DNA of 64,000 nucleotides. It comes from Gemmatimonadota bacterium (GTDB taxonomy: Bacteria > JAAXHH01). The notes beneath the pieces are model-generated. The model had not been told where the DNA came from. It saw only the letters and a program-made list of their open reading frames with translations, and ran no database searches. The DNA lies in contig VXRC01000049.1 in assembly GCA_009838645.1 (NCBI GenBank), positions 372,001 to 436,000 of the forward strand. The letters are read 5' to 3'. The position numbers and the translations under genes are program-made. Below, in pieces: positions 1 through 64,000 of this stretch (its first letter is position 1; each line of letters starts with the position of its first letter).

Positions 1-2187
<2,187 letters not shown>

Positions 2188-2280
2188 TCACCGTTCCCAA
2201 ACGGCCAAGAGAGAAGTACAGTCCACCCGGAATTCAGCCAGCTTCATCCATCTGGAAATTTCGGTGAGCAGGGCGATACC

Positions 2281-2310
2281 ATAATACACGGCCAAAATCG
2301 GTCCTGTCAA
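2281..2310 (-). promoter_or_regulatory. sigma70-type promoter for uvrD
   Basis: On the minus strand there is a perfect -35 TTGACA (2310-2305), an 18-bp spacer and a -10 TATTAT (2286-2281, one mismatch to TATAAT). Transcription would start near 2274, leaving a leader of roughly 87 nt before the uvrD ATG at 2187. Read directly from sequence; function is inferred. Confidence 0.7.
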
Positions 2311-2363
2311 TACAATCATGGCCCGGACGACGACCGTCGAAGGGCGTCCAAGCCAAAGTTTCG

Positions 2364-2391
2364 TTGAATATCCAGGGCAGTCGGATATATT
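2364..2391 (+). promoter_or_regulatory. putative promoter for the sugar-kinase operon
   Basis: -35 TTGAAT (2364-2369), 16-bp spacer, -10 TATATT (2386-2391), pointing at the GHMP kinase whose ATG is at 2448. It is back-to-back with the uvrD promoter. The match to consensus is good but not perfect. Confidence 0.5.
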
Positions 2392-2447
2392 AAGGCGGAT
2401 CGATTCCAACCCGATTGTCCGGAGCATGAAACGCGGGATCACTGCAA

Positions 2448-3905
2448 ATGCTGGATCGCCTGACGGATCGTGGAAACCTGCCCGCCGACGCGGAGGCCTT
2501 CGAGCACGCCCTGGCCTGTACGCCAGAGAGCCCGTTCGGCCCGCTGGGGACGCGCTTCGCGGCTGGGAAACCGATTTACGTCGTACGGGCGCCCGCGCGG
2601 CTCGACTGCATGGGCGGCATCGCGGACTACAGCGGTTCGCTGGTCTGCGAGATGACCCTCGACCGTGCCGTTCTGATGGGCCTTCAGGCCCGGGTCGACC
2701 GGAAGGTGGTCCTGCACAGCGCCGGCGTGGACGGACTGGGCCTTTCTCCGGACGTTGCACTGGCGCTCGACGACCTGGCGCCGGGTTCGGGCACCGTGGA
2801 TTATGATACCGTAAAACGGCGCTTCTCCGGCACGCCGGAATCCGCCTGGGCGGCCTACGTTGCCGGGGCTTTCAGCGTGCTGCAGGGCGAAGGGCATATG
2901 GAACGGTTCCCCCACGGCGCCACGATCGTGCTGGGGAGCAACATACCGCTTCGGGTCGGCGCGTCCTCGTCGGCCGCGCTGGAAATCGCGGCCATGCATG
3001 GACTGAACCTGCTCTACGGGATCAACCTGAACGGGATGACGCTGGCCGTCCTTTCCCAGAAGGTGGAAAACCACGTGGTCGGCGCGGCCTGCGGCATCAT
3101 GGACCAGGTCACCTGCGCAATGGGTACCCGGGGCCACCTCCTGTCCCTGCTCTGCCAGCCCCATACCTTGCGGGAACAGATACCGATCCCGGACGGCGTA
3201 CGCTTCATCGGCATCAATTCCGGCGTCCGCCGTGAAATCAAGGGCGCGAGGTATACGAATAGCAGAATCGGCGCGTTCATGGGCCTCGCGATCCTGCGGG
3301 ATCAGCTGCAATCCGGCAATGGAGCCGCCGCGAATCTCCGCCTGGGACACCTGTGCAACCTGTCCACGTCCGAATACGTGGATTCCTGCCGGTCCCTGCT
3401 GCCATCGAGCATCACGGGCCGGGCGTTCATGCGGCGGTACGGAAACACGCCCGATCCCGTGACGACCGTCGATCCGGAGGTTGTGTACAAGGTGCGCAGC
3501 CGCGTGGAACACCCGGTGTACGAACACCGCAGGGTGAACGGCTTCACCGAGTGCATCCGGCGGGCGGGGTCTTGTGAACAACCGGCACTCCTCAAGCGGG
3601 CGGGCAGGCTGATGTACGCTTCGGACTGGAGTTACACGCACCGGTGCGGGCTCGGGTCCGCCGAAACGGCCTGGATCGTCCGGGAAACTAGGAAACTGGG
3701 GGTGGAAGCAGGTTTTTACGGCGCCAGGATTACGGGCGGTGGAGCAGGCGGGACGGTCGCCGTCGCGGGAAACGACCGCATGCTGGACCATCTGGATCGT
3801 CTGCTGGAACGTTACGGCGAAGCGACCGGGATCGAGGCGGAGCTTTTTACGGGAACTTCGCCCGGCGCCCTCGAGTTCGGGCACCGAGTCTATCGGATCA
3901 CCTGA
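2448..3905 (+). CDS. GHMP-family sugar kinase (L-arabinokinase / galactokinase-like)
   Basis: A sugar-1-kinase of the GHMP superfamily, 485 aa. Motif 1 (RAPARLDCMGGIADYSGS, about residues 47-64) resembles the kinase domain of plant L-arabinokinase more than the GxHxDY signature of classical GalK. Motif 2, the phosphate loop, is IPLRVGASSSAALE (about 165-180). Motif 3 is GARITGGGAGGTVAVA near residue 430. The gene is followed after 34 bp by a nucleotidyltransferase of the GalU type, so kinase plus pyrophosphorylase would convert a free sugar to sugar-1-phosphate and then to an NDP-sugar, a salvage pair. The substrate (arabinose, galactose or other) is not decided by sequence. The ATG at 2448 has only a weak SD. 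Confidence 0.85.
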   Translation: MLDRLTDRGNLPADAEAFEHALACTPESPFGPLGTRFAAGKPIYVVRAPARLDCMGGIADYSGSLVCEMTLDRAVLMGLQARVDRKVVLHSAGVDGLGLSPDVALALDDLAPGSGTVDYDTVKRRFSGTPESAWAAYVAGAFSVLQGEGHMERFPHGATIVLGSNIPLRVGASSSAALEIAAMHGLNLLYGINLNGMTLAVLSQKVENHVVGAACGIMDQVTCAMGTRGHLLSLLCQPHTLREQIPIPDGVRFIGINSGVRREIKGARYTNSRIGAFMGLAILRDQLQSGNGAAANLRLGHLCNLSTSEYVDSCRSLLPSSITGRAFMRRYGNTPDPVTTVDPEVVYKVRSRVEHPVYEHRRVNGFTECIRRAGSCEQPALLKRAGRLMYASDWSYTHRCGLGSAETAWIVRETRKLGVEAGFYGARITGGGAGGTVAVAGNDRMLDHLDRLLERYGEATGIEAELFTGTSPGALEFGHRVYRIT

Positions 3906-3939
3906 ACTTTCACGGCGGGTTTGAAGGAGTTGGACCAGG

Positions 3940-4845
3940 TTGAATAAAATACGAAAGGCGGTCATCCCCCTGGCGGGGCACGGGTTGCGCATGTTGCCGG
4001 CGACCCGCGCCGTGCGCAAGGCGCTGTTCCCCATGGTGGACGTTCGGGGACGGGTATGCCCCGTGCTGCAGCTGATCATCGAGGAGGCGGTCAACGCGGG
4101 CATCGAGGAATTCGGCCTGGTGACCGCGCCGGAAGACGAGGCACTGATCCGCGCCTACTTTTCGCGGTTGCCCGGTCCGTTGAAATCCGCGATCGGAAAC
4201 CGCGCGGACCTGCTCGCGGCGGCCGAATTCCCCGGCGAACTTTCGGAGAAGCTGACCTACATTACGCAGGATCGTCCCCGGGGGTTCGGCGACGCGGTCC
4301 TCCGCGCGAAGACCTGGGTCGGCGGCGATCCGGTCCTGGTCATGCTCGGCGATCACCTTTACCTCAGCGGGGAGGACCGGTGCTGCGCGGGTCAGTTGCT
4401 GGACGCCTACGCGGATCTGCAAGCGCCGGTATCGGGGGTGATTCGCAAATCCATCGAAGACATCCACCACTTCGGGACGGTTTCGGGCCGTCCCGTGCCC
4501 AGGTGGAACGGGCTATACGTAATCGACACCGTGATGGAAAAACCCGGACCGGACCTGGCGCGAGAACGGCTGCGCATGGAGGGCATGCCGGCGGACACCT
4601 ACCTCTGCTGGTTCGGACTGCACGCCATGACGCCCGATATCTTCGATTGCCTGGTGCGGATGGAAGGAGGCGGCGCCACGGAAGGCGGCGAACTGCAACT
4701 GACCGGAGCACAGGCCATGCTGTCGGCTCAACGGGCATACTTCGCCCTGGAAATCAACGGGGATCACTACGACACGGGCTCGCCTCGGGGCTATGTGGAG
4801 GCCATGACGGCTTTCGCCTGTCCAACCGACCTTACCAACCAGTGA
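3940..4845 (+). CDS. sugar-1-phosphate nucleotidyltransferase (GalU/UTP-glucose-1-P uridylyltransferase-like)
   Basis: NTP-transferase fold enzyme of 301 aa, close to the usual GalU length. The start is a TTG at 3940 with GAAGGAGT 9 nt upstream, giving MNKIRKAVIPLAG. The nucleotide-binding loop reads PLAGHGLRMLPATRAVRKALFP, compared with PAAGxGTRxLPATKxxPKEMLP in GalU, so the Thr and the Pro-Lys-Glu are altered. The metal/nucleotide motif VMLGDHLY and the sugar-binding EKPGPD are present. It lies between the GHMP kinase and the RraA gene on the same strand and should use the kinase product. Nucleotide preference (UTP or dTTP) is uncertain because of the modified loop. Confidence 0.84.
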   Translation: MNKIRKAVIPLAGHGLRMLPATRAVRKALFPMVDVRGRVCPVLQLIIEEAVNAGIEEFGLVTAPEDEALIRAYFSRLPGPLKSAIGNRADLLAAAEFPGELSEKLTYITQDRPRGFGDAVLRAKTWVGGDPVLVMLGDHLYLSGEDRCCAGQLLDAYADLQAPVSGVIRKSIEDIHHFGTVSGRPVPRWNGLYVIDTVMEKPGPDLARERLRMEGMPADTYLCWFGLHAMTPDIFDCLVRMEGGGATEGGELQLTGAQAMLSAQRAYFALEINGDHYDTGSPRGYVEAMTAFACPTDLTNQ

Positions 4846-4861
4846 AAGGAAATCCAACACC

Positions 4862-5578
4862 ATGTCCGATCAGCAAGCACCATCGCGGGAAACGCTCGAA
4901 TCCCTGCTCATTCCGAGTACGGCCACGCTGACCTCCGTACTCACGGAATTCGGCCTGTACAACACGTTCATGCAGGACGTCGCGCCCCTGGCCCCGGGCA
5001 TGCGCGTGGCCGGTCCCGCATTTACCCTCCGGTATATACCCGGCCGGGAGGACATCACGCACGTGCCCGTGGACAACCTGACGGACATGCAGCGGATCGG
5101 TATCGAAAGCATCGGGCAGGGCGAGGTGCTCGTGATCGACGCGCGGGGCGACACCCGGGCCGGCGTCATGGGCGACATCCTCGCCACGAGGATCCTGCAG
5201 CGCGGCGCCGCGGGGGTGGTGAGCGACGGCGCGTTCCGGGATACGCCGGCCATCGTGGAGGCCGGGCTCGCCGCGTATGCAAAGGCCAAGAACGCCCACA
5301 ACAGCAAGAGCGTGCACTACCCGAGCGATATACAACGTCCCATTGCCTGCGGCGGCGTAGCCGTGTTCCCCGGAGACATCATCGTGGGCGACGCGGAGGG
5401 CGTCGTAGTGATCCCGCGCCACCTTGCCGAAGATGTGGCGGCAAAGGCCGTGGCGCAGGAGGACCGCGAAGTCTTCATCCTGCAGAAGATCCAGCAGGGA
5501 GCCAGCATCATCGGCGTTTACCCGCCCGATGAAAAGACCCTGGCCGAATACGAGGCCTGGAAGGCGAAAAAGGGCTGA
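4862..5578 (+). CDS. RraA-family protein (HMG/carboxy-oxaloacetate aldolase-like)
   Basis: 238 aa. RraA fold: family members are either regulators of RNase E or class II aldolases that cleave 4-hydroxy-4-methyl-2-oxoglutarate, or other 2-keto-acid enzymes. The G-D-I-L...GVVSDGAFRDTPAI stretch (about residues 102-132) carries the Arg-Asp pair that in the aldolases binds substrate and metal. The gene follows the nucleotidyltransferase by 16 bp, with GAAAGGAAA upstream of the ATG. It is longer at the C-terminus than E. coli RraA (161 aa), which favours the enzymatic branch. It ends 4 bp from the convergent MFS-HEAT gene. Confidence 0.85.
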   Translation: MSDQQAPSRETLESLLIPSTATLTSVLTEFGLYNTFMQDVAPLAPGMRVAGPAFTLRYIPGREDITHVPVDNLTDMQRIGIESIGQGEVLVIDARGDTRAGVMGDILATRILQRGAAGVVSDGAFRDTPAIVEAGLAAYAKAKNAHNSKSVHYPSDIQRPIACGGVAVFPGDIIVGDAEGVVVIPRHLAEDVAAKAVAQEDREVFILQKIQQGASIIGVYPPDEKTLAEYEAWKAKKG

Positions 5579-5582
5579 TACT

Positions 5583-7937
5583 TCAGTCGGTGTCGGTGGC
5601 CAGGTCCGCCATCCGCTGAAAGGCCACGACCGCCAGCAGTCTCTCCTCTGAGTGCAGGGTTCTGTTACGGCCTTCCGATTCCAGGTCCGCCAGGACCCTG
5701 TACGCCAGTGCGATCTCATTCGGGCGCGCTGCTGGTCCTTCCGCCGGCGCCATATCTTCGGTTGCATGGTCCGGGCGGTCCGGGCGGTCCGGGCGGTCCG
5801 TCCCCGCTTCCGCAACGATGTCCCGTGCGATCTCCACGAGCCGCTTCAGCACCTCACCGGTCTGTTGGCGCTCGAACGCGCTCAGGGCACGGTCGACGGC
5901 CTCCGTGAACCGGTTCCTTGCCGCTCTCTCGACACGCGACCAGCCACCCAGTTGCCGGCGGACGGTTCGGAAAATCCGCACCGTCGCCCGGTCCTGGTCC
6001 ATCTCGCCGGACTGTAGCAATCGGTACAGCAGATCCGGTGCGCCGAGGAGATGCCCCGCCGACATGACCAGGACACCCCGCTCAAGGCTGGTTTCGCTGC
6101 TCCGTATGAGGTCCTGAAGCCGTCCCAGGATACCGGTATTGCCCATCCTGGCCAGCGTTTCCAGGGCGGACTGAACGATCGCGGGATCCCGCTCATGCTC
6201 GAGCAGGGCTTCCAGCGCGGTTTCCGCGCGGCGGTCCCCGATTCGATCCAGGGCGAGAATGGCGCTTCGCCGGATGCCCGGACGTTCGTCGTGCAACAGG
6301 GTCACCAGGATGTTGAGACTGAGCGACGAAGGCACCGCGCCCAGGGCTTCCACGGCTTCTTCGGCGATGTCCGACGATGGGCTGCCCACGCATTCGAGCA
6401 GCGGATTGACGGACTCCACCGCGCCGATCCTGCTCAGGGACTGCACGGCCTCCCGGCGTACGTTGCGGTCGCTGTCCTCCAGCAACGCGATCAGTTCGTC
6501 CACGGCCAGGTGACTGCCCGTTTCGCCCAGTTCACGGGCGGCCCGGGCCCGGACCGAGGGATTGCTCGATTTCCCCATGCGCACCAGGTGCCACAGGGTC
6601 GCGATGGGATTCCCCTTGCGCACGCGGTTGATCACGTCCCGGGAAGAAACCTGCGAATCGGAGGTCACACGGGTCAGCAGGCCCATGTAGGCGACGCGAA
6701 GCGCCCCGTTGGCAAGAAAGAGGTATTGCAGACCCGCGAAGGTGTAGCCGAAGAAGGAGACGGCGGGGATGGAGGTACACAGATCGGCGGCAATGCCGCC
6801 CAGTACGGCGCCGCAGGCCGCGCACCCTCTCGATACCGCGGAGTAGCATCCCAGGAACGCGGAGCGGTTGACCGCCGGAGCCGTCTTGACGATGAGATTG
6901 AACCGGGCGGTACCCCACCCCGCGCTCATGCTGCCGCCCCAGACCTGTACCAGCGGCACCATGATCCAGTAGTTTTCCAGAGTCACGAAACCCCAGCCCA
7001 GCGGAAACAGAGCCAGTCCCACGGCGGTTAGCGACATGACCGGCTTGTACCCGTACTTGTCCGCCAGGTAGCCCCAGAAGGGATTCATGATGATCGTGGC
7101 GATGGTCTGAATCGCCGAGTAGATCGCGATCTGGGCGTAAGAGACCTCCAGCGTCCGCAACATGTAGACCGTGAAAAACGGCGCGGCGATCTGGGCGATG
7201 AGGAGCCGACCCGAAACCAGGAACATCAGTCTGCGAAAGGGACCGTGCCGGAAAGGCAGGCGAAGCAACTGGTTCGAAGGGACATGCTCTCCCCGGCTCT
7301 TCTGAGGTTCGGGAATGCGGGACCATGCCCAGACCCCGAAGCCGGAGAAGACCACGGCCACGATGAACAGGGTGGTGAAGCCTCCCTGCTCATCTCCCGC
7401 GGCGTACGTACTCAGGAAGAACCCCGCGCAGACCGACGTGATCAGTCCGGCGGACGCCGTCAAACTGCGCTGCCGGGCGACGAAGCGGCCGCGCATCTCG
7501 TCGGGTACCAGGTCGGTCAGCCAGGACTGACGGGCCGGAGAAACCAGGGACATGACGGCCTTCGAGAGGGCGATGCAGCCCATGAGCGCCAGCACCTGGT
7601 AAACCTCGAAGAAGAGAAAGGGGATGAAGGCGATGGGCAGCCAGAGCGACGAACTGACGGCATTGGCGGACAGGCACAGCGGCTTGCGCCGTTGCAGTCG
7701 CTCGATCAGCAGCGGCGAGAAGGCTTGTAGCAACTGGCCGATGGAAATGGACGCGGAAATAAAACCGATCATGGCGCTGGATGCGCCGAGATGCAGCGCG
7801 TAACCCGTGGTGTAGACACCCGTGGTAATCGCCGAATGCACCGACTCGAGCATGCCGTTCACGTTCCACATGCGCATCCCGCGCGCCGTCTGCAGCCGGG
7901 TCAGTTTCTTATCCTGTTGCATGATTCGATTTCCCAT
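5583..7937 (-). CDS. MFS transporter fused to C-terminal HEAT repeats
   Basis: 784 aa. Residues about 1-440 form a 12-helix major facilitator with an N-terminal MRMWNVNGMLES segment typical of uncharacterised MFS proteins. Residues about 460-620 contain at least five HEAT-like alpha hairpins of about 30 aa (for example SDRNVRREAVQSLSRIGA and DERPGIRRSAILALDRIGD). The last 160 residues are helical and include a DRP repeat (residues 711-723) encoded by a 9-bp microsatellite. The HEAT part should face the cytoplasm and offer a docking surface; the transported substrate is unknown. The start overlaps the upstream symporter stop by 29 bp, suggesting translational coupling; ATG 7922 is an alternative start. 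Confidence 0.85.
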   Translation of the reverse strand: MGNRIMQQDKKLTRLQTARGMRMWNVNGMLESVHSAITTGVYTTGYALHLGASSAMIGFISASISIGQLLQAFSPLLIERLQRRKPLCLSANAVSSSLWLPIAFIPFLFFEVYQVLALMGCIALSKAVMSLVSPARQSWLTDLVPDEMRGRFVARQRSLTASAGLITSVCAGFFLSTYAAGDEQGGFTTLFIVAVVFSGFGVWAWSRIPEPQKSRGEHVPSNQLLRLPFRHGPFRRLMFLVSGRLLIAQIAAPFFTVYMLRTLEVSYAQIAIYSAIQTIATIIMNPFWGYLADKYGYKPVMSLTAVGLALFPLGWGFVTLENYWIMVPLVQVWGGSMSAGWGTARFNLIVKTAPAVNRSAFLGCYSAVSRGCAACGAVLGGIAADLCTSIPAVSFFGYTFAGLQYLFLANGALRVAYMGLLTRVTSDSQVSSRDVINRVRKGNPIATLWHLVRMGKSSNPSVRARAARELGETGSHLAVDELIALLEDSDRNVRREAVQSLSRIGAVESVNPLLECVGSPSSDIAEEAVEALGAVPSSLSLNILVTLLHDERPGIRRSAILALDRIGDRRAETALEALLEHERDPAIVQSALETLARMGNTGILGRLQDLIRSSETSLERGVLVMSAGHLLGAPDLLYRLLQSGEMDQDRATVRIFRTVRRQLGGWSRVERAARNRFTEAVDRALSAFERQQTGEVLKRLVEIARDIVAEAGTDRPDRPDRPDHATEDMAPAEGPAARPNEIALAYRVLADLESEGRNRTLHSEERLLAVVAFQRMADLATDTD
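5768..5803 (+). repeat. 9-bp microsatellite (GGTCCGGGC x3 plus variant) inside MFS-HEAT gene
   Basis: Three perfect copies of GGTCCGGGC followed by GGTCCGTCC. On the coding (minus) strand they encode Asp-Arg-Pro triplets near residue 715 of the MFS-HEAT protein. The same unit recurs in three other genes of this window. Confidence 0.9.
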
Positions 7938-9429
7938 TCCGCGCCAGAATCCAGCTGACCGCCGTGCCGACCCCGAGGTTCACGGCCAGGGCCACGGGAC
8001 TGATCCACATGAAGCTGACCGGGTCGTTCCCATTGGGCAACATGCCGAAGAGCGGACCGGAGAAGGCGATCAGCGATGCGGTGACGACGCCGCACACGGC
8101 GCCCGCGACGACGCCGGCCGGGCGGGCGAACGGCACGAAAAGCGCGAAGAAGAACAGGGCGAATATAGGCGTCGTCAACAGGTTCGAGGTCTTGTTGGTC
8201 ACCGCCGTGATGTTGCCGGGCACCAGTTCCATCAGCGAACTGGCGCCCACGGCAATGGCGCCGATGACGAAGGCGAGCGTTTTCGCCGTACGCGTCAGCT
8301 GTTTCTCGGTGGCCGGGGACCTTCTGAACCGGTCGATGAAATCCGTCGAAACCACGGCCGTAATCGCATTGACGCCCGAGTCCAGGCTCGACATGGCGGC
8401 CGCGAACATGGCGGCGACCACGAATCCGGACACCCCTGGCGGGAGGTAGTAGGCGATGTAGTGGGGGAACACATGGTCGGCCTGTCCGTCCAGGTCGGCG
8501 CCGGCGGGCAGCAGACCGGGTTGGTCCTGGAAGAAGCCGAGAAGGGCGAAACCCGCGACCCACAGGGTGATGCCGATGCAGAGCCCCACCAGTTGCTGGG
8601 TCAGGTAGGACCGCCTGGCCGCACGGGCGTCGGTGGTCGCCATAAAACGCTGCACCACGGTCTGGTCGCCCCCGGCCGTGGCGATCGCCCACGTCATGGA
8701 CGCCATCATGGATCCGATAACGGTCAGGCGCACGGACGGGTCCAGGCTGAAGACGGGCTGTGCGTCCCAATGGGGCTGCCAGGAGCTCGGAATCCAGCTG
8801 AATCCGTCGAAATGCAGGGTAACCGTGACGATCACCAGTATGGCGCCGCCGAGCATAAGCAGGGTCTGGAGCGTGTCGGTGATCACGACGGCCCGCAGCC
8901 CGCCCAGCGAGGTGTAGATGACCGCGACGAGCCCGGTAACCAGGGTGATGACGGGGATCCAGTCATCGCCCACGCCCAGCATGACGGTCATGGCCTTGGC
9001 GGACAGGTAGATCAGCAGGGCCATCCAGACCAGCCGGAGCAGGATGAACATCACCGCGCCCAGAAGGCGAATGCCCACGCCCAGCCGGTCCTCCAGCAGT
9101 TCGTAGGCGCTGGTCACGCGCGTCCGCATGTAAACGGGAATCAGCCCGTAACCCACCACCACGAAGATGATCGGAATCGTCAGGTAGTTGAGCATCCAGA
9201 CCGGCCCCTTGCCGATGGCCTCGCCCGGAATGGACAGGTAGGAGATGGTGCTGAGCAGCGTGGCGAACAGCGAGAAGCCGATGAGCGTCGGCGGCATGCG
9301 GCCTCCGCCGGTGAAATACTCGCTGACGGTGCTTTGCCTGCGGCTGTAGTAATAGCCCAGCGATATGGTCGCCAGGGCGTATCCGATGATGATGGTCCAG
9401 TCGACGGGCGTCAGTCCGCCGGGAGTCAT
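7909..9429 (-). CDS. sodium:solute symporter (SSS family)
   Basis: 506 aa with about 13 hydrophobic helices, the length and topology of the SSS/LeuT-fold family (SglT, PutP, sialate transporters). The N-terminus LTPVDWTIIIGYALATISLG and the segments SYLSIPGEAI and SSLDSGVNAITAVVSTDF match family signatures; the latter is the conserved Na+-site helix 8 region. It would import a sugar, amino acid or organic acid with Na+. Its start region abuts a tandem repeat array, and its stop overlaps the MFS-HEAT start, so the two transporters are probably cotranscribed. The substrate is not identifiable. Confidence 0.92.
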   Translation of the reverse strand: MTPGGLTPVDWTIIIGYALATISLGYYYSRRQSTVSEYFTGGGRMPPTLIGFSLFATLLSTISYLSIPGEAIGKGPVWMLNYLTIPIIFVVVGYGLIPVYMRTRVTSAYELLEDRLGVGIRLLGAVMFILLRLVWMALLIYLSAKAMTVMLGVGDDWIPVITLVTGLVAVIYTSLGGLRAVVITDTLQTLLMLGGAILVIVTVTLHFDGFSWIPSSWQPHWDAQPVFSLDPSVRLTVIGSMMASMTWAIATAGGDQTVVQRFMATTDARAARRSYLTQQLVGLCIGITLWVAGFALLGFFQDQPGLLPAGADLDGQADHVFPHYIAYYLPPGVSGFVVAAMFAAAMSSLDSGVNAITAVVSTDFIDRFRRSPATEKQLTRTAKTLAFVIGAIAVGASSLMELVPGNITAVTNKTSNLLTTPIFALFFFALFVPFARPAGVVAGAVCGVVTASLIAFSGPLFGMLPNGNDPVSFMWISPVALAVNLGVGTAVSWILARNGKSNHATG

Positions 9430-9469
9430 GGATCCTCGCTTCCAATTCGTTGTGTATACAATGTATCTA

Positions 9470-9541
9470 CAGGTCGACGTACCAACAGGTCGACATACCT
9501 ACAGATCGATGTACCAACAGGTCGACATACCTAACAGGTCG
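9470..9541. repeat. 16-bp tandem repeat array between pyruvate kinase and symporter genes
   Basis: Four and a half units of about 16 bp (9470-9485, 9486-9501, 9502-9517, 9518-9534, partial 9535-9541), of the form CAGGTCGACNTACCNA. They alternate in an A-B-A-B pattern, that is a 32-bp dimer repeated twice. Most units hold the palindrome GTCGAC. The array begins 17 bp beyond the pyruvate kinase stop and ends about 40 bp before the symporter start. It has no coding potential. Confidence 0.9.
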
Positions 9542-9558
9542 CCGGGCAGCCCGTGCGG

Positions 9559-10974
9559 CTAGGGCACGGCGGCGACCCGGACGAAATCCGTGTGGCCCGG
9601 TCCCGCCGACGGCGATCCGCCGACGATGACGATGTGGTCACCCCGGCTGAGGCCGCCGGCCTCGCGGGCCGCGTCGAGCGACGTGCGAATCATCCCGTCC
9701 GTCGTGTCGAACTCGGCGCACAGCACCGGTTTAACGCCCCAGACCAAGGCGAGGCGGCGGACGGTCGCCACTTCGGGGCTGACGGCGATGATCGGCACGC
9801 TGATCCGGTGTCGTGCGGCCAACCGGGCGGTGTGCCCCGACCGCGTGCAGCAGACGATGGCCTTCGCGCCTGCTTCCAGGGCCAGTACGCAGGACGCATG
9901 GCTGATCGCCTCCGAAACCCCGGGCATCCCGCGCCGCTCCAGGTTGCCATGGGCCGTTCGCTGGAACAACCTGGCTTCGGCCTGTTCCGCGATGGATGCC
10001 AGCGCTCGCACGGCCTCCACCGGGTAGGCGCCGGTGGCGCTTTCTTCCGAGAGCATCACCGCGTCCGATCCGTCGAGAACCGCGTTGGCCACGTCGGCGG
10101 CCTCCGCCCGCGTGGGCCGTGGGCTCTCGACCATGGACCGCAGCATCTGCGTAGCCGTGACGACCGGCTGCGCGGCTTGCAGGGCCTTGGCGATGATGTC
10201 CTTCTGCACCAGCGGGACATCCTCGTACGGGATTTCCACGCCCAGGTCCCCCCGCGCGACCATGAGCGCATCCACGGCCGGGAGGATATCGTCCAGCGCA
10301 TCCACGGCCTCCGGTTTCTCGATCTTCGCCATCAGGGGCAGGCTCGACCCCCGGCCGTCCAGCAGCCTGCGTGCGCTCAACACGTCATCCCGGTTCCGGA
10401 CAAAGGAAAGCGCGGCCATATCCATCCCCATGTCGAGCCCTTCCAGCAGCAGTTCCCGGTCCTTTTCCGTGAAGGCGTTGATACCCTTTGCCCCACGCGG
10501 GACCGTGATGCCCTTGTGATCGGAGAGCGAACCGCCGAGGAGTACTTTGCATCGTATATCGGGCGGTTCCACCGCCTCGATACGCAGTTCGACCAGGCCG
10601 TCGGCCAGCAACAGGCGCTGTCCCGGGCGTACCTCCTCCGGTAGGCCTGCGTAATTCACCGACACCCTGGCCCGGCTGCCGGGCACTGGTTCCGCAGTCA
10701 GGGTGAAATCATCGCCCGCTCCGAGGTGAACGGGACCGTGCTGAAACGTCCCAATGCGGATCTTCGGGCCGGGCAGGTCCTGGAGGATCGCGACGGGCCT
10801 GCCGAGGTCGTCCGCGACGGACCGGATGTGGTGGACGCTGCGCCGGTGATCGTCCGGGGCGCCATGGGAGAAATTGAGACGGAATACATCTACGCCGGCC
10901 TCGAGTACCTGGCGGATCATCTCGGGCGAACGGATGGAGGGACCCACGGTGCAAACGATTTTGGTACGTCGCAT
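9559..10974 (-). CDS. pyk: pyruvate kinase
   Basis: Glycolytic PEP + ADP to pyruvate + ATP, 471 aa. Visible are TVGPSIRSPEMI and the substrate loop RLNFSHG, the catalytic-lysine signature MAKIEKPEAVDALDDI, the metal/PEP site ARGDLGVEIP, and PTRAEAADVANAVLDGSDAV with ESATGAYP, followed by the C-terminal domain. The ATG at 10974 (MRRTKIVCTVG) is preferred over an in-frame start ten codons upstream because AAAGGA sits 8 nt before it. It lies 44 bp downstream of ileS. Confidence 0.97.
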   Translation of the reverse strand: MRRTKIVCTVGPSIRSPEMIRQVLEAGVDVFRLNFSHGAPDDHRRSVHHIRSVADDLGRPVAILQDLPGPKIRIGTFQHGPVHLGAGDDFTLTAEPVPGSRARVSVNYAGLPEEVRPGQRLLLADGLVELRIEAVEPPDIRCKVLLGGSLSDHKGITVPRGAKGINAFTEKDRELLLEGLDMGMDMAALSFVRNRDDVLSARRLLDGRGSSLPLMAKIEKPEAVDALDDILPAVDALMVARGDLGVEIPYEDVPLVQKDIIAKALQAAQPVVTATQMLRSMVESPRPTRAEAADVANAVLDGSDAVMLSEESATGAYPVEAVRALASIAEQAEARLFQRTAHGNLERRGMPGVSEAISHASCVLALEAGAKAIVCCTRSGHTARLAARHRISVPIIAVSPEVATVRRLALVWGVKPVLCAEFDTTDGMIRTSLDAAREAGGLSRGDHIVIVGGSPSAGPGHTDFVRVAAVP

Positions 10975-11018
10975 CGGTCCGTCCTTTCGCGGGCCGGGCC
11001 GCATCAGGCAACCGAAGC

Positions 11019-14000
11019 CTACTTCAACACCCCGATGCGGGCGACGTGCTCACCGAGCCTGAGTTCGCCGGAATGGACATCCCCGGGTACGGGCTCGTCA
11101 CGAAGCACCGTTGACAACGTTTCCGTCCTGATGTAGTCGGCGTGGGTATCGATGGCCTCGGCCAGGTCGCCGTCCGCCTCGTAGAAGAGCGTGATCCGGT
11201 CGTCCACGTTGAAATCGGCTTCCTTGCGAAGATTCTGCACGTGGCGGACGAAGTCCCGCATCAGTCCCTCGAGCAGGAGTTCGCGGGTTACCGTGGTGTC
11301 GATGGCGACTGTGCATCCGAAGCCCGATGTCACGGACAGCCCGTCGGCGTCTACCCGTTCGACCTCGAGCTCATCGGGCGACAGATCGACCCGTTCGCCA
11401 TCCACGTCGAGCGTGAGGACCTCGCCGCCCGCGACGCGAGCGCCGGTCTCGTCTCCGTCCAGTGCCTCGAGCGCCTGCCGCACGGCGTTGAGCCGCTTGC
11501 CGAACCGGGGTCCCCACTTCGAAAAGACCGGCTTCACAGCGTATCCGCGAAACGCGTCCTCGCTGTCGACCAGATCGAGTTCCTTCACGTTCAGTTCTTC
11601 CAGGACCTGCGCCCGCAGCCGCTCGATGGTTTTGCCCTGCCGGGCATTCGCGGGTTTCACCAGCAGCCGGAAGGCCGGCTGGCGGACTTTCATCCGGGCA
11701 TCGTTGCGCGCGGAGCGGCCCAGTTCGATCACCAGCATCAGGTCATCCATGTCGTCCATGAGATCCTGGTCGATCAGTTCGCCGGACGCCTCAGGGTATG
11801 CGCAGAGATGGACGCTTTCCGGTGCCGATGAATCTACGGGCGGGACCAGGCTCCGGTAGAGTTCCTCGGCGGAGAAAGGAAGTATGGGCGCGATCAGCCT
11901 GCTCATCGTCACCAGCACTTCGTAGAGCGTCTGGATGGCCGACTGCTTGTCCGCGTCATCGCCGCTCTTCCAGAAACGCCGCCGGCTCCGGCGGACGTAC
12001 CAGGTGGAGAGCACATCGATGAACCGTTCCGTTTCGCGGACTACCGCCGCCGAATCGAAGTGGTCCATCCGGTCGTTGCAGTGGCGAATCAACTGGTGAA
12101 TCCGCGAGAGTACCCACCGGTCGAGTTCGCTGCGGCCCGTTGCGGGAGCGGAAGCGGAAATCGGCGGGCAATCCGGAAGGTTGGCGTAGGTCACGAAGAA
12201 CGCGTAGACGTTCCACAGCCGCAGCATCTTCCGGGTCACCTCCTCGGCGGGCCCGTAACCGAAACGGAAGACCATGTTCAGGGGAGCGCCGGCGTACTGC
12301 CACCTCATCACGTCGGCGCCCATGCGACCCGTGGCGTCCTCCACGGCGATGGCGTTGTCGCCGCTCTTGCTGAAGGGCTCGCCGTTTTCGTCTCTCATCT
12401 CTTCGTAGGTGAGCACGGCCTTGAACGGCGACCGGTCGTAGAGGGTCACCGACATGAACAACTGTGAATAGAACCACAGTCTGATCTGTTCCCGCATCTC
12501 CGTGATCCAGTCCGCGGGAGACCACGATTCCCAGGTGGATTCGGGACCGGGCGAGGCAACACCCTCCTTGTCTCTTTCGGCTTCCGGTCCACGCTCCGAC
12601 CGGATCGTGCCTTCGATCCCCCTGTGCTCCGGCAGATAGTTCAAGGTCGAAAAGGGCACGATCCCGGCATCGAGCCAGCAGTCGCCCACTTCGGTCACCC
12701 TTCTCGCGGCCTCGCCGCACCGCTCGCAGGTGATTTCGATTTCGTCGATCCACGGGCGGTGGAGTTCGGGCAGATCGTCGACGAGGGCGGGATCCACCGC
12801 CCGTTCGCGCAGTTCGGCCGTGCTGCCTATGACATTGATATGGTCGCATTTCCCGCAACAGTAAAAGGGCAGGGGCAGTCCCCAGAAACGCCGGCGCGAA
12901 ATGCACCAGTCTCCCATGTTGTCCAGCCAGTCCTGCATCAGGAGCCCGCTGTACTCGGGTACCCACCGGACCGTGTCGGCGGCCCGCTTCATCGGCGCCC
13001 TGATCTCGTCGGCGGAAATGAACCACTCGTCGGCCAGGCGGAAGACCAGCGGGGTTTTGCACCGCCAGCAGAAGGGATACCGGTGCGTATAGTCTTCCCA
13101 GCGGAACAGTACGTCCCTGGATTCCAGCTCGCGCTTGACGCCCTCGGCCGAATCCCGAACATGGGTGGCGGCGAGCGGACCGATGTCGTCCGTGAAATAG
13201 CCGTTTTCGTCGATCGGCACGATGATGGCCAGGTCCAGTTCCTGTCCGAGCTGATAGTCCTCGGCCCCGCAACCCGGCGCGATATGGACGATCCCAGTGC
13301 CTTCCTCGTCCGAGACCATGTCCCACGGGACGGTGGCGCGGTTGACCTCCCGCTGCGCGGGAAGATCCTCCAGCGGACCGTGGAACGGCAGGCCGATCAG
13401 GTCCTCCCCCTTTACCGTCTCGACGACTTCGGCTTCCGGCGGCAATACCGTCTCGACGAGCGATTTCATCAGGTAGTAGTGCGCGCCGTCCAGGACCGCT
13501 TTCGCGTATTCGGCTTCCGGATGCAGCGCCAGGGCCGTGTTGGCCGTCAGGGTCCACGGCGTGGTGGTCCAGACCAGGAAGTACTCGTCTTCACGGCCGC
13601 CAACGCGGCAGCGGAAGAAACAGGAGGGGTCGGTCTGTTCCTGGTAGGAGTCCACCAGTTCGTGCTGGCTCAGGCTGGTGCCGCACCGCCAGCACCAGGG
13701 CATGGACCGGTAACCCCGGTATAGCCATTTCCGGGCGTCACAGGCCTTGAGAAAGTGCCAGATGTGTTCGATGTTGTTGTCGTCCAGCGTGTAGTAGGAC
13801 GCCGGATGGCCGTCTTCGTGGTACCACTGCATCCAGTGGCCCATGCGGATGGACTGCCGCGTGATCCGCTCCGCGTACTCGTCCACTCTCGCGCGGCACG
13901 CCCGGGAGAACTCCGCCAGGCCGAAGGTCTCGATATCCCGCTTCGAATCGAATCCCAACGCCCGCTCGACCTCGACTTCCACCCAGAGTCCCTGGCAGTC

Positions 14001-14255
14001 GAACCCGTTCTGCCACCGCTGGTTGAACCCCTTCATGGCCTTGTAGCGGCAGTACATGTCCTTGTACGTCCGACCCCAGGCGTGGTGGACGCCCATGGCG
14101 TTGTTGGCGGTAATCGGGCCGTCGATGAAGGACCAGGTGGGGCGATCCGCCAATTGCGCGCGCAACTTGTCGAAAATCCGATGCTCCGCCCACCACGCGA
14201 GAATGCGCTTCTCCATGGCGGGGTATTCCATCTTTCCGTCAAAGGGCTTGAACAT
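11019..14255 (-). CDS. ileS: isoleucyl-tRNA synthetase with altered HIGH (GVHH) and KMSKS (PFSKS) motifs
   Basis: Class I synthetase charging tRNA-Ile, 1078 aa. The N-terminus MFKPFDGKMEYPAMEKRIL and the adenylation core are clear. Where the HIGH motif belongs, the protein has GVHH (residues 55-58, DNA 14093-14082) within ANNAMGVHHAWGRTYKD, and the spacing to the KD pair equals that of HIGH enzymes. The KMSKS loop reads PFSKS (DNA 12377-12363). The CP1 editing domain is present (VWTTTPWTLTANTALALHP). Anticodon-binding and C-terminal domains follow. HIGH-to-GxHH exchange is known from type 2 IleRS linked to very strong mupirocin resistance. Start: ATG 14255 matches the family N-terminus; GTG 14267 is the alternative. 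Confidence 0.95.
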   Translation of the reverse strand: MFKPFDGKMEYPAMEKRILAWWAEHRIFDKLRAQLADRPTWSFIDGPITANNAMGVHHAWGRTYKDMYCRYKAMKGFNQRWQNGFDCQGLWVEVEVERALGFDSKRDIETFGLAEFSRACRARVDEYAERITRQSIRMGHWMQWYHEDGHPASYYTLDDNNIEHIWHFLKACDARKWLYRGYRSMPWCWRCGTSLSQHELVDSYQEQTDPSCFFRCRVGGREDEYFLVWTTTPWTLTANTALALHPEAEYAKAVLDGAHYYLMKSLVETVLPPEAEVVETVKGEDLIGLPFHGPLEDLPAQREVNRATVPWDMVSDEEGTGIVHIAPGCGAEDYQLGQELDLAIIVPIDENGYFTDDIGPLAATHVRDSAEGVKRELESRDVLFRWEDYTHRYPFCWRCKTPLVFRLADEWFISADEIRAPMKRAADTVRWVPEYSGLLMQDWLDNMGDWCISRRRFWGLPLPFYCCGKCDHINVIGSTAELRERAVDPALVDDLPELHRPWIDEIEITCERCGEAARRVTEVGDCWLDAGIVPFSTLNYLPEHRGIEGTIRSERGPEAERDKEGVASPGPESTWESWSPADWITEMREQIRLWFYSQLFMSVTLYDRSPFKAVLTYEEMRDENGEPFSKSGDNAIAVEDATGRMGADVMRWQYAGAPLNMVFRFGYGPAEEVTRKMLRLWNVYAFFVTYANLPDCPPISASAPATGRSELDRWVLSRIHQLIRHCNDRMDHFDSAAVVRETERFIDVLSTWYVRRSRRRFWKSGDDADKQSAIQTLYEVLVTMSRLIAPILPFSAEELYRSLVPPVDSSAPESVHLCAYPEASGELIDQDLMDDMDDLMLVIELGRSARNDARMKVRQPAFRLLVKPANARQGKTIERLRAQVLEELNVKELDLVDSEDAFRGYAVKPVFSKWGPRFGKRLNAVRQALEALDGDETGARVAGGEVLTLDVDGERVDLSPDELEVERVDADGLSVTSGFGCTVAIDTTVTRELLLEGLMRDFVRHVQNLRKEADFNVDDRITLFYEADGDLAEAIDTHADYIRTETLSTVLRDEPVPGDVHSGELRLGEHVARIGVLK

Positions 14256-14492
14256 CTGGCCAGACACTGGTAACTAGATACTCCAAAGGTTAAACGGTTT
14301 ACGACGCCTCCTGCTGATTTAGCGCCACCCGGCATACGGAATCTTCTGCCTGAAAGAGCATATCGGCCGAACTGGAACGCCGGTCTGAAAATAGGCGGTA
14401 AGGGTCTGTTACACAAGGTAATTCTGGCCGGCGGGAGGGTGGATGGTCGGGCCGGCGGCCGGGCTGGAAACAACGATCACCGGGCGGTGATT

Positions 14493-15344
14493 TCAGTCCT
14501 TTCCTTCCATAATCGGGAACCGGTTCAGCTCGTCCCTGCGCATACGCCAGTCGGGCATGTACCGGTCGAGGATGCCCCAGAAGCGACGATTGTGGGAGGG
14601 CTCGATCAGGTGGGCCATTTCGTGGACGACCACGTACTCCAGGCATCGCATCGGCTTCTTGGCCAGCTCCAGGCTCAGCCAGATCCGGCCGTTTCGGACA
14701 CTGCAACTTCCCCAGCGGGTTCTCATCTTCCGGATCCGCCATTCCTTCACCGACACGCCCATGAAGGGTTCCCACGCCGTGATCAGGCGCGGGATGCTCG
14801 TCTTCAACCTTTCGCGATACCAGGCGGCGAGCAGGTCCGCCCGCTCGTCCCGGCCGGTACCCGGACGAACGCGCATTTCCAGCGTCGAATCGCCCATGAG
14901 CCCGATGTGCGGCGGCCCTTCATGGGTGGTGACGTGCAATACACAGGCAATCCCCTCCACGAAATGGTGCTCTCCCGACGCGAAGACCCGGGCGGATTCC
15001 CGCTCCCTTTGGCGCTGTCTTTCCTGTTGCCGCCGGACCCAGGGCATCCGATTCGCCACGGCCTGGCGGATCGAATCGTCTCCGATGCGAAGCGGCGCGG
15101 ATACCCTCAGGCGTCCGTCGGGCGGACCTACCCTGAGGTACAGGTGCCGGATTCGCTTCCGGTGGACTTCCACCTCGATATCGTCCACGCGCAAACGATA
15201 TACCTTTGATGTCCTTGCCGCGGCGATAGGTTGCTCGCTTTCGGTCCGAGTCTTCGGCGGCCGGAACCGGTCGTTTCGGACCCGCCGTGAGTGCCCGTGT
15301 TCTCCTGACGATTCCGCAATATAGGACGGAAGGCGGACCTGCAA
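14493..15344 (-). CDS. YgjP-like (DUF45/SprT-type) metallopeptidase
   Basis: 283 aa. The C-terminal half has the zinc-peptidase signature YVVVHEMAHLIEPSHN (HExxH with a downstream His) preceded by the family hallmark MRTRWGSCS. The N-terminal half has the DUF45 segment VYRLRVDDIEVEVHRKRIRHLYLRV. Family members are UTP pyrophosphatase / minigluzincin-like proteins of poorly defined role, often located beside restriction or repair genes, though not here. The first 45 residues are poorly conserved and the only extended start is TTG 15344, so the true start may lie further in. 237 bp of apparently non-coding DNA separates it from ileS. Confidence 0.85.
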   Translation of the reverse strand: MQVRLPSYIAESSGEHGHSRRVRNDRFRPPKTRTESEQPIAAARTSKVYRLRVDDIEVEVHRKRIRHLYLRVGPPDGRLRVSAPLRIGDDSIRQAVANRMPWVRRQQERQRQRERESARVFASGEHHFVEGIACVLHVTTHEGPPHIGLMGDSTLEMRVRPGTGRDERADLLAAWYRERLKTSIPRLITAWEPFMGVSVKEWRIRKMRTRWGSCSVRNGRIWLSLELAKKPMRCLEYVVVHEMAHLIEPSHNRRFWGILDRYMPDWRMRRDELNRFPIMEGKD

Positions 15345-15382
15345 AAGGAGAACAAAGCGTTCCCCCCGACCGACTAACCAGT

Positions 15383-15412
15383 TTGACTTTGATCATGGCA
15401 ACCCGTTAATAT
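15383..15412 (+). promoter_or_regulatory. putative promoter for sulfatase gene
   Basis: -35 TTGACT (15383-15388), 18-bp spacer, -10 TAATAT (15407-15412), located 68 bp upstream of the sulfatase TTG start. Confidence 0.5.
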
Positions 15413-15479
15413 CCAGATTCACGATGAATCCTCCGAAGTCTGCAGCCGTACGAACCCTTAGCCAGGAAAGGGACGCGAT

Positions 15480-16880
15480 TTGAGCCGCGATAAGCCCAAT
15501 ATCCTGTTCTTCTTTACCGACGACCAGCGCTTCGATACGATAAACGCGCTGGGGAACCCCCTTGTTCACACGCCCGCCATGGACCGGCTGGTCGCCCGGG
15601 GCGTTTCCTTAACGCACGCCCATATCCCCGGCGGTACATCGGCCGCCATATGCATGCCCAGTCGGGCCATGCTGCATACCGGCCGCACCCTGTTTCATCT
15701 CGACGGCGCCGGCGCGGACATACCGCCGGAGCACACGCTGATGGGGGAATACCTGCGGTCCCACGGCTACCGTACCTGGGGCACGGGTAAATGGCACAAC
15801 GGCGTCCCGTCCTACGCCCGCAGTTTTTCGGACGGCGCGGAGATCTTCTTCGGGGGCATGGACGACCACTGGAACGTACCGGTCTTCGACTACGACCCGG
15901 AGGGGAAGTACGACGGCAAGCTGCTACAATGTCCGGATGCCTTCCACTCGAACAAAGTGAATGTACGGAAGGGGGACCACGTGCACGCCGGGCGGCACTC
16001 CAGCGAGATCTTCGCCGACTGCGCCGCCGAGTGGCTGAAGGAATATGATTCCGAAGATCCCTTCTTCATGTACGTCTCGTTCATGGCGCCCCACGATCCC
16101 AGGACGATGCCCCGGGAGTTCCTGGAAATGTATGATCCCGAGGACATCCCGCTGCCGCGGAACTTCATGGGCGGTCATCCCTTCGATAACGGCGACCTGA
16201 AGGTACGTGACGAAGTCCTGGAGACGTTTCCGCGCGATCCGGCGAGCGTGCGGCGCCACATTGCCGAATACTACGCGATGATTTCCCACCTGGACGCGCA
16301 GATGGGGCGGGTCATGCAGGTGCTGGAAGACCGTGGCATGGCGGACGACACCATCGTCGTCTTCGCCGGGGACAACGGCCTGGCGATCGGCCAGCATGGG
16401 CTGTTCGGCAAGCAGAACATGTACGAGCACAGCATACGCGTGCCCCTGGTCTTCTCAGGACCAGGCATCCCGCGCGGTGTCCGGCGCAGCGCTTACGCGT
16501 ACCTGCTCGATATCTTTCCCACCCTGTGCGATCTGACGGGACTGGACACGCCCGGTTCCGTGGAAGGGGTGAGTCTGGCGCCGACGTTCGATGATCCCGC
16601 CGCACGCCCGAGAGACACGGTGTTCGCGGCCTACCGCCAGTGGCAGCGCATGGTGAAGGACGACCGGTTCAAACTGATCGAATACGTGGTCGACGGGCGC
16701 CGGACGACCCAGCTGTTCGACCTGGAACGCGACCCGCTGGAATGCCGCAATCTGGCCGGCGAAGCCGCTCATGCCGACCGGCTTGCAGGCCTTCGTTCCA
16801 GGCTTTTCGACTGGCGGGATGAATGGGGTGACGGGGACAGCGAATGGGGCCGGGCCTTCTGGGGTGGGTACGGCTCGTGA
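15480..16880 (+). CDS. Cys-type sulfatase
   Basis: Alkaline-phosphatase-superfamily sulfatase of 466 aa, hydrolysing a sulfate ester. The signature CMPSR (Cys58-Arg62) marks the cysteine that would be converted to formylglycine; the N-terminal metal site is NILFFFTDDQRFDT and the second metal site VVFAGDNGLAIGQHGLFGK. There is no signal peptide, so it should be cytoplasmic and act on imported substrates. The start is a TTG at 15480 with AGGAAAGGG about 10 nt upstream. The substrate is unknown; the domain looks closest to the iduronate-2-sulfatase/choline-sulfatase group. No maturase is encoded in the window. Confidence 0.92.
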   Translation: MSRDKPNILFFFTDDQRFDTINALGNPLVHTPAMDRLVARGVSLTHAHIPGGTSAAICMPSRAMLHTGRTLFHLDGAGADIPPEHTLMGEYLRSHGYRTWGTGKWHNGVPSYARSFSDGAEIFFGGMDDHWNVPVFDYDPEGKYDGKLLQCPDAFHSNKVNVRKGDHVHAGRHSSEIFADCAAEWLKEYDSEDPFFMYVSFMAPHDPRTMPREFLEMYDPEDIPLPRNFMGGHPFDNGDLKVRDEVLETFPRDPASVRRHIAEYYAMISHLDAQMGRVMQVLEDRGMADDTIVVFAGDNGLAIGQHGLFGKQNMYEHSIRVPLVFSGPGIPRGVRRSAYAYLLDIFPTLCDLTGLDTPGSVEGVSLAPTFDDPAARPRDTVFAAYRQWQRMVKDDRFKLIEYVVDGRRTTQLFDLERDPLECRNLAGEAAHADRLAGLRSRLFDWRDEWGDGDSEWGRAFWGGYGS

Positions 16881-16911
16881 GGAACGGCTTGTGAAGGACG
16901 GCTCGTGAGGC
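16870..16911. repeat. 14-bp tandem triplication spanning the sulfatase stop codon
   Basis: Three copies of a 14-bp unit (16870-16883, 16884-16897, 16898-16911) with two or three mismatches between copies. The first contains the last codons and the TGA stop (16878-16880) of the sulfatase gene. Confidence 0.85.
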
Positions 16912-16948
16912 ATCTCACCCGGCGAATTCGAGGCACGGATGATATGAA

Positions 16949-16992
16949 GATCGGGCGACGACGTCCGAAAGTCCGAACGCGGCCGCCCGATC
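16949..16992. terminator. possible bidirectional hairpin between convergent genes
   Basis: Perfect 9-bp inverted repeat GATCGGGCG (16949-16957) / CGCCCGATC (16984-16992) with a 26-nt loop, in the 146-bp gap between the convergent sulfatase and anti-sigma genes. There is no clear T-run and the loop is long, so a terminator role is only suggested by position. Confidence 0.3.
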
Positions 16993-17026
16993 GGGTTCCA
17001 CCTTTCTGATCTTACCTTTCCGTTCT

Positions 17027-18703
17027 TCAGGCCGCGGCCGCCCGGTTACCTGAGCTTCGGTACAGCGCTTGCCCCATGGCGCCCAGTCCGATGATGACCA
17101 GCAGCAGATTGATGACCCAGCCCACATAGGGCAGGCTGACGGCGATCAGGACCAGCACCAGGCCGGCGAGCAAGGGCAGCAGCATCGATCGGATATCGTG
17201 CTGTTTCGGCCGCAGGAGCGCGTTGCCCAGGAAATGGGCCACGACGATCTTGGACACGTACAGGCTCAACGCCCAGACGGCGGCAATGACCAGTCCGGCG
17301 GGCAGCCCGATGAGCGTCACGGCGAGCACGACCGCCAGGACCGGCGTGGCCGTGACCAGCACGAACCCGAGTCCCGCGGATGTAAGTATGCCATTCAGAT
17401 TGTCCAGCGGCACGCGCCTGAGCGCGGGAAGGGCCCAGAGCAGCAGCAGACCCGACAGGAACGCCGTGACCAGCCACAGGGCCGTCCACGCGATGGTCCA
17501 GACGGACAGTATCCCGTCCTCGTCCGAATCCTGGCCCGGTTCGGGCACTTCCACGTTGGTTTCGCCGGCAACGTTCGCGGCGGAATCCACCTCCAGGCTC
17601 TCCTCATCGGGCAGCCCCACGTCGAGATTCCCGCCGATGGCAGCGGAAGATTGTACCGTTGCCAGACGGCCGCCGAAGGTTACGTCCCGCTTCACCTCGC
17701 CCGAAATCGTCAGTGTATTACCGAACACCGTGACGTTTCGGCCGACCGAACCGCCTACATGGATGTTTTCCCCGAAGGCGAAGAGGTCTCCTTCGATCGT
17801 TGCGTCAGGGCTGGAACGAAGCGACTGCGCGAATCCGTAGACGCTCTGACCGATAGAGTCTCCAATGCGGATGAACTGGCCGAACCCGGCGAATCCGCCA
17901 CCCGCCCGTCCATCTACCTCGATGGTCCTGCCGAATGAATAGATGTCCCCATGGACCGAACCCGCGATTTCGATTGACTGGGCGAAGACAATCAGGTCTC
18001 CCGTCACTTCACCGTCGATCGTGACCACGCGGCCGGAGGCGATGAGGGTATCGTCGATGATTTCTCCGATATTGACCGAGACGCTTTCGCCGGATCGTAT
18101 TTCGATGGCTTCCGCGGGACGGGCGTGTCCCAGCATCAGCAGCAACCCTCCGAGCACGACCAGCGTGCCGGTCGGTCTCCGCAACAGAAGGTACAGTGTA
18201 GCCAGCAGCATGATGAACGCGACAGCCAGGCCTACATCGCTTATCAGTGTAACCATGGTCGTACCTCCATTCTGGTAGTATTCGATGAAATAAGCTCCGG
18301 TGCTGAACAGCATGGACAACTGTCCGGAAACGTTCAGTGGATTCAGCCACTCTATGCTCCATGGAAGTTCCAGTCCCATCACCCAGCCAATTCCTAACCG
18401 CATCAGAGCCGCGATTCCGATAACGAGCCCCAGCAGCTTCAGTATGTGGATGGGCGAAGGCACGGAAACCGGTGTCGGTTGAGTTTCTCCAAGAAAGGCC
18501 TCCGTGTTTCCCACGATTTCGAAGAGAACGTCTCTCTCCCTGCGGAACGCCTGCACGAGGCCCTGGCACCGGGGGCAGTTTTCCAGGTGAGCAGTGAACG
18601 CCCGGGCTTCGGAACCGGCCAACTCGCCATCGGCATAGGTCGAGCAGACGATTTCGGATGGACACGCGTCCTGGTGCAATGATTCGTCGGTCATGGTCGG
18701 CAT
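17027..18703 (-). CDS. membrane anti-sigma factor: zinc-finger (zf-HC2) + bactofilin-like beta-solenoid + multi-TM
   Basis: 558 aa in four parts. Residues 14-60 are a ZAS-type anti-sigma domain with the zinc motif H39-x3-C43-x2-C46 (HLENCPRC). Two or three helices at about 86-108 and 150-194 follow. Residues about 205-385 are right-handed beta-solenoid repeats of the polymer-forming (bactofilin-like) kind, for example GEVTGDLIVFAQSIEIAGSV and GSVGRNVTVFGNTLTISGEV. A C-terminal bundle of four or five membrane helices ends the protein (about 405-545). The gene overlaps the upstream ECF sigma gene by 13 bp, so the pair is translationally coupled. The solenoid is likely the envelope-side sensor or scaffold; its ligand is unknown. 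Confidence 0.85.
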   Translation of the reverse strand: MPTMTDESLHQDACPSEIVCSTYADGELAGSEARAFTAHLENCPRCQGLVQAFRRERDVLFEIVGNTEAFLGETQPTPVSVPSPIHILKLLGLVIGIAALMRLGIGWVMGLELPWSIEWLNPLNVSGQLSMLFSTGAYFIEYYQNGGTTMVTLISDVGLAVAFIMLLATLYLLLRRPTGTLVVLGGLLLMLGHARPAEAIEIRSGESVSVNIGEIIDDTLIASGRVVTIDGEVTGDLIVFAQSIEIAGSVHGDIYSFGRTIEVDGRAGGGFAGFGQFIRIGDSIGQSVYGFAQSLRSSPDATIEGDLFAFGENIHVGGSVGRNVTVFGNTLTISGEVKRDVTFGGRLATVQSSAAIGGNLDVGLPDEESLEVDSAANVAGETNVEVPEPGQDSDEDGILSVWTIAWTALWLVTAFLSGLLLLWALPALRRVPLDNLNGILTSAGLGFVLVTATPVLAVVLAVTLIGLPAGLVIAAVWALSLYVSKIVVAHFLGNALLRPKQHDIRSMLLPLLAGLVLVLIAVSLPYVGWVINLLLVIIGLGAMGQALYRSSGNRAAAA

Positions 18704-19269
18704 AATCCGGTCAACTCCTCTCGCAATCGTCTTCTGGCGCGGTAAATCAGTGTCGCTACCGTGTTCCGGTTCAGATTGAGCGCGTGGCCGATTTCGTCGT
18801 AGGTGAACTCGTTGTAATAGGCCAGTACGAGCGGCACGCGGTACCGGTCCGGGAGCGACTGTATTGCCGATCGCACCTGGTCCCCCTTTTCCGCCCGCAC
18901 CATGATCTCCAGCGTATCCTCGGAAACCTTCGACGGACCGACCTGGTCGGGATCGGCGGATTCATAGAAATTCACCTCGCGGTTACGGCGCCGCAACCGG
19001 TCGAGACAGTGGTTGGTCGCCGTCTTGAGCAGCCAGTTAAGGGGCGATTTCGACGCGTCCATGGTGGACCGGTTCCGGTATGCCCGGAGAAAGACTTCCT
19101 GGGTCGCGTCCTCGGCTTCGTACACGGACTTCAGTAGATATCTGCAAAGCGCGAGAATCCGCCGGTGATGCGTCCGGTACGTCTCGTCAAATTCGAAACC
19201 CGTTGCGCTTTCGCCGCTCGCGGTCGTGTTCACAACCCTACTACGAATGGCGGAACGAGATAGTTTCAT
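18691..19269 (-). CDS. ECF-family RNA polymerase sigma factor
   Basis: 192 aa. Region 2 (ALCRYLLKSVYEAEDATQEV, DATQEVFLRAYRN) binds core RNA polymerase and the -10 element. Region 4 (SLPDRYRVPLVLAYYNEFTY, then DEIGHALNLNRNTVATLIYRARRRL) is the helix-turn-helix for the -35 element. The gene sits directly upstream of, and overlaps, its cognate membrane-bound zinc anti-sigma factor, the standard arrangement for envelope-stress ECF systems. No obvious autoregulated promoter was recognised. The ATG at 19269 has AGGA almost adjacent, so a slightly later start (GTG region near residue 12) is possible. Confidence 0.92.
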   Translation of the reverse strand: MKLSRSAIRSRVVNTTASGESATGFEFDETYRTHHRRILALCRYLLKSVYEAEDATQEVFLRAYRNRSTMDASKSPLNWLLKTATNHCLDRLRRRNREVNFYESADPDQVGPSKVSEDTLEIMVRAEKGDQVRSAIQSLPDRYRVPLVLAYYNEFTYDEIGHALNLNRNTVATLIYRARRRLREELTGLCRP

Positions 19270-19367
19270 TTCCTGTTCCCCGAGCGAGGCCCCAGGCGCG
19301 TCATGATCTGTGAAACAGCAGAACGGATGTGGGATGAGTCGTGTCGGCGGCCTGCGGGAGACGCGTG

Positions 19368-22295
19368 CTAATCACTCGATGGCACAGGTTTCACGGCCAC
19401 CGCACAGAACTTGAACTCGGGGATTTTGCCGTCGGGGTCCAGGGCATCGTTGGTCAGGATGTTGGCCGCGGCTTCCTTGAAGTGGAAGGGGATGAAGACG
19501 TTGCCGTCGGCCACGCGGCCGGAAGCCTTCGCTTTCAGCGTTATGGCGCCCCGGCGAGAGGATACGGACACCGGGTCGCCTTCTTCGACGCCCAGGCGTT
19601 CCAGGTCCCCGGGCGTCATCTCGACGAAGGGCTCCGGCGAAATGGCGTCGAGGGCCCGGGCGCGGCGCGTCATGGTGCCTGTGTGCCAGTGCTCCAGGAC
19701 GCGGCCGGTATTCAGTACGAAGGGGTATGCGTCGTCCGGCAGTTCGTCCGGCGGCGCGAAGGATACGGGCGTGAACCGGCCACGGCCCCGGGGAAAGGCG
19801 CCGGTGAACAGCACGGGTTCTTCCAGGGGCCAGACCACGGTTTCCCGTTCCATCGCCTCGTAGGTGATGCCATTGAATATCGGGGTCAGCGCGACGATCT
19901 CCTCCCAGACCGATTCCGGTCCGTCGTATGCCCAGCGCGGGCCGCTCCCCCCCTGTTCCATGCGAATCATCCGGTTGGCCAGGTCGATCAGGATGTCCCC
20001 GTCCAGGCGGGCCTCGCCAGGCGGATCGATCGCCTGCCTGCCAATCTGCACCATGCGGTTCGTGTTGACGTAGGTGCCCCGCTTCTCCGCCGCGGTGGAG
20101 GCGGGCAGAATCACGTCGGCGAACTCCGCGGTCTCCGTCAGGAAGACGTCCTGCACGACGAGGAACGAGAGCCGCTGCAGGGCCTTTCTGACCTTGTTCA
20201 TGTTCGGGTCCGAAAGGAAGGGATTCTCGCCCATCATGAGCATGCCCGCGATGCTTCCGTCGAGGGCGCCGTGCATGATTTCCACGACCGTCAGTCCGGA
20301 GTCCGGATCGAGCGCGGTATCCCATGCCTCCTCGAAACGCTTTCGCACCTGCGGGTCGTCCGCGGACTGGTAGCCGGGATAGAACCTCGGAATCAGTCCC
20401 ACGTCCGAGGCGCCCTGCACGTTGTTCTGGCCCCGCAGCGGGTGCAGGCCCGTACCCCGTCGGCCGATGTTGCCCGTCATGAGGCAGAGGGAGATCAGTG
20501 CCCTCGCATTGTCCGTGCCGTTGACGTGCTGGCTGATGCCCATGCCCCAGAAGATCATCGCGCGCTCCGCCCGGCCGTACTCCAGGGCAATCTCCTCGAT
20601 TACCGTAGGCGGAACGCCCGTGATCCGGGATGCCATCTCGGGCGTATAGCGTGCCAGGAAGGGTTCCAGGGCCTCGAAGCGTTCGGTGCGGCGCGCGATG
20701 AAGTCCCGGTCCTGCAGGCCCTCCCGCAGGATCACGTGCATCAGCCCGTTCAGCAGCGCGATGTCCGTGCCGGGCTTGAACCGCACGTACCGGGTCGCGT
20801 GATCGGCAATGGTCGGCCGCCGGGGGTCGAGCACGATCATCCGGACGCCCCGGGCCACGGCCTGTTTCATGTAGGATGCGGCGACGGGGTGGTTGTCTTC
20901 CGTGTTGGAACCGATCACGAATATGACATCGGTTTCAAGGACTTCCTGGAAGGCGTTGGAGACCGCGCCGCTGCCGATCGCCTCGGTGAGTGCCGCCACG
21001 GAAGAGGCGTGACAGAGGCGCGTGCAGTGGTCGACGTTGTTGGTGCCGAAGACCACCCGGATCAATTTCTGAAACAGAAAGGCCTCTTCATTGGTCACCT
21101 TGGCCGAACCGAAACCCGCCAGCGCGCCCGGACCCAGCGAGTTTTTGATCTCCAGCAGCCTGCGCGCCGCCAGGTCCAGCGCTTCGTCCCATTCGGCCTC
21201 GCGGAACACCTCCCGTATGCGGTCGTTCCATTCCGGTGAACGGAGCGAACGGCGGAAGTCCCGGTAGTCCTTGAAGTCCGCCGACAGCGGCTCTTTCGGA
21301 TAGGCGTCTTCCCGGCGGACGAGGGGCCTGGTGAGCCGCTGGGGATGGTGCGTGTAGTCGTAACCGTACCGCCCCTTGACGCACAGCCGGCCCTCGGTGT
21401 GGGTATCGTCCCTGCCGGTGACGCCCTCGATTCGTCCGTTGCGCACGTGGTACGAGATCCCGCAGCCCACGCCGCAATAGGGGCAGATGGAATCGACCCG
21501 CCGCGAATTCTGCTCGGTTTCTTCGGGGTTTTTAGACGCGGCGTCGGGGTCGGTCCCAAGGGTATCGGACCCGTTCGCCGCGGCGTCGGAATCTATCGCC
21601 ACAGAATCGGACCCGTTCGCCACGGAATCGACCAGGCGCTTGTCGGTGAGGGCGCCCGTGGGACAGGTGGCCACGCATTCACCGCAGGAGACGCAGGAAG
21701 ACCCGCCCAGAGGCAGGCCGTTGTCGAAGGCGATACGCGTATCGCAACCCTTGCCCGCTCGACCGATGACGTCGTTCACCTGCACGTCGTCGCATGCGCG
21801 GATACACCGGTCGCACAGGATGCACGCGTTCAGCTCCACCGCGATGACGGGAGAGGACAGATCGGGCCGTATGGGCGGGTTGGCGCATGTGGCGGCGTTC
21901 GAGGATGCGGCGGCGAACCGCGACGGATCGGATCGAAGTTGAACACCCAGGCGTGCGAGTTCATCCTGTTCGGCGGGCTTTCGGCGGACTTCGGCATGCG
22001 GCTGCCCGGCCTCCATCAGTTCCACAAGGGTCCGGCGCGCCCTGCGCACCCGGTCCGTATCCGTGCGCACGGCCATGCCTTCTTCGACCTGCCGGATGCA
22101 GGCCGCCGGCAATATACGGGCGTTTTCCACGTCGACTACGCAGACGCGGCACACGGCAACCGGCTCCAGTTTGGGATCGTGGCAAAGGGTGGGGATGTCG
22201 ATACCGGCGGAGCGCGCCGCTTCCCAGATCGTGGCGCCGGCCGACGCGGTCAGGCTTCTGCCGTCGATGGTCAGCGTGACGGTGCGGTTATTCAT
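19368..22295 (-). CDS. fdhA: NAD-dependent formate dehydrogenase, molybdopterin alpha subunit (Cys type)
   Basis: 975 aa, oxidises formate to CO2. Order: NuoG-like [2Fe-2S] domain (cysteines in TLCHDPKLEPVAVCRVC), 4Fe-4S ferredoxin pairs (CILCDRCIRACDD, CVSCGECVATCP), a repeat-bearing acidic linker, the catalytic 4Fe-4S motif CPYCGVGCGI, the molybdopterin core, and a C-terminal MGD-binding domain. In the active-site segment VDHCTRLCHASS the Mo ligand is Cys, not Sec. Start ATG 22295 overlaps the stop of the beta subunit by 8 bp (ATGAATAA), indicating coupled translation; the longer upstream reading frame is not used. The organisation matches FdsA-type cytosolic enzymes. Confidence 0.95.
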   Translation of the reverse strand: MNNRTVTLTIDGRSLTASAGATIWEAARSAGIDIPTLCHDPKLEPVAVCRVCVVDVENARILPAACIRQVEEGMAVRTDTDRVRRARRTLVELMEAGQPHAEVRRKPAEQDELARLGVQLRSDPSRFAAASSNAATCANPPIRPDLSSPVIAVELNACILCDRCIRACDDVQVNDVIGRAGKGCDTRIAFDNGLPLGGSSCVSCGECVATCPTGALTDKRLVDSVANGSDSVAIDSDAAANGSDTLGTDPDAASKNPEETEQNSRRVDSICPYCGVGCGISYHVRNGRIEGVTGRDDTHTEGRLCVKGRYGYDYTHHPQRLTRPLVRREDAYPKEPLSADFKDYRDFRRSLRSPEWNDRIREVFREAEWDEALDLAARRLLEIKNSLGPGALAGFGSAKVTNEEAFLFQKLIRVVFGTNNVDHCTRLCHASSVAALTEAIGSGAVSNAFQEVLETDVIFVIGSNTEDNHPVAASYMKQAVARGVRMIVLDPRRPTIADHATRYVRFKPGTDIALLNGLMHVILREGLQDRDFIARRTERFEALEPFLARYTPEMASRITGVPPTVIEEIALEYGRAERAMIFWGMGISQHVNGTDNARALISLCLMTGNIGRRGTGLHPLRGQNNVQGASDVGLIPRFYPGYQSADDPQVRKRFEEAWDTALDPDSGLTVVEIMHGALDGSIAGMLMMGENPFLSDPNMNKVRKALQRLSFLVVQDVFLTETAEFADVILPASTAAEKRGTYVNTNRMVQIGRQAIDPPGEARLDGDILIDLANRMIRMEQGGSGPRWAYDGPESVWEEIVALTPIFNGITYEAMERETVVWPLEEPVLFTGAFPRGRGRFTPVSFAPPDELPDDAYPFVLNTGRVLEHWHTGTMTRRARALDAISPEPFVEMTPGDLERLGVEEGDPVSVSSRRGAITLKAKASGRVADGNVFIPFHFKEAAANILTNDALDPDGKIPEFKFCAVAVKPVPSSD
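21564..21621. repeat. duplicated 16-bp segment in the formate dehydrogenase linker
   Basis: An identical 16-bp stretch occurs at 21564-21579 and 21606-21621 (42 bp apart, in frame). It encodes the Ser/Asp/Ala-rich linker between the ferredoxin and catalytic parts of the alpha subunit. The linker looks expanded by imperfect repeats such as NGSD and SVA. Confidence 0.75.
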
Positions 22296-23961
22296 CCGGA
22301 CTGCCCCCGGTTTTCTCCCCATGGCCCACTGGTTGACAGCCGCGCGATGCGAAGGCGGAGGGGAAATGCCGGAGCACCGAGGTAAGGGGCAGTGCGGCGG
22401 CCTGACCCAGGCCGCAGATCGAGGTGAGTTCCATCGTCTCGGCGACGTCCGCCACGGGTTCCAGCGCATCGGGCCGGGCGTCTCCCTCCAGGATCGTGTC
22501 CAGCAACCGGACCAGGTGCGCCGTGCCCGTCCGGCAGGGCACGCACTTTCCGCAGGACTCGTTGCGGAAGAATGTCACCGCGTTCCGGGCCATATCCACC
22601 ATGTCCGTTCCTTCGGCCAGTACGATGACCGCCCCGGAACCCAGCATGGAACCGGCATCGGCGAGCGGTTTGAAATCCAGGGGGATATCCGCCATGGACG
22701 CCGGCAGGAAACCCGATGACGTTCCCCCCGGAGAGAAGGCCATGAGTTCGCGTCCCCCGGCAATACCGCCCCCGTAGTCCCGGATGAGATCGCAGACCCT
22801 GGTTCCGAGTGGTATCTCGTATACGCCGGGCCGGTTGACGTGGCCGCTCAGGGCGATGTACTTGCGTCCAACGGCGCCGTTTACCCCCTGGGACCGGAAC
22901 CAGCCGGTGCCGCGCCGAAGGATAGCGGGCACCCACGCAAAGGTCTCGACATTGTTTATCAGCGTGGGCTGTCCGTGAAGCCCGTGCGTGCCGGGAAACG
23001 GCGGCTTGTTGCGGGGCTCGGCCCTTTTCCCTTCCATCGCTTCGAGCAGGGCCGTCTCCTCGCCGCAGATGTACCCTCCCGGACTGTCGAAGATCTCGAG
23101 GTGAAACGAATGCGCCGAATCCAGCAGGCCGTCTCCCAGGTAGCCGGCCGAATAGAACGCCTTGATCGTCTGCTCGAGCACTTCGCGCTCACGGTCGTAT
23201 TCGTGGCGCAGGAACAGGAATCCCCGATCGGCCCCTACGGCGAGACCGCCCAGGATCAGGCCCTCGACAACGAGATGGGGGTAATGGTATAGGATCTCGC
23301 GGTCCTTGAACGTGCCAGGTTCGCTCTCATCCGCGTTGCAGATCGCGTACTTGACGCCGGACGCCGTCTTTCGTACGAGTTCCCACTTGACGCCGGTCTG
23401 GAATCCCGCCCCGCCCATGCCGCGCAGCCCACTGTCCTTGATGGTCTGCACCAGGCCTTCTGCGTCTCCGCGCGAGACCCAATGTTTCAGGGATTCCGCG
23501 GCCATCGGGTGATCATAGGGATCGATGCATCCCGGATTGACCGCTCGCCGGACGGGCTGGCGGGCGATCTTCCCGTCGGCGGCCAGGCGGGAAACATACC
23601 GGCCGAGTCGCTCCCCGGTCATGGACAGATAGCTGCGGCCGTTGATCGAGACCGCCGGCGCGCCGTCGCACTGGCCGAGACAGGAAACCGCGGAGACCTC
23701 CCACTGGTCCAGGCCGGCATTGCGCACGGATTCCCGCAGGGTCTCCAGCACGTCGCAGGCCCCGTGGAGATGGCAAGAAAGATCGGTACAAACGCGCAGG
23801 TCGGCCGAGGGAGGCGGTTCCAGCCTGAAATGAGGATAAAAGCTGGCCACGCCATGGATCTCGTAAAGCGGAATGCCCTTGCGTTCGGACAGGGATTTCA
23901 ATTCCTCTTCGGGCAGAAATCCGTGACGCGCCTGTATTGCTCTCAGATCATCGATCAACAT
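22288..23961 (-). CDS. formate dehydrogenase beta subunit, NuoE-NuoF fusion
   Basis: 557 aa. Residues 1-130 are the NuoE/FdsG thioredoxin-like [2Fe-2S] domain (CTDLSCHLHGA...CLGQCDGAP). Residues about 150-540 are NuoF/FdsB: an NADH/FMN-binding part with GLRGMGGAGFQTGVKW and the FMN loop NADESEPGTFKDR, then SLBB and a C-terminal 4Fe-4S site (ESCGKCVPCRTGT). It passes formate electrons to NAD+. The separate FdsG and FdsB subunits are fused here. It lies upstream of and overlaps fdhA, and follows the phosphodiesterase gene after 24 bp. Confidence 0.94.
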   Translation of the reverse strand: MLIDDLRAIQARHGFLPEEELKSLSERKGIPLYEIHGVASFYPHFRLEPPPSADLRVCTDLSCHLHGACDVLETLRESVRNAGLDQWEVSAVSCLGQCDGAPAVSINGRSYLSMTGERLGRYVSRLAADGKIARQPVRRAVNPGCIDPYDHPMAAESLKHWVSRGDAEGLVQTIKDSGLRGMGGAGFQTGVKWELVRKTASGVKYAICNADESEPGTFKDREILYHYPHLVVEGLILGGLAVGADRGFLFLRHEYDREREVLEQTIKAFYSAGYLGDGLLDSAHSFHLEIFDSPGGYICGEETALLEAMEGKRAEPRNKPPFPGTHGLHGQPTLINNVETFAWVPAILRRGTGWFRSQGVNGAVGRKYIALSGHVNRPGVYEIPLGTRVCDLIRDYGGGIAGGRELMAFSPGGTSSGFLPASMADIPLDFKPLADAGSMLGSGAVIVLAEGTDMVDMARNAVTFFRNESCGKCVPCRTGTAHLVRLLDTILEGDARPDALEPVADVAETMELTSICGLGQAAALPLTSVLRHFPSAFASRGCQPVGHGEKTGGSPDE

Positions 23962-23985
23962 GAACCGGGTCCGGATAAGAAACGG

Positions 23986-24753
23986 TTACTGGCTGAGCTG
24001 GTGTATCGAGGTCTTCCAGCGCGGGCCGTCGATATCGACGATGCGGAAGGCCGCGGGCTCGTCCGTCGCGATGACGCGGGAGCCGTCCGGCCTGATCACG
24101 GGGTCCTTCCGAAACTGCAGGCCCACACTCGGCGCCGTCAGGACCGTGGCGCAGCCCAGGTCCATGCGGAAGTCATGGTGCACGTGGCCGCACAGAATCA
24201 GACGCAACGCGGCCGCGGCCCCGCAGATGTGCAGAAATCGCTCGTTATCCAACAGGATCAGTTCATCCATCCAGGCAACGCCGACAGGTACGGGCGGGTG
24301 ATGCATGCAGATGACCGATGGCAGGCCGGTAGCAAGCTCTTGCTCCATCCAGTCCAGCTGGTCGTCGTCCAGCCTTCCCGAAACCTCGCCCTCGTCCTGG
24401 GTGTCGAGCACTATAATCCGGTAGCCCGACCGGTTCAGGGAATAGTAATAGGGGGCCGAATCCGCCCCGGTCTCTTCCAGCATGATCATCCGGAAGACCG
24501 GCCTGTAGTCGTGGTTGCCCAGGGCCATGTGACAGGGAAAACGAAGACGGGTGAGGATGTCCTTTAAGGCCCGGTAGGATGCTTCGGTTCCGTCGTTGCT
24601 CTGGTCGCCCGTCATCACGACGAGATCGGGTGAGGGGCTCAACCGGTTGACGGCGTTCACGGCGGCCCGAAACCGTTCCAGGGTATCCTGTCCGTGCACG
24701 GGCTGTTGTTCCGCGGGAACGATGTGGGGATCGGAAAGTTGGACGATGCGCAT
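23986..24753 (-). CDS. calcineurin-like metallophosphoesterase (CpdA-type 3',5'-cyclic nucleotide phosphodiesterase)
   Basis: 255 aa. The dinuclear-metal signature motifs occur in order: D-x-H in QLSDPHIV (residues 6-11), GDQSNDG, GNHD and the late GHVHHD. Length and spacing match class III cyclic-nucleotide phosphodiesterases such as CpdA, but other small phosphoesters are possible. It starts 3 bp after the pepA stop and precedes the formate dehydrogenase genes, so it is in the middle of a leftward operon without an obvious functional tie. Confidence 0.88.
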   Translation of the reverse strand: MRIVQLSDPHIVPAEQQPVHGQDTLERFRAAVNAVNRLSPSPDLVVMTGDQSNDGTEASYRALKDILTRLRFPCHMALGNHDYRPVFRMIMLEETGADSAPYYYSLNRSGYRIIVLDTQDEGEVSGRLDDDQLDWMEQELATGLPSVICMHHPPVPVGVAWMDELILLDNERFLHICGAAAALRLILCGHVHHDFRMDLGCATVLTAPSVGLQFRKDPVIRPDGSRVIATDEPAAFRIVDIDGPRWKTSIHQLSQ

Positions 24754-24756
24754 GGA

Positions 24757-26316
24757 TCAGCTTTTCCAGTCCTTTACCAGTTGCAGCAACAGGCGCACCC
24801 CCACTCCCGTGGCTCCTTTCGGGCAATATGGCTTGCCCGCATCCGTATATGCGGTCCCCGCGATGTCCAGATGTACCCAGGGACGTTCGATGAACTTCGC
24901 CAGGAACGCGCCCGCGGTCAGTGCGCCGGCCCACCGTCCCCCGGTGTTCTTCACGTCGGCGATATGGCTCTTGATCTGGTCGTGGTATTCCTTCCACAGC
25001 GGAAGCGGCCAGACCCGTTCTCCCGCGGCCTCTCCGGCGGACTGTACCCGGTCCTGCAACCCGTCGTCGTTGCCCATCATCCCGGTCGCGGCATAACCGA
25101 GGGCGACGACGCACGCCCCCGTCAACGTGGCCAGGTCGATCACCGCGGCCGGGCTGTACCGATCCGCGTACTCCAGGGCGTCGGCGAGTACGAGGCGCCC
25201 TTCGGCGTCTGTGTTGATCACTTCGATCGTCTTGCCCGTGCGGGTCGTTATGATGTCGCCGGGTTTCAGCGCCCTGCCGTCCGGGAGGTTTTCGGTGGCC
25301 GGAACGAGTCCCACCACGTGCAGGGAAGGTTTCGACAGGGCGATGGACCGCATCGCGCCGATCACGGCGGCCGCACCGGACATGTCGTGCTTCATTTCCT
25401 CCATGCCGCCGCTCGATTTGATGGATATACCTCCGCTGTCGAAGGTGATGCCCTTGCCGATGAATACGAGCGTATCCGTCCCGTCGGACGCTTCACCATG
25501 TTCCAGCACGATAAAGCGAGGCGGCTCCTCGCTGCCCGCGTTGACGGCGAGCAGGGCGCCCATGCGCTCCTTTGCGATGTCCTTCCGCGTCAGGACGCGG
25601 CAATTCAGTCCAGTTTCCCCGGCCATCTTCCGGGCGGCGGCGGCCAGCTTGCGCGGGGTCATCGCATTGCCGGGCGCGTTGGAAAGATCCCGTGCCATGG
25701 TCGTTCCCTCGGCGCTTATCTGGCCGGCTTCGATCCCGTCCCTGATTTCATAGGCCTGCGCCCGTTGCGGCGTCACGACGGCCACCGAATCGAGCCCGGG
25801 TCGATCTTCATCGCCGGATTTGAAGTCTTCGTACCGGTATGCGCCAAGCAACAGGCCTTCCACCGTGGCCTGCGCGCAATCCCGAAGATCGAATACCGGT
25901 GCGCCGGGTGCGTCCGGTCCATTCGGTCCATCCGGTCCGCCCGGTCCGCCCGATCCGTCCGGCCCGTCCGGTCCGTGCACGACTATGGACAGTTCGGATA
26001 CCCCGAGTTTCAGCGCCCTTCTGACGGCTACGCCGGATGCGCGCCGTGCCGTTTCAAGGGAGAATTCATCGCGCGATCCGAGTCCCACGAGGATAATACG
26101 GCCCGGCGGCGCCTGGCCGAGCGGATACAGCACCGCGACTTCCTGGTCTCCGCCCTTGAAATCTCCCAGTGCCAGCACGTCGCGCAGATACCGGTGCAAG
26201 GCGGATTCAATGACCGCGGCGTCGCTCTCCTCGAGCCGTTCCTCCTTGAACAGCCCAATAATCACAGTAGTGTCGGCTTCCGATCCGATCCGTCCGATTT
26301 TCACGTCTATTTGCAT
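24757..26316 (-). CDS. pepA: leucyl aminopeptidase (M17) with collagen-like insertion
   Basis: 519 aa cytosolic hexameric dizinc aminopeptidase. The catalytic domain has GKGITFDSGGISIK, MKHDMSGAAAV and the family signature NTDAEGRLVLADAL with the metal-binding Asp and Glu. The N-terminal macro-like domain carries an insertion near residue 115-135 made of seven Gly-x-y triplets (GPDGPDGSGGPGGPDGPN), encoded by a 9-bp repeat. The insert falls in the non-catalytic domain and should be tolerated. The gene lies between the FmdB-like gene and the phosphodiesterase. Confidence 0.95.
   Translation of the reverse strand: MQIDVKIGRIGSEADTTVIIGLFKEERLEESDAAVIESALHRYLRDVLALGDFKGGDQEVAVLYPLGQAPPGRIILVGLGSRDEFSLETARRASGVAVRRALKLGVSELSIVVHGPDGPDGSGGPGGPDGPNGPDAPGAPVFDLRDCAQATVEGLLLGAYRYEDFKSGDEDRPGLDSVAVVTPQRAQAYEIRDGIEAGQISAEGTTMARDLSNAPGNAMTPRKLAAAARKMAGETGLNCRVLTRKDIAKERMGALLAVNAGSEEPPRFIVLEHGEASDGTDTLVFIGKGITFDSGGISIKSSGGMEEMKHDMSGAAAVIGAMRSIALSKPSLHVVGLVPATENLPDGRALKPGDIITTRTGKTIEVINTDAEGRLVLADALEYADRYSPAAVIDLATLTGACVVALGYAATGMMGNDDGLQDRVQSAGEAAGERVWPLPLWKEYHDQIKSHIADVKNTGGRWAGALTAGAFLAKFIERPWVHLDIAGTAYTDAGKPYCPKGATGVGVRLLLQLVKDWKS
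25913..25975. repeat. 9-bp tandem array (7 units) inside pepA encoding Gly-x-y triplets
   Basis: Seven 9-bp units of the form TCCGGTCCG with single-base variants, read on the minus strand as collagen-like GPD/GPN/GPG triplets. It is the same unit family as at 5768, 42251 and 47913. Confidence 0.9.
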
Positions 26317-26412
26317 GCGCTTCTGTCCGTATTGGAGCGTTCCGTGGTCCCGTGCCGCAAATCGGGATACCAGTCCGAGTGCACTGCCGTCCAGTGAAGG
26401 GGATTCATGAGA

Positions 26413-26637
26413 TCAATGATGGCATCCGCAGGCTGGTCCACATGGCGCGGAGGGAACGGGTGCCGGGGTTGCCTCGGCGTCTTTTGCCGATACCGCCGTT
26501 GCGAAAGTGGAGAACTTCTTGACCACGTCGTCAGCTGAGCACGTGGGACAGGAAATGCTTTCCGATGCGGCCGCGTTCATTACGAGCATTTCGAAATCCA
26601 AGTCACAAAGGGTGCAGTGGTATTCAAAGACTGGCAT
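26413..26637 (-). CDS. FmdB-type zinc-ribbon protein
   Basis: 74 aa. N-terminal PVFEYHCTLCDLDFE and the second knuckle SCPTCSADDV give the CxxC...CxxC zinc ribbon of the FmdB/CxxC_CXXC_SSSS family. The tail is Ala/Pro-rich, ending in PCGPACGCHH, a Cys-His end common in the family. FmdB-like proteins are putative regulators first noted beside formylmethanofuran and formamidase genes. Here it sits between glcF and pepA. AGGAG lies 11 nt upstream of the ATG. Confidence 0.88.
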   Translation of the reverse strand: MPVFEYHCTLCDLDFEMLVMNAAASESISCPTCSADDVVKKFSTFATAVSAKDAEATPAPVPSAPCGPACGCHH

Positions 26638-26699
26638 GGCAGGATACGCTCCTGTTGGGGTTGCGGCGCCGGGCCGGAGCCCGTTCGCGTTTGATCCGG

Positions 26700-28031
26700 T
26701 TACGCTCCGTCAGATGCGGCTTGCTGAACGTTCACTTCTTCCTCGTGCTTCAGGCGGTAGGCCCGGTCGAGCAGTTCCACCGGGTGAAGCACCTCGATCT
26801 CACCGCCGTCCCGGTTTATGCCGTGCCGGATCTGCAGGATGCAGCCGGGATTGCCGGTGGCCACTACGTCGGGCGCAGCCTGCCTGACGTGGTTCATCTT
26901 GCGCGCGAGCAGCCGGTCCGCCATGGCGGGATGGGTAATGTTATAAATGCCGGCGCTGCCGCAGCACCAGTCCGATTCTTCCAGTTCGACGAGCTCGAGG
27001 CCGGGAATCAGGCTCAGCAGGTCCCGGGGCTCTTCGCGGACGCGCTGTCCGTGGGCGAGGTGGCAGGCATCGTGATAGGCGACCCGTGCCCGGACCGGTC
27101 CCATGTCCTCCTTGACGGGTATCCCTGCGAGAAACTCGTGAACGTCTTTGACCTTGTCCGCAAAGACGCGGGCACGGTCGTGGTAGTCCGGATCCGCGGC
27201 CAGCAGGTCGCCGTACTCCTTCAACTGCGCGCCGCATCCCGCGGCGTTGATGATGACGGCATCCACTTCCGCCCGCTCGAAAGCATCGATGTTCCTGCGG
27301 GCCAGTGATTCGGCCACCACGCGCTCGCCGCTGTGTACCTGCAGCGCGCCGCAGCAGGTCTGGGCCTCGGGAAGGACCACGTCGCACCCGTTTTCGTTCA
27401 ACACGCGGACCGTAGCGGTATTTACGTGGGTGAACATCTCGTTCATCACGCATCCCGTAACCAGCCCCACCCGGTAGGCCGCCGTCTCCCGTGCAGGAGA
27501 GAACGGCCGTAGCTCCGCCTTCATCGAAGCGCTGGGCATGTCAGGCATCATGGCCTCCATGCCGCTCAGGCGGGAAGGTAGCCATTTCGTCAGGCCCAGA
27601 TTGCGCGCGAGTTTTTGTATGCCAAGCGCCTGGTACCAGCGTAAAGGCAGGAAAACCACGGAGAGCAGGAATCGGGACGGCAGCAGACGCTCGAACACCA
27701 GGTTCCGGAAAAGCCGGCCGAGCAAGGGCCGCGGCCGCTTCTCGACGATCTCCGCCCGGGCTGCTTCCACGAGGCTGCCGTAGTGGACACCCGCGGGACA
27801 GGCCGTTTCGCAGGCCCGGCAGTCCAGGCACCCGCTTATGTGCGTCTCGAAGTGATCCGTCAGTTCGATACGCCCGTCCGCGTAGGCCCGCATCAGGTGG
27901 ATGCGGCCGCGGGGGGAGTCCATTTCCACACCGAGTTCGGTATAGGTCGGACAGGCGGGAAGACACAGTCCGCAGTGCACGCAATCCAGAAACTTGTCGT
28001 ATTCGTGTACCAGTCTGTTCTGCGTGCTCAT
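26700..28031 (-). CDS. glcF: glycolate oxidase iron-sulfur subunit-like (Fe-S)-binding protein
   Basis: 443 aa. Two 4Fe-4S ferredoxin motifs (CVHCGLCLPACP at residues 18-29 and CLDCRACETACP) are followed by two CCG-type domains typical of HdrB/GlcF (YHDACHLAHGQR...WCCGSAG and the first TCCGALQVHSGE). GlcF transfers electrons from glycolate oxidation (GlcDE) to quinone. No glcD or glcE lies in this window, so the name rests on homology; a related lactate-oxidation subunit is possible. Start ATG 28031 (MSTQNRLVHEYDKFLDC) is chosen because the longer frame runs through the upstream repeats. Confidence 0.85.
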   Translation of the reverse strand: MSTQNRLVHEYDKFLDCVHCGLCLPACPTYTELGVEMDSPRGRIHLMRAYADGRIELTDHFETHISGCLDCRACETACPAGVHYGSLVEAARAEIVEKRPRPLLGRLFRNLVFERLLPSRFLLSVVFLPLRWYQALGIQKLARNLGLTKWLPSRLSGMEAMMPDMPSASMKAELRPFSPARETAAYRVGLVTGCVMNEMFTHVNTATVRVLNENGCDVVLPEAQTCCGALQVHSGERVVAESLARRNIDAFERAEVDAVIINAAGCGAQLKEYGDLLAADPDYHDRARVFADKVKDVHEFLAGIPVKEDMGPVRARVAYHDACHLAHGQRVREEPRDLLSLIPGLELVELEESDWCCGSAGIYNITHPAMADRLLARKMNHVRQAAPDVVATGNPGCILQIRHGINRDGGEIEVLHPVELLDRAYRLKHEEEVNVQQAASDGA

Positions 28032-28062
28032 GCTATGCGGATTCCGTTCTTGCGCGGGAGGG

Positions 28063-28124
28063 TGCACCGGCCGGCCTATTTGGAAGGATGCATCGGCCGG
28101 TCTATTCGCATCGGTCGGCCTTTT
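28063..28124. repeat. three 18-bp direct repeats upstream of glcF
   Basis: Copies at 28063-28080, 28089-28106 and 28107-28124 share the core GCAYCGGYCGGYCTWTT, spaced 26 and 18 bp apart. They lie in the 5' leader region between the glcF start and its presumed promoter. They could be direct-repeat operator sites or a simple slippage product. Confidence 0.75.
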
Positions 28125-28142
28125 CGGCCGGGTGATGATCGT

Positions 28143-28174
28143 AGTATAACTATAGTTTAACCGTATATTGTCAA
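28143..28174 (-). promoter_or_regulatory. AT-rich promoter/operator for glcF
   Basis: On the minus strand TTGACA (28174-28169) is followed by an AT-rich stretch with possible -10 boxes (AGTTAT at 17 bp, TATACT at 20 bp). A 10-bp perfect palindrome AACTATAGTT (28148-28157) sits between the -35 and the start site, where a repressor could bind. The 28032-28375 gap holds nothing else coding. Confidence 0.45.
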
Positions 28175-28375
28175 GCAGTTTATGGCCATTCCGCAATGTG
28201 AAATAACCCTTCCAAAATCCTCCGTTCGATTTACCTTCTCATGATACGCGCGCTGTTGCGCTTCAGCGTGTCGACGCTCGTTGACGCTCCCACTCTTGTT
28301 GCGCGACCAGGGAACATCCATTACGTAAAACCGTCTTTATTAAAAACTACGAGTCGACAGGAAGGAGCCGATTGC

Positions 28376-29260
28376 ATGTCCGCGTTCGAAGGTATTCTGC
28401 CCGCTATCATCACCCCGATGCACAGCGACGGCAGTTTCAATGAAGAGGCGTTCCGCCGGGTCATGGAATTCAATATCGAGGCCGGTGTCCACGGATTCTG
28501 GATCGCGGGCGGGACGGGGGAAAGCATCCTGCTCAGCGACGAGGAGAACATGCGGATCGCTACGGCGTCCGCGGACCAGTCCCGGGGCCGGGTAAACAAT
28601 ATCATGCATGTCGGCGCCGCGACCACGGAAAGGGCGGCCCGGCTGGCCGAACATGCCGCGGGCGCCGGGGTGGAGGCCATCTGCTGCGTGCCGCCTTTCT
28701 TCTATGGCCGGACCGACGAAGCCATCGCCGAACACTACCGCGTCGTAGCGGCCGCGGCGGACCTTCCCCTGTTCGTCTACAACCTGCCCCAGTCCACGGG
28801 CGTGGAGATCACACCTGCACTGATGAAGAAGATCCAGGATAAGGTGCCGCAACTGACCGGACTCAAGCACTCGTCGCAGGTTTTTGCCAACGTGCGCAGC
28901 TTCTCGGCCATGGGGCTGAATTGCCTGGTAGGCAACCACCAGTTAATGCTCCCGGCCCTGACGATCGGCGCTACGGGCTGTGTGGACGGACCGCCGGTTA
29001 TAGCGCCGGAATACTGGGTGGAAATCTGGAAGGCCTACCGTGCGGGGGATCTCGTACGGGCCCAATCCGCGCAGGACCGCGCCAGCGGGGTGTGGGTCTC
29101 TCTGGGCGCGTGCGGCGGCGAGTTCCATTCGGTAGCCAAGGCGGCCCTCAGCGAGCGGTTGGGCATCGAATGCGGGACGGCGCGACCGCCGGGAAGACCC
29201 TTGTCGATGAAACAACGGGAAGCACTGCGCGGGACCGTGGCCGAACTCGGTCTCGTGTAA
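28376..29260 (+). CDS. DapA-family aldolase (dihydrodipicolinate synthase / N-acetylneuraminate lyase superfamily)
   Basis: 294 aa class I TIM-barrel aldolase. Schiff-base Lys is in TGLKHSSQ, the catalytic Tyr in FVYNLPQSTG, and the 2-keto-acid carboxylate-binding loop is GGTGESILLSDEE. The superfamily includes DHDPS, NanA, KDG aldolase and 5-keto-4-deoxyglucarate dehydratase. The lack of lysine-pathway neighbours and the sugar-acid genes nearby favour a catabolic role. Start ATG 28376 is supported by AGGAAGGAG 8 nt upstream, rather than the ATG 45 codons earlier. Confidence 0.87.
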   Translation: MSAFEGILPAIITPMHSDGSFNEEAFRRVMEFNIEAGVHGFWIAGGTGESILLSDEENMRIATASADQSRGRVNNIMHVGAATTERAARLAEHAAGAGVEAICCVPPFFYGRTDEAIAEHYRVVAAAADLPLFVYNLPQSTGVEITPALMKKIQDKVPQLTGLKHSSQVFANVRSFSAMGLNCLVGNHQLMLPALTIGATGCVDGPPVIAPEYWVEIWKAYRAGDLVRAQSAQDRASGVWVSLGACGGEFHSVAKAALSERLGIECGTARPPGRPLSMKQREALRGTVAELGLV

Positions 29261-29267
29261 CGGACCG

Positions 29268-30326
29268 TCATTTCGATAGTCGCCTGACGATGTCGTCGCC
29301 CACTTCCACGGTACTCGACCCGCCCCCGATGTCGGGCGTGCGAACCCGCCCTTCGGCGAGGTTCTCCGATACCGCTTCGCGAATGGCCGCTCCGGCCCTT
29401 TCGTCACCCAGAAACTCGACCATCATGGCCGCCGCGAGGATCGTGGCTATGGGATTGACCTGGCGCTTTCCGATGAGTTCGAAGGCTGACCCGTGGACCG
29501 GCTCGAACATGGAGGGATGAATCCGTTCGGGGTTCAGGTTCGCGCTGGGCGCAAGCCCCATACTGCCCACGGTGATCGCCGAAATATCGGTCAGGATGTC
29601 GCCGAAGAGGTTCGAGGCCACCACGACGTCAAAATCCTGGGGCCGGCGCACGAAGTCCATGGCCGCCGCGTCGATGAGAAGGGATTCGGTCTCGACGTCT
29701 CCGTACTCCGCCTTCACGCTGTCGAATACCTCGTCCCAGAAAACCATGCCATGGCCCTGGGCGTTCGACTTCGTGATGGACGTGACCTTGCGCCGGCCGT
29801 CACGGCGCCGCGCTTCCTCGAAGGCGTAGTGGATGATGCGCTCGGTGCCGTGCCGCGTGAAGACTGAGGTCTGAACCGCGACCTCCTGGTCGGTCCGTTG
29901 ATACACCCGCCCTCCGATATCGGCGTATTCCCCTTCGGTATTCTCCCGGATGACCACCAGGTCGATGTCGCCGGCCCCCTTTCCCGCCAGGGGAGACTGC
30001 ACGCCCGCGTACAGGTAGGCGGGCCGGACGCAGGCATACTGGTCGAATCTGCGCCGAATCGGGAGAATCAGGTTGTTCAGGGTGATGTGGTCCTGCACCT
30101 CCTCGTCGCCGACCGCGCCGAAGAAAATGGCGTCGAAGGTCGCGAGCCGTTCCAGCCCGCCCTCGGGAATGAACCTTCCCGTCCGCTTGTAGCGATCGGA
30201 ACTCCAGTCGAAACGGGTGAAACGAAAGGCCGGGGCCCCCAGAGCTTCGAGCGCCTTGATGCCTTCCTCGATGACTTCGGGACCGACGCCGTCTCCGCCG
30301 ATCACGGCGATTTCATAATTGGGCAT
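29268..30326 (-). CDS. tartrate/D-malate/isopropylmalate dehydrogenase family protein
   Basis: 352 aa beta-decarboxylating NAD-dependent dehydrogenase. Visible are GGDGVGPEV, the substrate-binding RENTEGEYAD, SITKSNAQGHGMVFW with the catalytic Lys, the metal-binding DAAAMDFV...DILTDISAITVGSMGLAPSAN, and the NAD-binding EPVHGSAFELIGK. The combination looks like tartrate dehydrogenase/decarboxylase or D-malate dehydrogenase rather than LeuB, and no leu genes are near. It converges on the DapA-family gene (7 bp gap). Confidence 0.87.
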   Translation of the reverse strand: MPNYEIAVIGGDGVGPEVIEEGIKALEALGAPAFRFTRFDWSSDRYKRTGRFIPEGGLERLATFDAIFFGAVGDEEVQDHITLNNLILPIRRRFDQYACVRPAYLYAGVQSPLAGKGAGDIDLVVIRENTEGEYADIGGRVYQRTDQEVAVQTSVFTRHGTERIIHYAFEEARRRDGRRKVTSITKSNAQGHGMVFWDEVFDSVKAEYGDVETESLLIDAAAMDFVRRPQDFDVVVASNLFGDILTDISAITVGSMGLAPSANLNPERIHPSMFEPVHGSAFELIGKRQVNPIATILAAAMMVEFLGDERAGAAIREAVSENLAEGRVRTPDIGGGSSTVEVGDDIVRRLSK

Positions 30327-30424
30327 GTTAGAATGAACCGATGTGCCTTTCCAGGGTTAGTCGTCAGGGAAGCGTGGATCAGGGGGATTTCACTCAGGTC
30401 GAGGCAGCAAGGCATGTGCGCTGT

Positions 30425-30991
30425 TCAGGAGTCGACGCCTCCGGCGGAACATTCTTCGCAAATCCACGCGGCGCGGGTCATCCCGCCCGCGGGGATCTCC
30501 GTCTCGTAGTCCTGTAAAACCGGCACCCGGGTCCTGCCGCAGAAGTCGCATTTGCCGGTCAGCTTTGGATGCCTGCCAGCCGGCTTTTCCTCACGGATCC
30601 GGGACACCATGTCTTCATTGAGAAACGGTTTGGCGAACTGCCGCGCGAATCCGAGCACCTGACGGTCCGTTTCGGTATCCAGCGCACGGCGGACGATGGG
30701 TTCGAAGGCCGGATCGGTGGGACAGCCTCCGTCCTCCAGCGTATGCCATGCCCGCCGGCGGACCCGGGCGTCTTCATCCTCCATCATCCGGTAAAGCGCC
30801 TTCCAGACTTCCTCGTTTCGGTGACGGACGTGGCACGGACACATGTAGGTCGCGGCAACGATACGGTCTTCGGGATCTCCGCTTTCGGACAGGCGCAGGA
30901 GTTCCGCGATGTCTTCACGGCTCACGCGTTCCTCGCCCGGCTTCCGCCAGGCCTTCTGGTGACGGTTGAGTCCGCTGTTCCGTCTGCCCAT
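30425..30991 (-). CDS. HEAT-repeat protein with C-terminal zinc knuckle
   Basis: 188 aa. Residues 20-135 are HEAT-like helices (SGDPEDRIVAATYMCPCHVR, DEDARVRRRAWHTLEDGG, DRQVLGFARQFAKP). Residues 148-185 hold CDFCGR...ICEEC, a four-Cys ClpX-like treble-clef zinc site. An extra CPCH sits in the first HEAT hairpin. Function unknown; the protein is likely a scaffold or protein-interaction module. It is transcribed with the downstream tartrate-dehydrogenase-like gene (98 bp gap) and 13 bp after the FAH-family gene. Confidence 0.75.
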   Translation of the reverse strand: MGRRNSGLNRHQKAWRKPGEERVSREDIAELLRLSESGDPEDRIVAATYMCPCHVRHRNEEVWKALYRMMEDEDARVRRRAWHTLEDGGCPTDPAFEPIVRRALDTETDRQVLGFARQFAKPFLNEDMVSRIREEKPAGRHPKLTGKCDFCGRTRVPVLQDYETEIPAGGMTRAAWICEECSAGGVDS

Positions 30992-31004
30992 CGCTTTGTC
31001 CTGG

Positions 31005-31910
31005 TCAGAGTTGCTGCACGGGATTGGAGAGCACGCCGATCTGGGGAGAGGCGATCATCACGATGTCGTCCTCTCGCAGTCCCAGATCGTTCGGCACGAT
31101 GATGCCCGTGCCCGTGGAAACGACCGTACCCGCGGGGATCAGGTTGTCCCGGTAGAGGTACTCGTTCAACTCCTCGAAACTGCGCGCCAGCTGCGAAGTG
31201 TTGGCCTCTCCCTCGAACACGACGGCGTCGTCCCGCAGAATCCGGCAATGAATGTCGATATCGTAGGGATCGTCGATCTCGTCCGCGGTGACCAGCGCGG
31301 GTCCGAGCGCGCAACAGCCCTGGTAGATCTTGGACTGGTTGAGGTAGAGCGGATTCGCCTTCTCGATATCCCAGGCCGAAACGTCGTTGCACAGGGTGTA
31401 GCCGACGATTTCGCCTTCATCGCCCAGCACGTAGGCCAGTTCGGGCTCGGTGGCGGTGAAGTTCGAGTCGCCGCGCACGCAAATGGGCGCGTTGGGTCCG
31501 GAACAACGGGACGCGGTGGCCTTGAAGAAGGATTCGGGCCGGTCGGACTGGTATACCTGGTCATAAATGGTCTGCTGGGCGTCGTCGTCCCTGAATTCGG
31601 CGCTCCGCTTGTAGGTCACGCCAAAGCCCCACACCTCGGGCGAGAAGATCGGTACCATCAGGTGCGGGACGCCCACGTCCGGCGTAACGTCGAGCGATTC
31701 GTAGGTAAACCCGGTCAATTGGCCGTCGTAGTCGTTCATGGCGCGTTCGACGAGCTCGGAAAGCGAGAGACGAGCCGTTCCGGATACGTACAGGAGGTCG
31801 TTGACGGTCTCCACCTCCGGCATGACCTCTGAAAGGTCGATGACCTGGTCGTCCTGGAAGATGCCCACGCCGGACTCCTGGCCGGGTTCGTAGAATTGAA
31901 CCAGTTTCAT
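31005..31910 (-). CDS. fumarylacetoacetate hydrolase (FAH)-family protein, 2-keto-3-deoxy-sugar-acid dehydratase-like
   Basis: 301 aa. FAH fold with the metal-binding ATEPELAYVLGDEGEIVGYT and NDVSAWDIE segments. The GFGVTYKRSAEFR opening and the SDRPESFFKA motif are like 2-dehydro-3-deoxy-D-arabinonate dehydratases of non-phosphorylated pentose pathways, so hydrolysis or dehydration of a 2-keto-3-deoxy acid is likely. A DapA-family aldolase, a beta-decarboxylating dehydrogenase and enolase-superfamily genes in the window fit such a route. Its own promoter lies 60-90 bp upstream. Confidence 0.87.
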   Translation of the reverse strand: MKLVQFYEPGQESGVGIFQDDQVIDLSEVMPEVETVNDLLYVSGTARLSLSELVERAMNDYDGQLTGFTYESLDVTPDVGVPHLMVPIFSPEVWGFGVTYKRSAEFRDDDAQQTIYDQVYQSDRPESFFKATASRCSGPNAPICVRGDSNFTATEPELAYVLGDEGEIVGYTLCNDVSAWDIEKANPLYLNQSKIYQGCCALGPALVTADEIDDPYDIDIHCRILRDDAVVFEGEANTSQLARSFEELNEYLYRDNLIPAGTVVSTGTGIIVPNDLGLREDDIVMIASPQIGVLSNPVQQL

Positions 31911-31971
31911 TCGAGATTCCCCGTATTCAAGGAGTGTTTTACCGGATTCATAGATGAAAAAAGCACAGGTA

Positions 31972-31999
31972 AAGATAGGATTCCAGCGCCTTGTGTAAA
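31972..31999 (-). promoter_or_regulatory. putative promoter for FAH-family gene
   Basis: Minus strand -35 TTTACA (31999-31994), 16-bp spacer, -10 TATCTT (31977-31972). The predicted start is about 55 nt before the ATG at 31910. Confidence 0.5.
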
Positions 32000-32088
32000 G
32001 GGAAATCTGTCCCGCGTCCGGGGGTGTCGTTTGCGGTTAGTGCTTGATCGCAGGCCTGGCGAACATTACCATTGGAAGAGCTTTTTTG

Positions 32089-32119
32089 TTGAAGTGGGAA
32101 ATGCTGTATGGTGTATACT
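32089..32119 (+). promoter_or_regulatory. weak candidate promoter for the multiheme cytochrome
   Basis: -35 TTGAAG (32089-32094) and -10 TATACT (32114-32119) with a long 19-bp spacer, 62 bp before the GTG start. Confidence 0.35.
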
Positions 32120-32180
32120 ATTCCGTTTGCAGTGTCGTATCTACAGTTGGTCGTAAACCACAACCCAGAAAGCACGCCGA

Positions 32181-32984
32181 GTGTCCTTTTTACTCCGGAC
32201 CGCCGCCGTTCTGATCATGCTGACCTTCGTGCTTGGCGTGATTCTGCCCACGGCCCGCGGGCAACGCACCCCCGATTTTCAACGCACCCCCGATTCTCCC
32301 GTTACGAGTTGGCAGAAGCTTGAGACGCGGATGACCGACAACTGCGCCCTGTGCCACCAGCGTCTGGGTGAACCCCTCGCCAGGCAGGTCGCCGAGTGGC
32401 AGGGCAGCATACATGCCTGGCGCGGCGTCTTCTGCGACACGTGCCACGGGGGCGATCCCACCAGCACCATACTCACCGTGGCCATGGGCGAGCAGAACGG
32501 GTTCATGGACGCACCGCTGCCCGAAGCCATCCCGGAAGACTGCGGACGCTGCCACCCCGAGGCCCTGGAGAGCTTCTGGGAAAGTGCCCACGGGGATCTG
32601 TTCGAAGCCAATGACTTCGAACCCGAATGCGTCACCTGCCACAACAGCCACGACGTGACGGAAGTGCACATCGACATGGTGTCCATCACCGCGCCCTGCG
32701 GCGAATGCCACGACCAGGACTACATCGACGAGGTCCGCAATCCCCTGATCGACACGGACGGGAGAATCGAAAGGCTCTACGAAGAGATCCTGGCCATGCC
32801 CGGCGACAACCCCAATGTGCCTTATCTCCGCAACCGTCTCGTCCGCGTCCGCAAGGAGTTCCGCGGCCTGGCGCACTACCTGGCCACCAACACCATCGTC
32901 ACCAAGCGGCAAGCCATCGACCGGGAACTCGACTACATCGAATTCATGCTGCATTTCGATGACAGCACGGTCGAAGGCAAGTAG
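32181..32984 (+). CDS. secreted pentaheme c-type cytochrome
   Basis: 267 aa. GTG start, then a signal peptide (LLRTAAVLIMLTFVLGVILP, cleavage near ARG-Q). Five CxxCH haem sites: C55ALCH, C85DTCH, C121GRCH, C150VTCH and C173GECH. The last 90 residues are helical and haem-free. Spare histidines (SIHAW, SAHGD, NSHDV) could be distal ligands, the NapC/NrfH/cytochrome c3-like arrangement. It is probably a periplasmic electron carrier. No partner oxidoreductase or maturation gene is adjacent. A duplicated 18-bp segment encodes QRTPD twice right after the signal peptide. Confidence 0.88.
   Translation: MSFLLRTAAVLIMLTFVLGVILPTARGQRTPDFQRTPDSPVTSWQKLETRMTDNCALCHQRLGEPLARQVAEWQGSIHAWRGVFCDTCHGGDPTSTILTVAMGEQNGFMDAPLPEAIPEDCGRCHPEALESFWESAHGDLFEANDFEPECVTCHNSHDVTEVHIDMVSITAPCGECHDQDYIDEVRNPLIDTDGRIERLYEEILAMPGDNPNVPYLRNRLVRVRKEFRGLAHYLATNTIVTKRQAIDRELDYIEFMLHFDDSTVEGK
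32262..32297. repeat. 18-bp tandem duplication in cytochrome gene
   Basis: Two 18-bp copies (32262-32279, 32280-32297) differing only at the last two bases, giving repeated QRTPD just past the signal peptide cleavage site. Confidence 0.9.
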
Positions 32985-33073
32985 CCGGAAGACCGTGTTC
33001 AGCCCCTCGGTTTCCCCCGAAGTTTCCCCCAAAACCGCCACACCGGATTTTCGCTTTTCCAGGGTTATTTCTG

Positions 33074-33102
33074 TTGACTTTCCCCGTGGTCGCCGCTAAT
33101 TT
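33074..33102 (+). promoter_or_regulatory. putative promoter for tRNA-Phe
   Basis: -35 TTGACT (33074-33079), 17-bp spacer, -10 TAATTT (33097-33102), ending 24 bp before the mature tRNA 5' end. Confidence 0.5.
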
Positions 33103-33126
33103 TGACTGGCTTTGCCCGAGACGATT

Positions 33127-33199
33127 GCCGAGGTAGCTCAGGCGGTAGAGCAGTGGACTGAAAATCCATGTGTCGACAGTTCGACTCTGTCCCTCGGCA
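33127..33199 (+). tRNA. tRNA-Phe (anticodon GAA)
   Basis: 73 nt cloverleaf. Acceptor GCCGAGG pairs with CCTCGGC with discriminator A33199. D-stem GCTC/GAGC; anticodon stem GTGGA/TCCAT (one G-T pair) with loop CTGAAAA and anticodon GAA at 33160-33162; five-base variable loop; T-arm GACAG-TTCGACT-CTGTC. CCA is not encoded. Confidence 0.97.
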
Positions 33200-33235
33200 T
33201 TTTCCAGAATACAACGAATATCCCGCTTCGAAACG

Positions 33236-33325
33236 GGCCTACTGGCTGGCGTGGCCCGCACCGGCATGGCCCGCGCCGGTGAGCCCCGTCCAGACCTGGA
33301 CCGCGCCGGCGTGGTTCGTACTGGC
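33236..33325. repeat. degenerate 15-bp tandem array downstream of tRNA-Phe
   Basis: Six consecutive 15-bp units starting at 33236, best seen at 33251-33265 and 33266-33280 (GTGGCCCGCACCGGC-like). Later units are degenerate but keep the period. In one plus frame they read as pentapeptides VARTG, MARAG, EPRPD, LDRAG, VVRTG, but no start, RBS or conserved protein supports coding. The 33200-33616 gap holds this array, a 41-bp repeat and no convincing gene. Confidence 0.7.
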
Positions 33326-33445
33326 CGGGTCCACAGACCACATCATCCAGCGTGCCGTACCCGGTGCGCTCCCCTGGCGGGACCGGCAAACCCCAGTTGC
33401 CACGCTCGCAAGCCCCGGATCCTGTTTCCACTGCAACCTTTCTTG

Positions 33446-33527
33446 AGCCGAACGAGTCGAAACGATCGACATCAGTCCGCATTAACGGCCGATCGAGTCG
33501 AAACGATCGACATCAGTCCGTATGAAC
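33446..33527. repeat. 41-bp tandem direct repeat upstream of ABC permease
   Basis: Two copies with an identical 27-bp core (33453-33479 and 33494-33520, offset 41 bp); a third partial copy starts at 33528 (GGCCGATC). The core includes the short inverted pieces TCGA and CGATCG. The array ends about 90 bp before the permease ATG. Confidence 0.85.
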
Positions 33528-33616
33528 GGCCGATCAAGCACGTCGAATGCGTACCGAAGCCGCGCTAACGCGCCGATTCACCCGAGTTCCCGCTCGAGAC
33601 AGGATACCACGCGATC

Positions 33617-36037
33617 ATGTTCCGCAACTACCTCACGATTGCCTATCGTAACGCCCTGCGCCACAAAGGATACGCCTTAATCAACGTCATGGGCCTCGCG
33701 GTCGGGATGACCTGTTGCATCCTGATCCTGCTATACGTCCAAAACGAACTCGGTTATGACCGGTACGCGTCCCGGCACGACCGCATCTACCGGCTCACCA
33801 TGGCGATCGAGACGCCGGACAGGGCGGAAACCCGCACCGCGCGAAGTCCGACGGCCTGGGGGTGGATGCTGACCGACGCCTTCCCCGAAGTCGAAGGATT
33901 CACTCGCATCAAGGCGCCGCTGGTCTCCTGGCAGGTCACGTACGTGGAAGGCAACAGACGGTTCAATGAACCCGGTTTCTACTTCGCGGATCCCGGCATC
34001 CTGGATCTGTTCGACTTCAACCTGGTGCGCGGCGACGCGAACACGGCCCTGAACGCCCCCAATACGGTGGTCATGACCGAATCCACGGCGGCCAGGTACT
34101 TCGGAGACGAGGATGCCCTGGGCAAGGTGATCCGGATCGACAACACGTACGACCTGACCGTTACTGGCGTTATGGAGGACGTGCCGCGCAATTCCCATAT
34201 GACCTTCGGCTTCCTGGGATCCTTCGAAACCCTGAACGTCAACCCCATCTACGGGGGAACGGATTACGGCAGGAATACGCAGAACTTCGGTCCGGACCTG
34301 TATACCTACCTTCTACTCGCCGAAGGTATCCCGCCCGAATCCCTCGATCCGAAACTGGCGGAGTTCATCGAATCGCGCTACGGACCGGCCCTGAACCAGT
34401 TCAACGCGCAGATCGAAGCCGAACTCCAACCGCTGACCAGCATACATTTGCATTCGAATCTAGACGGGGAACTCGGCGCTAACAGCGATATCGCCTACAT
34501 CTACATCTTCTCGGCCGTTGCGTTCTTTCTCCTGTTGATCGCCTGCATCAACTTCATGAACCTGGCGACGGCCCGATCTGCCGGCCGCGCCCGGGAAGTC
34601 GGCATCCGCAAGGTGCTGGGGGCGTTCCGCGTTCAGTTGATCGGCCAGTTCATGGGCGAATCCACGATCATGGCGGTAATTTCACTGTTCCTTGCCGTGG
34701 GTCTGGTCTACGCGTTTCTTCCCGCGTTCAACGCCCTGGCCGGCAAGGTCCTGGTCTTTGCCTTCGACGATATGAGCATGGCATTCGGCCTGATCGGCAT
34801 CGTGGTACTGGCCGGTGCGCTGGCCGGAAGCTACCCGGCGCTGTTCCTGTCGTCGTTCCAACCCGTCTCCGTGCTGAAGGGCTCCTCCAGGGCGGGTACG
34901 GTGAACACGAACCTGCGGAAGATACTGGTCGTGCTGCAATTCGTGATCTCCGTCGTGTTCATCATCGGCACGGGCGCGGTAGCGGACCAGATGCGGTTCG
35001 TGCAGGACAAACACCTGGGATTCGACAAAGAACAACTGGTGGTCATGCCGCTCGGAGATCCCAGACAGCGCCTGATATACAATGCCTACAAGGATCAAAT
35101 CAGCAGTTATCCCAACGTATTGGGCGTTACGGTGGCAAACGAAATGCCGGGCGGCCTGGTGAACGACATCCTCTTCACGCCGGACGGCGCGCCGGAAGAG
35201 GAACTGGTCCGCATCAACAACATGTGGATCGATCACGATTTCATCCGCACGATGAACATCGAACTCACGGCGGGACGCGATTTTTCCAGATCCTTCCCCA
35301 CGGATACGCTGCAGGCGTTCGTGATCAACGAGGCCGCCGTGAAATGGCTGGGTTGGGAAGGCGCTCCGCTCGACAAGAAAATCCGCCTGGGGAACTTCAA
35401 GGACGGCCGGGTCATCGGCGTCGTGCGGGACTTCCACGTGCGGTCGCTGCACAGCGGCATCGAACCGATGATGCTGCAGCTGGCGCCCGGCCCGGATCCG
35501 CTCCACTATCTCGCGATCAGGATCGCGCCGGATGACGTGGCCGAAACGATGGGATTCCTGGAAAACAGCTGGCGCGAGATCTATCCGGACGATTCGTTCA
35601 CGTATTCGTTTCTCGACGAGGACTTCAACCGGCTGTACCAGAATGAAGTACGGCAGGGAAGCATCTTCCGCAGCTTTTCCTTACTGGCCGTCTTCATCGC
35701 GTGCCTGGGTCTGCTGGGACTCGCTTCCTTCACGGCGGAACAGCGAACCCGGGAAATCGGGGTGCGGAAAGTGCTGGGGGCATCCGCGTCCGGCATCGTC
35801 GCGCTGCTTTCGAAAGAATACGTCCGGCTGGTCGTATATGCCAACCTCATTGCCTGGCCCATCGCTTACTTCGTGATGAACGACTGGCTCGACGGCTTCG
35901 CGTACCGTACGGACCTTTCTCCCTGGATATTCGTGCTCGCCGCGGCACTGGCCATCGCCGTTACCATGCTTACCGTAAGCTACAGAGCCGTCAGCGTCGC
36001 CCATACCGATCCCGTGGACGCCCTGCAGCACGAGTGA
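33617..36037 (+). CDS. ABC transporter permease, MacB/FtsX type (orphan, double-FtsX)
   Basis: 806 aa. N-terminal anchor helix (HKGYALINVMGLAVGMTCCI), a large periplasmic MacB_PCD domain (about 45-270), an FtsX helix bundle (about 285-410) with ARSAGRAREVGIRKVLGAFR, a second periplasmic part, and a C-terminal FtsX bundle with the matching EQRTREIGVRKVLGASASGI. This duplicated-permease layout is common in FCB bacteria and Acidobacteria. Such proteins work in mechanotransmission or export with a separate ATPase, and no ATPase gene is adjacent. The last nine codons and stop are duplicated in the DNA just downstream. Confidence 0.92.
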   Translation: MFRNYLTIAYRNALRHKGYALINVMGLAVGMTCCILILLYVQNELGYDRYASRHDRIYRLTMAIETPDRAETRTARSPTAWGWMLTDAFPEVEGFTRIKAPLVSWQVTYVEGNRRFNEPGFYFADPGILDLFDFNLVRGDANTALNAPNTVVMTESTAARYFGDEDALGKVIRIDNTYDLTVTGVMEDVPRNSHMTFGFLGSFETLNVNPIYGGTDYGRNTQNFGPDLYTYLLLAEGIPPESLDPKLAEFIESRYGPALNQFNAQIEAELQPLTSIHLHSNLDGELGANSDIAYIYIFSAVAFFLLLIACINFMNLATARSAGRAREVGIRKVLGAFRVQLIGQFMGESTIMAVISLFLAVGLVYAFLPAFNALAGKVLVFAFDDMSMAFGLIGIVVLAGALAGSYPALFLSSFQPVSVLKGSSRAGTVNTNLRKILVVLQFVISVVFIIGTGAVADQMRFVQDKHLGFDKEQLVVMPLGDPRQRLIYNAYKDQISSYPNVLGVTVANEMPGGLVNDILFTPDGAPEEELVRINNMWIDHDFIRTMNIELTAGRDFSRSFPTDTLQAFVINEAAVKWLGWEGAPLDKKIRLGNFKDGRVIGVVRDFHVRSLHSGIEPMMLQLAPGPDPLHYLAIRIAPDDVAETMGFLENSWREIYPDDSFTYSFLDEDFNRLYQNEVRQGSIFRSFSLLAVFIACLGLLGLASFTAEQRTREIGVRKVLGASASGIVALLSKEYVRLVVYANLIAWPIAYFVMNDWLDGFAYRTDLSPWIFVLAAALAIAVTMLTVSYRAVSVAHTDPVDALQHE

Positions 36038-36066
36038 ACCGTGGACGCCCTGCAGCACGAGTGAAC
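36013..36066. repeat. perfect 27-bp tandem duplication including the ABC permease stop codon
   Basis: Copies 36013-36039 and 36040-36066 are identical. The first contains the final codons and TGA of the permease (stop ends at 36037); the second repeats the same C-terminus and stop out of use. Confidence 0.95.
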
Positions 36067-36094
36067 TGTCTGCGCCCCTGCGTCAATTTCAGGT

Positions 36095-36123
36095 TTGACG
36101 ACCTCCCCGTTCGAATGTAGATT
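36095..36123 (+). promoter_or_regulatory. putative promoter for PhyH-HEAT gene
   Basis: -35 TTGACG (36095-36100), 17-bp spacer, -10 TAGATT (36118-36123). The predicted start at about 36130 is almost on an in-frame ATG at 36133, so a leaderless longer product is possible. Confidence 0.5.
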
Positions 36124-36140
36124 CCTTCGACCATGCGCTG

Positions 36141-36194
36141 GCCCTGCCGAGGCCCTGCCGAGCCCTACCGAGGCCCTGCCGAGGCCCTGCCAAC
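36141..36194. repeat. 11-bp tandem array (5 units) before PhyH-HEAT gene
   Basis: Five units of GCCCTGCCGAG (one 10 bp, one with a single change, the last diverging) between the promoter and the conserved part of the PhyH-HEAT gene. If the ATG at 36133 is used they encode an Ala/Glu/Pro/Arg-rich leader. Confidence 0.85.
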
Positions 36195-36288
36195 GTGGCG
36201 CCCAGACTGGCGTTCAGGCAAGCACTATGGCAAGCGCTCCGGTATCAGGATCGCCCCAGGGCCTGTGCCTTCGGATCACCATGCGAAC

Positions 36289-38295
36289 ATGACGTCGCGC
36301 ATCGCGGTACATCGCGCGAGCATGCCAAGCCGACCGGGAAAGACAGCGCTGATCGTGGCTACGAAAACCTATGATTCGCTGCCTTACACCGAACCGAACC
36401 ACCTCGTCCGGGATTTCGCCAGCCGCGGCATCGTCGCCCTGCCGCCTGAAAGCCTCGGCATCCCCGAAGAGATCCACCAACGCATATACACGCTGGAGAA
36501 GCAGGCCTACCTGGCAAGAAAACCGGTGACGCCAGGCGGCATACCTGAAGTCCTTGAAGTCATCAATGCGCCGGGTGTCGTCGATGCCTGCAACCGGATC
36601 GTGGGCCGGAACTGGGCCATAGTCCCCTTTACTCACAATGCCTCCTTCGCGAGCGGCGCCCGGGACCAGCACTGGCACAAGGACGACAACGGCCCGTACA
36701 ACGGCCGCAAGCAGCGCCATCACCAGGCTGTACAGATCGAGATGCTCTACTATCCCCAGGACGTGACCGAAGTCATGGGCCCTACGGCCACCGTTCCCTA
36801 CTCGCACTACTGGACGTTCAACCACGAAGAAAACCACGACAATTTCGCGGGTGCCGACCACCTCGATTTCGAATATCAGATCAGCGGGATGGAGGGTGTC
36901 CCGGTGAGCGGTCCCGATTCCAAATACGACTGGGAGGACGTCGTTCACCGGCGCACGGCCCACGACGTCCGGATGCGGGAAGCCGTGTCGAACACGGGAT
37001 GGCCCCTCGTGAAACCCCTCGAGGCGGCGCCGCTGCGGGCGGGAAGCGTGCTGCTTTATTCACACAACACGTTCCACAGGGGGAACCACCGGAGAGACGA
37101 CTGGCGCCTGTGGGACGCCCATCCCCGTTTCATGTGGCGTTTCTGGATCTATCGGACGACGGAACCGGACGGCGATGACCGCGATGAGCCCGGCGAAATT
37201 GCCTGGCGCGATATCGGCGTAGATCCCCTGACCGCGGTCGATCTGCGGGAGGCGAACGACGACACGACCGTGGTCTGGAGACACCATGATCACTGGATGC
37301 GGACGGGGCGGACGCCGCCACCGCGACCCGAAGCCCGTGCACTGCCCCAAGCGGGACGCGAAGCGGAGGCCGCTGAACTGTACGAACAGCTGCACGCCAT
37401 GGGCGACGAAGCGGAGCCCCAGCGTATCGGCGCGGCCTACCGACTGGCCTCGATCGGAGACGACGCACTGGCCGTCCAGCACCTCGGCGCAGCGCTCTAC
37501 AGCCACCGGGAGAGTGTCCGCCGCGCCGCAACCTACGGCCTGATCGCCGTCGGGGAGCAGGCCACGAAGACCTTCGTCGAAGCGACGAAGTCGCCGGTCA
37601 AATGGGTCAGGAAGGCCGGTGTGTACGGATTAGGCGACTGTGCCCCACTCACCGGCGAAGTACTGGCAGCCGCCGCTTCGCTGCTGCATCACGACCCTTC
37701 CGTGTACGTTCGTGCCGTCGCCGCGGGAACGATGGGCTGCCTGGGTCGCCGCGCCGCCGGGACGGGCGTTGGACGGTCCCTGGCGCCCCGGTGCCTCGAA
37801 GCGCTGGTCCGCAGTCTCGAACGGGAAGAAAACCGGTTGAGCATGGACCTGGCCCAGCAGCGGAGCATCAAGTTCGCACGGCCCACCGACGAGTGCGACG
37901 TCTGCGAAGGCAACGGCGTCGACATGGGCCTCGAGCGATTCGAACCGGTGCGCTCCGCGGTGCGGGAGAACGCCCTGTGGTCCATGGTCATCCTCTGTTC
38001 CCACGGGGCCAGCCTGGCGGGCGATGCGCTGGATTCCACCATCGATGCCCTGACCGAGGTGGTGCACAGCGACCGCAACGTCATCTGCGTGGGGTTCGCC
38101 ATGGACGCCCTCAGTCGCCTGGCCAACCTGGAATCCGGCGGGCCGGAAACGGATGAGCCCTCGCCGGCTGCTCTCGACCGGCTGCGCGCGGATCTTCTCG
38201 CGTTGCTTGGCGAGCCCCCTATCCGGTGCTGGGAAGCGCTCGTACGCGGCGGCCTGAGCACGGAACATCTTTCCACATTTTCCGATACCGGCTAG
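36289..38295 (+). CDS. phytanoyl-CoA-dioxygenase-like protein fused to HEAT repeats
   Basis: 668 aa from ATG 36289 (720 aa from ATG 36133). The first 290 residues are a PhyH-type Fe(II)/2-oxoglutarate oxygenase: HxD iron ligands in DQHWHKDDNG, a distal His in SHNTFHRGNHR and Arg residues beyond it. From about residue 360 the protein is HEAT repeats (EPQRIGAAYRLASIGDDAL, HRESVRRAATYGLIAVG, KWVRKAGVYGLGD, DPSVYVRAVAAGTMGCLG), interrupted by a CDVCEGNGVD loop. The HEAT half could recruit a protein substrate. The real start is uncertain: neither ATG has a good SD, and the longer form runs through an 11-bp repeat. Confidence 0.82.
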   Translation: MTSRIAVHRASMPSRPGKTALIVATKTYDSLPYTEPNHLVRDFASRGIVALPPESLGIPEEIHQRIYTLEKQAYLARKPVTPGGIPEVLEVINAPGVVDACNRIVGRNWAIVPFTHNASFASGARDQHWHKDDNGPYNGRKQRHHQAVQIEMLYYPQDVTEVMGPTATVPYSHYWTFNHEENHDNFAGADHLDFEYQISGMEGVPVSGPDSKYDWEDVVHRRTAHDVRMREAVSNTGWPLVKPLEAAPLRAGSVLLYSHNTFHRGNHRRDDWRLWDAHPRFMWRFWIYRTTEPDGDDRDEPGEIAWRDIGVDPLTAVDLREANDDTTVVWRHHDHWMRTGRTPPPRPEARALPQAGREAEAAELYEQLHAMGDEAEPQRIGAAYRLASIGDDALAVQHLGAALYSHRESVRRAATYGLIAVGEQATKTFVEATKSPVKWVRKAGVYGLGDCAPLTGEVLAAAASLLHHDPSVYVRAVAAGTMGCLGRRAAGTGVGRSLAPRCLEALVRSLEREENRLSMDLAQQRSIKFARPTDECDVCEGNGVDMGLERFEPVRSAVRENALWSMVILCSHGASLAGDALDSTIDALTEVVHSDRNVICVGFAMDALSRLANLESGGPETDEPSPAALDRLRADLLALLGEPPIRCWEALVRGGLSTEHLSTFSDTG

Positions 38296-38386
38296 CCCGG
38301 CCTTACCCTTCCATTCCGCTATTCACGCAGCGCATCGTACGCCCCGGGCTGTACCGCGCCTAACACCATGTTTCCAGGTGACTGCC

Positions 38387-39373
38387 GTGCCCCACATCCT
38401 CGTCGACAACATCGTCAAGACCTTCCGGATCGCCCAGCGGCGCCCCGGCCTCTGGGGCGCGCTACACGGGGTAGTGCGCCGTGAATACCGGACGATCAAG
38501 GCCCTGGACCGCGTCTCCTTCGAACTGGATCCGGGAGAACTGGTGGGCTACATCGGTCCCAACGGGGCGGGCAAGTCCACGACCGTAAAAGTCCTCTCCG
38601 GCATCCTGGTGCCCGATTCGGGATGGTGCGAGATCGACGGCCGCATCCCGTGGCGCAACCGGATCTCCAACGCGGCCAACATCGGCGTGGTGTTCGGCCA
38701 GCGGACCCAGTTGTGGTGGGATTTGCCCGTTATCGAGTCCTTCGATCTGCTGAGGGATATCTACCGGATCGGGGGTGATGAATACCTCCGGGCCAGGAAC
38801 GAGCTCGCGGCGCTCATGGACCTGGAACCGCTGTACGACGTCCCGGTGCGCCAGCTCAGTCTCGGCCAACGCATGCGGTGCGACCTGGCGGCGGCCCTGC
38901 TGCACGCGCCTTCGGTGCTCTTCCTGGACGAACCCACCATCGGACTGGACGCCGTTTCCAAGCTTGCCGTGCGGGATTTCATCAAGCGGCTGAACCGGGA
39001 ACGGGGCGTCACCGTCGTGCTGACCACCCATGACATGGACGACATCGAGGCCCTGTGCGACCGGGTGATGGTGATCGGACACGGGAGGATCCTGTCCGAC
39101 AGCACGCTGGACGACCTGCGCACCCGCGTCACCCGGGAGCGCCGCCTCATCATTGACCTGCTCGACGAAGGCCAGGCGATCGAGGATCCGGACGTTACCT
39201 TCATCTCGCGCAGCGGCAACCGTGTCCACCTGCAGTTCGATCCGGACCGCGTCCGGACGGCCGCCCTGATCAGCCGGATCACGGCGAAGTACGCCATCAA
39301 GGACCTGTTCGTCGAGAACCCGCCCATCGAAGAGATCATTTCACGGCTTTACGACGAACACGAACTCCGTTAA
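38387..39373 (+). CDS. ABC-2 exporter ATP-binding protein
   Basis: About 328 aa. Walker A GPNGAGKSTTVK, Q-loop region, signature LSLGQRMRCDLAAALLH, Walker B VLFLDEPTIGLD and switch His VVLTTHD are all intact. The long N-terminal part (HGVVRREYRTIKALDRVSFEL) is typical of the family paired with ABC2_membrane_6 permeases. The GTG at 38387 is preferred since AGGTGA lies 5 nt before it; GTG 38378 is the alternative. It is followed by two permease genes with short gaps, forming one exporter (substrate unknown). Confidence 0.92.
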   Translation: MPHILVDNIVKTFRIAQRRPGLWGALHGVVRREYRTIKALDRVSFELDPGELVGYIGPNGAGKSTTVKVLSGILVPDSGWCEIDGRIPWRNRISNAANIGVVFGQRTQLWWDLPVIESFDLLRDIYRIGGDEYLRARNELAALMDLEPLYDVPVRQLSLGQRMRCDLAAALLHAPSVLFLDEPTIGLDAVSKLAVRDFIKRLNRERGVTVVLTTHDMDDIEALCDRVMVIGHGRILSDSTLDDLRTRVTRERRLIIDLLDEGQAIEDPDVTFISRSGNRVHLQFDPDRVRTAALISRITAKYAIKDLFVENPPIEEIISRLYDEHELR

Positions 39374-39388
39374 ACCCGGACAGGCAGG

Positions 39389-40192
39389 ATGCAATCGTTC
39401 GTTCTCCCCTACACCGCCGTGCTGTCCGCCCGGTTCCGGATGATCCTCCAGTACCGGGCCGCCGCCATTGCCGGGTTCGTCACCCAGATCGGCTGGGGCG
39501 CGATCCGCGTCATGGCCATGGAGGCGTTCTACCGGTCCACGAGCGCCCCCCAGCCCATGCACCTCGAGGACGTCGTGACCTACATCTGGCTGGGCCAGGC
39601 GCTGCTCGGCCTGCTTCCGTGGAATCCCGATACGGAAATCCGCGCCATGGTGCGGTCGGGCACCGTGGCCTATGAACTCGTCCGGCCCGTGAACCTCTAT
39701 ACCTACTGGTTTTCCCGGTCGATGGCATTCCGGCTCGCGCCGACCTTCATGCGTTCCATCCCGCTGGCGATCCTTGCGTTGCTGTTTTTCGGGATGGAGG
39801 CGCCCGCCTCGCCCGAAGCCCTCGTATTCTGGCTGGCGGCGACCCTCGGCGCGGTGCTGCTCAGTACAGCCCTCACCGTGATCCTGTCCATCACGCTGAT
39901 GTGGACGATTTCCGGGGAGGGCGTGTCCTTTCTGGTCTCACCGGTCATCTATTTCCTGGCGGGGATGGTCATCCCCCTGCCCCTCTTCCCCGACTGGGCG
40001 CAACGCGTACTCGATCTCCTGCCGTTCCGCGGCATCTGCGACGCGCCGTTCAGGCTGTACATGGGCCATATCCCGGCCACGGAAGCCTGGGCCGTGCTGT
40101 TTCACCAGCTGATCTGGATCGTCATCCTGGTCGCCTTCGGCGCGTGGCTGCTCTCGAGAGCTACCCGCCGGCTCGTTGTACAAGGGGGTTGA
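39389..40192 (+). CDS. ABC-2 family permease (ABC2_membrane_6), first subunit
   Basis: 267 aa, six predicted helices. The segment GTVAYELVRPVNLYTYWFSR is the family hallmark (RTG..YELLRPV). It starts 15 bp after the ATPase stop and ends 3 bp before the second permease. Together with the ATPase it forms a type-2 exporter for an unknown hydrophobic or polymeric substrate. Confidence 0.88.
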   Translation: MQSFVLPYTAVLSARFRMILQYRAAAIAGFVTQIGWGAIRVMAMEAFYRSTSAPQPMHLEDVVTYIWLGQALLGLLPWNPDTEIRAMVRSGTVAYELVRPVNLYTYWFSRSMAFRLAPTFMRSIPLAILALLFFGMEAPASPEALVFWLAATLGAVLLSTALTVILSITLMWTISGEGVSFLVSPVIYFLAGMVIPLPLFPDWAQRVLDLLPFRGICDAPFRLYMGHIPATEAWAVLFHQLIWIVILVAFGAWLLSRATRRLVVQGG

Positions 40193-40195
40193 AGG

Positions 40196-40999
40196 ATGGC
40201 GGGCCCGCTTGCACTGTATACCCATTACGTGAGCATCTCCCTGCGAAGCCAGATGCAGTACAGGGTCTCGTTCCTGCTCGGTACCCTGGGCCAACTGTTC
40301 AGCACGGGGGTGGAATTCATAGGCATCCTCGCCCTGTTCGACCGCTTCGGCAGCCTGAACCAGTGGACGCTCGCCGAGGTCGCCTTCTTCTACGGAATCG
40401 TCAACGTGGCGTTCGCCGTGACCGACATGTTGTCCCGCGGCTTCGACCACGTGGGCCAACTGGTACGCACCGGCGAGTTCGACCGCATGCTGCTCCGGCC
40501 CCGGAGTACCGTGCTCCAGCTGATCGGGCAGGAATTCACCCTGAGGCGGCTTGGGCGTTTTGGCCAGGGCGCCGGCGTGCTGCTATGGGCGACGTTTTAC
40601 CTGGACGTCGACTGGTCTCCATCGGTCGCGGTCCTTACCGTGGTCACCGTATGCTGCGGCGCCTGCTTCTTTCTGGGACTGTTCATCAATATCGGCACGG
40701 TGTCCTTCTGGACCACGGAAACGCTCGAGCTCATGAACGTGTTGACCTACGGCGGCATCGAGGCTTCGAAATACCCGCTGGCCATATACCGAACCTGGTT
40801 CCGCCGGTTCTTTACCATGGTGATCCCCATGGGATGTGTGACCTATTTTCCGGTCGTGGCTATCCTCGGCCGGTCCGATCCGCTGGGCACGTCTCTCGCG
40901 TTTCAGTACGCGGCTCCCTTGTTCGGCCTGCTCTATTTCGTCCTGTCACTGTTCATCTGGCGGCTCGGGCTCCGGCACTATCGTTCGACGGGCAGCTAG
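40196..40999 (+). CDS. ABC-2 family permease (DUF990/ABC2_membrane_6), second subunit
   Basis: 267 aa, six helices. The conserved VRTGEFDRMLLRPRSTVLQL corresponds to GTVAYELVRPVNLYTYW of its partner. GAAGG precedes the ATG, and the stop of the first permease lies within 6 bp, so the two are coupled. The stop codon sits inside a 25-bp tandem repeat. Confidence 0.88.
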   Translation: MAGPLALYTHYVSISLRSQMQYRVSFLLGTLGQLFSTGVEFIGILALFDRFGSLNQWTLAEVAFFYGIVNVAFAVTDMLSRGFDHVGQLVRTGEFDRMLLRPRSTVLQLIGQEFTLRRLGRFGQGAGVLLWATFYLDVDWSPSVAVLTVVTVCCGACFFLGLFINIGTVSFWTTETLELMNVLTYGGIEASKYPLAIYRTWFRRFFTMVIPMGCVTYFPVVAILGRSDPLGTSLAFQYAAPLFGLLYFVLSLFIWRLGLRHYRSTGS

Positions 41000-41060
41000 C
41001 GCGCGCCGTTCAGCGGGCAGCTAACGCGCACCGTTCGACGGCCCGATCGGCGCGCCGTCC
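40986..41060. repeat. 25-bp tandem repeat across the stop of the second ABC-2 permease
   Basis: Copy 1 40986-41010 (contains TAG stop 40997-40999), copy 2 41011-41035 (three mismatches), copy 3 41036-41060 (degenerate). Each copy holds a stop triplet or its remnant. Confidence 0.8.
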
Positions 41061-41100
41061 TTCTTGACGATGTTCCGGAGCGCCTGTTTATTGGTCCGGT

Positions 41101-41592
41101 ATGGCGAACAACAGGCAGTACCGATCCAGAACGATGTTCGTGGGTACACGCGGCGTCAAGGAGTACCGGGCCAGCATACCCCGCTGGGTGAACGGCTCCG
41201 ATACCGTGCTCGAAATCGGCTGCGAATGGGGCACGACCACCACGATCATCGCCGAACACGCCGCGGCCGTCATCGGCACGGACGTCAGCCCGGTGGTCAT
41301 CGAAAGGGCCCGGGAACGCCACCCCCACATCCGGTTTGAAACGCTGGACGCTTTCGACGTGCGGGCCGCGCTCGAATTGAACGAGGACTTCACCAAGATC
41401 TATATCGACATGTCGGGGATATCAGGATACCGGTCGCTGCTGGACCTGATCGCCCTGCTGAACAGCTACGCCGCCGTATTGCGACCGGAAGCGATCGTGG
41501 TCAAAAGCGGCGCCCTGAAGCACTTCGCCTCCCGTTGCATTCCCTTCGGAGATGATGGAGCCTGGCGTGAGCGAGGACATGACAACCCGTGA
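41101..41592 (+). CDS. class I SAM-dependent methyltransferase-like protein
   Basis: 163 aa. Rossmann-type SAM site: motif I VLEIGCEWGTTTTII (about 36-50), acidic end of beta-2 VIGTDVSP, and a later FTKIYIDMSG strand. It is short for a stand-alone methyltransferase and the C-terminus ends abruptly inside the next gene. The target is unknown. It follows the ABC exporter by about 100 bp and overlaps the YdcF-like gene by 26 bp, so it may belong to the same transcription unit. Confidence 0.78.
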   Translation: MANNRQYRSRTMFVGTRGVKEYRASIPRWVNGSDTVLEIGCEWGTTTTIIAEHAAAVIGTDVSPVVIERARERHPHIRFETLDAFDVRAALELNEDFTKIYIDMSGISGYRSLLDLIALLNSYAAVLRPEAIVVKSGALKHFASRCIPFGDDGAWRERGHDNP

Positions 41593-42397
41593 GTCCCGCG
41601 GTGCCCATCGACGAAAGACGGGCATCCTCGTCCACGGATACAATCTGCATGCCGGCCAGTGGGAGGACGTGACCTGGGGCACACCGCCGGAACGGATCGG
41701 CCGCGTGCCCATGGGCGTGCTTGTGGCCCAGAGCGAGCAGGCGGACGTGATGGTCTTCGGTTCGGGCGCTTCGGAAAAGGACGGGTTGCTCGAATCCGAG
41801 GCGGCAACCCGGTTGTTGTGGGAGCGGTTCGACGAACTCGCCGGATTCGCGGTTTTCAAGGGTTGGGAGACCGAATTGACCCGTCCTCCCGCGGCCAGCC
41901 GGTTCAGGCAGCGGATCGAATCCATACTGCACCTGGACCGGACGTCGAAGAACACCCGTGACGAAATCGCCCATGCCGGCCGGGTTTTTATCGATCGGGA
42001 CGTGGAGCGGGTCATCCTGGTCTCTAGCCCGACCCATCTGCCGCGGTGCCTGAGGGACGCCTGTGCCATCTACGGGGAAGACGGGGACCTGTCGGGCCTG
42101 CTGCGGGAACTTTACGCCGCACCGAGCATCACCGGATACCCGGGGTACACGGCGGAGGACGTAGCCATATTCGAACCGCCCCATCGTCCGGACAGGCCGG
42201 GCGGCGTGGACAGCCGAGTCGGTGCGAACCGACGGACCGTGAAGGACCACCCGGACCGCCCGGTCCGCCCGGACCGCCCGGACCATCCTGGGGCTGACCT
42301 AAGCCGGGTGGTTGCCCGGGCGCACGATATTCCGGAGAACCAGCGGGAGCGTTTCATCCGGCGCCTGGATGACCTGCTGCAGGAGTTCGAGGCGTAA
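41567..42397 (+). CDS. YdcF/DUF218 family protein
   Basis: About 276 aa. Matches the DUF218 (YdcF/SanA/ElyC) fold: opening ILVHGYNLHAGQWE, a VLVAQSEQADVMVFGSG strand with ESEAATRLL, then RVILVSSPTHLPRC, the conserved late motif. E. coli relatives affect envelope integrity and SAM binding. The region 210-240 has Pro-Asp-Arg repeats encoded by the 9-bp microsatellite. GTG 41567 is chosen because GGAG lies 6 nt upstream; ATG 41552 and ATG 41579 are alternatives. Confidence 0.75.
   Translation: MSEDMTTRESRGAHRRKTGILVHGYNLHAGQWEDVTWGTPPERIGRVPMGVLVAQSEQADVMVFGSGASEKDGLLESEAATRLLWERFDELAGFAVFKGWETELTRPPAASRFRQRIESILHLDRTSKNTRDEIAHAGRVFIDRDVERVILVSSPTHLPRCLRDACAIYGEDGDLSGLLRELYAAPSITGYPGYTAEDVAIFEPPHRPDRPGGVDSRVGANRRTVKDHPDRPVRPDRPDHPGADLSRVVARAHDIPENQRERFIRRLDDLLQEFEA
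42251..42286. repeat. 9-bp tandem array (4 units) inside YdcF-like gene
   Basis: CCGGACCGC, CCGGTCCGC, CCGGACCGC, CCGGACCAT in direct tandem, read as Pro-Asp/Val-Arg triplets. Same unit family as at 5768, 25913 and 47913. Confidence 0.9.
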
Positions 42398-42427
42398 ACG
42401 CCGGTCCGGCAATCACCGGTCGGGCAA
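42398..42427. repeat. 15-bp tandem duplication directly after YdcF-like stop codon
   Basis: Two 15-bp units (42398-42412 and 42413-42427) with three mismatches, beginning on the base after the TAA stop. Confidence 0.7.
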
Positions 42428-42483
42428 ACAGCGGCCCCTCGGCTGGATCAGTAAAGCGAGCGGTCCATAACGAGGAACCAGAC

Positions 42484-43350
42484 ATGATGACCCCGGAACA
42501 ACGGTACCTGTTCGACGTGTTCGGCTACCTGCACATCGAGAACGCGCTGTCGAAGCAGGAGCTCGAGGCCTGCCAGCGCGCGTCGGCCCGGTACATGAAC
42601 ACGCCGGAGGACAAACTGCCGCCGGGATTCGGGTTCGACGGCAAGCGCCACCTCCACGGCTTCGCCTTCGACAAGTCGCTCGAGGCCCTGACCCGCCATC
42701 CGTCGATCTGGTCCATCGTGCGGGAACTCACCAACGACAAGCCCCGGCTGATCAGCGGCACGCTCCAGGTGGACCGCCCCGGGGAATCGGCCGTAGGGGG
42801 CCTGCATTGCGCCCGGGAGGGTTTCGGCTGGGAGAGCACCCGCTACGAGACCCATCATGGACGGGTCTACTGCGACGACATTATCGTGTTTCCCTACCTG
42901 GACGACGTTTTTCCCGGCGACGGCGGCCTTATCGTGCTGCCCGGATCCCACAAGGCGAATTTCCCCCGGCCGGACAGCCTGTTCAACGACGGACTCATGC
43001 ACGGTGTGGAGGACCTCGCACCGGGCGTGGTCAACATCACGCCCCGGGCGGGCGACATCATCGTGACTTCCGAGCTCATGACCCACGGCATCCTCGAATG
43101 GCGGCCCGGTGACCGGATCCGGCGCATCCTGGTGCTGCGGTACAAGCCCCAGCACGCCGGACTGGCCATGCCGTTCCCGGATGAGATCAAGGCCGTACTG
43201 TCCCCCGAAACGCTGGAACTCATCGAGACCGCCCACTACAACCACGTCAAGGACATTGTCAAGGACGACATGGCCGGCGGCCCGGAGAGCGGCCCGGAGG
43301 ACGACCAGGTGGGCGACCCGGAGGACGGACGGCAAGGGGCAGCCCCATGA
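42484..43350 (+). CDS. phytanoyl-CoA-dioxygenase-family protein with HxA in place of the HxD iron motif
   Basis: 288 aa double-stranded beta-helix of the PhyH family. The late segment VFPYLDDVFPGDGGLIVLPG, then SHK, is typical; the distal His is H201 (LMTHGILEW), with the 2-oxoglutarate-binding Arg in RIRRILVLRY. At the proximal iron position the protein has GGLHCAREGF, that is H108-C-A110, so the carboxylate ligand seems to be Ala. This pattern is known in Fe/2OG halogenases of the SyrB2 type, though here it may also mean a non-catalytic or differently ligated protein. The C-terminal tail is Gly/Asp/Glu-rich. The gene overlaps the next gene by 4 bp (ATGA). Confidence 0.82.
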   Translation: MMTPEQRYLFDVFGYLHIENALSKQELEACQRASARYMNTPEDKLPPGFGFDGKRHLHGFAFDKSLEALTRHPSIWSIVRELTNDKPRLISGTLQVDRPGESAVGGLHCAREGFGWESTRYETHHGRVYCDDIIVFPYLDDVFPGDGGLIVLPGSHKANFPRPDSLFNDGLMHGVEDLAPGVVNITPRAGDIIVTSELMTHGILEWRPGDRIRRILVLRYKPQHAGLAMPFPDEIKAVLSPETLELIETAHYNHVKDIVKDDMAGGPESGPEDDQVGDPEDGRQGAAP

Positions 43351-44507
43351 ATATCCGGAATATCCACGCCTTCACCGTGGATCTGTCCAAGGCCAGGAAG
43401 GCGGTAAAGACATCGCTGCAACGAAAGGGACGGCAGCCGTCAGGACCCATGGACCGGTACCCGGAGTACCGGGGTCGGCGCGGAGACGCGGGAGCCGCCT
43501 GGCCTTCGGCGGCGTGTATCGTGGAATCGGACGACGGTACTTTCGGCCTGGGACTGACCCAGCATAGCGGTCCCGTCCTCCCCATAGTCAACGAGCATTT
43601 CAGGCCGCTTTTGACGGGGCAGTCCGTCGTGGCCACGGAAAAGTGCTACGATCTCATGGTTCGAGCGAGCGCGGCCTACGGAAGTCTTGGCGCGACGAGC
43701 TACGCCATCAGCGCCGTGGACCTGGCCCTGTGGGATTTGAAAGGAAAGCTGCTGGGCCGGCCCGTGTACGAACTGCTTGGCGGTCCGCAGAAGGACCGCA
43801 TCGTCTGCTACGCCACGGGGTTCGATTTCGACTGGTACCTCGAACTGGGGTTCAGGGCGGTGAAACTGCCCATGCCCTATGGACCGGAAGATGGTATCGA
43901 CGGATTGAACAAAGCGGTGGAGATGGTGGAGGAGACCAGGTCCGCGATCGGAAACGATGTCGAGTTGATGCTGGACTGCTGGATGGCGCTGGACGTGGAA
44001 TACGCCGTGCGCCTCGGCGAATCGCTGAAGCCCTACCAGCTGAAGTGGCTGGAAGACTACCTGATGCCCCACGACCTGGACGGGTTCGCCGCCGTCCGCC
44101 GGCGCTTGCCCGGGCAGGGCCTCGCGACCGGAGAACACTGGTACCTGGCCGAACCGTTCCTGTATGCCGCGGAGCACCGGCTAGTGGATATCTTCCAACC
44201 GGACGTCAAGTGGTGCGGTGGGCTCTCCGCCGCAGTCCGCATCTGCCACATCGCCGAAGCCGCGGGCCTGACCGTCGCCCCGCACGGCGCCATGAACGAT
44301 CCCTACGGCCAGCACCTGGTCTTCGCCATGCCCGCGGCCCGTTGGGGAGAACGTTCCAGCGGGGTCTCTCCGCCCGGAGTACCCTTGTCGGATATGGTTG
44401 AATTGCCGGGAACGGCCGTGATCGAAGGCGGTTGCCTGGTCCCCAGCGATGCCCCCGGTTTCGGCATCGAAGCGGACCGGGCCTGGCTGGACCGCGTGGC
44501 CGTCTGA
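43347..44507 (+). CDS. enolase-superfamily acid-sugar dehydratase (L-rhamnonate dehydratase-like)
   Basis: 386 aa mandelate-racemase/muconate-lactonizing family member. Metal ligands in ELMLDCWMALDV, LKWLEDYLMP and ATGEHWY; the late strand IFQPDVKWCGGLSAAVRI and the catalytic His in TVAPHGAMNDP resemble rhamnonate dehydratase. It would dehydrate an aldonic acid to a 2-keto-3-deoxy acid. It is translationally coupled to the upstream PhyH-like gene, implying a shared substrate pathway. It ends 3 bp before the convergent mscS. Confidence 0.88.
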   Translation: MNIRNIHAFTVDLSKARKAVKTSLQRKGRQPSGPMDRYPEYRGRRGDAGAAWPSAACIVESDDGTFGLGLTQHSGPVLPIVNEHFRPLLTGQSVVATEKCYDLMVRASAAYGSLGATSYAISAVDLALWDLKGKLLGRPVYELLGGPQKDRIVCYATGFDFDWYLELGFRAVKLPMPYGPEDGIDGLNKAVEMVEETRSAIGNDVELMLDCWMALDVEYAVRLGESLKPYQLKWLEDYLMPHDLDGFAAVRRRLPGQGLATGEHWYLAEPFLYAAEHRLVDIFQPDVKWCGGLSAAVRICHIAEAAGLTVAPHGAMNDPYGQHLVFAMPAARWGERSSGVSPPGVPLSDMVELPGTAVIEGGCLVPSDAPGFGIEADRAWLDRVAV

Positions 44508-44510
44508 GCC

Positions 44511-45611
44511 CTAATCCCCGGTCTCCAGGTCTTCGGAGTCCGGCGAGAGATGAATTGTCCGGGTGGGGAAGGCCATCTCGAGACCGAGCGATTCGACGAT
44601 CTCCATGATCTTCAGGTTGACGTCCTCCCTGATCCGCAGATAATCCGCCCATACCGTAGTCGCGGTAAAGTAGTAGACCATGATGTCGAGCGAGTTCTCG
44701 GAAATCTCGTTGAACCGCACGAGCATGGTCGATTCCTGGCTGACCTCGGGATGGGTGCGCAGCAGTTTTTCTATCCTTGAAACCGCCTCTCTCATCGAGT
44801 CGGACGGCGTATCGTAGGTGAGTCCCACCGTGATCCATACCCTCCGGTATGGACGGGACGAGATATTGTCGATCACGAATTCAGCCAGCCGGTTGTTGGG
44901 GATGGAGACGAGGGTCTGTTCAAAGGTCCGGATCCGGGTGCTGCGGAATCCAATGCTCTCCACCACGCCTTCGATTTCCCGGTCCGGCGAAACGATCCAG
45001 TCTCCCGCCACAAAGGGCCGGTCGACCAGCAGCATGATGGACCCGAAGACGTCGGCCAGGGTCTTCTGGGCGGCGAGGGCCACGGCCAGTCCGCCGATCC
45101 CCAGGCCGGCCAGCAGACCGGACACCGAGTAGCCCAGGTTCTGCAGGATCATGAGTGCGGCGAGGATCCATACCATGATCTGCAACGCCCGTTCTACGAG
45201 GGGCACGAGGTGGTCGTCCAGGGCCGTATCCGTCTTGCGCGCCCACTCCTTGAGCATCGACGTAAAGACATTGACGCATCGAAAGATCATCCAGGCCGTC
45301 AAGAGGGAAAAGGGCACCCAGAACCCGGCCCGCAACACTCCCATGACCATCTCGGGCGGACGCAGCGTATAGACAGTGAGATATAGCCCCAGCACGAGGA
45401 TCACCCATTCGAGGGGTTTCTCGACCGCCATGATCAGCAGGTCGTCCAGGTGGGTCGTGGTGACGCGGGCCAGCCGTTTGGCGACGCGGGTCATCAGGTG
45501 CTTGAACACCCATTTTACGACAAAGGTTCCCAGGAGAATCGCGAAGGCGATGCCGATTTCCTGGCCCGACCACTGCCACGACAGCTCAAGGAGGTTGATG
45601 AGGGTATCCAT
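44511..45611 (-). CDS. small-conductance mechanosensitive channel (MscS family)
   Basis: 366 aa. Four or five helices in the N-terminal 170 residues, then the pore helix TM3 with LGIGGLAVALAAQKTLADVF, the beta domain (RPFVAGDWIVSPDREIEGVVESIG) and the C-terminal alpha/beta domain. It is an osmotic safety valve in the inner membrane. ATG 45611 (MDTLINLLEL) has GAAGGA 8 nt upstream and a consensus promoter further up. The reading frame is open 17 codons further upstream, but that part lacks an RBS. Confidence 0.93.
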   Translation of the reverse strand: MDTLINLLELSWQWSGQEIGIAFAILLGTFVVKWVFKHLMTRVAKRLARVTTTHLDDLLIMAVEKPLEWVILVLGLYLTVYTLRPPEMVMGVLRAGFWVPFSLLTAWMIFRCVNVFTSMLKEWARKTDTALDDHLVPLVERALQIMVWILAALMILQNLGYSVSGLLAGLGIGGLAVALAAQKTLADVFGSIMLLVDRPFVAGDWIVSPDREIEGVVESIGFRSTRIRTFEQTLVSIPNNRLAEFVIDNISSRPYRRVWITVGLTYDTPSDSMREAVSRIEKLLRTHPEVSQESTMLVRFNEISENSLDIMVYYFTATTVWADYLRIREDVNLKIMEIVESLGLEMAFPTRTIHLSPDSEDLETGD

Positions 45612-45695
45612 AGTCCATTCCTTCCCGCCAGGGCCGGTACTTCCGGCATTTTTTTGTCGCATCGCCGGCGCCGATGCATATATTCAAGGGCTGTT

Positions 45696-45724
45696 ATCTT
45701 AACGTATGGCCCGTGGACTGTCAA
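45696..45724 (-). promoter_or_regulatory. sigma70-type promoter for mscS
   Basis: Minus strand -35 TTGACA (45724-45719, perfect), 17-bp spacer, -10 TAAGAT (45701-45696). The predicted start is about 80 nt before the mscS ATG. Confidence 0.65.
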
Positions 45725-45781
45725 GTTGAGGTCCCCTGGCAGGGATGCCGGGAACGGGGAACATCAAGAAGGAGGAAGGGT

Positions 45782-47968
45782 GTGTCGACGCGCGCCATAG
45801 TCCTGTTTTTAACGGTCGTATTCATCGGTTTGACCGCTGTGCTTTGCGACGGCTCCGGTATTCCGGAACCGCCCAAATACACGGGGGATCTTTCGGAGCT
45901 TCAATCGCGCGGCGTCGTCCGCGTCATCGTCCGTCCGGACGCAGTCGACCATTTGCCCCGAAACGCGGAACCGGTCGAGCTCGACCATGACATCGCTCGG
46001 AGCATAGCCGAATCGCTGAACCTGAAGTTGCGGCTTGTCACTGTCGAGGACCATCAATCCATGGTCGACAAGCTTCTGCTGGGCGAAGGAGACCTCATCG
46101 CCGCGAATCTCACGGATACGCCGGATCGGATGGCAAAAACGGCCTTTTCCGTGCCCTATCATTTTGTCGATGAATACCTGATCGTCCCCGCAGGCGAGAG
46201 CGTCCCGGACAGTCTCGGTGATCTGAACGGTATGGCGATCAGCGTTCGTGCGTCCAGCTCGTACTACCAGACGCTGATGGAATTGCAGAAACAGGTGCCC
46301 GGCCTGCGTATAAACACCGTACCTGAAACCATGCTGACGGAAAGTATCATCGACGGGGTCGCCCGCGGCGAGTACGAGGCGACGGTCTGCGACAACAACC
46401 TGTGGTACGCCGTGGCGAGCGAGTACTACGAGCTGACCGCCCCGCTTGCGCTGTCGGTAAACCGCGAGGTCGTCCTGCTGATGCGACCCGGGGACGATGA
46501 GCTTAAAGAGAAAGTCGACGAGATCCTGCTTGCCCGGCAGATATCGCCCACCCGCGAGCGCGTTTACACCGATGACCTGGACGGATTGAAGAAACGCGGC
46601 CGGCTGCGCATGATCACGCGAAACAACGCGCTTACCTACTTCATTCACCGCGGTATGCAGGTCGGCTACGAATATGAACTCCTGAGAGAATTCGCCGGGC
46701 GGAACGACCTGCGGCTGGAAATCGTCATACCGGACGACCACGCCAAGCTGCTCGACTACCTGAACGAGGGCAAGGGAGACGTCGTCGCCGCGGCCATGAC
46801 GATCAGTGATGAAAGGGCGGCCGCTGCATCATTCACGACGCCGTACAACGACGTGGACGAAGTGGTGGTCGTCCGCTCCGATGAAGAGGGCATTTCAGGC
46901 TTCGGGGATCTCGCCGGCCGAACGGTGCACGTCCGCGGCAGTTCATCGTTTCTCGTACCGCTCCGCGCCGCCGCCGATTCCGTGGAAGGCCTGGAGATCG
47001 TCGAGCTGCCCGGCGACGTCGAGACGGAGGAAATCATGTTCGGTGTCGAGGACGGCACCTACGACGTGACCCTGGCGGACTCGAACTTGCTGGAAGTGGA
47101 ACAGGCGTACGGACACGATCTGAAGGCCGCGTTCAGCATCGGGCCCGCGTCCCTGGGATGGGCCGTGCGCAAGGATAATTCGGGACTACTCGCAGCCCTC
47201 GACCAGTACATCCGCCAGGAGAAGCGGGGACTGTTCTTCAACCTGATGCGCAAGAAGTACTTCGAGAACATCCGCACCATCGCCAAGTCCAAGGACTCGC
47301 TGCGGGTCGACCTGAGCGGACAGCTGTCGCCATTCGACGACCAAGTAAAGAAGTTCGCCGGCTATTACGGCCAGGACTGGCGCCTTGTCACCGCGCAGAT
47401 GTACCAGGAATCCAGGTTCGATCCTGACGCCGTGAGCTGGGTAGGCGCCCAGGGACTCATGCAGGTGATGCCGGCCACGGGCGAGCAGATGGGATTCACC
47501 GAGTTGCATGACCCGGAAGTAGGTATCCATGCCGGCGTCAAGTACATGGACCATCTTCTCGGACGGTTCGACCCGAAGTTGCCGATGGAGACACGGGTGC
47601 ACTTCGCGCTCGCGTCCTACAATGTCGGATACGGCCATCTCCTCGACGCCCGCCGCCTGGCCAGGGAGAAGGGGTGGGACAGCAACCGGTGGTTCGGAAA
47701 CGTCGAAGAAGCCATGCTGCTCCTTTCCAGGCCCGAGTATTACAGCCGGGCCCGGTACGGTTTCTGCCGGGGAGGACAGCCGGTACACTACGTCGAGAAC
47801 ATCCAGCAGTACTACGACGCCTACCTGGAAGTACTCGCCTCGGCCGACCCTGTCCAGGTCAAGGCCGACGAACCAACCCGCCCGGAACCGCTCGCGCTCG
47901 ACGGTCCGCTTAGACCGGACCGCCCGGTCCTCTACGACACCACGACCGAACTCGCCATCCCGAAATAG
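45782..47968 (+). CDS. membrane-bound lytic transglycosylase F-like protein with two substrate-binding domains
   Basis: 728 aa. GTG start with a strong AAGGAGGA about 5 nt upstream. An N-terminal hydrophobic signal/anchor (IVLFLTVVFIGLTAVLC) is followed by two tandem SBP_bac_3 domains: residues about 40-260 (LQSRGVVRVIVRPDAVDHLP) and about 270-490 (LKKRGRLRMITRNNALTYF). An SLT lysozyme-like domain follows (about 530-660) with catalytic Glu543 in QMYQESRFDPDA and GAQGLMQVMPATG. Family MltF has one binding domain; this has two. It should cleave peptidoglycan in the envelope under control of bound ligands (muropeptides or amino acids). Confidence 0.9.
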   Translation: MSTRAIVLFLTVVFIGLTAVLCDGSGIPEPPKYTGDLSELQSRGVVRVIVRPDAVDHLPRNAEPVELDHDIARSIAESLNLKLRLVTVEDHQSMVDKLLLGEGDLIAANLTDTPDRMAKTAFSVPYHFVDEYLIVPAGESVPDSLGDLNGMAISVRASSSYYQTLMELQKQVPGLRINTVPETMLTESIIDGVARGEYEATVCDNNLWYAVASEYYELTAPLALSVNREVVLLMRPGDDELKEKVDEILLARQISPTRERVYTDDLDGLKKRGRLRMITRNNALTYFIHRGMQVGYEYELLREFAGRNDLRLEIVIPDDHAKLLDYLNEGKGDVVAAAMTISDERAAAASFTTPYNDVDEVVVVRSDEEGISGFGDLAGRTVHVRGSSSFLVPLRAAADSVEGLEIVELPGDVETEEIMFGVEDGTYDVTLADSNLLEVEQAYGHDLKAAFSIGPASLGWAVRKDNSGLLAALDQYIRQEKRGLFFNLMRKKYFENIRTIAKSKDSLRVDLSGQLSPFDDQVKKFAGYYGQDWRLVTAQMYQESRFDPDAVSWVGAQGLMQVMPATGEQMGFTELHDPEVGIHAGVKYMDHLLGRFDPKLPMETRVHFALASYNVGYGHLLDARRLAREKGWDSNRWFGNVEEAMLLLSRPEYYSRARYGFCRGGQPVHYVENIQQYYDAYLEVLASADPVQVKADEPTRPEPLALDGPLRPDRPVLYDTTTELAIPK
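47913..47930. repeat. short CCGGACCGC/CCGGTCC palindromic pair near the transglycosylase 3' end
   Basis: Two overlapping 9-bp-family units forming a GACCGGACCGCCCGGTCC stretch, encoding RPDRPV near the C-terminus. It belongs to the same dispersed unit family as the arrays in three other genes. Confidence 0.7.
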
Positions 47969-47987
47969 CCCACAGTCGGAGCTTTCC

Positions 47988-49361
47988 ATGAATTCCGACG
48001 TCCGAGACCCAACCCGCCAGGAACCCTGGCAGCATCTCCAGGCGCTCATACAGGCCGAATCGCGGTACGTGCTGCCTTCCTACATCGGTTCGCTTACGTC
48101 CACCGAACTGGCACGGACCGTCTCGCGCCTGAGCCAGGAAGAACACACCCGGCTGCTCGGCCTCCTGTCGCCCCAGGATGCGGCGGAGTTGATCGATCGC
48201 ATCGGGGACGTGCAGGCGGTCGACCTGATCGAGGATCTTCCACCTGCCGAGGCCGCGGCGATCGTGGACGAAATGTACAGCGACGCCCAGGCCGATCTGC
48301 TCGGTGGTCTCAAGGACGAGGAAGCGGAAGCCATTCTCGAGGCGATGCCGGACGAAAGGGCCGCGGAAGTCCGGCAGCTACTGCAATATCCGGACGAAAC
48401 GGCCGGCGGGATCATGCTGACCGAGTTCGTATCCTATCCCGTCGACTTTTCCGTGCAGGACGTGATCGAGGACCTGCGTAACCGCCACGACGAATACGTC
48501 GGTTACGACGTGCAGTACCTGTACGTATCGGACGGGGCGAAGCTGTCGGGTGTTCTGCGGCTGCGTGACGTGCTGATGGCCCTGCCCGGCCAGCAACTCA
48601 CTGAAGTCATGGTGGAAGATCCCGTGCGCGTCAACGTGCTTACGCCGCTCGAGCAGATGCGCGACCTCTTCGAAACCTACACCTACCTGGGGTTGCCGGT
48701 CACGAACGAAGAAGGCAGGCTGGTCGGCGTGGTACGTGCCGCGGACGTGAAGGAAAAACTGACGGAACAGACCGAAAGCGAGTTCCTCAAGACAAGCGGC
48801 ATCGTAGGCGGCGAGGAACTGCGCAGTATGCCCGTCCTGACGAGGTCCTCGCGACGGTTGTCCTGGCTCAGCGTAAACGTCGTCCTGAACATCCTGGCCG
48901 CGAGCGTCATCGTCTTGTACCAGGACACGCTGGAAGCGGCGATCATCCTGGCGGTCTTTCTTCCCATTATTTCGGACATGAGTGGGTGCTCGGGCAACCA
49001 GGCGGTCGCGGTGAGCATCCGGGAACTGGCCCTGGGGCTCGTACGGCCCGGGGAGATCCTGCGCGTCCTCGCCAGGGAGGCCTCCGTCGGCCTCATGAAC
49101 GGCGTGGTCCTCGGCGCATTGCTCGCCGGCGCCGCCCTGTTCTGGCAGGGGAATCCCTACCTGGGCCTCGTCGTCGGAACCGCCCTGGCGGCCAACACGC
49201 TGCTGGCGGCTTGTCTGGGAGGGTGCATTCCCCTGGCGCTTCGGGCGATGAAGGCCGATCCCGCTCTGGCGTCCGGTCCCATGCTCACGACGGTAACGGA
49301 CATGTGCGGCTTCTTTCTTTTGCTGAGCCTGGCACAGTTCATGTTGCCGAAACTGGTCTGA
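47988..49361 (+). CDS. mgtE: magnesium transporter MgtE
   Basis: 457 aa. An N-terminal superhelical MgtE_N domain (SPQDAAELIDRIGDVQAVDL, LPPAEAAAIVDEM) is followed by two CBS domains (about 135-255) that bind Mg2+ as the gate sensor, then a five-helix channel with SDMSGCSGNQAVAVSIRELA and LPIISDM at the selectivity site. Start ATG 47988 lies 19 bp after the transglycosylase stop. It imports Mg2+ or Co2+. It is followed 13 bp later by the YihY gene. Confidence 0.95.
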   Translation: MNSDVRDPTRQEPWQHLQALIQAESRYVLPSYIGSLTSTELARTVSRLSQEEHTRLLGLLSPQDAAELIDRIGDVQAVDLIEDLPPAEAAAIVDEMYSDAQADLLGGLKDEEAEAILEAMPDERAAEVRQLLQYPDETAGGIMLTEFVSYPVDFSVQDVIEDLRNRHDEYVGYDVQYLYVSDGAKLSGVLRLRDVLMALPGQQLTEVMVEDPVRVNVLTPLEQMRDLFETYTYLGLPVTNEEGRLVGVVRAADVKEKLTEQTESEFLKTSGIVGGEELRSMPVLTRSSRRLSWLSVNVVLNILAASVIVLYQDTLEAAIILAVFLPIISDMSGCSGNQAVAVSIRELALGLVRPGEILRVLAREASVGLMNGVVLGALLAGAALFWQGNPYLGLVVGTALAANTLLAACLGGCIPLALRAMKADPALASGPMLTTVTDMCGFFLLLSLAQFMLPKLV

Positions 49362-49374
49362 AAAGGATTTTAAC

Positions 49375-50760
49375 GTGCGTCCAGGTATTACCCGCGTCAT
49401 AAGCAGCCTGCGCAAAGCGAGCCGGTTCATCGGAAGCGAGATCTGGCATATCAACACCCGGGGACTGTCCAGGCTGCACGCGCTCCTCGTGCGCGTCGCC
49501 AAGTCTGTCATCTTCCTGTATCACCAGTTCTGGGAGGACCGCCTGCTGACCCGGGCCTCGGCCCTGACCTTCTCGAGCCTGCTGGCCCTGGTCCCATTGC
49601 TCGCCATCGTATTCACCGTGTACCAGAGCCTGGGACTCTACGTGGACTTCGAACCTACCCTGAGAGAATGGTTGAGTCCCCTGGGCAGTGACGGCGACGT
49701 CGTGGCCACGCAGATCATGGATTTCCTGGCCAACGCACAGACCGGCACGCTGGGATACATCGGGTTGGTGGTGCTCCTGTTCGCCGTGCTGGGCATCCTG
49801 GCGAATATCGAGGAATCCTACAACGACATCTGGCACGTGCGGCGCATGCGAAGCTGGAGACAGCGGCTGGTGAGCTACCTGGCGCTGCTGCTCATCGGAC
49901 CGCTGATCATTATAGGCGTCGTGACTTTCATAGGATCGTCGAACAGCATTGCCTTGCTGGCCAACTTCGAAAGGATCGCGGGCTTCTCGCCCCTGTCCGT
50001 CCTGCTGATCGGACTCTTCTTTTCCCTCATCATCTGGTCGGTACCCAACACCCGGGTTTCCATACGGGCCGCCCTGGTCGGCGGTATGATATCGGGATGC
50101 GGCTGGATTCTGCTTAACCGGTTATTCGCCCAGTTGATTGCGGACACCACGCAGGCGGGGGCGCGGGAGATTCTGTTCGCGGGTTTCGCCGCCCTGCCGA
50201 TCTTTCTGATCTGGCTCTACCTCGGCTGGGTGATCCTGCTGCTCGGAGCGATCCTGGCCTATTCCATCCAGAACGTGGGTATCATGGAGTGGCGGCAATC
50301 GGAGCGGGTCCACGGGACGGCGCTGCGAAGCTATATCAACGTCCTCGCCTTCCTCTACATCATCCGCAATTTCGTGGAAGAAAACAGGCCGACCAGGCTG
50401 GACCGGCTTTCCGGGCAGACCGGGGCGCCGGAGAACGTGCTCGACGAGATGCTCTCGGCCTACGTGGATTCAGGACTGCTTACGCGCAAATCGGGGTACC
50501 ACATCACCTTCACGCCCGCCGCATCGCCGGAGGACATACCCCTGCGTTCCCTCCTGAACGTACTGTACCATCCGGGACCGCTCCCCGACCGCTTCCAGAG
50601 CGTGGATCCGCTGAACGCCCTGGCCCGGGACCTCCTGCAATACTACCGGACGTCCTACCGCTATCCGCTCGACCAGTCCCTCACGGACACGGTGCTCTCT
50701 CTTACGCCGCCGCGGAAGACATCCGGCGAGCACACCGAGGGCGAGCCCCAGGCATCTTGA
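49375..50760 (+). CDS. YihY/BrkB-family membrane protein
   Basis: 461 aa. The N-terminal part (LTRASALTFSSLLALVPLLA) and six helices match the YihY/'ribonuclease BN' family, including ILANIEESYNDIWHVRRMRSW and WLYLGWVILLLGAILAYS. A cytoplasmic winged-helix-like tail (about 310-440, GLLTRKSGYHITFTP) is common in the family. Function is not established. GTG start 49375 with AAGGAT upstream. The stop is inside an 18-bp repeat. Confidence 0.88.
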   Translation: MRPGITRVISSLRKASRFIGSEIWHINTRGLSRLHALLVRVAKSVIFLYHQFWEDRLLTRASALTFSSLLALVPLLAIVFTVYQSLGLYVDFEPTLREWLSPLGSDGDVVATQIMDFLANAQTGTLGYIGLVVLLFAVLGILANIEESYNDIWHVRRMRSWRQRLVSYLALLLIGPLIIIGVVTFIGSSNSIALLANFERIAGFSPLSVLLIGLFFSLIIWSVPNTRVSIRAALVGGMISGCGWILLNRLFAQLIADTTQAGAREILFAGFAALPIFLIWLYLGWVILLLGAILAYSIQNVGIMEWRQSERVHGTALRSYINVLAFLYIIRNFVEENRPTRLDRLSGQTGAPENVLDEMLSAYVDSGLLTRKSGYHITFTPAASPEDIPLRSLLNVLYHPGPLPDRFQSVDPLNALARDLLQYYRTSYRYPLDQSLTDTVLSLTPPRKTSGEHTEGEPQAS

Positions 50761-50830
50761 TCTCCCGAGACATCCGGATCTCCACCGGTACACGGATCTC
50801 CCGAGGCATCCGGATCTCCACAGGAATTCA
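50759..50830. repeat. 18-bp tandem array (4 units) at the yihY-like stop codon
   Basis: Four 18-bp units (50759-50776, 50777-50794, 50795-50812, 50813-50830), each starting GATCTCC. Units 1 and 3 are nearly identical, as are 2 and 4, so this is a 36-bp dimer repeated twice. The first unit begins inside the TGA stop. Confidence 0.85.
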
Positions 50831-50835
50831 GATTT

Positions 50836-52017
50836 TCAGTAGGAAATCCCGGACCGGCGTAATGCGTCCAGGCTGCATCCTTGCGGCAGGTCGTGGCCCA
50901 TGACCGTGCGGAAGAAATCCTCCATCCCGAGCAGGAAGGGTTCGATGTACTCCCGCGAACCGGCCTTTCCCATGTGTCCCACGCGCAGCGAATCCCGGGC
51001 GAACTCGCCCATGGCCTGCGCCGCCAGGAACCCGTGGCTGCGGAGCAGGTAGGTGCGCAGTTCCGCGGCCTCGGACACGTCCGGATGGACCCGGAATGTG
51101 GTCACGGTACAGGACGCGGCGGCATCGGCCACGATGGGCATGCACCCCACCGCGCGCAACCCGGCGCGGACCACGGACCGGGCCCACGCGTACCGGGCCC
51201 AGTGGCCTTCCAGCGTCTCCCGGTGCAGGATCCTCTTCAGGCTGGCATGCAGGGAGACGATCAGGCTGCTGGCCTGGGTCGTGGGATAGGGATGCTCGCC
51301 CGAGGATTCGGACGCCCGCTTCCACACGGCGAGGTCGTAGTACCAGCCCCGGTGCGCACTATCCCTGGCGCGAATGATGTCCCACGCCCGGTCGCTGACC
51401 GCCAGGATGCCCAGTCCGGGCGCGGTCTCCAGGGCCTTGTTGGAGGAGGTCACGGCCACGTCGATGCCCAGATCGTCCACTGGGATGTCATAGCCCCCCA
51501 GGGCCGACACGCCGTCCACGAAAAAGGGCAGGTCGAAATCGCGGGCCAGGCCGGCGTAGGCCTTCAGCGGATTCCGCACACCCGTGCCGGTGTCGTTGGC
51601 GACCACGACCAGGCCGGCGGTCCGGGGGTGGCGTTCGAGGGCGCTACGCATTTTGTCCGGATCGCCGGGCTCGCCCCAGGGGTCGTCCACGGCGATGACC
51701 TCGCTACGGAAGGCCTTCAGTATTTCGACGAGGCGATTGGCGAACGGTCCGTTGGTCACCACCGCAACCTGTTCCCCGGGCTGGAAGAGACTGCTGAGCC
51801 CCGCATCGAGCGCGCCCGAACCGGGGGCCGTCATGATGATCACGTCGTTGCGGGTCTGGAATATGGTCCGGAGCATCGATACGGTTTCTTCGTAGATGGG
51901 ACCGAAGTCTTCACCGTAGTGGGGCAGCACCTGCCGGCTGAGCGCCTCCAGGGTTTCCTCCCAGATATCGATGGGACCGGGCAGCAACAATTTGGGACGG
52001 GGCATGGGCACGCTCAA
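50836..52017 (-). CDS. class V aminotransferase (alanine/serine-glyoxylate aminotransferase-like)
   Basis: 393 aa PLP enzyme. KLLLPGPIDIWEETLEALS is the AGAT/SGAT-type opening; the PLP-binding Lys is in VAVTSSNKALETAPGLG, with DGVSALGG for the Asp that contacts the pyridine ring. It could transfer amino groups to glyoxylate, linking to the glycolate-oxidase subunit elsewhere in the window. Its ATG overlaps the upstream aminotransferase stop by 4 bp (TCAT on the plus strand), so the two are cotranslated. Confidence 0.9.
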   Translation of the reverse strand: MSVPMPRPKLLLPGPIDIWEETLEALSRQVLPHYGEDFGPIYEETVSMLRTIFQTRNDVIIMTAPGSGALDAGLSSLFQPGEQVAVVTNGPFANRLVEILKAFRSEVIAVDDPWGEPGDPDKMRSALERHPRTAGLVVVANDTGTGVRNPLKAYAGLARDFDLPFFVDGVSALGGYDIPVDDLGIDVAVTSSNKALETAPGLGILAVSDRAWDIIRARDSAHRGWYYDLAVWKRASESSGEHPYPTTQASSLIVSLHASLKRILHRETLEGHWARYAWARSVVRAGLRAVGCMPIVADAAASCTVTTFRVHPDVSEAAELRTYLLRSHGFLAAQAMGEFARDSLRVGHMGKAGSREYIEPFLLGMEDFFRTVMGHDLPQGCSLDALRRSGISY

Positions 52018-53225
52018 TCCAGGTGGACGTCGGAATACTTCGCGATGATTTCGTTGATCGCGCTGATGAACCGGTCAATGTCGTCGTAGGAATCGTAGAA
52101 ATGGGTGGACACCCTGAAAAACGACTGGCCATCCACCCCGAGGGCGGTGACCTCGATCTTGTAGTCGCTCCAGAGATACTGGCATACCTTCGACAGGTCG
52201 ATGCCTTCGATCGAGAAACCTGAAATGAACCCGGACATGGATTCATCCATCGGGATCGTGAGGCGGGCTCCCCGTATCCGCTCGACCGCCTGGGCCTTCA
52301 GATACCGCGCAAGTCCGAGGCAATAAGGCCGGATCCTGCTTTCCCAGCCGATTTCCTCCTGGTAGTCGATGGCGTCTCCCAGGCCGGCGTGGTGAGTCAG
52401 GTCCCGGGTCCCGTTCACGTCGTAACGGCTGGCCGAATCGGTTTCGCGCATGTTGTGGCCGATGATCACGGGCCTGATCCGGTTCTGGTACTTCTCGTCC
52501 ATGTAGAGGAACCCCACGCCCTTCGGCGCCAGCAGCCACTTGTGGCAACTGCTGGCGTAGAAGTCGCATCCGACTTCGGACAGGTCCAGGGGGACCATCC
52601 CCACGGCGTGTGCGCCGTCCACCATGGCCACGGCCCCGTGGGCGTGGGCCAGGCGGGTCAGTTCCGTGATGGGCGCCACCAGTCCGGTCGTGAAGTACAC
52701 GTGGCTGAAGATCACGACGCTGGTGTTCTCCGTGATGCCCGCCGCGTAGGCGTCCACGATGTCCTGTGGCGAGGACGGCGGAATGGGCAGCGAAATGTAG
52801 TTCAGGTTCAGTCCGTCCCGCTCGGCCAGCCACGTCCACAGGGCGCGGACGGCGGGGTATTCCTGGTCGCTGAGCAGTACGTCGCTGCCCCGCTCCCAGA
52901 TCAGGCCCTGGCCGGGTATGTTCATGCCCATCGTCGTGTTCAGCACGAGGGCGATCCGGTCCGGGGTCGTGCCCACGAACCTGGCCAGCTTCTCCCTGGA
53001 TGCCTCCACCAGGGGCCTGAGCAGGTCTCCGTGCCGGCGGTGGAGCGGATCCGCCTCGAATTCCCGCATCAGGTCGATGATACGTTCGATGACCGGCCTG
53101 GCGGAGGGACCCACCGTTCCGCCCTGCAGGTAGGTCACCTCGTCCATCAGGTAGAACTGTTTACGGATCTCCGACCAGTAGGCCGCTTCTTCGGCGGATA
53201 TGGGATGCCTGGATGGGGTGGTCAT
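52014..53225 (-). CDS. class V aminotransferase (isopenicillin-N-epimerase / cysteine-desulfurase-like)
   Basis: 403 aa PLP fold-type I enzyme. YLQGGTVGPSARPV, NTTMGMNI and the PLP Lys in ASSCHKWLLAPKGVGFLYMD; VDGAHAVGMVPLDLSEVGCD carries the Asp. Closest to the CefD/kynureninase-like group whose substrates are often unknown. ATG 53225 (MTTPSRHP) is preferred: the longer frame would begin at 53312, inside the -35 box of a strong promoter. First gene of a two-gene operon. Confidence 0.88.
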   Translation of the reverse strand: MTTPSRHPISAEEAAYWSEIRKQFYLMDEVTYLQGGTVGPSARPVIERIIDLMREFEADPLHRRHGDLLRPLVEASREKLARFVGTTPDRIALVLNTTMGMNIPGQGLIWERGSDVLLSDQEYPAVRALWTWLAERDGLNLNYISLPIPPSSPQDIVDAYAAGITENTSVVIFSHVYFTTGLVAPITELTRLAHAHGAVAMVDGAHAVGMVPLDLSEVGCDFYASSCHKWLLAPKGVGFLYMDEKYQNRIRPVIIGHNMRETDSASRYDVNGTRDLTHHAGLGDAIDYQEEIGWESRIRPYCLGLARYLKAQAVERIRGARLTIPMDESMSGFISGFSIEGIDLSKVCQYLWSDYKIEVTALGVDGQSFFRVSTHFYDSYDDIDRFISAINEIIAKYSDVHLD

Positions 53226-53283
53226 GGGTAGTCCTGGATAACGTGAATGGGCGGGTTGCCGACCGATACAAGACAACCCGTCT

Positions 53284-53312
53284 ATTCTAAGGACGCCCTC
53301 CAATGGTGTCAA
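53284..53312 (-). promoter_or_regulatory. sigma70-type promoter for the aminotransferase pair
   Basis: Minus strand -35 TTGACA (53312-53307), 17-bp spacer, -10 TAGAAT (53289-53284; one mismatch). It excludes translation starts upstream of about 53277. Confidence 0.7.
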
Positions 53313-53345
53313 GACGATACGACCCGTTTCACCGGCAGAAAAGCC

Positions 53346-53373
53346 TTGTCAATGCGGGGTTACCGCCTAACTT
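53346..53373 (+). promoter_or_regulatory. candidate promoter for HpcH/HpaI aldolase
   Basis: -35 TTGTCA (53346-53351), 16-bp spacer, -10 TAACTT (53368-53373). Moderate match, about 95 bp before the ATG. Confidence 0.35.
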
Positions 53374-53467
53374 GTCCAGGTTGGTCATCTACCTTGGAGA
53401 ATAAGCATGCCGGATCGTTGGCGGAAGTCCGTTGCTGTCCGGTTTATGAAAAGGAGAATCAAGGCCG

Positions 53468-54223
53468 ATGCGAGGAAACAGGGTGCTGGAAAAACTGCGG
53501 GCCGGCGAAGTCGCCCACGTGGTCGGCGGCCACAGCCATACGGCGAATTCCATCGATTTCATGGGGCAGTTCGGTTTCGACGGCTACTGGATCGAGGGAG
53601 AACACGGGGACATCACCTTCGACCGGATCGGAGACGTATCCCGGGCCTGCGACCTGTGGAACATGGCGTCGGTGATGCGGGTGCACGCCAACGAGACCGG
53701 GTTGATCGGCCGCACGCTGGACTGCGGAGTGAGCGGGCTGGTCGTCCCCCACGTGAGCAGCGCCGAGGCGGCGGTACGTGTGGTACGGGCCAGCCGGTTC
53801 GCCCCGGCCGGCATGCGGGGCATGTACTTCAACCGGCGGGGTTACGGCACCGAGAACAGCGAATTCATCGCGAAGGTGAACGATGAGATCCTCGTCATCG
53901 TCCTCATCGAAGAAATCGAGGCCGTGGAGAACCTGGACGAGATCCTCGCCGTGGACCACATCGACGTGTTCTTCGTCGCCCCGGGGGACCTGGCCCAGAC
54001 CATGGGCTATCCCGGAGAGATGTACCGCCCCGAGGTGAAGAAGGTGGTGTCCGATACCCTGTCGCGGATCGTCGCGGCCGGCCGGAACGCGGGGTCGCTC
54101 GTAGGCGACGAGACGTTCGAAGCGCACGCCGAAATCGGCGTCCGGTTCTTCTTCACCGTGTACGACCACTGGCTTCGCGCCGGCGCCAAAGCCTACTGGG
54201 ACAGGGTCGCGGCGTTGAAGTAA
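53468..54223 (+). CDS. HpcH/HpaI-family class II aldolase
   Basis: 251 aa TIM-barrel aldolase of the HpaI/2-dehydro-3-deoxyglucarate aldolase family. FDGYWIEGEHGDITFD gives the base and the metal loop; CGVSGLVVPHVSSAEAA and APGDLAQTMG match the pyruvate-binding and metal sites, though metal-ligand Glu positions were not aligned. It would split a 2-keto-(3-deoxy) acid to pyruvate and an aldehyde, fitting the dehydratase genes in the window. AAGGAG lies 11 nt before the ATG. Its stop is inside a 20-bp repeat. Confidence 0.88.
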   Translation: MRGNRVLEKLRAGEVAHVVGGHSHTANSIDFMGQFGFDGYWIEGEHGDITFDRIGDVSRACDLWNMASVMRVHANETGLIGRTLDCGVSGLVVPHVSSAEAAVRVVRASRFAPAGMRGMYFNRRGYGTENSEFIAKVNDEILVIVLIEEIEAVENLDEILAVDHIDVFFVAPGDLAQTMGYPGEMYRPEVKKVVSDTLSRIVAAGRNAGSLVGDETFEAHAEIGVRFFFTVYDHWLRAGAKAYWDRVAALK

Positions 54224-54255
54224 CCGCGGGCCGAATGAAGTGACCGCGGGCCGGC
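54216..54255. repeat. 20-bp tandem duplication spanning the aldolase stop codon
   Basis: Copies 54216-54235 and 54236-54255, three mismatches. The TAA stop (54221-54223) of copy 1 is a TGA in copy 2. Confidence 0.85.
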
Positions 54256-54311
54256 GGGACGCACCGTCACACGATCTGCGGTCACCCGCCCGGTGATCAC
54301 TTGTCCGGCGA

Positions 54312-55259
54312 TCACCCTACCCGCTGACCCACACCTTCGGCTTTCGCCCGCTCGTAAACGACCGCGGCCACGGCCACGTCCTCCACGGCCAGGCCCTGGG
54401 ATTCGAAGAGCGTAATGTCGGCGGGCTCGATACGGCCGGGCACGTGGCCGGCGACCACGTCGGCCAGTTCGTGTACGCGGTCCCAGTGGAGGATCCCCTG
54501 CTCCACCGGTTCGAGCAGGTCTCCGCACTCTACCTTCGCCTGCTCCCTGGAATCGACGGCCACCACCCTGGCCCGCCGGACCGTCTCCGCGTCGATCTCG
54601 CTGCGAACGAGCGCGTTGGAACCGGCGGCGTTCACGTGAGCGCCGGGCGCCAGCCACGCGCCTTCCAGCACAGGCTTCGCCGAACTGGTGATCGTGATGA
54701 CCACGTCCGCTTCCTCCACGCAGGCACGGGCCGAATCGACCGGCTGTACCCGCACCCCGAGGGCCTCACTCATCTCGCTGCAGTAGGCCTCCCTGCGTGC
54801 CCGGTCCCGCCCGTAGGCCTTAACGGAGGTCACCGCGCGTACGCCGCAGACCGCCGCAAGCTGGCTTCGGGCCTGCCACCCCGTGCCGATGACGCCCACG
54901 ATTTCCGCGTCTTGCCGGGCCATGTACTTCGTCGCCACGCCGCTCGCCGCGCCCGTTCGCATCTGCCCGAGGCGGTCGGCCTCGATCGCGGCCAGCGGTT
55001 CCCCCGTGTCCTCCTGGAAGAGCAGCACGACGAACTTCGCGCCGTTCCGCGTGGTCGTATAGGCTTTCAACCCGGTGAGATTCAACGCCGGAATCCCCCC
55101 GGACATGACGTGAAGCGTATGGTCCGGCAGCCGGACCCTGGAACGGGGGATGTTCACCGCCTTCCCCGTACCGAGCCCGCTGAAGGCCTGCTCGACCGCA
55201 CGCAGCGCGTCGTCCATGGACAGCAAGCAGCCAACCTGGTCTTCGTTGATGTACAGCAT
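54312..55259 (-). CDS. ornithine cyclodeaminase / mu-crystallin family protein
   Basis: 315 aa. NAD-binding VIGTGWQARSQLAAVCGV in the Rossmann half, the N-terminal EDQVGCLLSMDDALRAVEQA and the conserved RMGAASGVATKYMA-like stretch (MRTGAASGVATKYMAR). The family covers ornithine cyclodeaminase, lysine/alanine dehydrogenases and ketimine reductases, so the exact substrate is open. Start ATG 55259 (MLYINEDQ) has GGAAGG 7 nt upstream. The longer reading frame runs through the promoter. Confidence 0.87.
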   Translation of the reverse strand: MLYINEDQVGCLLSMDDALRAVEQAFSGLGTGKAVNIPRSRVRLPDHTLHVMSGGIPALNLTGLKAYTTTRNGAKFVVLLFQEDTGEPLAAIEADRLGQMRTGAASGVATKYMARQDAEIVGVIGTGWQARSQLAAVCGVRAVTSVKAYGRDRARREAYCSEMSEALGVRVQPVDSARACVEEADVVITITSSAKPVLEGAWLAPGAHVNAAGSNALVRSEIDAETVRRARVVAVDSREQAKVECGDLLEPVEQGILHWDRVHELADVVAGHVPGRIEPADITLFESQGLAVEDVAVAAVVYERAKAEGVGQRVG

Positions 55260-55318
55260 GTTATACCTTCCGTTCGGATGTATGCAAGCCGGCGCCCGGA
55301 AGCTGGCGCCCGGAAGCC

Positions 55319-55348
55319 ATGATATCCGGTATGTCGACGAGGTGTCAA
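55319..55348 (-). promoter_or_regulatory. sigma70-type promoter for ornithine-cyclodeaminase-family gene
   Basis: Minus strand -35 TTGACA (55348-55343), 18-bp spacer, -10 TATCAT (55324-55319). The predicted start is about 53 nt before the ATG at 55259. Confidence 0.68.
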
Positions 55349-55439
55349 GACCAATGTCCCGGCGGCGGTTCACGGGACGCGTGCCCTGTTAGGACACGTA
55401 CCACGCAGAGCCCGGCCTCCTTGACAGCCGCTGCGCGCC

Positions 55440-55467
55440 TTGACAGCTACTGACCACATGGTATCTT
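55440..55467 (+). promoter_or_regulatory. promoter of MFS exporter, almost at the start codon
   Basis: -35 TTGACA (55440-55445), 16-bp spacer, -10 TATCTT (55462-55467). The ATG is at 55478, so the transcript would have a leader of only about 3-5 nt and no SD. The TTGACAGC segment is duplicated 19 bp upstream (55421-55428). Confidence 0.55.
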
Positions 55468-55477
55468 CAGTTTCGTC

Positions 55478-56713
55478 ATGCCGCTGACCCTCCAAGCCGT
55501 ACGAAACCGGTTTCCCGCACTCCAATACCGCGATTTCCAGCTGTTGTGGTCCGGCCAGGTCGTTTCACTCACCGGATCCCGCATGCAGCAGACCGCCGTG
55601 CTGTGGCACATGTATCAGTTGACCGAATCCGCGTATGCTCTTGGCGCGATGGCGGTTATACGACTCATTCCTATCCTGGTCCTTTCCCCGCTGGCCGGGG
55701 TCATCGCAGACACCCACGACCGCCGGCGCGTTCTGCTCATCGCCCAATGCGGCCTCGCCCTGATCAGTACCACGCTGGCATGGATTACGTGGTCACGACA
55801 GGATTCCGCAACGGCACTCTACGTGATCACCGCCATCAGCGCGGGGATCGGATGCTTCAGCAGTCCGGCCAAGAACGCCATGGTGCCCAACCTCGTGGCC
55901 CGGCGGCATCTCGCCAACGCCATGAGCATCAATATCACCGCGTCCCACGTGGCCTCGGTGACAGGACCGGGCGTGGCCGGCCTGATCCTGGCCACGGGTT
56001 CCATCGCGACCGTCTACTGGATCAACACCGTTTCCTTTGCCTTCATGATCGTGCCGATCCTGATGATGCGCACCGTACACCGGAGCATCGGGAGCGTGAC
56101 GCGGGTCAGCTTCGCCGCGGCCCTCGACGGACTCCGGTTCATCAAGCGTTCGCCTATCATCCGTTCGGCGATGGTGCTGGATTTCACCGCCACCTTCTTC
56201 GCTTCCGCCACCTCGCTGCTGCCCATCTTCGCCACGGAGGTGCTGGGCGTGGGGGAACGGGGATACGGACTGCTCGCGGCGGCACCGGCGATCGGCGCCG
56301 TGCTGACCGGTGCGCTCATGTCCACCTTCCCAGTGATCTCCGGCCAGGGCCGGCTGCTATTCAAAGCGGTGGGCTGCTACGCGCTGGCCACCGTGGTCTT
56401 CGGCATTTCATCCAGCTTCTGGCTCACCTTCGCGGCGCTGCTGCTGACCGGCGCCTTCGACACGATAAGCATGGTGCTGCGCCATACCATCATGCAGCTT
56501 TCGACCCCGGACGAACTGCGCGGCCGCATGACCTCGGTAAACATGATGTTCGTCATGGGAGGACCCCGGCTCGGCGAGGCCGAAGCCGGACTGGTGGCGG
56601 GACTCGCCGGCGCGCCGTTCTCGGTCGTCACGGGCGGGATCGGCTGCCTTGCGGCCGTCGCCGTCATCGCCTGGCGGTCGCCCGCGCTGAGACGGTACGA
56701 CGGCCAGCGATAG
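55478..56713 (+). CDS. MFS transporter (MFS_3/EntS-like exporter)
   Basis: 411 aa, 11-12 helices. Opening FPALQYRDFQLLWSGQVVSL, motif A-like GVIADTHDRRRVL between helices 2 and 3, and SMNITASHVASVTGPGVAGL-type segments (SINITASHVASVTGPG) place it with the enterobactin-exporter / macrolide-efflux MFS_3 group. The substrate is unknown. Possibly translated from a leaderless mRNA. It precedes the amidohydrolase gene by 22 bp. Confidence 0.9.
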   Translation: MPLTLQAVRNRFPALQYRDFQLLWSGQVVSLTGSRMQQTAVLWHMYQLTESAYALGAMAVIRLIPILVLSPLAGVIADTHDRRRVLLIAQCGLALISTTLAWITWSRQDSATALYVITAISAGIGCFSSPAKNAMVPNLVARRHLANAMSINITASHVASVTGPGVAGLILATGSIATVYWINTVSFAFMIVPILMMRTVHRSIGSVTRVSFAAALDGLRFIKRSPIIRSAMVLDFTATFFASATSLLPIFATEVLGVGERGYGLLAAAPAIGAVLTGALMSTFPVISGQGRLLFKAVGCYALATVVFGISSSFWLTFAALLLTGAFDTISMVLRHTIMQLSTPDELRGRMTSVNMMFVMGGPRLGEAEAGLVAGLAGAPFSVVTGGIGCLAAVAVIAWRSPALRRYDGQR

Positions 56714-56735
56714 CCCGGAAACAGGAGGAGGTTTC

Positions 56736-57587
56736 ATGATCTACGACGTGCATTCCCATGCCTGGAGGTATCCCGACCACTTCAACGACACCTTCCGGGC
56801 GCAGGCCTTCCGCATGCGAGGCTACGAACTGGACCTGACGCCATCGTACGAAGGGTATCTGTCGTCTGCGCAGACTGCCGACGCGCCCGTGAAGACCGTG
56901 GTCTTCGGTGGCAAGGCGAGGTTGTCCGGGCTGTGGACGCCCGACCGCTACGTGGTGGAGTACTGCGCGGCGTACCCCGATCAGACGATTCCCTTCATGT
57001 CGCTGGACCCCACCCAGGACGGTTGGAGAGAGGAAATGACCGAAGGCCGGGAGCACCTGGACATGCGGGGCATCAAGCTGCTGCCCATGTACGCCGGGTT
57101 CTATCCCCAGGACCCCGAACTCGACGACCTGTGGCGCTATGCCTCTCGGAACGGACTGCCCGTCCTGCTGCACACCGGCACCACGTTCGTGGACCAGGCG
57201 CCGCTGGACTGCACCCTGCCCCGCCACCTGGACGCCGTCGCCATCAAGTATCCCGACTGCAGGATCATCATGGCCCACCTCGGCCATCCTTACGAAGGGG
57301 AAACGGTGGCAGTCATACGCAAGCATCCCAACGTATACGCCGACATCTCGGGGCTGCACTACCGTCCCTTCCAACTTTATCACAGTCTCATGCTCGTTCA
57401 GGAATACGGGGTATGGAACAAGCTCCTCTTCGGTACCGATTACCCGGTCACGACGGTGGACGACACGCTCCGCGACCTGCGCGGCCTGAACGCCATGCTC
57501 GAGGGCACGAGCCTGCCCCGCCTGGACGAAGAGGAAATGGAAGGGATGATTCACCGGGACGCGGGGGAGATACTGGGCAAAGGTTGA
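56736..57587 (+). CDS. amidohydrolase-family metal-dependent hydrolase
   Basis: 283 aa TIM barrel of the amidohydrolase_2 (ACMSD-like) family. HxH metal motif in YDVHSHAWRYP (residues 5-7), a middle His in GLPVLLHTGTTF, IIMAHLGHPYEG, and the late Asp in LLFGTDYPVTT. These enzymes decarboxylate or hydrolyse small carbonyl or lactone substrates. GAGGAGG lies 5 nt before the ATG. It is likely cotranscribed with the upstream MFS gene and converges on the binding-protein gene. Confidence 0.88.
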   Translation: MIYDVHSHAWRYPDHFNDTFRAQAFRMRGYELDLTPSYEGYLSSAQTADAPVKTVVFGGKARLSGLWTPDRYVVEYCAAYPDQTIPFMSLDPTQDGWREEMTEGREHLDMRGIKLLPMYAGFYPQDPELDDLWRYASRNGLPVLLHTGTTFVDQAPLDCTLPRHLDAVAIKYPDCRIIMAHLGHPYEGETVAVIRKHPNVYADISGLHYRPFQLYHSLMLVQEYGVWNKLLFGTDYPVTTVDDTLRDLRGLNAMLEGTSLPRLDEEEMEGMIHRDAGEILGKG

Positions 57588-57623
57588 CCGGCCGAGACGA
57601 GGCCGACTCGCGCGCGGCGCGCA

Positions 57624-59393
57624 TCAGTCCTCGCCGGTCAGCCACCGCCAGAACCGGAAGGGCTCCGGTTCGTTCTTCGTGGGATCCTTCAATATGTCTT
57701 CCGTTATGTAAAGCTCGGTCTGCAGATTGGACATGAGCTCGCCCCGCCAGGCCCGGTAACCCCACTTGTTGGGCTCCAGGGCATCTCCCCGGATGAAGGG
57801 CTTCCACATCTGGTTGATCCGGATGTACCACAGGAAAATCCCCCCGGCTTCATCGACGAGGATACGCTCGGCGTTCCTGTACATGGCCATGCGCCGTTCG
57901 GGATCGCCCACCAGTTCATTGGCCTGCCGCACGAGGCTTTCGAAACGATCGTCGTGCCAGGCGTGGCGCCCGTTGGAAAGCCAGATGGTCAGCAGGTTGC
58001 CCGCGTCGATGAAGTCGTACTGGTAGGGGACCATGCCGAGGGTCAGTTCCCGGGCGCTCATGGCGTCCAGGTAGACCTTGCGTTCCACATTGCGGACACC
58101 CACGTCCAGGCCCAGGTGCTGATTCAGCATGGCCTGCACCGCCTCCGCGGCGGTCCGGATGTTGGCGGCTTCCCCGCGCAGCCAGATATTCACCTCTGGA
58201 AAACCGCGGCCGCCGGGGTAACCGGCTTCGGCTAGATAGCGTCGTGCCTGTTCGGGGTCGAACCGTTGCAGCGGGGCCAGTTCCTCCGAGCTGGAACCCG
58301 GGAACCCGGGCGGCAGCATGGAGGCAGCCGGTATACCCACGTCGCGCATGGCCGATTTCATGATGGCGTCGACATCGATGGCATGGGCAAAGGCCTTACG
58401 CACGCGGACGTCGTCGAAGGGCGGGTTATAGGTGTCCAGCATCAGGTAATACGTGGCGAAATCCGTGTAGGCATTGAGTTGTTCGCGCAGGACCGGGTCC
58501 GCCTTGATCCGGTTGATCTCGGCCTGGTTGGTCAGGGGGACATAGTCCACCTCGCCGGCTTCGTAGGCCGATAGGAACTGGGGCGGTACGGCGAGGTTGT
58601 ACAGTCGGGCCACGACGCGTTCCAGCATGGGCTTGATGGGACCCCGGTAGTTGTGGTTGATGCCCAGCACGATGCGGTCGCCCTTGATCCACTCGACCAG
58701 GCGGTAGGGTCCGCTGCCGAAATGGGTTTCGGGCCGCGTCGCCCATTCGGGGCCGTACTTGTCGAACAGGTGGGTCGGGGATACCCAGCTTTTGGCGAGC
58801 AGGAGCGGCAGATAGGGCGTGGGACGTTCCGTCGTGAAGGCCACGGTGTGCTCGTCCAGCGCCTTGACGCCCAGGGAATCGAGGGGCTGGCGTCCACCGA
58901 CGACGTCGGTCCAGTTCTTGATCGAGCGGAAGTACCACTCGAAGTCGAAGCCCGTCTCGGGATTCGCCCATCGGCGGAAGGTGGCCTCGTAGTCACGGGC
59001 CGTAAGCGGATGGCCGTCCGCGAAGATCATCCCCTCCCGTATCCGGTAGGTCCAGGTCAGCCCGTCTTCAGACAGTTCCCACGAAGTGGCTCCGGCCGGA
59101 AGCAGGTTGAAGTCCCGGTCCACGCGGGCGAGCGGCTCGGCCACCAGGCCCACGCCCCAGGCCTGCTTATAGGTGGATGTACCACGGTCGAGGTAACGGT
59201 TGTCGGGAGAAAACTGGGTGAGAACCTGCAGTGCCGGCGGCGCCGCGTCCGGAGGCAGTGTCACACCGAAGGAGTTGACATGCCGTGCCGTCCCACCGGA
59301 TTCCTTCTGGCCGTCGACCGGCAGCGCGAGGACGGTGAGGGTGATGAGGACGACGGACGCGCCGGCCAGAGCCATGGGAACTACTGGACGCAT
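57624..59393 (-). CDS. peptide/nickel-type ABC transporter substrate-binding protein (SBP_bac_5)
   Basis: 589 aa. An N-terminal signal/anchor (MALAGASVVLITLTVLALPV) is followed by the extracytoplasmic solute-binding family 5 fold: SWELSEDGLTWTYRIREGM, VRKAFAHAIDVDAIM and AGYPGGRGFPEVNIWLRGE. It captures oligopeptides or other oligomers for a DppBCDF-type importer; no permease or ATPase lies beside it. ATG 59393 (MRPVVPMALAG) is chosen because the reading frame's upper ATG (59495) coincides with a promoter -10 box. Confidence 0.9.
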   Translation of the reverse strand: MRPVVPMALAGASVVLITLTVLALPVDGQKESGGTARHVNSFGVTLPPDAAPPALQVLTQFSPDNRYLDRGTSTYKQAWGVGLVAEPLARVDRDFNLLPAGATSWELSEDGLTWTYRIREGMIFADGHPLTARDYEATFRRWANPETGFDFEWYFRSIKNWTDVVGGRQPLDSLGVKALDEHTVAFTTERPTPYLPLLLAKSWVSPTHLFDKYGPEWATRPETHFGSGPYRLVEWIKGDRIVLGINHNYRGPIKPMLERVVARLYNLAVPPQFLSAYEAGEVDYVPLTNQAEINRIKADPVLREQLNAYTDFATYYLMLDTYNPPFDDVRVRKAFAHAIDVDAIMKSAMRDVGIPAASMLPPGFPGSSSEELAPLQRFDPEQARRYLAEAGYPGGRGFPEVNIWLRGEAANIRTAAEAVQAMLNQHLGLDVGVRNVERKVYLDAMSARELTLGMVPYQYDFIDAGNLLTIWLSNGRHAWHDDRFESLVRQANELVGDPERRMAMYRNAERILVDEAGGIFLWYIRINQMWKPFIRGDALEPNKWGYRAWRGELMSNLQTELYITEDILKDPTKNEPEPFRFWRWLTGED

Positions 59394-59493
59394 TCGCGCT
59401 GCGTTTCGCAGCCTGGCCGCGGTTTGATCGAGTCGGAACAACTGGCGTGTCCCTTGGACGACGGGTTGGAAATCGTAATGGAGCCGCTCGTGC

Positions 59494-59523
59494 ATCTTAC
59501 GGAAACAGCGTGGGGCTTGTCAA
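59494..59523 (-). promoter_or_regulatory. promoter of SBP gene, overlapping the upstream ATG
   Basis: Minus strand -35 TTGACA (59523-59518), 18-bp spacer, -10 TAAGAT (59499-59494). The -10 covers the ATG at 59495, so transcription begins inside the longer frame and the translation start must be downstream. Confidence 0.65.
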
Positions 59524-59670
59524 CGGTTTCGTCCCGGTACGGCCGCCATAAAACAGGTGACACGAAGCACCTGAGCAATTACCCTATACGGGATCCGAAG
59601 AGATGTAACCGCCTCCCGCTTCGGAGGAAAGCGAAGCCTGAACGGCGGATTCCACAGAAAGGAAAACAGC

Positions 59671-60690
59671 ATGCCAATCGGCTCGAGACAACTGGGAACC
59701 ACGGATGCCTACGTGACCGAACTGGGATTCGGCAGCGCGCCGCTGGGAGACCTGTTCCAGCCCGTCACGGACGCGAAGTCGCGCGCCACGCTGCGTACGG
59801 CCTGGAGGGCCGGTATCCGCTACTTCGACACGTCGCCCTGGTACGGTTACGGCAAGAGCGAATTGAGGCTGGGTGAACTGCTCCGCCAGAAAAGCCACGG
59901 CTCCTACGTGGTGTCCACCAAGGTCGGCCGAGTTTTCAAGGCGACGCGGGACCTGAGGAACTTCGATCAGGGTTTCTGGTGCGGCGGGCTGCCCTTCGAC
60001 CATGTCTACGACTACAGCTACGACGGGATCATGCGGTCCTACGAGGACAGCCTGATCCGCTTCGGGATCCACCGCATCGACCTGCTGCTGATCCACGACC
60101 TCGACCCCTTCTACCACAACGAGCCGCAGATCCAGGCCTACCTGCACCAGCTGTTCACCAGCGGCTGGCGCGCGCTGGCGGAACTCAAGGCCTCGGGGGA
60201 TATCAAGGGCGTGGGCGCCGGCCTGAACAAGACCGGGATGATGCTGCGCTTCCTGGACCTGATGCCCCTGGATTTCTTTATCGTCGCCATGCCGTACACG
60301 CTGCTGGACCAGGACGCGCTGGACCTGGAACTGCCCCGGTGCGTGGAGGACGGCATCGGCATCGTGATCGGCGCCGTCTTCGCCTCGGGCATCCTGGTCA
60401 CTGGCCCCACGGAGAATTCGACCTACGGTTACTACCCCGCGACGCCGGAAATCATGGAGAAGACCCGTCGCATACAGGCAGTTTGCGAGCGGCACGGCGT
60501 GCCCCTGGCCGCGGCCGCCCTCCAGTTCCCGCTGTTTCACCCGGCGGTCGCATCCGTCATCCCCGGCGCGATCAGGCCCGAGTACGTCGAATCGAACCTG
60601 GCCAACTACCAGCATCCCATACCTGCCGACCTCTGGGCTGAGCTCAAATCGGACGGGCTGATTCGCGACGACGCTCCGGTTCCGGGTTAG
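59671..60690 (+). CDS. aldo/keto reductase (D-threo-aldose 1-dehydrogenase / L-fucose dehydrogenase-like)
   Basis: 339 aa (beta/alpha)8 oxidoreductase. The catalytic Asp-Tyr pair is in RYFDTSPWYGYGKSELRLGE, with the Lys in VVSTKVGR and the His in LLIHDLDP. The VIPGAIRPEYVESNLANYQH tail is typical of the D-threo-aldose dehydrogenase branch that oxidises L-fucose, L-galactose or D-arabinose to lactones. AAAGGAAA precedes the ATG. The next gene is a TauE/SafE exporter only 6 bp away. Confidence 0.9.
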   Translation: MPIGSRQLGTTDAYVTELGFGSAPLGDLFQPVTDAKSRATLRTAWRAGIRYFDTSPWYGYGKSELRLGELLRQKSHGSYVVSTKVGRVFKATRDLRNFDQGFWCGGLPFDHVYDYSYDGIMRSYEDSLIRFGIHRIDLLLIHDLDPFYHNEPQIQAYLHQLFTSGWRALAELKASGDIKGVGAGLNKTGMMLRFLDLMPLDFFIVAMPYTLLDQDALDLELPRCVEDGIGIVIGAVFASGILVTGPTENSTYGYYPATPEIMEKTRRIQAVCERHGVPLAAAALQFPLFHPAVASVIPGAIRPEYVESNLANYQHPIPADLWAELKSDGLIRDDAPVPG

Positions 60691-60696
60691 GCGCCC

Positions 60697-61437
60697 ATGG
60701 AATTCGAACTCTGGCAGCTGTTCCTGCTCGCCGGCGTTGGCGTCCTTTCGGGCTTCCTGAACGTCATGGCGGGCGGGGGTTCGCTGCTGGCCCTCCCCGT
60801 GCTTATCTTCCTGGGCCTGCCCGGAAACGTGGCCAACGGCACCAACCGCGTGGCCATCGTCGCCCAGAACGTATCGGCCGTCACCAGCTTCTTCAAGCAG
60901 GGGTATTCGGAGCTGCGCACCATGCTGACCCTCGCGCTCTGCGCCGTGCCGGGGGCGGCGCTGGGGGCGTATCTGGGGACCCAGGTCAGCGGCGAGCTCT
61001 TCAACAGGATCCTCGGCGGCCTGATGATCGTGCTGCTGATCCTCATGAGCAGGAAACCGCGTGACGCGGAGACCACCGAGAAGCCGAAGCGACTCGTCCT
61101 GGGGCACCTCCTGATGGTCGCGGTGGGGTTCTACGGCGGGTTCATCCAGGCCGGGGTCGGGTTCTTTCTCATGGCGGTGCTCTACCGGGTCGTCGGCCTC
61201 GACCTCGTCCGAGTCAATGCCTTCAAGGTATTCATCGTCGGCATCTACACCCTGGTCGCGCTGGCCATCTTCGCGGACAAGGGACAGGTGCTCTGGCTGC
61301 TCGGGGCCGCCCTGGCCGTGGGCACGACGGCCGGCGGATGGATCGGCGCCCATTACACCGTCAAGCGGGGCGAGGGACTGATCCGCGTGATCCTGAACGT
61401 GGTACTGGTCGTCATGGCGATCCGGCTCCTGCTCTGA
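60697..61437 (+). CDS. sulfite exporter TauE/SafE family protein
   Basis: 246 aa, about eight helices in two repeats. The half-repeat motifs GFLNVMAGGGSLLALPVLIF and VGFYGGFIQAGVGFFLMAVL are diagnostic of TauE/SafE. The family exports sulfite, sulfoacetate or related anions. It follows the aldose dehydrogenase by 6 bp and precedes a sulfatase, so it may release sulfur anions from sulfated-sugar breakdown. Confidence 0.9.
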   Translation: MEFELWQLFLLAGVGVLSGFLNVMAGGGSLLALPVLIFLGLPGNVANGTNRVAIVAQNVSAVTSFFKQGYSELRTMLTLALCAVPGAALGAYLGTQVSGELFNRILGGLMIVLLILMSRKPRDAETTEKPKRLVLGHLLMVAVGFYGGFIQAGVGFFLMAVLYRVVGLDLVRVNAFKVFIVGIYTLVALAIFADKGQVLWLLGAALAVGTTAGGWIGAHYTVKRGEGLIRVILNVVLVVMAIRLLL

Positions 61438-61459
61438 CCCTTACGCAACGGAGTTCATC

Positions 61460-62875
61460 GTGACCGGCTCCGCAAGCCCCTCCCGTCCGAACGTCATCCT
61501 CTGCATCTGCGACCAGTTGCGCGCATTCGAAGTGGGATGCTACGGAAACAAGGTCGTCCGGACGCCCCACCTGGACCGGCTCGCGGCGGAAGGCGTGCGA
61601 TTCGAAACGGCGGTGAGCAACAACCCCGTCTGCATGCCCGCCCGGTCCAGTCTCCTGTCGGGCCAGTACAGCCGGACATGCATGGGCGCGCTGGGTAATT
61701 TCTCGAAGCGTCAGGCGGATGGATCCACGACGATGCCCGAGTATCCGGCGGACGGGCGGCCCCACCTGCCTGCTCCGTCACTGCCCGAGATGTTCAGGAC
61801 CCTGGGATACGATACGGCTCTGATCGGGAAATGGCACATCCATTCCGCACCCGGACCGCTGGGATTCGACTACAGCCTGTACCCGCGGGTCCACCACCGG
61901 CACAGCGGTCAGTCTTTCGTGGAGAACGACGGTGAGGAGTTCCAGGTAGAGGGATTCAGCGTCCGCTTCGAATCGGACCAGGTCGGCGGCTATCTGAGGG
62001 ACCGCGAGAATCGGGCGAATCCCTTTTTTCTCTACTACAGCATTTCCCCACCCCACATGCCCCTCATGGACGCGCCCGAATCGTACCTGGACATGTACGA
62101 CCCCGCCGATATCCCCCTGCGGCCCAATGTCTACCGGGACGGCCGGCTGCCATACGACGAACACTGGTTCAAGGTTTATCTGTGGGACTTTCTCTTCTAC
62201 GAAAGGGACCTGCCGTTCACGCGCATGCTGCCGCCCGGATTCGATCTGCGGCACCTGATCGCCCTGTACTACGGCATGACGACCTGGGTGGACGACATGG
62301 TCGGACGCCTCATGCACTTCCTCAAGGCGTACCAACTCGCGGAAAATACCATCGTCGTCTTCCTCTCCGATCACGGCGACAACCTGGGCAGCCACCACCT
62401 GTTCAACAAGGGCCGCCTGATCGAAGAGTCCATACGCATCCCGCTGGTCTTTCACGCACCAGGCCGCTTGAAACCGCGGGTCGATACGGCCACGACGGCC
62501 CAGCTCATCGACGTCATGCCCACCCTGCTTTCCCTCTGCGGCGGTTCCGTACCCGCCCACGTCCAGGGGCGGGACCTCTCGTCGGCGTTTCCGGGTGGGA
62601 CCGGGCCGAAGGAAGACGAAGGCGTATTCGTGGAGACTTCCCAGGGACAGATCGGATTGCGCACGCCGACCCACACCTACGGGATCCGCGTCGATCCGGA
62701 AAACGGAAAAGTGCTGGATGACCGGGAATGCTTCTACGATCTGCGGTCTGACCCCTATCAGTTGTCCAACCTGAGGGACGCCCGCCACGACAAGGGGCTG
62801 GCGGCCGGTCTCCGGGACCGGGTGCTCGCCTGGCACCACGCAACGCCGTGGATGCACAGCGGCGCATACCCGTGA
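61460..62875 (+). CDS. Cys-type sulfatase (second copy)
   Basis: 471 aa. The signature CMPAR (Cys58-Arg62) in NNPVCMPARSSLLSGQYSRT is a formylglycine site; metal ligands are in NVILCICDQLRAFEVGCYG and VVFLSDHGDNLGSHHLFNKG. No signal peptide, so cytoplasmic like the first sulfatase; the two share only family motifs. GTG start with ACGGAG upstream. Next to TauE/SafE and an MFS gene, it fits uptake and desulfation of a sulfate ester. Confidence 0.93.
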   Translation: MTGSASPSRPNVILCICDQLRAFEVGCYGNKVVRTPHLDRLAAEGVRFETAVSNNPVCMPARSSLLSGQYSRTCMGALGNFSKRQADGSTTMPEYPADGRPHLPAPSLPEMFRTLGYDTALIGKWHIHSAPGPLGFDYSLYPRVHHRHSGQSFVENDGEEFQVEGFSVRFESDQVGGYLRDRENRANPFFLYYSISPPHMPLMDAPESYLDMYDPADIPLRPNVYRDGRLPYDEHWFKVYLWDFLFYERDLPFTRMLPPGFDLRHLIALYYGMTTWVDDMVGRLMHFLKAYQLAENTIVVFLSDHGDNLGSHHLFNKGRLIEESIRIPLVFHAPGRLKPRVDTATTAQLIDVMPTLLSLCGGSVPAHVQGRDLSSAFPGGTGPKEDEGVFVETSQGQIGLRTPTHTYGIRVDPENGKVLDDRECFYDLRSDPYQLSNLRDARHDKGLAAGLRDRVLAWHHATPWMHSGAYP

Positions 62876-62897
62876 TGCATCTCAGCAGGAACCCCTG

Positions 62898-64000
62898 ATG
62901 ACCGAGGTAAGCCGGGAAGGAAACAACCGTCTGATCGTGGTGTTGTTCGGCCTCATGTTCGTGGCCGTCGCCGACAACCAGATGATCTCCCCGCTCCTGC
63001 CCGACCTGATGGCCGCCTTCGGCATGGGCGCGGGCCGGGCCGGGTTGCTGGTCTCGGTCTATGCCATCGCCGCGGCCGTGGTCTCCTTCGCGATCGGACC
63101 GTTGTCGGACCGGATCGGACGCAGGAAAATGCTCATCGCCGCGCTGATCGTATTCACCGCTGCGACCCTGTTGTGCGGCCTGGCGTGGGACTATGCTTCG
63201 CTGGTGGCCTTCCGGGCCGTCACCGGCGCGGCCGCGGGCGCCCTTTCCCTCAATATCACGGCCTGCATTGGGGATCACTTTCCCTACAGGCGGCGGGGCG
63301 CCGCCATGGGACTGGTCATGTCCGGCTACTTCGCGGCCATGATCCTGGGCGTGCCGGCCGGGGCCTTTGTCGCGGAGGCCTGGTCCTGGCGGTGGGCCTT
63401 CGGCGCTTTTGCCGGGGCCGGATTGCTGCTGTGGGCGCCGGCGCTGGCCTTCCTGCCATCCCGCGATCCGGCGGCCAGTACGGGCGGCGCGGGCGTTACG
63501 GGCGGCGTGGGCGGCGCGGTCAGCGCGGTCTCCATCACCAACCTGGCAAGAAGTTACCGTCGATTCCTCACGCGCACCGGACCCCTGGCGGTGATCGCGG
63601 CGTCCTTTCTCGTATCCGCTTCCACGGTCGGATTCATCACCTACGTGGGGACGTGGCTGCGGGATGCCTACGGACTCTCGACCGACTGGATTGGCATGGT
63701 GTTCCTCTTCAGCGGACTGGGCGCGCTGCTGGGCAGCCCACTGGCCGGATACCTCTCGGACCGCGCGGGGAAAAGGGGCGTCGTGGTGGTAAGCGGGCTG
63801 GTGATGGCCGGCCTGCTGGCATCCATACCCTGGATAACCGGCCTGCTGGCGGTGGTCTTCGCCGGATTCATCCTCACCGGCATCGCCGGGGCCTTCCGCC
63901 ACGCGCCGCTTCAGGCGCTCGTGACGGCCATGGCATCCGACGAGGAACGCGGCACCCTCATCGCGCTCAAGAACACCGTGGCGGAATTCGGCATCGCCGG
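62898..64000 (+). CDS. MFS transporter (3' end cut by window edge)
   Basis: 367 codons visible. Helix 1 RLIVVLFGLMFVAVADNQMI, motif A GPLSDRIGRRKMLIAAL, and helices through TM10 before the sequence ends at EFGIA; about 20-40 residues are missing. This looks like the drug:H+ antiporter-1 / sugar-efflux type. The ATG at 62898 has CAGGA 7 nt upstream and lies 22 bp after the sulfatase stop. An in-frame 18-bp duplication (63480-63515) encodes TGGAGV/TGGVGG in the central loop. Confidence 0.93.
   Translation, partial: MTEVSREGNNRLIVVLFGLMFVAVADNQMISPLLPDLMAAFGMGAGRAGLLVSVYAIAAAVVSFAIGPLSDRIGRRKMLIAALIVFTAATLLCGLAWDYASLVAFRAVTGAAAGALSLNITACIGDHFPYRRRGAAMGLVMSGYFAAMILGVPAGAFVAEAWSWRWAFGAFAGAGLLLWAPALAFLPSRDPAASTGGAGVTGGVGGAVSAVSITNLARSYRRFLTRTGPLAVIAASFLVSASTVGFITYVGTWLRDAYGLSTDWIGMVFLFSGLGALLGSPLAGYLSDRAGKRGVVVVSGLVMAGLLASIPWITGLLAVVFAGFILTGIAGAFRHAPLQALVTAMASDEERGTLIALKNTVAEFGIA
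63480..63515. repeat. 18-bp tandem duplication in the MFS central loop
   Basis: Units 63480-63497 and 63498-63515 differ at three bases and add six residues (TGGAGV, TGGVGG) to the loop between helices 6 and 7. Confidence 0.85.

Follow-up and report, generated by a model that had tools for sequence, protein, structure and literature searches.

The only isoleucyl-tRNA synthetase of a bacterial draft genome carries GVHH and PFSKS in place of HIGH and KMSKS and belongs to a widespread clade of type-2 enzymes

The window, that is, the whole stretch of 64,000 nucleotides that was analysed, encodes the sole isoleucyl-tRNA synthetase (IleRS) of its genome, in which residues 1 and 3 of the HIGH motif are exchanged and the first lysine of the KMSKS motif is replaced. 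Both alterations are shared by a large clade of type-2 enzymes (IleRS2) that extends across many phyla, rather than being a peculiarity of the window's genome. The protein is very probably an active, proofreading housekeeping GXHH IleRS2, apparently of the minor clade, that would be hyper-resistant to mupirocin and for which the first KMSKS lysine would be dispensable.

The gene, which ends at a TAG stop codon, is listed with its features in Table 1. Its product scored 692.4 bits with TIGR00392, above the equivalog cutoff of 621.4 bits, and the AlphaFold2 model reached a pLDDT of 87.4 and a pTM of 0.80. Alignments of its relatives begin at residues 4 to 6, which suggests that the downstream ATG is probably the real start. 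Directly downstream of ileS, on the same strand, lies a pyruvate kinase gene, an arrangement also found in a relative from another family. The neighbourhood is ordinary, the gene lying outside any biosynthetic cluster, and an Rfam search of the region upstream of ileS revealed neither a T-box nor any other RNA element. Two sulfatase-like genes, recognised by their translated sequence only, lie elsewhere in the window (15480-16880 and 61460-62875, both on the forward strand).

Table 1. Location of ileS and of the features of its product in the window
Feature	Position	Strand	Description and basis
ileS, isoleucyl-tRNA synthetase	11019..14267	-	1082 aa from GTG 14267; TIGR00392, PDB and fold matches to IleRS2
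Alternative ileS start (probable)	ATG 14255	-	1078 aa; alignment start of relatives
Asn56	14100..14102	-	3 residues before the HIGH position; K/R in the branch without a KMSKS lysine; clade alignment
GVHH, residues 59-62	14082..14093	-	At the HIGH position, residues 1 and 3 exchanged; PDB alignment, codons, model
GFDCQG, residues 88-93	13989..14006	-	For canonical GWDxHG; FDxQG in nearly the whole clade; clade alignment
TTTPWTL, residues 234-240	13548..13568	-	Intact Thr-rich peptide in the CP1 editing domain; sequence
CWLDAG, residues 530-535	12663..12680	-	For canonical WFDSG; WLDAG in nearly the whole clade, Ile-pocket Trp531 kept; clade alignment
PFSKS, residues 631-635	12363..12377	-	At the KMSKS position, with Pro for the first Lys and catalytic Lys634 kept; PDB alignment, codons, clade alignment
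Anticodon-binding domain PF08264	11673..12122	-	Domain match in IleRS
DUF5915 domain PF19302, C-terminal	11100..11609	-	Domain match in IleRS

A reading made from the sequence alone had seen no second ileS within the window, and none was found when the search was widened to all of the genome, a draft of 50 contigs with a size of 3.8 Mb and a completeness of 97%. The remaining class I matches scored below 75 bits and corresponded to separate frames of 919 and 846 aa, ValRS-like and LeuRS-like. Ten further genomes from the genus, family and order carried the full-length gene; within the same order it was split over contig ends in two more and reduced to a short contig-end fragment in another, while no copy was detected in two genomes (G007 and G014). 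No IleRS of another kind was found in any surveyed genome of the window's genus, family and order. In public records, the phylum label of three close relatives of the window's genome (L035, L036 and L038) is inconsistent, varying between Gemmatimonadetes and Latescibacterota.

The genome contains a tRNA-Ile(GAU) adjoining a tRNA-Ala(UGC), as in rRNA operons, together with three CAU tRNAs. The enzyme is predicted to charge tRNA-Ile with isoleucine, which fits its status as sole IleRS, the presence of its tRNA and the retention of the pocket residues (see below). The unusual catalytic motifs might instead point to a paralogue without a role in translation, for instance one that confers self-resistance or transfers aminoacyl groups in natural-product biosynthesis. 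However, this is highly improbable and largely refuted by the sole-copy status, since the protein stands alone as IleRS in its genome, as it does in almost every intact relative; moreover, it passes the equivalog cutoff, keeps the editing and anticodon domains, and is encoded next to pyruvate kinase, outside any biosynthetic cluster.

The placement of GVHH at the active site, proposed by the sequence-only reading, was borne out by its codons, by alignment to known structures and by the model. Thus, GGC GTC CAC CAC (14093-14082) encodes a motif that in phmmer alignments against the PDB matches the HIGH position in entries for Priestia megaterium IleRS2, the engineered GVHH mutant (8c8w) among them, and that occupies the tip or start of the first catalytic helix in the AlphaFold2 model. 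The same alignments to PDB IleRS2 disclosed no other HxGH motif at the active site. The motif begins with Gly and has His in its third and fourth places, and so conforms to the definition of G/AXHH IleRS2 (Gly or Ala at position 1).

The PFSKS loop, encoded by CCC TTC AGC AAG AGC, also lies exactly where it had been placed (12377-12363). It aligned with the KMSKS of P. megaterium IleRS2 in the phmmer search, and in the model it forms a loop following a core strand, as expected for KMSKS; by counting, Lys634 was matched to K593 of the P. megaterium enzyme. The source being a draft assembly in 50 contigs, a sequencing or assembly error could be invoked for either motif. The chance of this is negligible, and the idea is already refuted, since GVHH and PFSKS recurred unchanged in a further 11 genomes from the order while their codons differed synonymously. 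Such constancy in the face of synonymous change also indicates that the residues are under selection.

In Escherichia coli LeuRS, the first KMSKS lysine touches C75 of the tRNA and the second touches a phosphate (PMC5059758), and the loss of the first lysine alone should therefore be tolerable. By extension to the present clade, the first lysine would be dispensable, and Lys634 would supply the charge that contacts the phosphate.

The residues of the isoleucine pocket and of the editing site are intact. Pro51, Trp531 and Trp598, which we take to be the equivalents of the Ile-pocket residues of Thermus thermophilus IleRS, and the editing residue Asp337 were conserved in 146 to 148 of 148 relatives, Asp337 being invariant. 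The enzyme would activate isoleucine with ATP and then charge tRNA-Ile, with proofreading through its intact CP1 domain.

In a phylogenetic tree, the window enzyme and its relatives formed a single clade (SH-aLRT 99, in a tree with a long outgroup branch and sparse sampling of IleRS1) lying apart from the major GXHH and HXGH IleRS2, the eukaryote-like enzymes and IleRS1. IleRS1 split off, leaving the window enzyme with the type-2 and eukaryote-like enzymes, although few IleRS1 rows and a long outgroup entered this comparison. In a Foldseek search, the top matches were the four structures of P. megaterium IleRS2, with TM values of up to 0.84, and eukaryotic IleRS and IleRS1 ranked below them; tree grouping and structural matches thus agree on type-2 membership.

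Among the 148 aligned clade members, none has lysine at the first position of KMSKS (residue 631), which is occupied by Glu in 89, Pro in 23, Ala in 22 and other residues in the remainder; 141 have His at the third position. All members share His61, and the signature residues Gln92, Leu532 and Ala534 occur in 147, 148 and 147 members, respectively. GxHH or a near variant is found in every member except for one actinobacterial branch. As delimited here, the clade combines a GxHH-type motif, FDxQG, WLDAG and the lack of lysine at KMSKS position 1, and the window enzyme displays all four. By contrast, the observed GXHH enzymes from the other IleRS2 clade retain KMSKS, in one case as KMSKH.

The suggestion that the double motif change might define a distinct subfamily was therefore right in one respect, that of a distinct clade with a support of 99, and wrong in another, since the clade is marked by a KMSKS motif lacking its first lysine, by FDxQG and by WLDAG. 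PFSKS itself was rejected as a defining mark: it is the version of the window's order, with QFSKT and YFSKT in two Planctomycetota, and the norm of the clade is xMHKS.

A scan of named genomes with an alignment of the window's order yielded at least 569 confirmed stretches, and the best 80 of these included Chloroflexota, Planctomycetota, Armatimonadota, Latescibacterota, Neomarinimicrobiota, WOR-3, Cloacimonadota, KSB1, Poribacteria, Actinomycetota and others. The pattern GxHHAWGRT occurred in 38 of 384 sampled genomes, 14 of which, counting that of the window, come from the window's order. One bin labelled Heimdallarchaeota (G389) held two kinds of IleRS, one of which (L082) belongs to the window's bacterial clade and carries RLSKT; this represents either contamination or transfer.

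The clade appears to correspond to the minor IleRS2 clade (node 747) of Brkic et al. 2023, to judge by the phyla and the GXHH ancestor described for the latter: Planctomycetota and Chloroflexi are named there too, and the present clade has GXHH throughout, the comparison being one of descriptions rather than of trees. In the literature searched, we found no description of MHKS-type IleRS, of the motifs of Gaiellales IleRS, of the clade-wide loss of the first KMSKS lysine or of the second lysine's apparent relocation in one order.

The exceptional actinobacterial branch goes further. In an actinobacterial metagenome-assembled genome (MAG), the IleRS encoded at 3962-7072 (L089) has ANK before the HIGH position, AVHT at it and EMHGS in the KMSKS loop; it scored 659.6 bits with TIGR00392, above the IleRS cutoff, and its structure model reached a pLDDT of 89.5. 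Nearly all of the 81 genomes of its order, which includes MAGs titled Gaiellales and Thermoleophilia, have one IleRS of the window's clade and none other. In a branch within this order (members among L166-L191, L230-L241, L262-L263 and L266-L267, plus L089), the second KMSKS lysine is replaced by Gly, Ala or Ser, giving xMH[G/A/S]S with Lys or Arg before HIGH, and 22 proteins also lack the fourth His (VHT).

Residue 56, which precedes the HIGH position by three residues, or by four where one residue is inserted, was Lys or Arg in 31 of the 32 proteins without Lys or Arg at 634, versus none of the 115 that have it. The sole exception (L189) carries KTANT, with a lysine four residues earlier, and VHT never co-occurred with Lys or Arg at 634 in the 148 aligned members. 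The association gave a Fisher p-value of 5e-31 and corresponds to about two events on the tree. In a tree built without the motif columns, there was a single loss of Lys634 and a single reversion, which affected the three traits together in L173 (genome G472), a protein nested in the VHT branch with a support of 99 yet showing ANG, GVHH and EMHKS. This protein may represent either a coordinated reversion or a recombination. Many independent events of coupling were thus rejected: because two changes suffice, the p-value is no evidence for them, and the coupling stands without statistical proof. Elsewhere in the phylum, the pattern was not widespread (5 of 297 genomes).

On balance, we slightly favour a stepwise dismantling of the motifs, in genomes with a sole IleRS, in which the HIGH loop took over the catalytic lysine from the KMSKS loop, in convergence with ArgRS. 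The exchange in HIGH and the loss of the first KMSKS lysine, common to the whole clade, would have come first; in the Gaiellales-type branch, the second KMSKS lysine would then have been lost and a Lys or Arg gained three or four residues before HIGH, with loss of the fourth His as the last step.

The swap bears on resistance to mupirocin. According to Brkic et al. 2023 (PMC10485003), G/AXHH was found in 86 IleRS2 of two clades and never in IleRS1, and motif-exchange experiments showed that the swap confers up to about 1,000-fold more resistance, with Ki values up to the millimolar range (6.6 mM for a natural ALHH IleRS2; about 10 mM for that of Streptomyces griseus, PMC10485003 and PMC4861432). 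Placing GVHH in two HVGH type-2 enzymes raised Ki about 200- to 430-fold, at a cost in activity of up to about 10-fold. This enzymology agrees with the statement in the sequence-only reading that the exchange in type-2 enzymes gives extreme resistance and preserves activity. The explanation given there is that a shifted HIGH motif makes room for the position-3 His, which clashes with mupirocin. In the window enzyme, His61, the His moved to position 3, would likewise block the space that mupirocin needs, and intrinsic hyper-resistance would be expected both on this ground and by analogy with the published enzymes that share the swap. Those GXHH enzymes whose resistance was measured apparently fall in the other IleRS2 clade, and the additional motif changes of the present clade could shift mupirocin binding in either direction.

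Why the motif changed is a separate matter from the identity of the enzyme. Fixation of the double change for reasons other than mupirocin, for instance by drift or by coevolution in a remodelled active site, with any resistance as a by-product, has a probability somewhat short of even. It is favoured by the presence of the change throughout the clade, in many phyla and habitats without known contact with mupirocin producers, by the accompanying core changes to FDxQG and WLDAG, and by a genome without a second ileS and with an ordinary gene neighbourhood. On the other hand, the swap arose at least twice within IleRS2 and brings a large gain in resistance, which fits selection (PMC10485003), and the selective agent may have been other IleRS inhibitors.

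Whatever its cause, the GXHH motif of IleRS2 shows that the most conserved class I motif tolerates rewriting, which here brings intrinsic resistance to an antibiotic. The window's clade adds that KMSKS is also erodible in GXHH enzymes, one lysine first and both in a side branch. This natural series makes it testable which charges around ATP class I aminoacyl-tRNA synthesis needs, and whether another loop can supply the lysine, as in ArgRS; the parts that merit biochemistry are the clade-wide loss of the first lysine and the second lysine's apparent relocation.

A lysine in the HIGH loop of ArgRS has reportedly been proposed as a substitute for the missing KMSKS lysine, and the genome's own ArgRS has AKPLHVGH, with Lys likewise three residues before HVGH. 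The likeness concerns the Gaiellales-type IleRS and not the window enzyme: both ArgRS and that branch lack a KMSKS lysine and have one three residues before HIGH, although ArgRS is a different synthetase and the branch often lacks the fourth His of HIGH as well. This parallel suggests that the catalytic lysine of the Gaiellales-type enzymes may have moved between loops.

The closest structural counterpart, P. megaterium IleRS2 (PDB 8c8u, 8c8v and 8c8w), is the best fold match (TM 0.84) and aligns over its full length with about 33% identity, but it has a natural HVGH, GVHH only as an engineered mutant, and a canonical KMSKS. MupA and MupB belong to the same superfamily and probably share mupirocin resistance with the window enzyme; however, they are acquired genes, whereas ileS of the window is a chromosomal sole copy, and their models scored it at 600 and 582 bits, far below cutoffs of 1900 bits. 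GXHH itself is already known, and the window enzyme is a further member of the published G/AXHH IleRS2. It shares with them, as described in PMC10485003, the swap of positions 1 and 3 of HXGH, the type-2 architecture and the status of sole housekeeping IleRS already known for IleRS2. The running text of that article makes no mention of a loss of the first KMSKS lysine combined with altered other motifs, and it is here that the clades differ: the major-clade GXHH enzymes examined keep KMSKS, GWDxHG or GWDxQG, and WFDSG, whereas members of the window's clade lack the first lysine of KMSKS and have the other two motifs altered.
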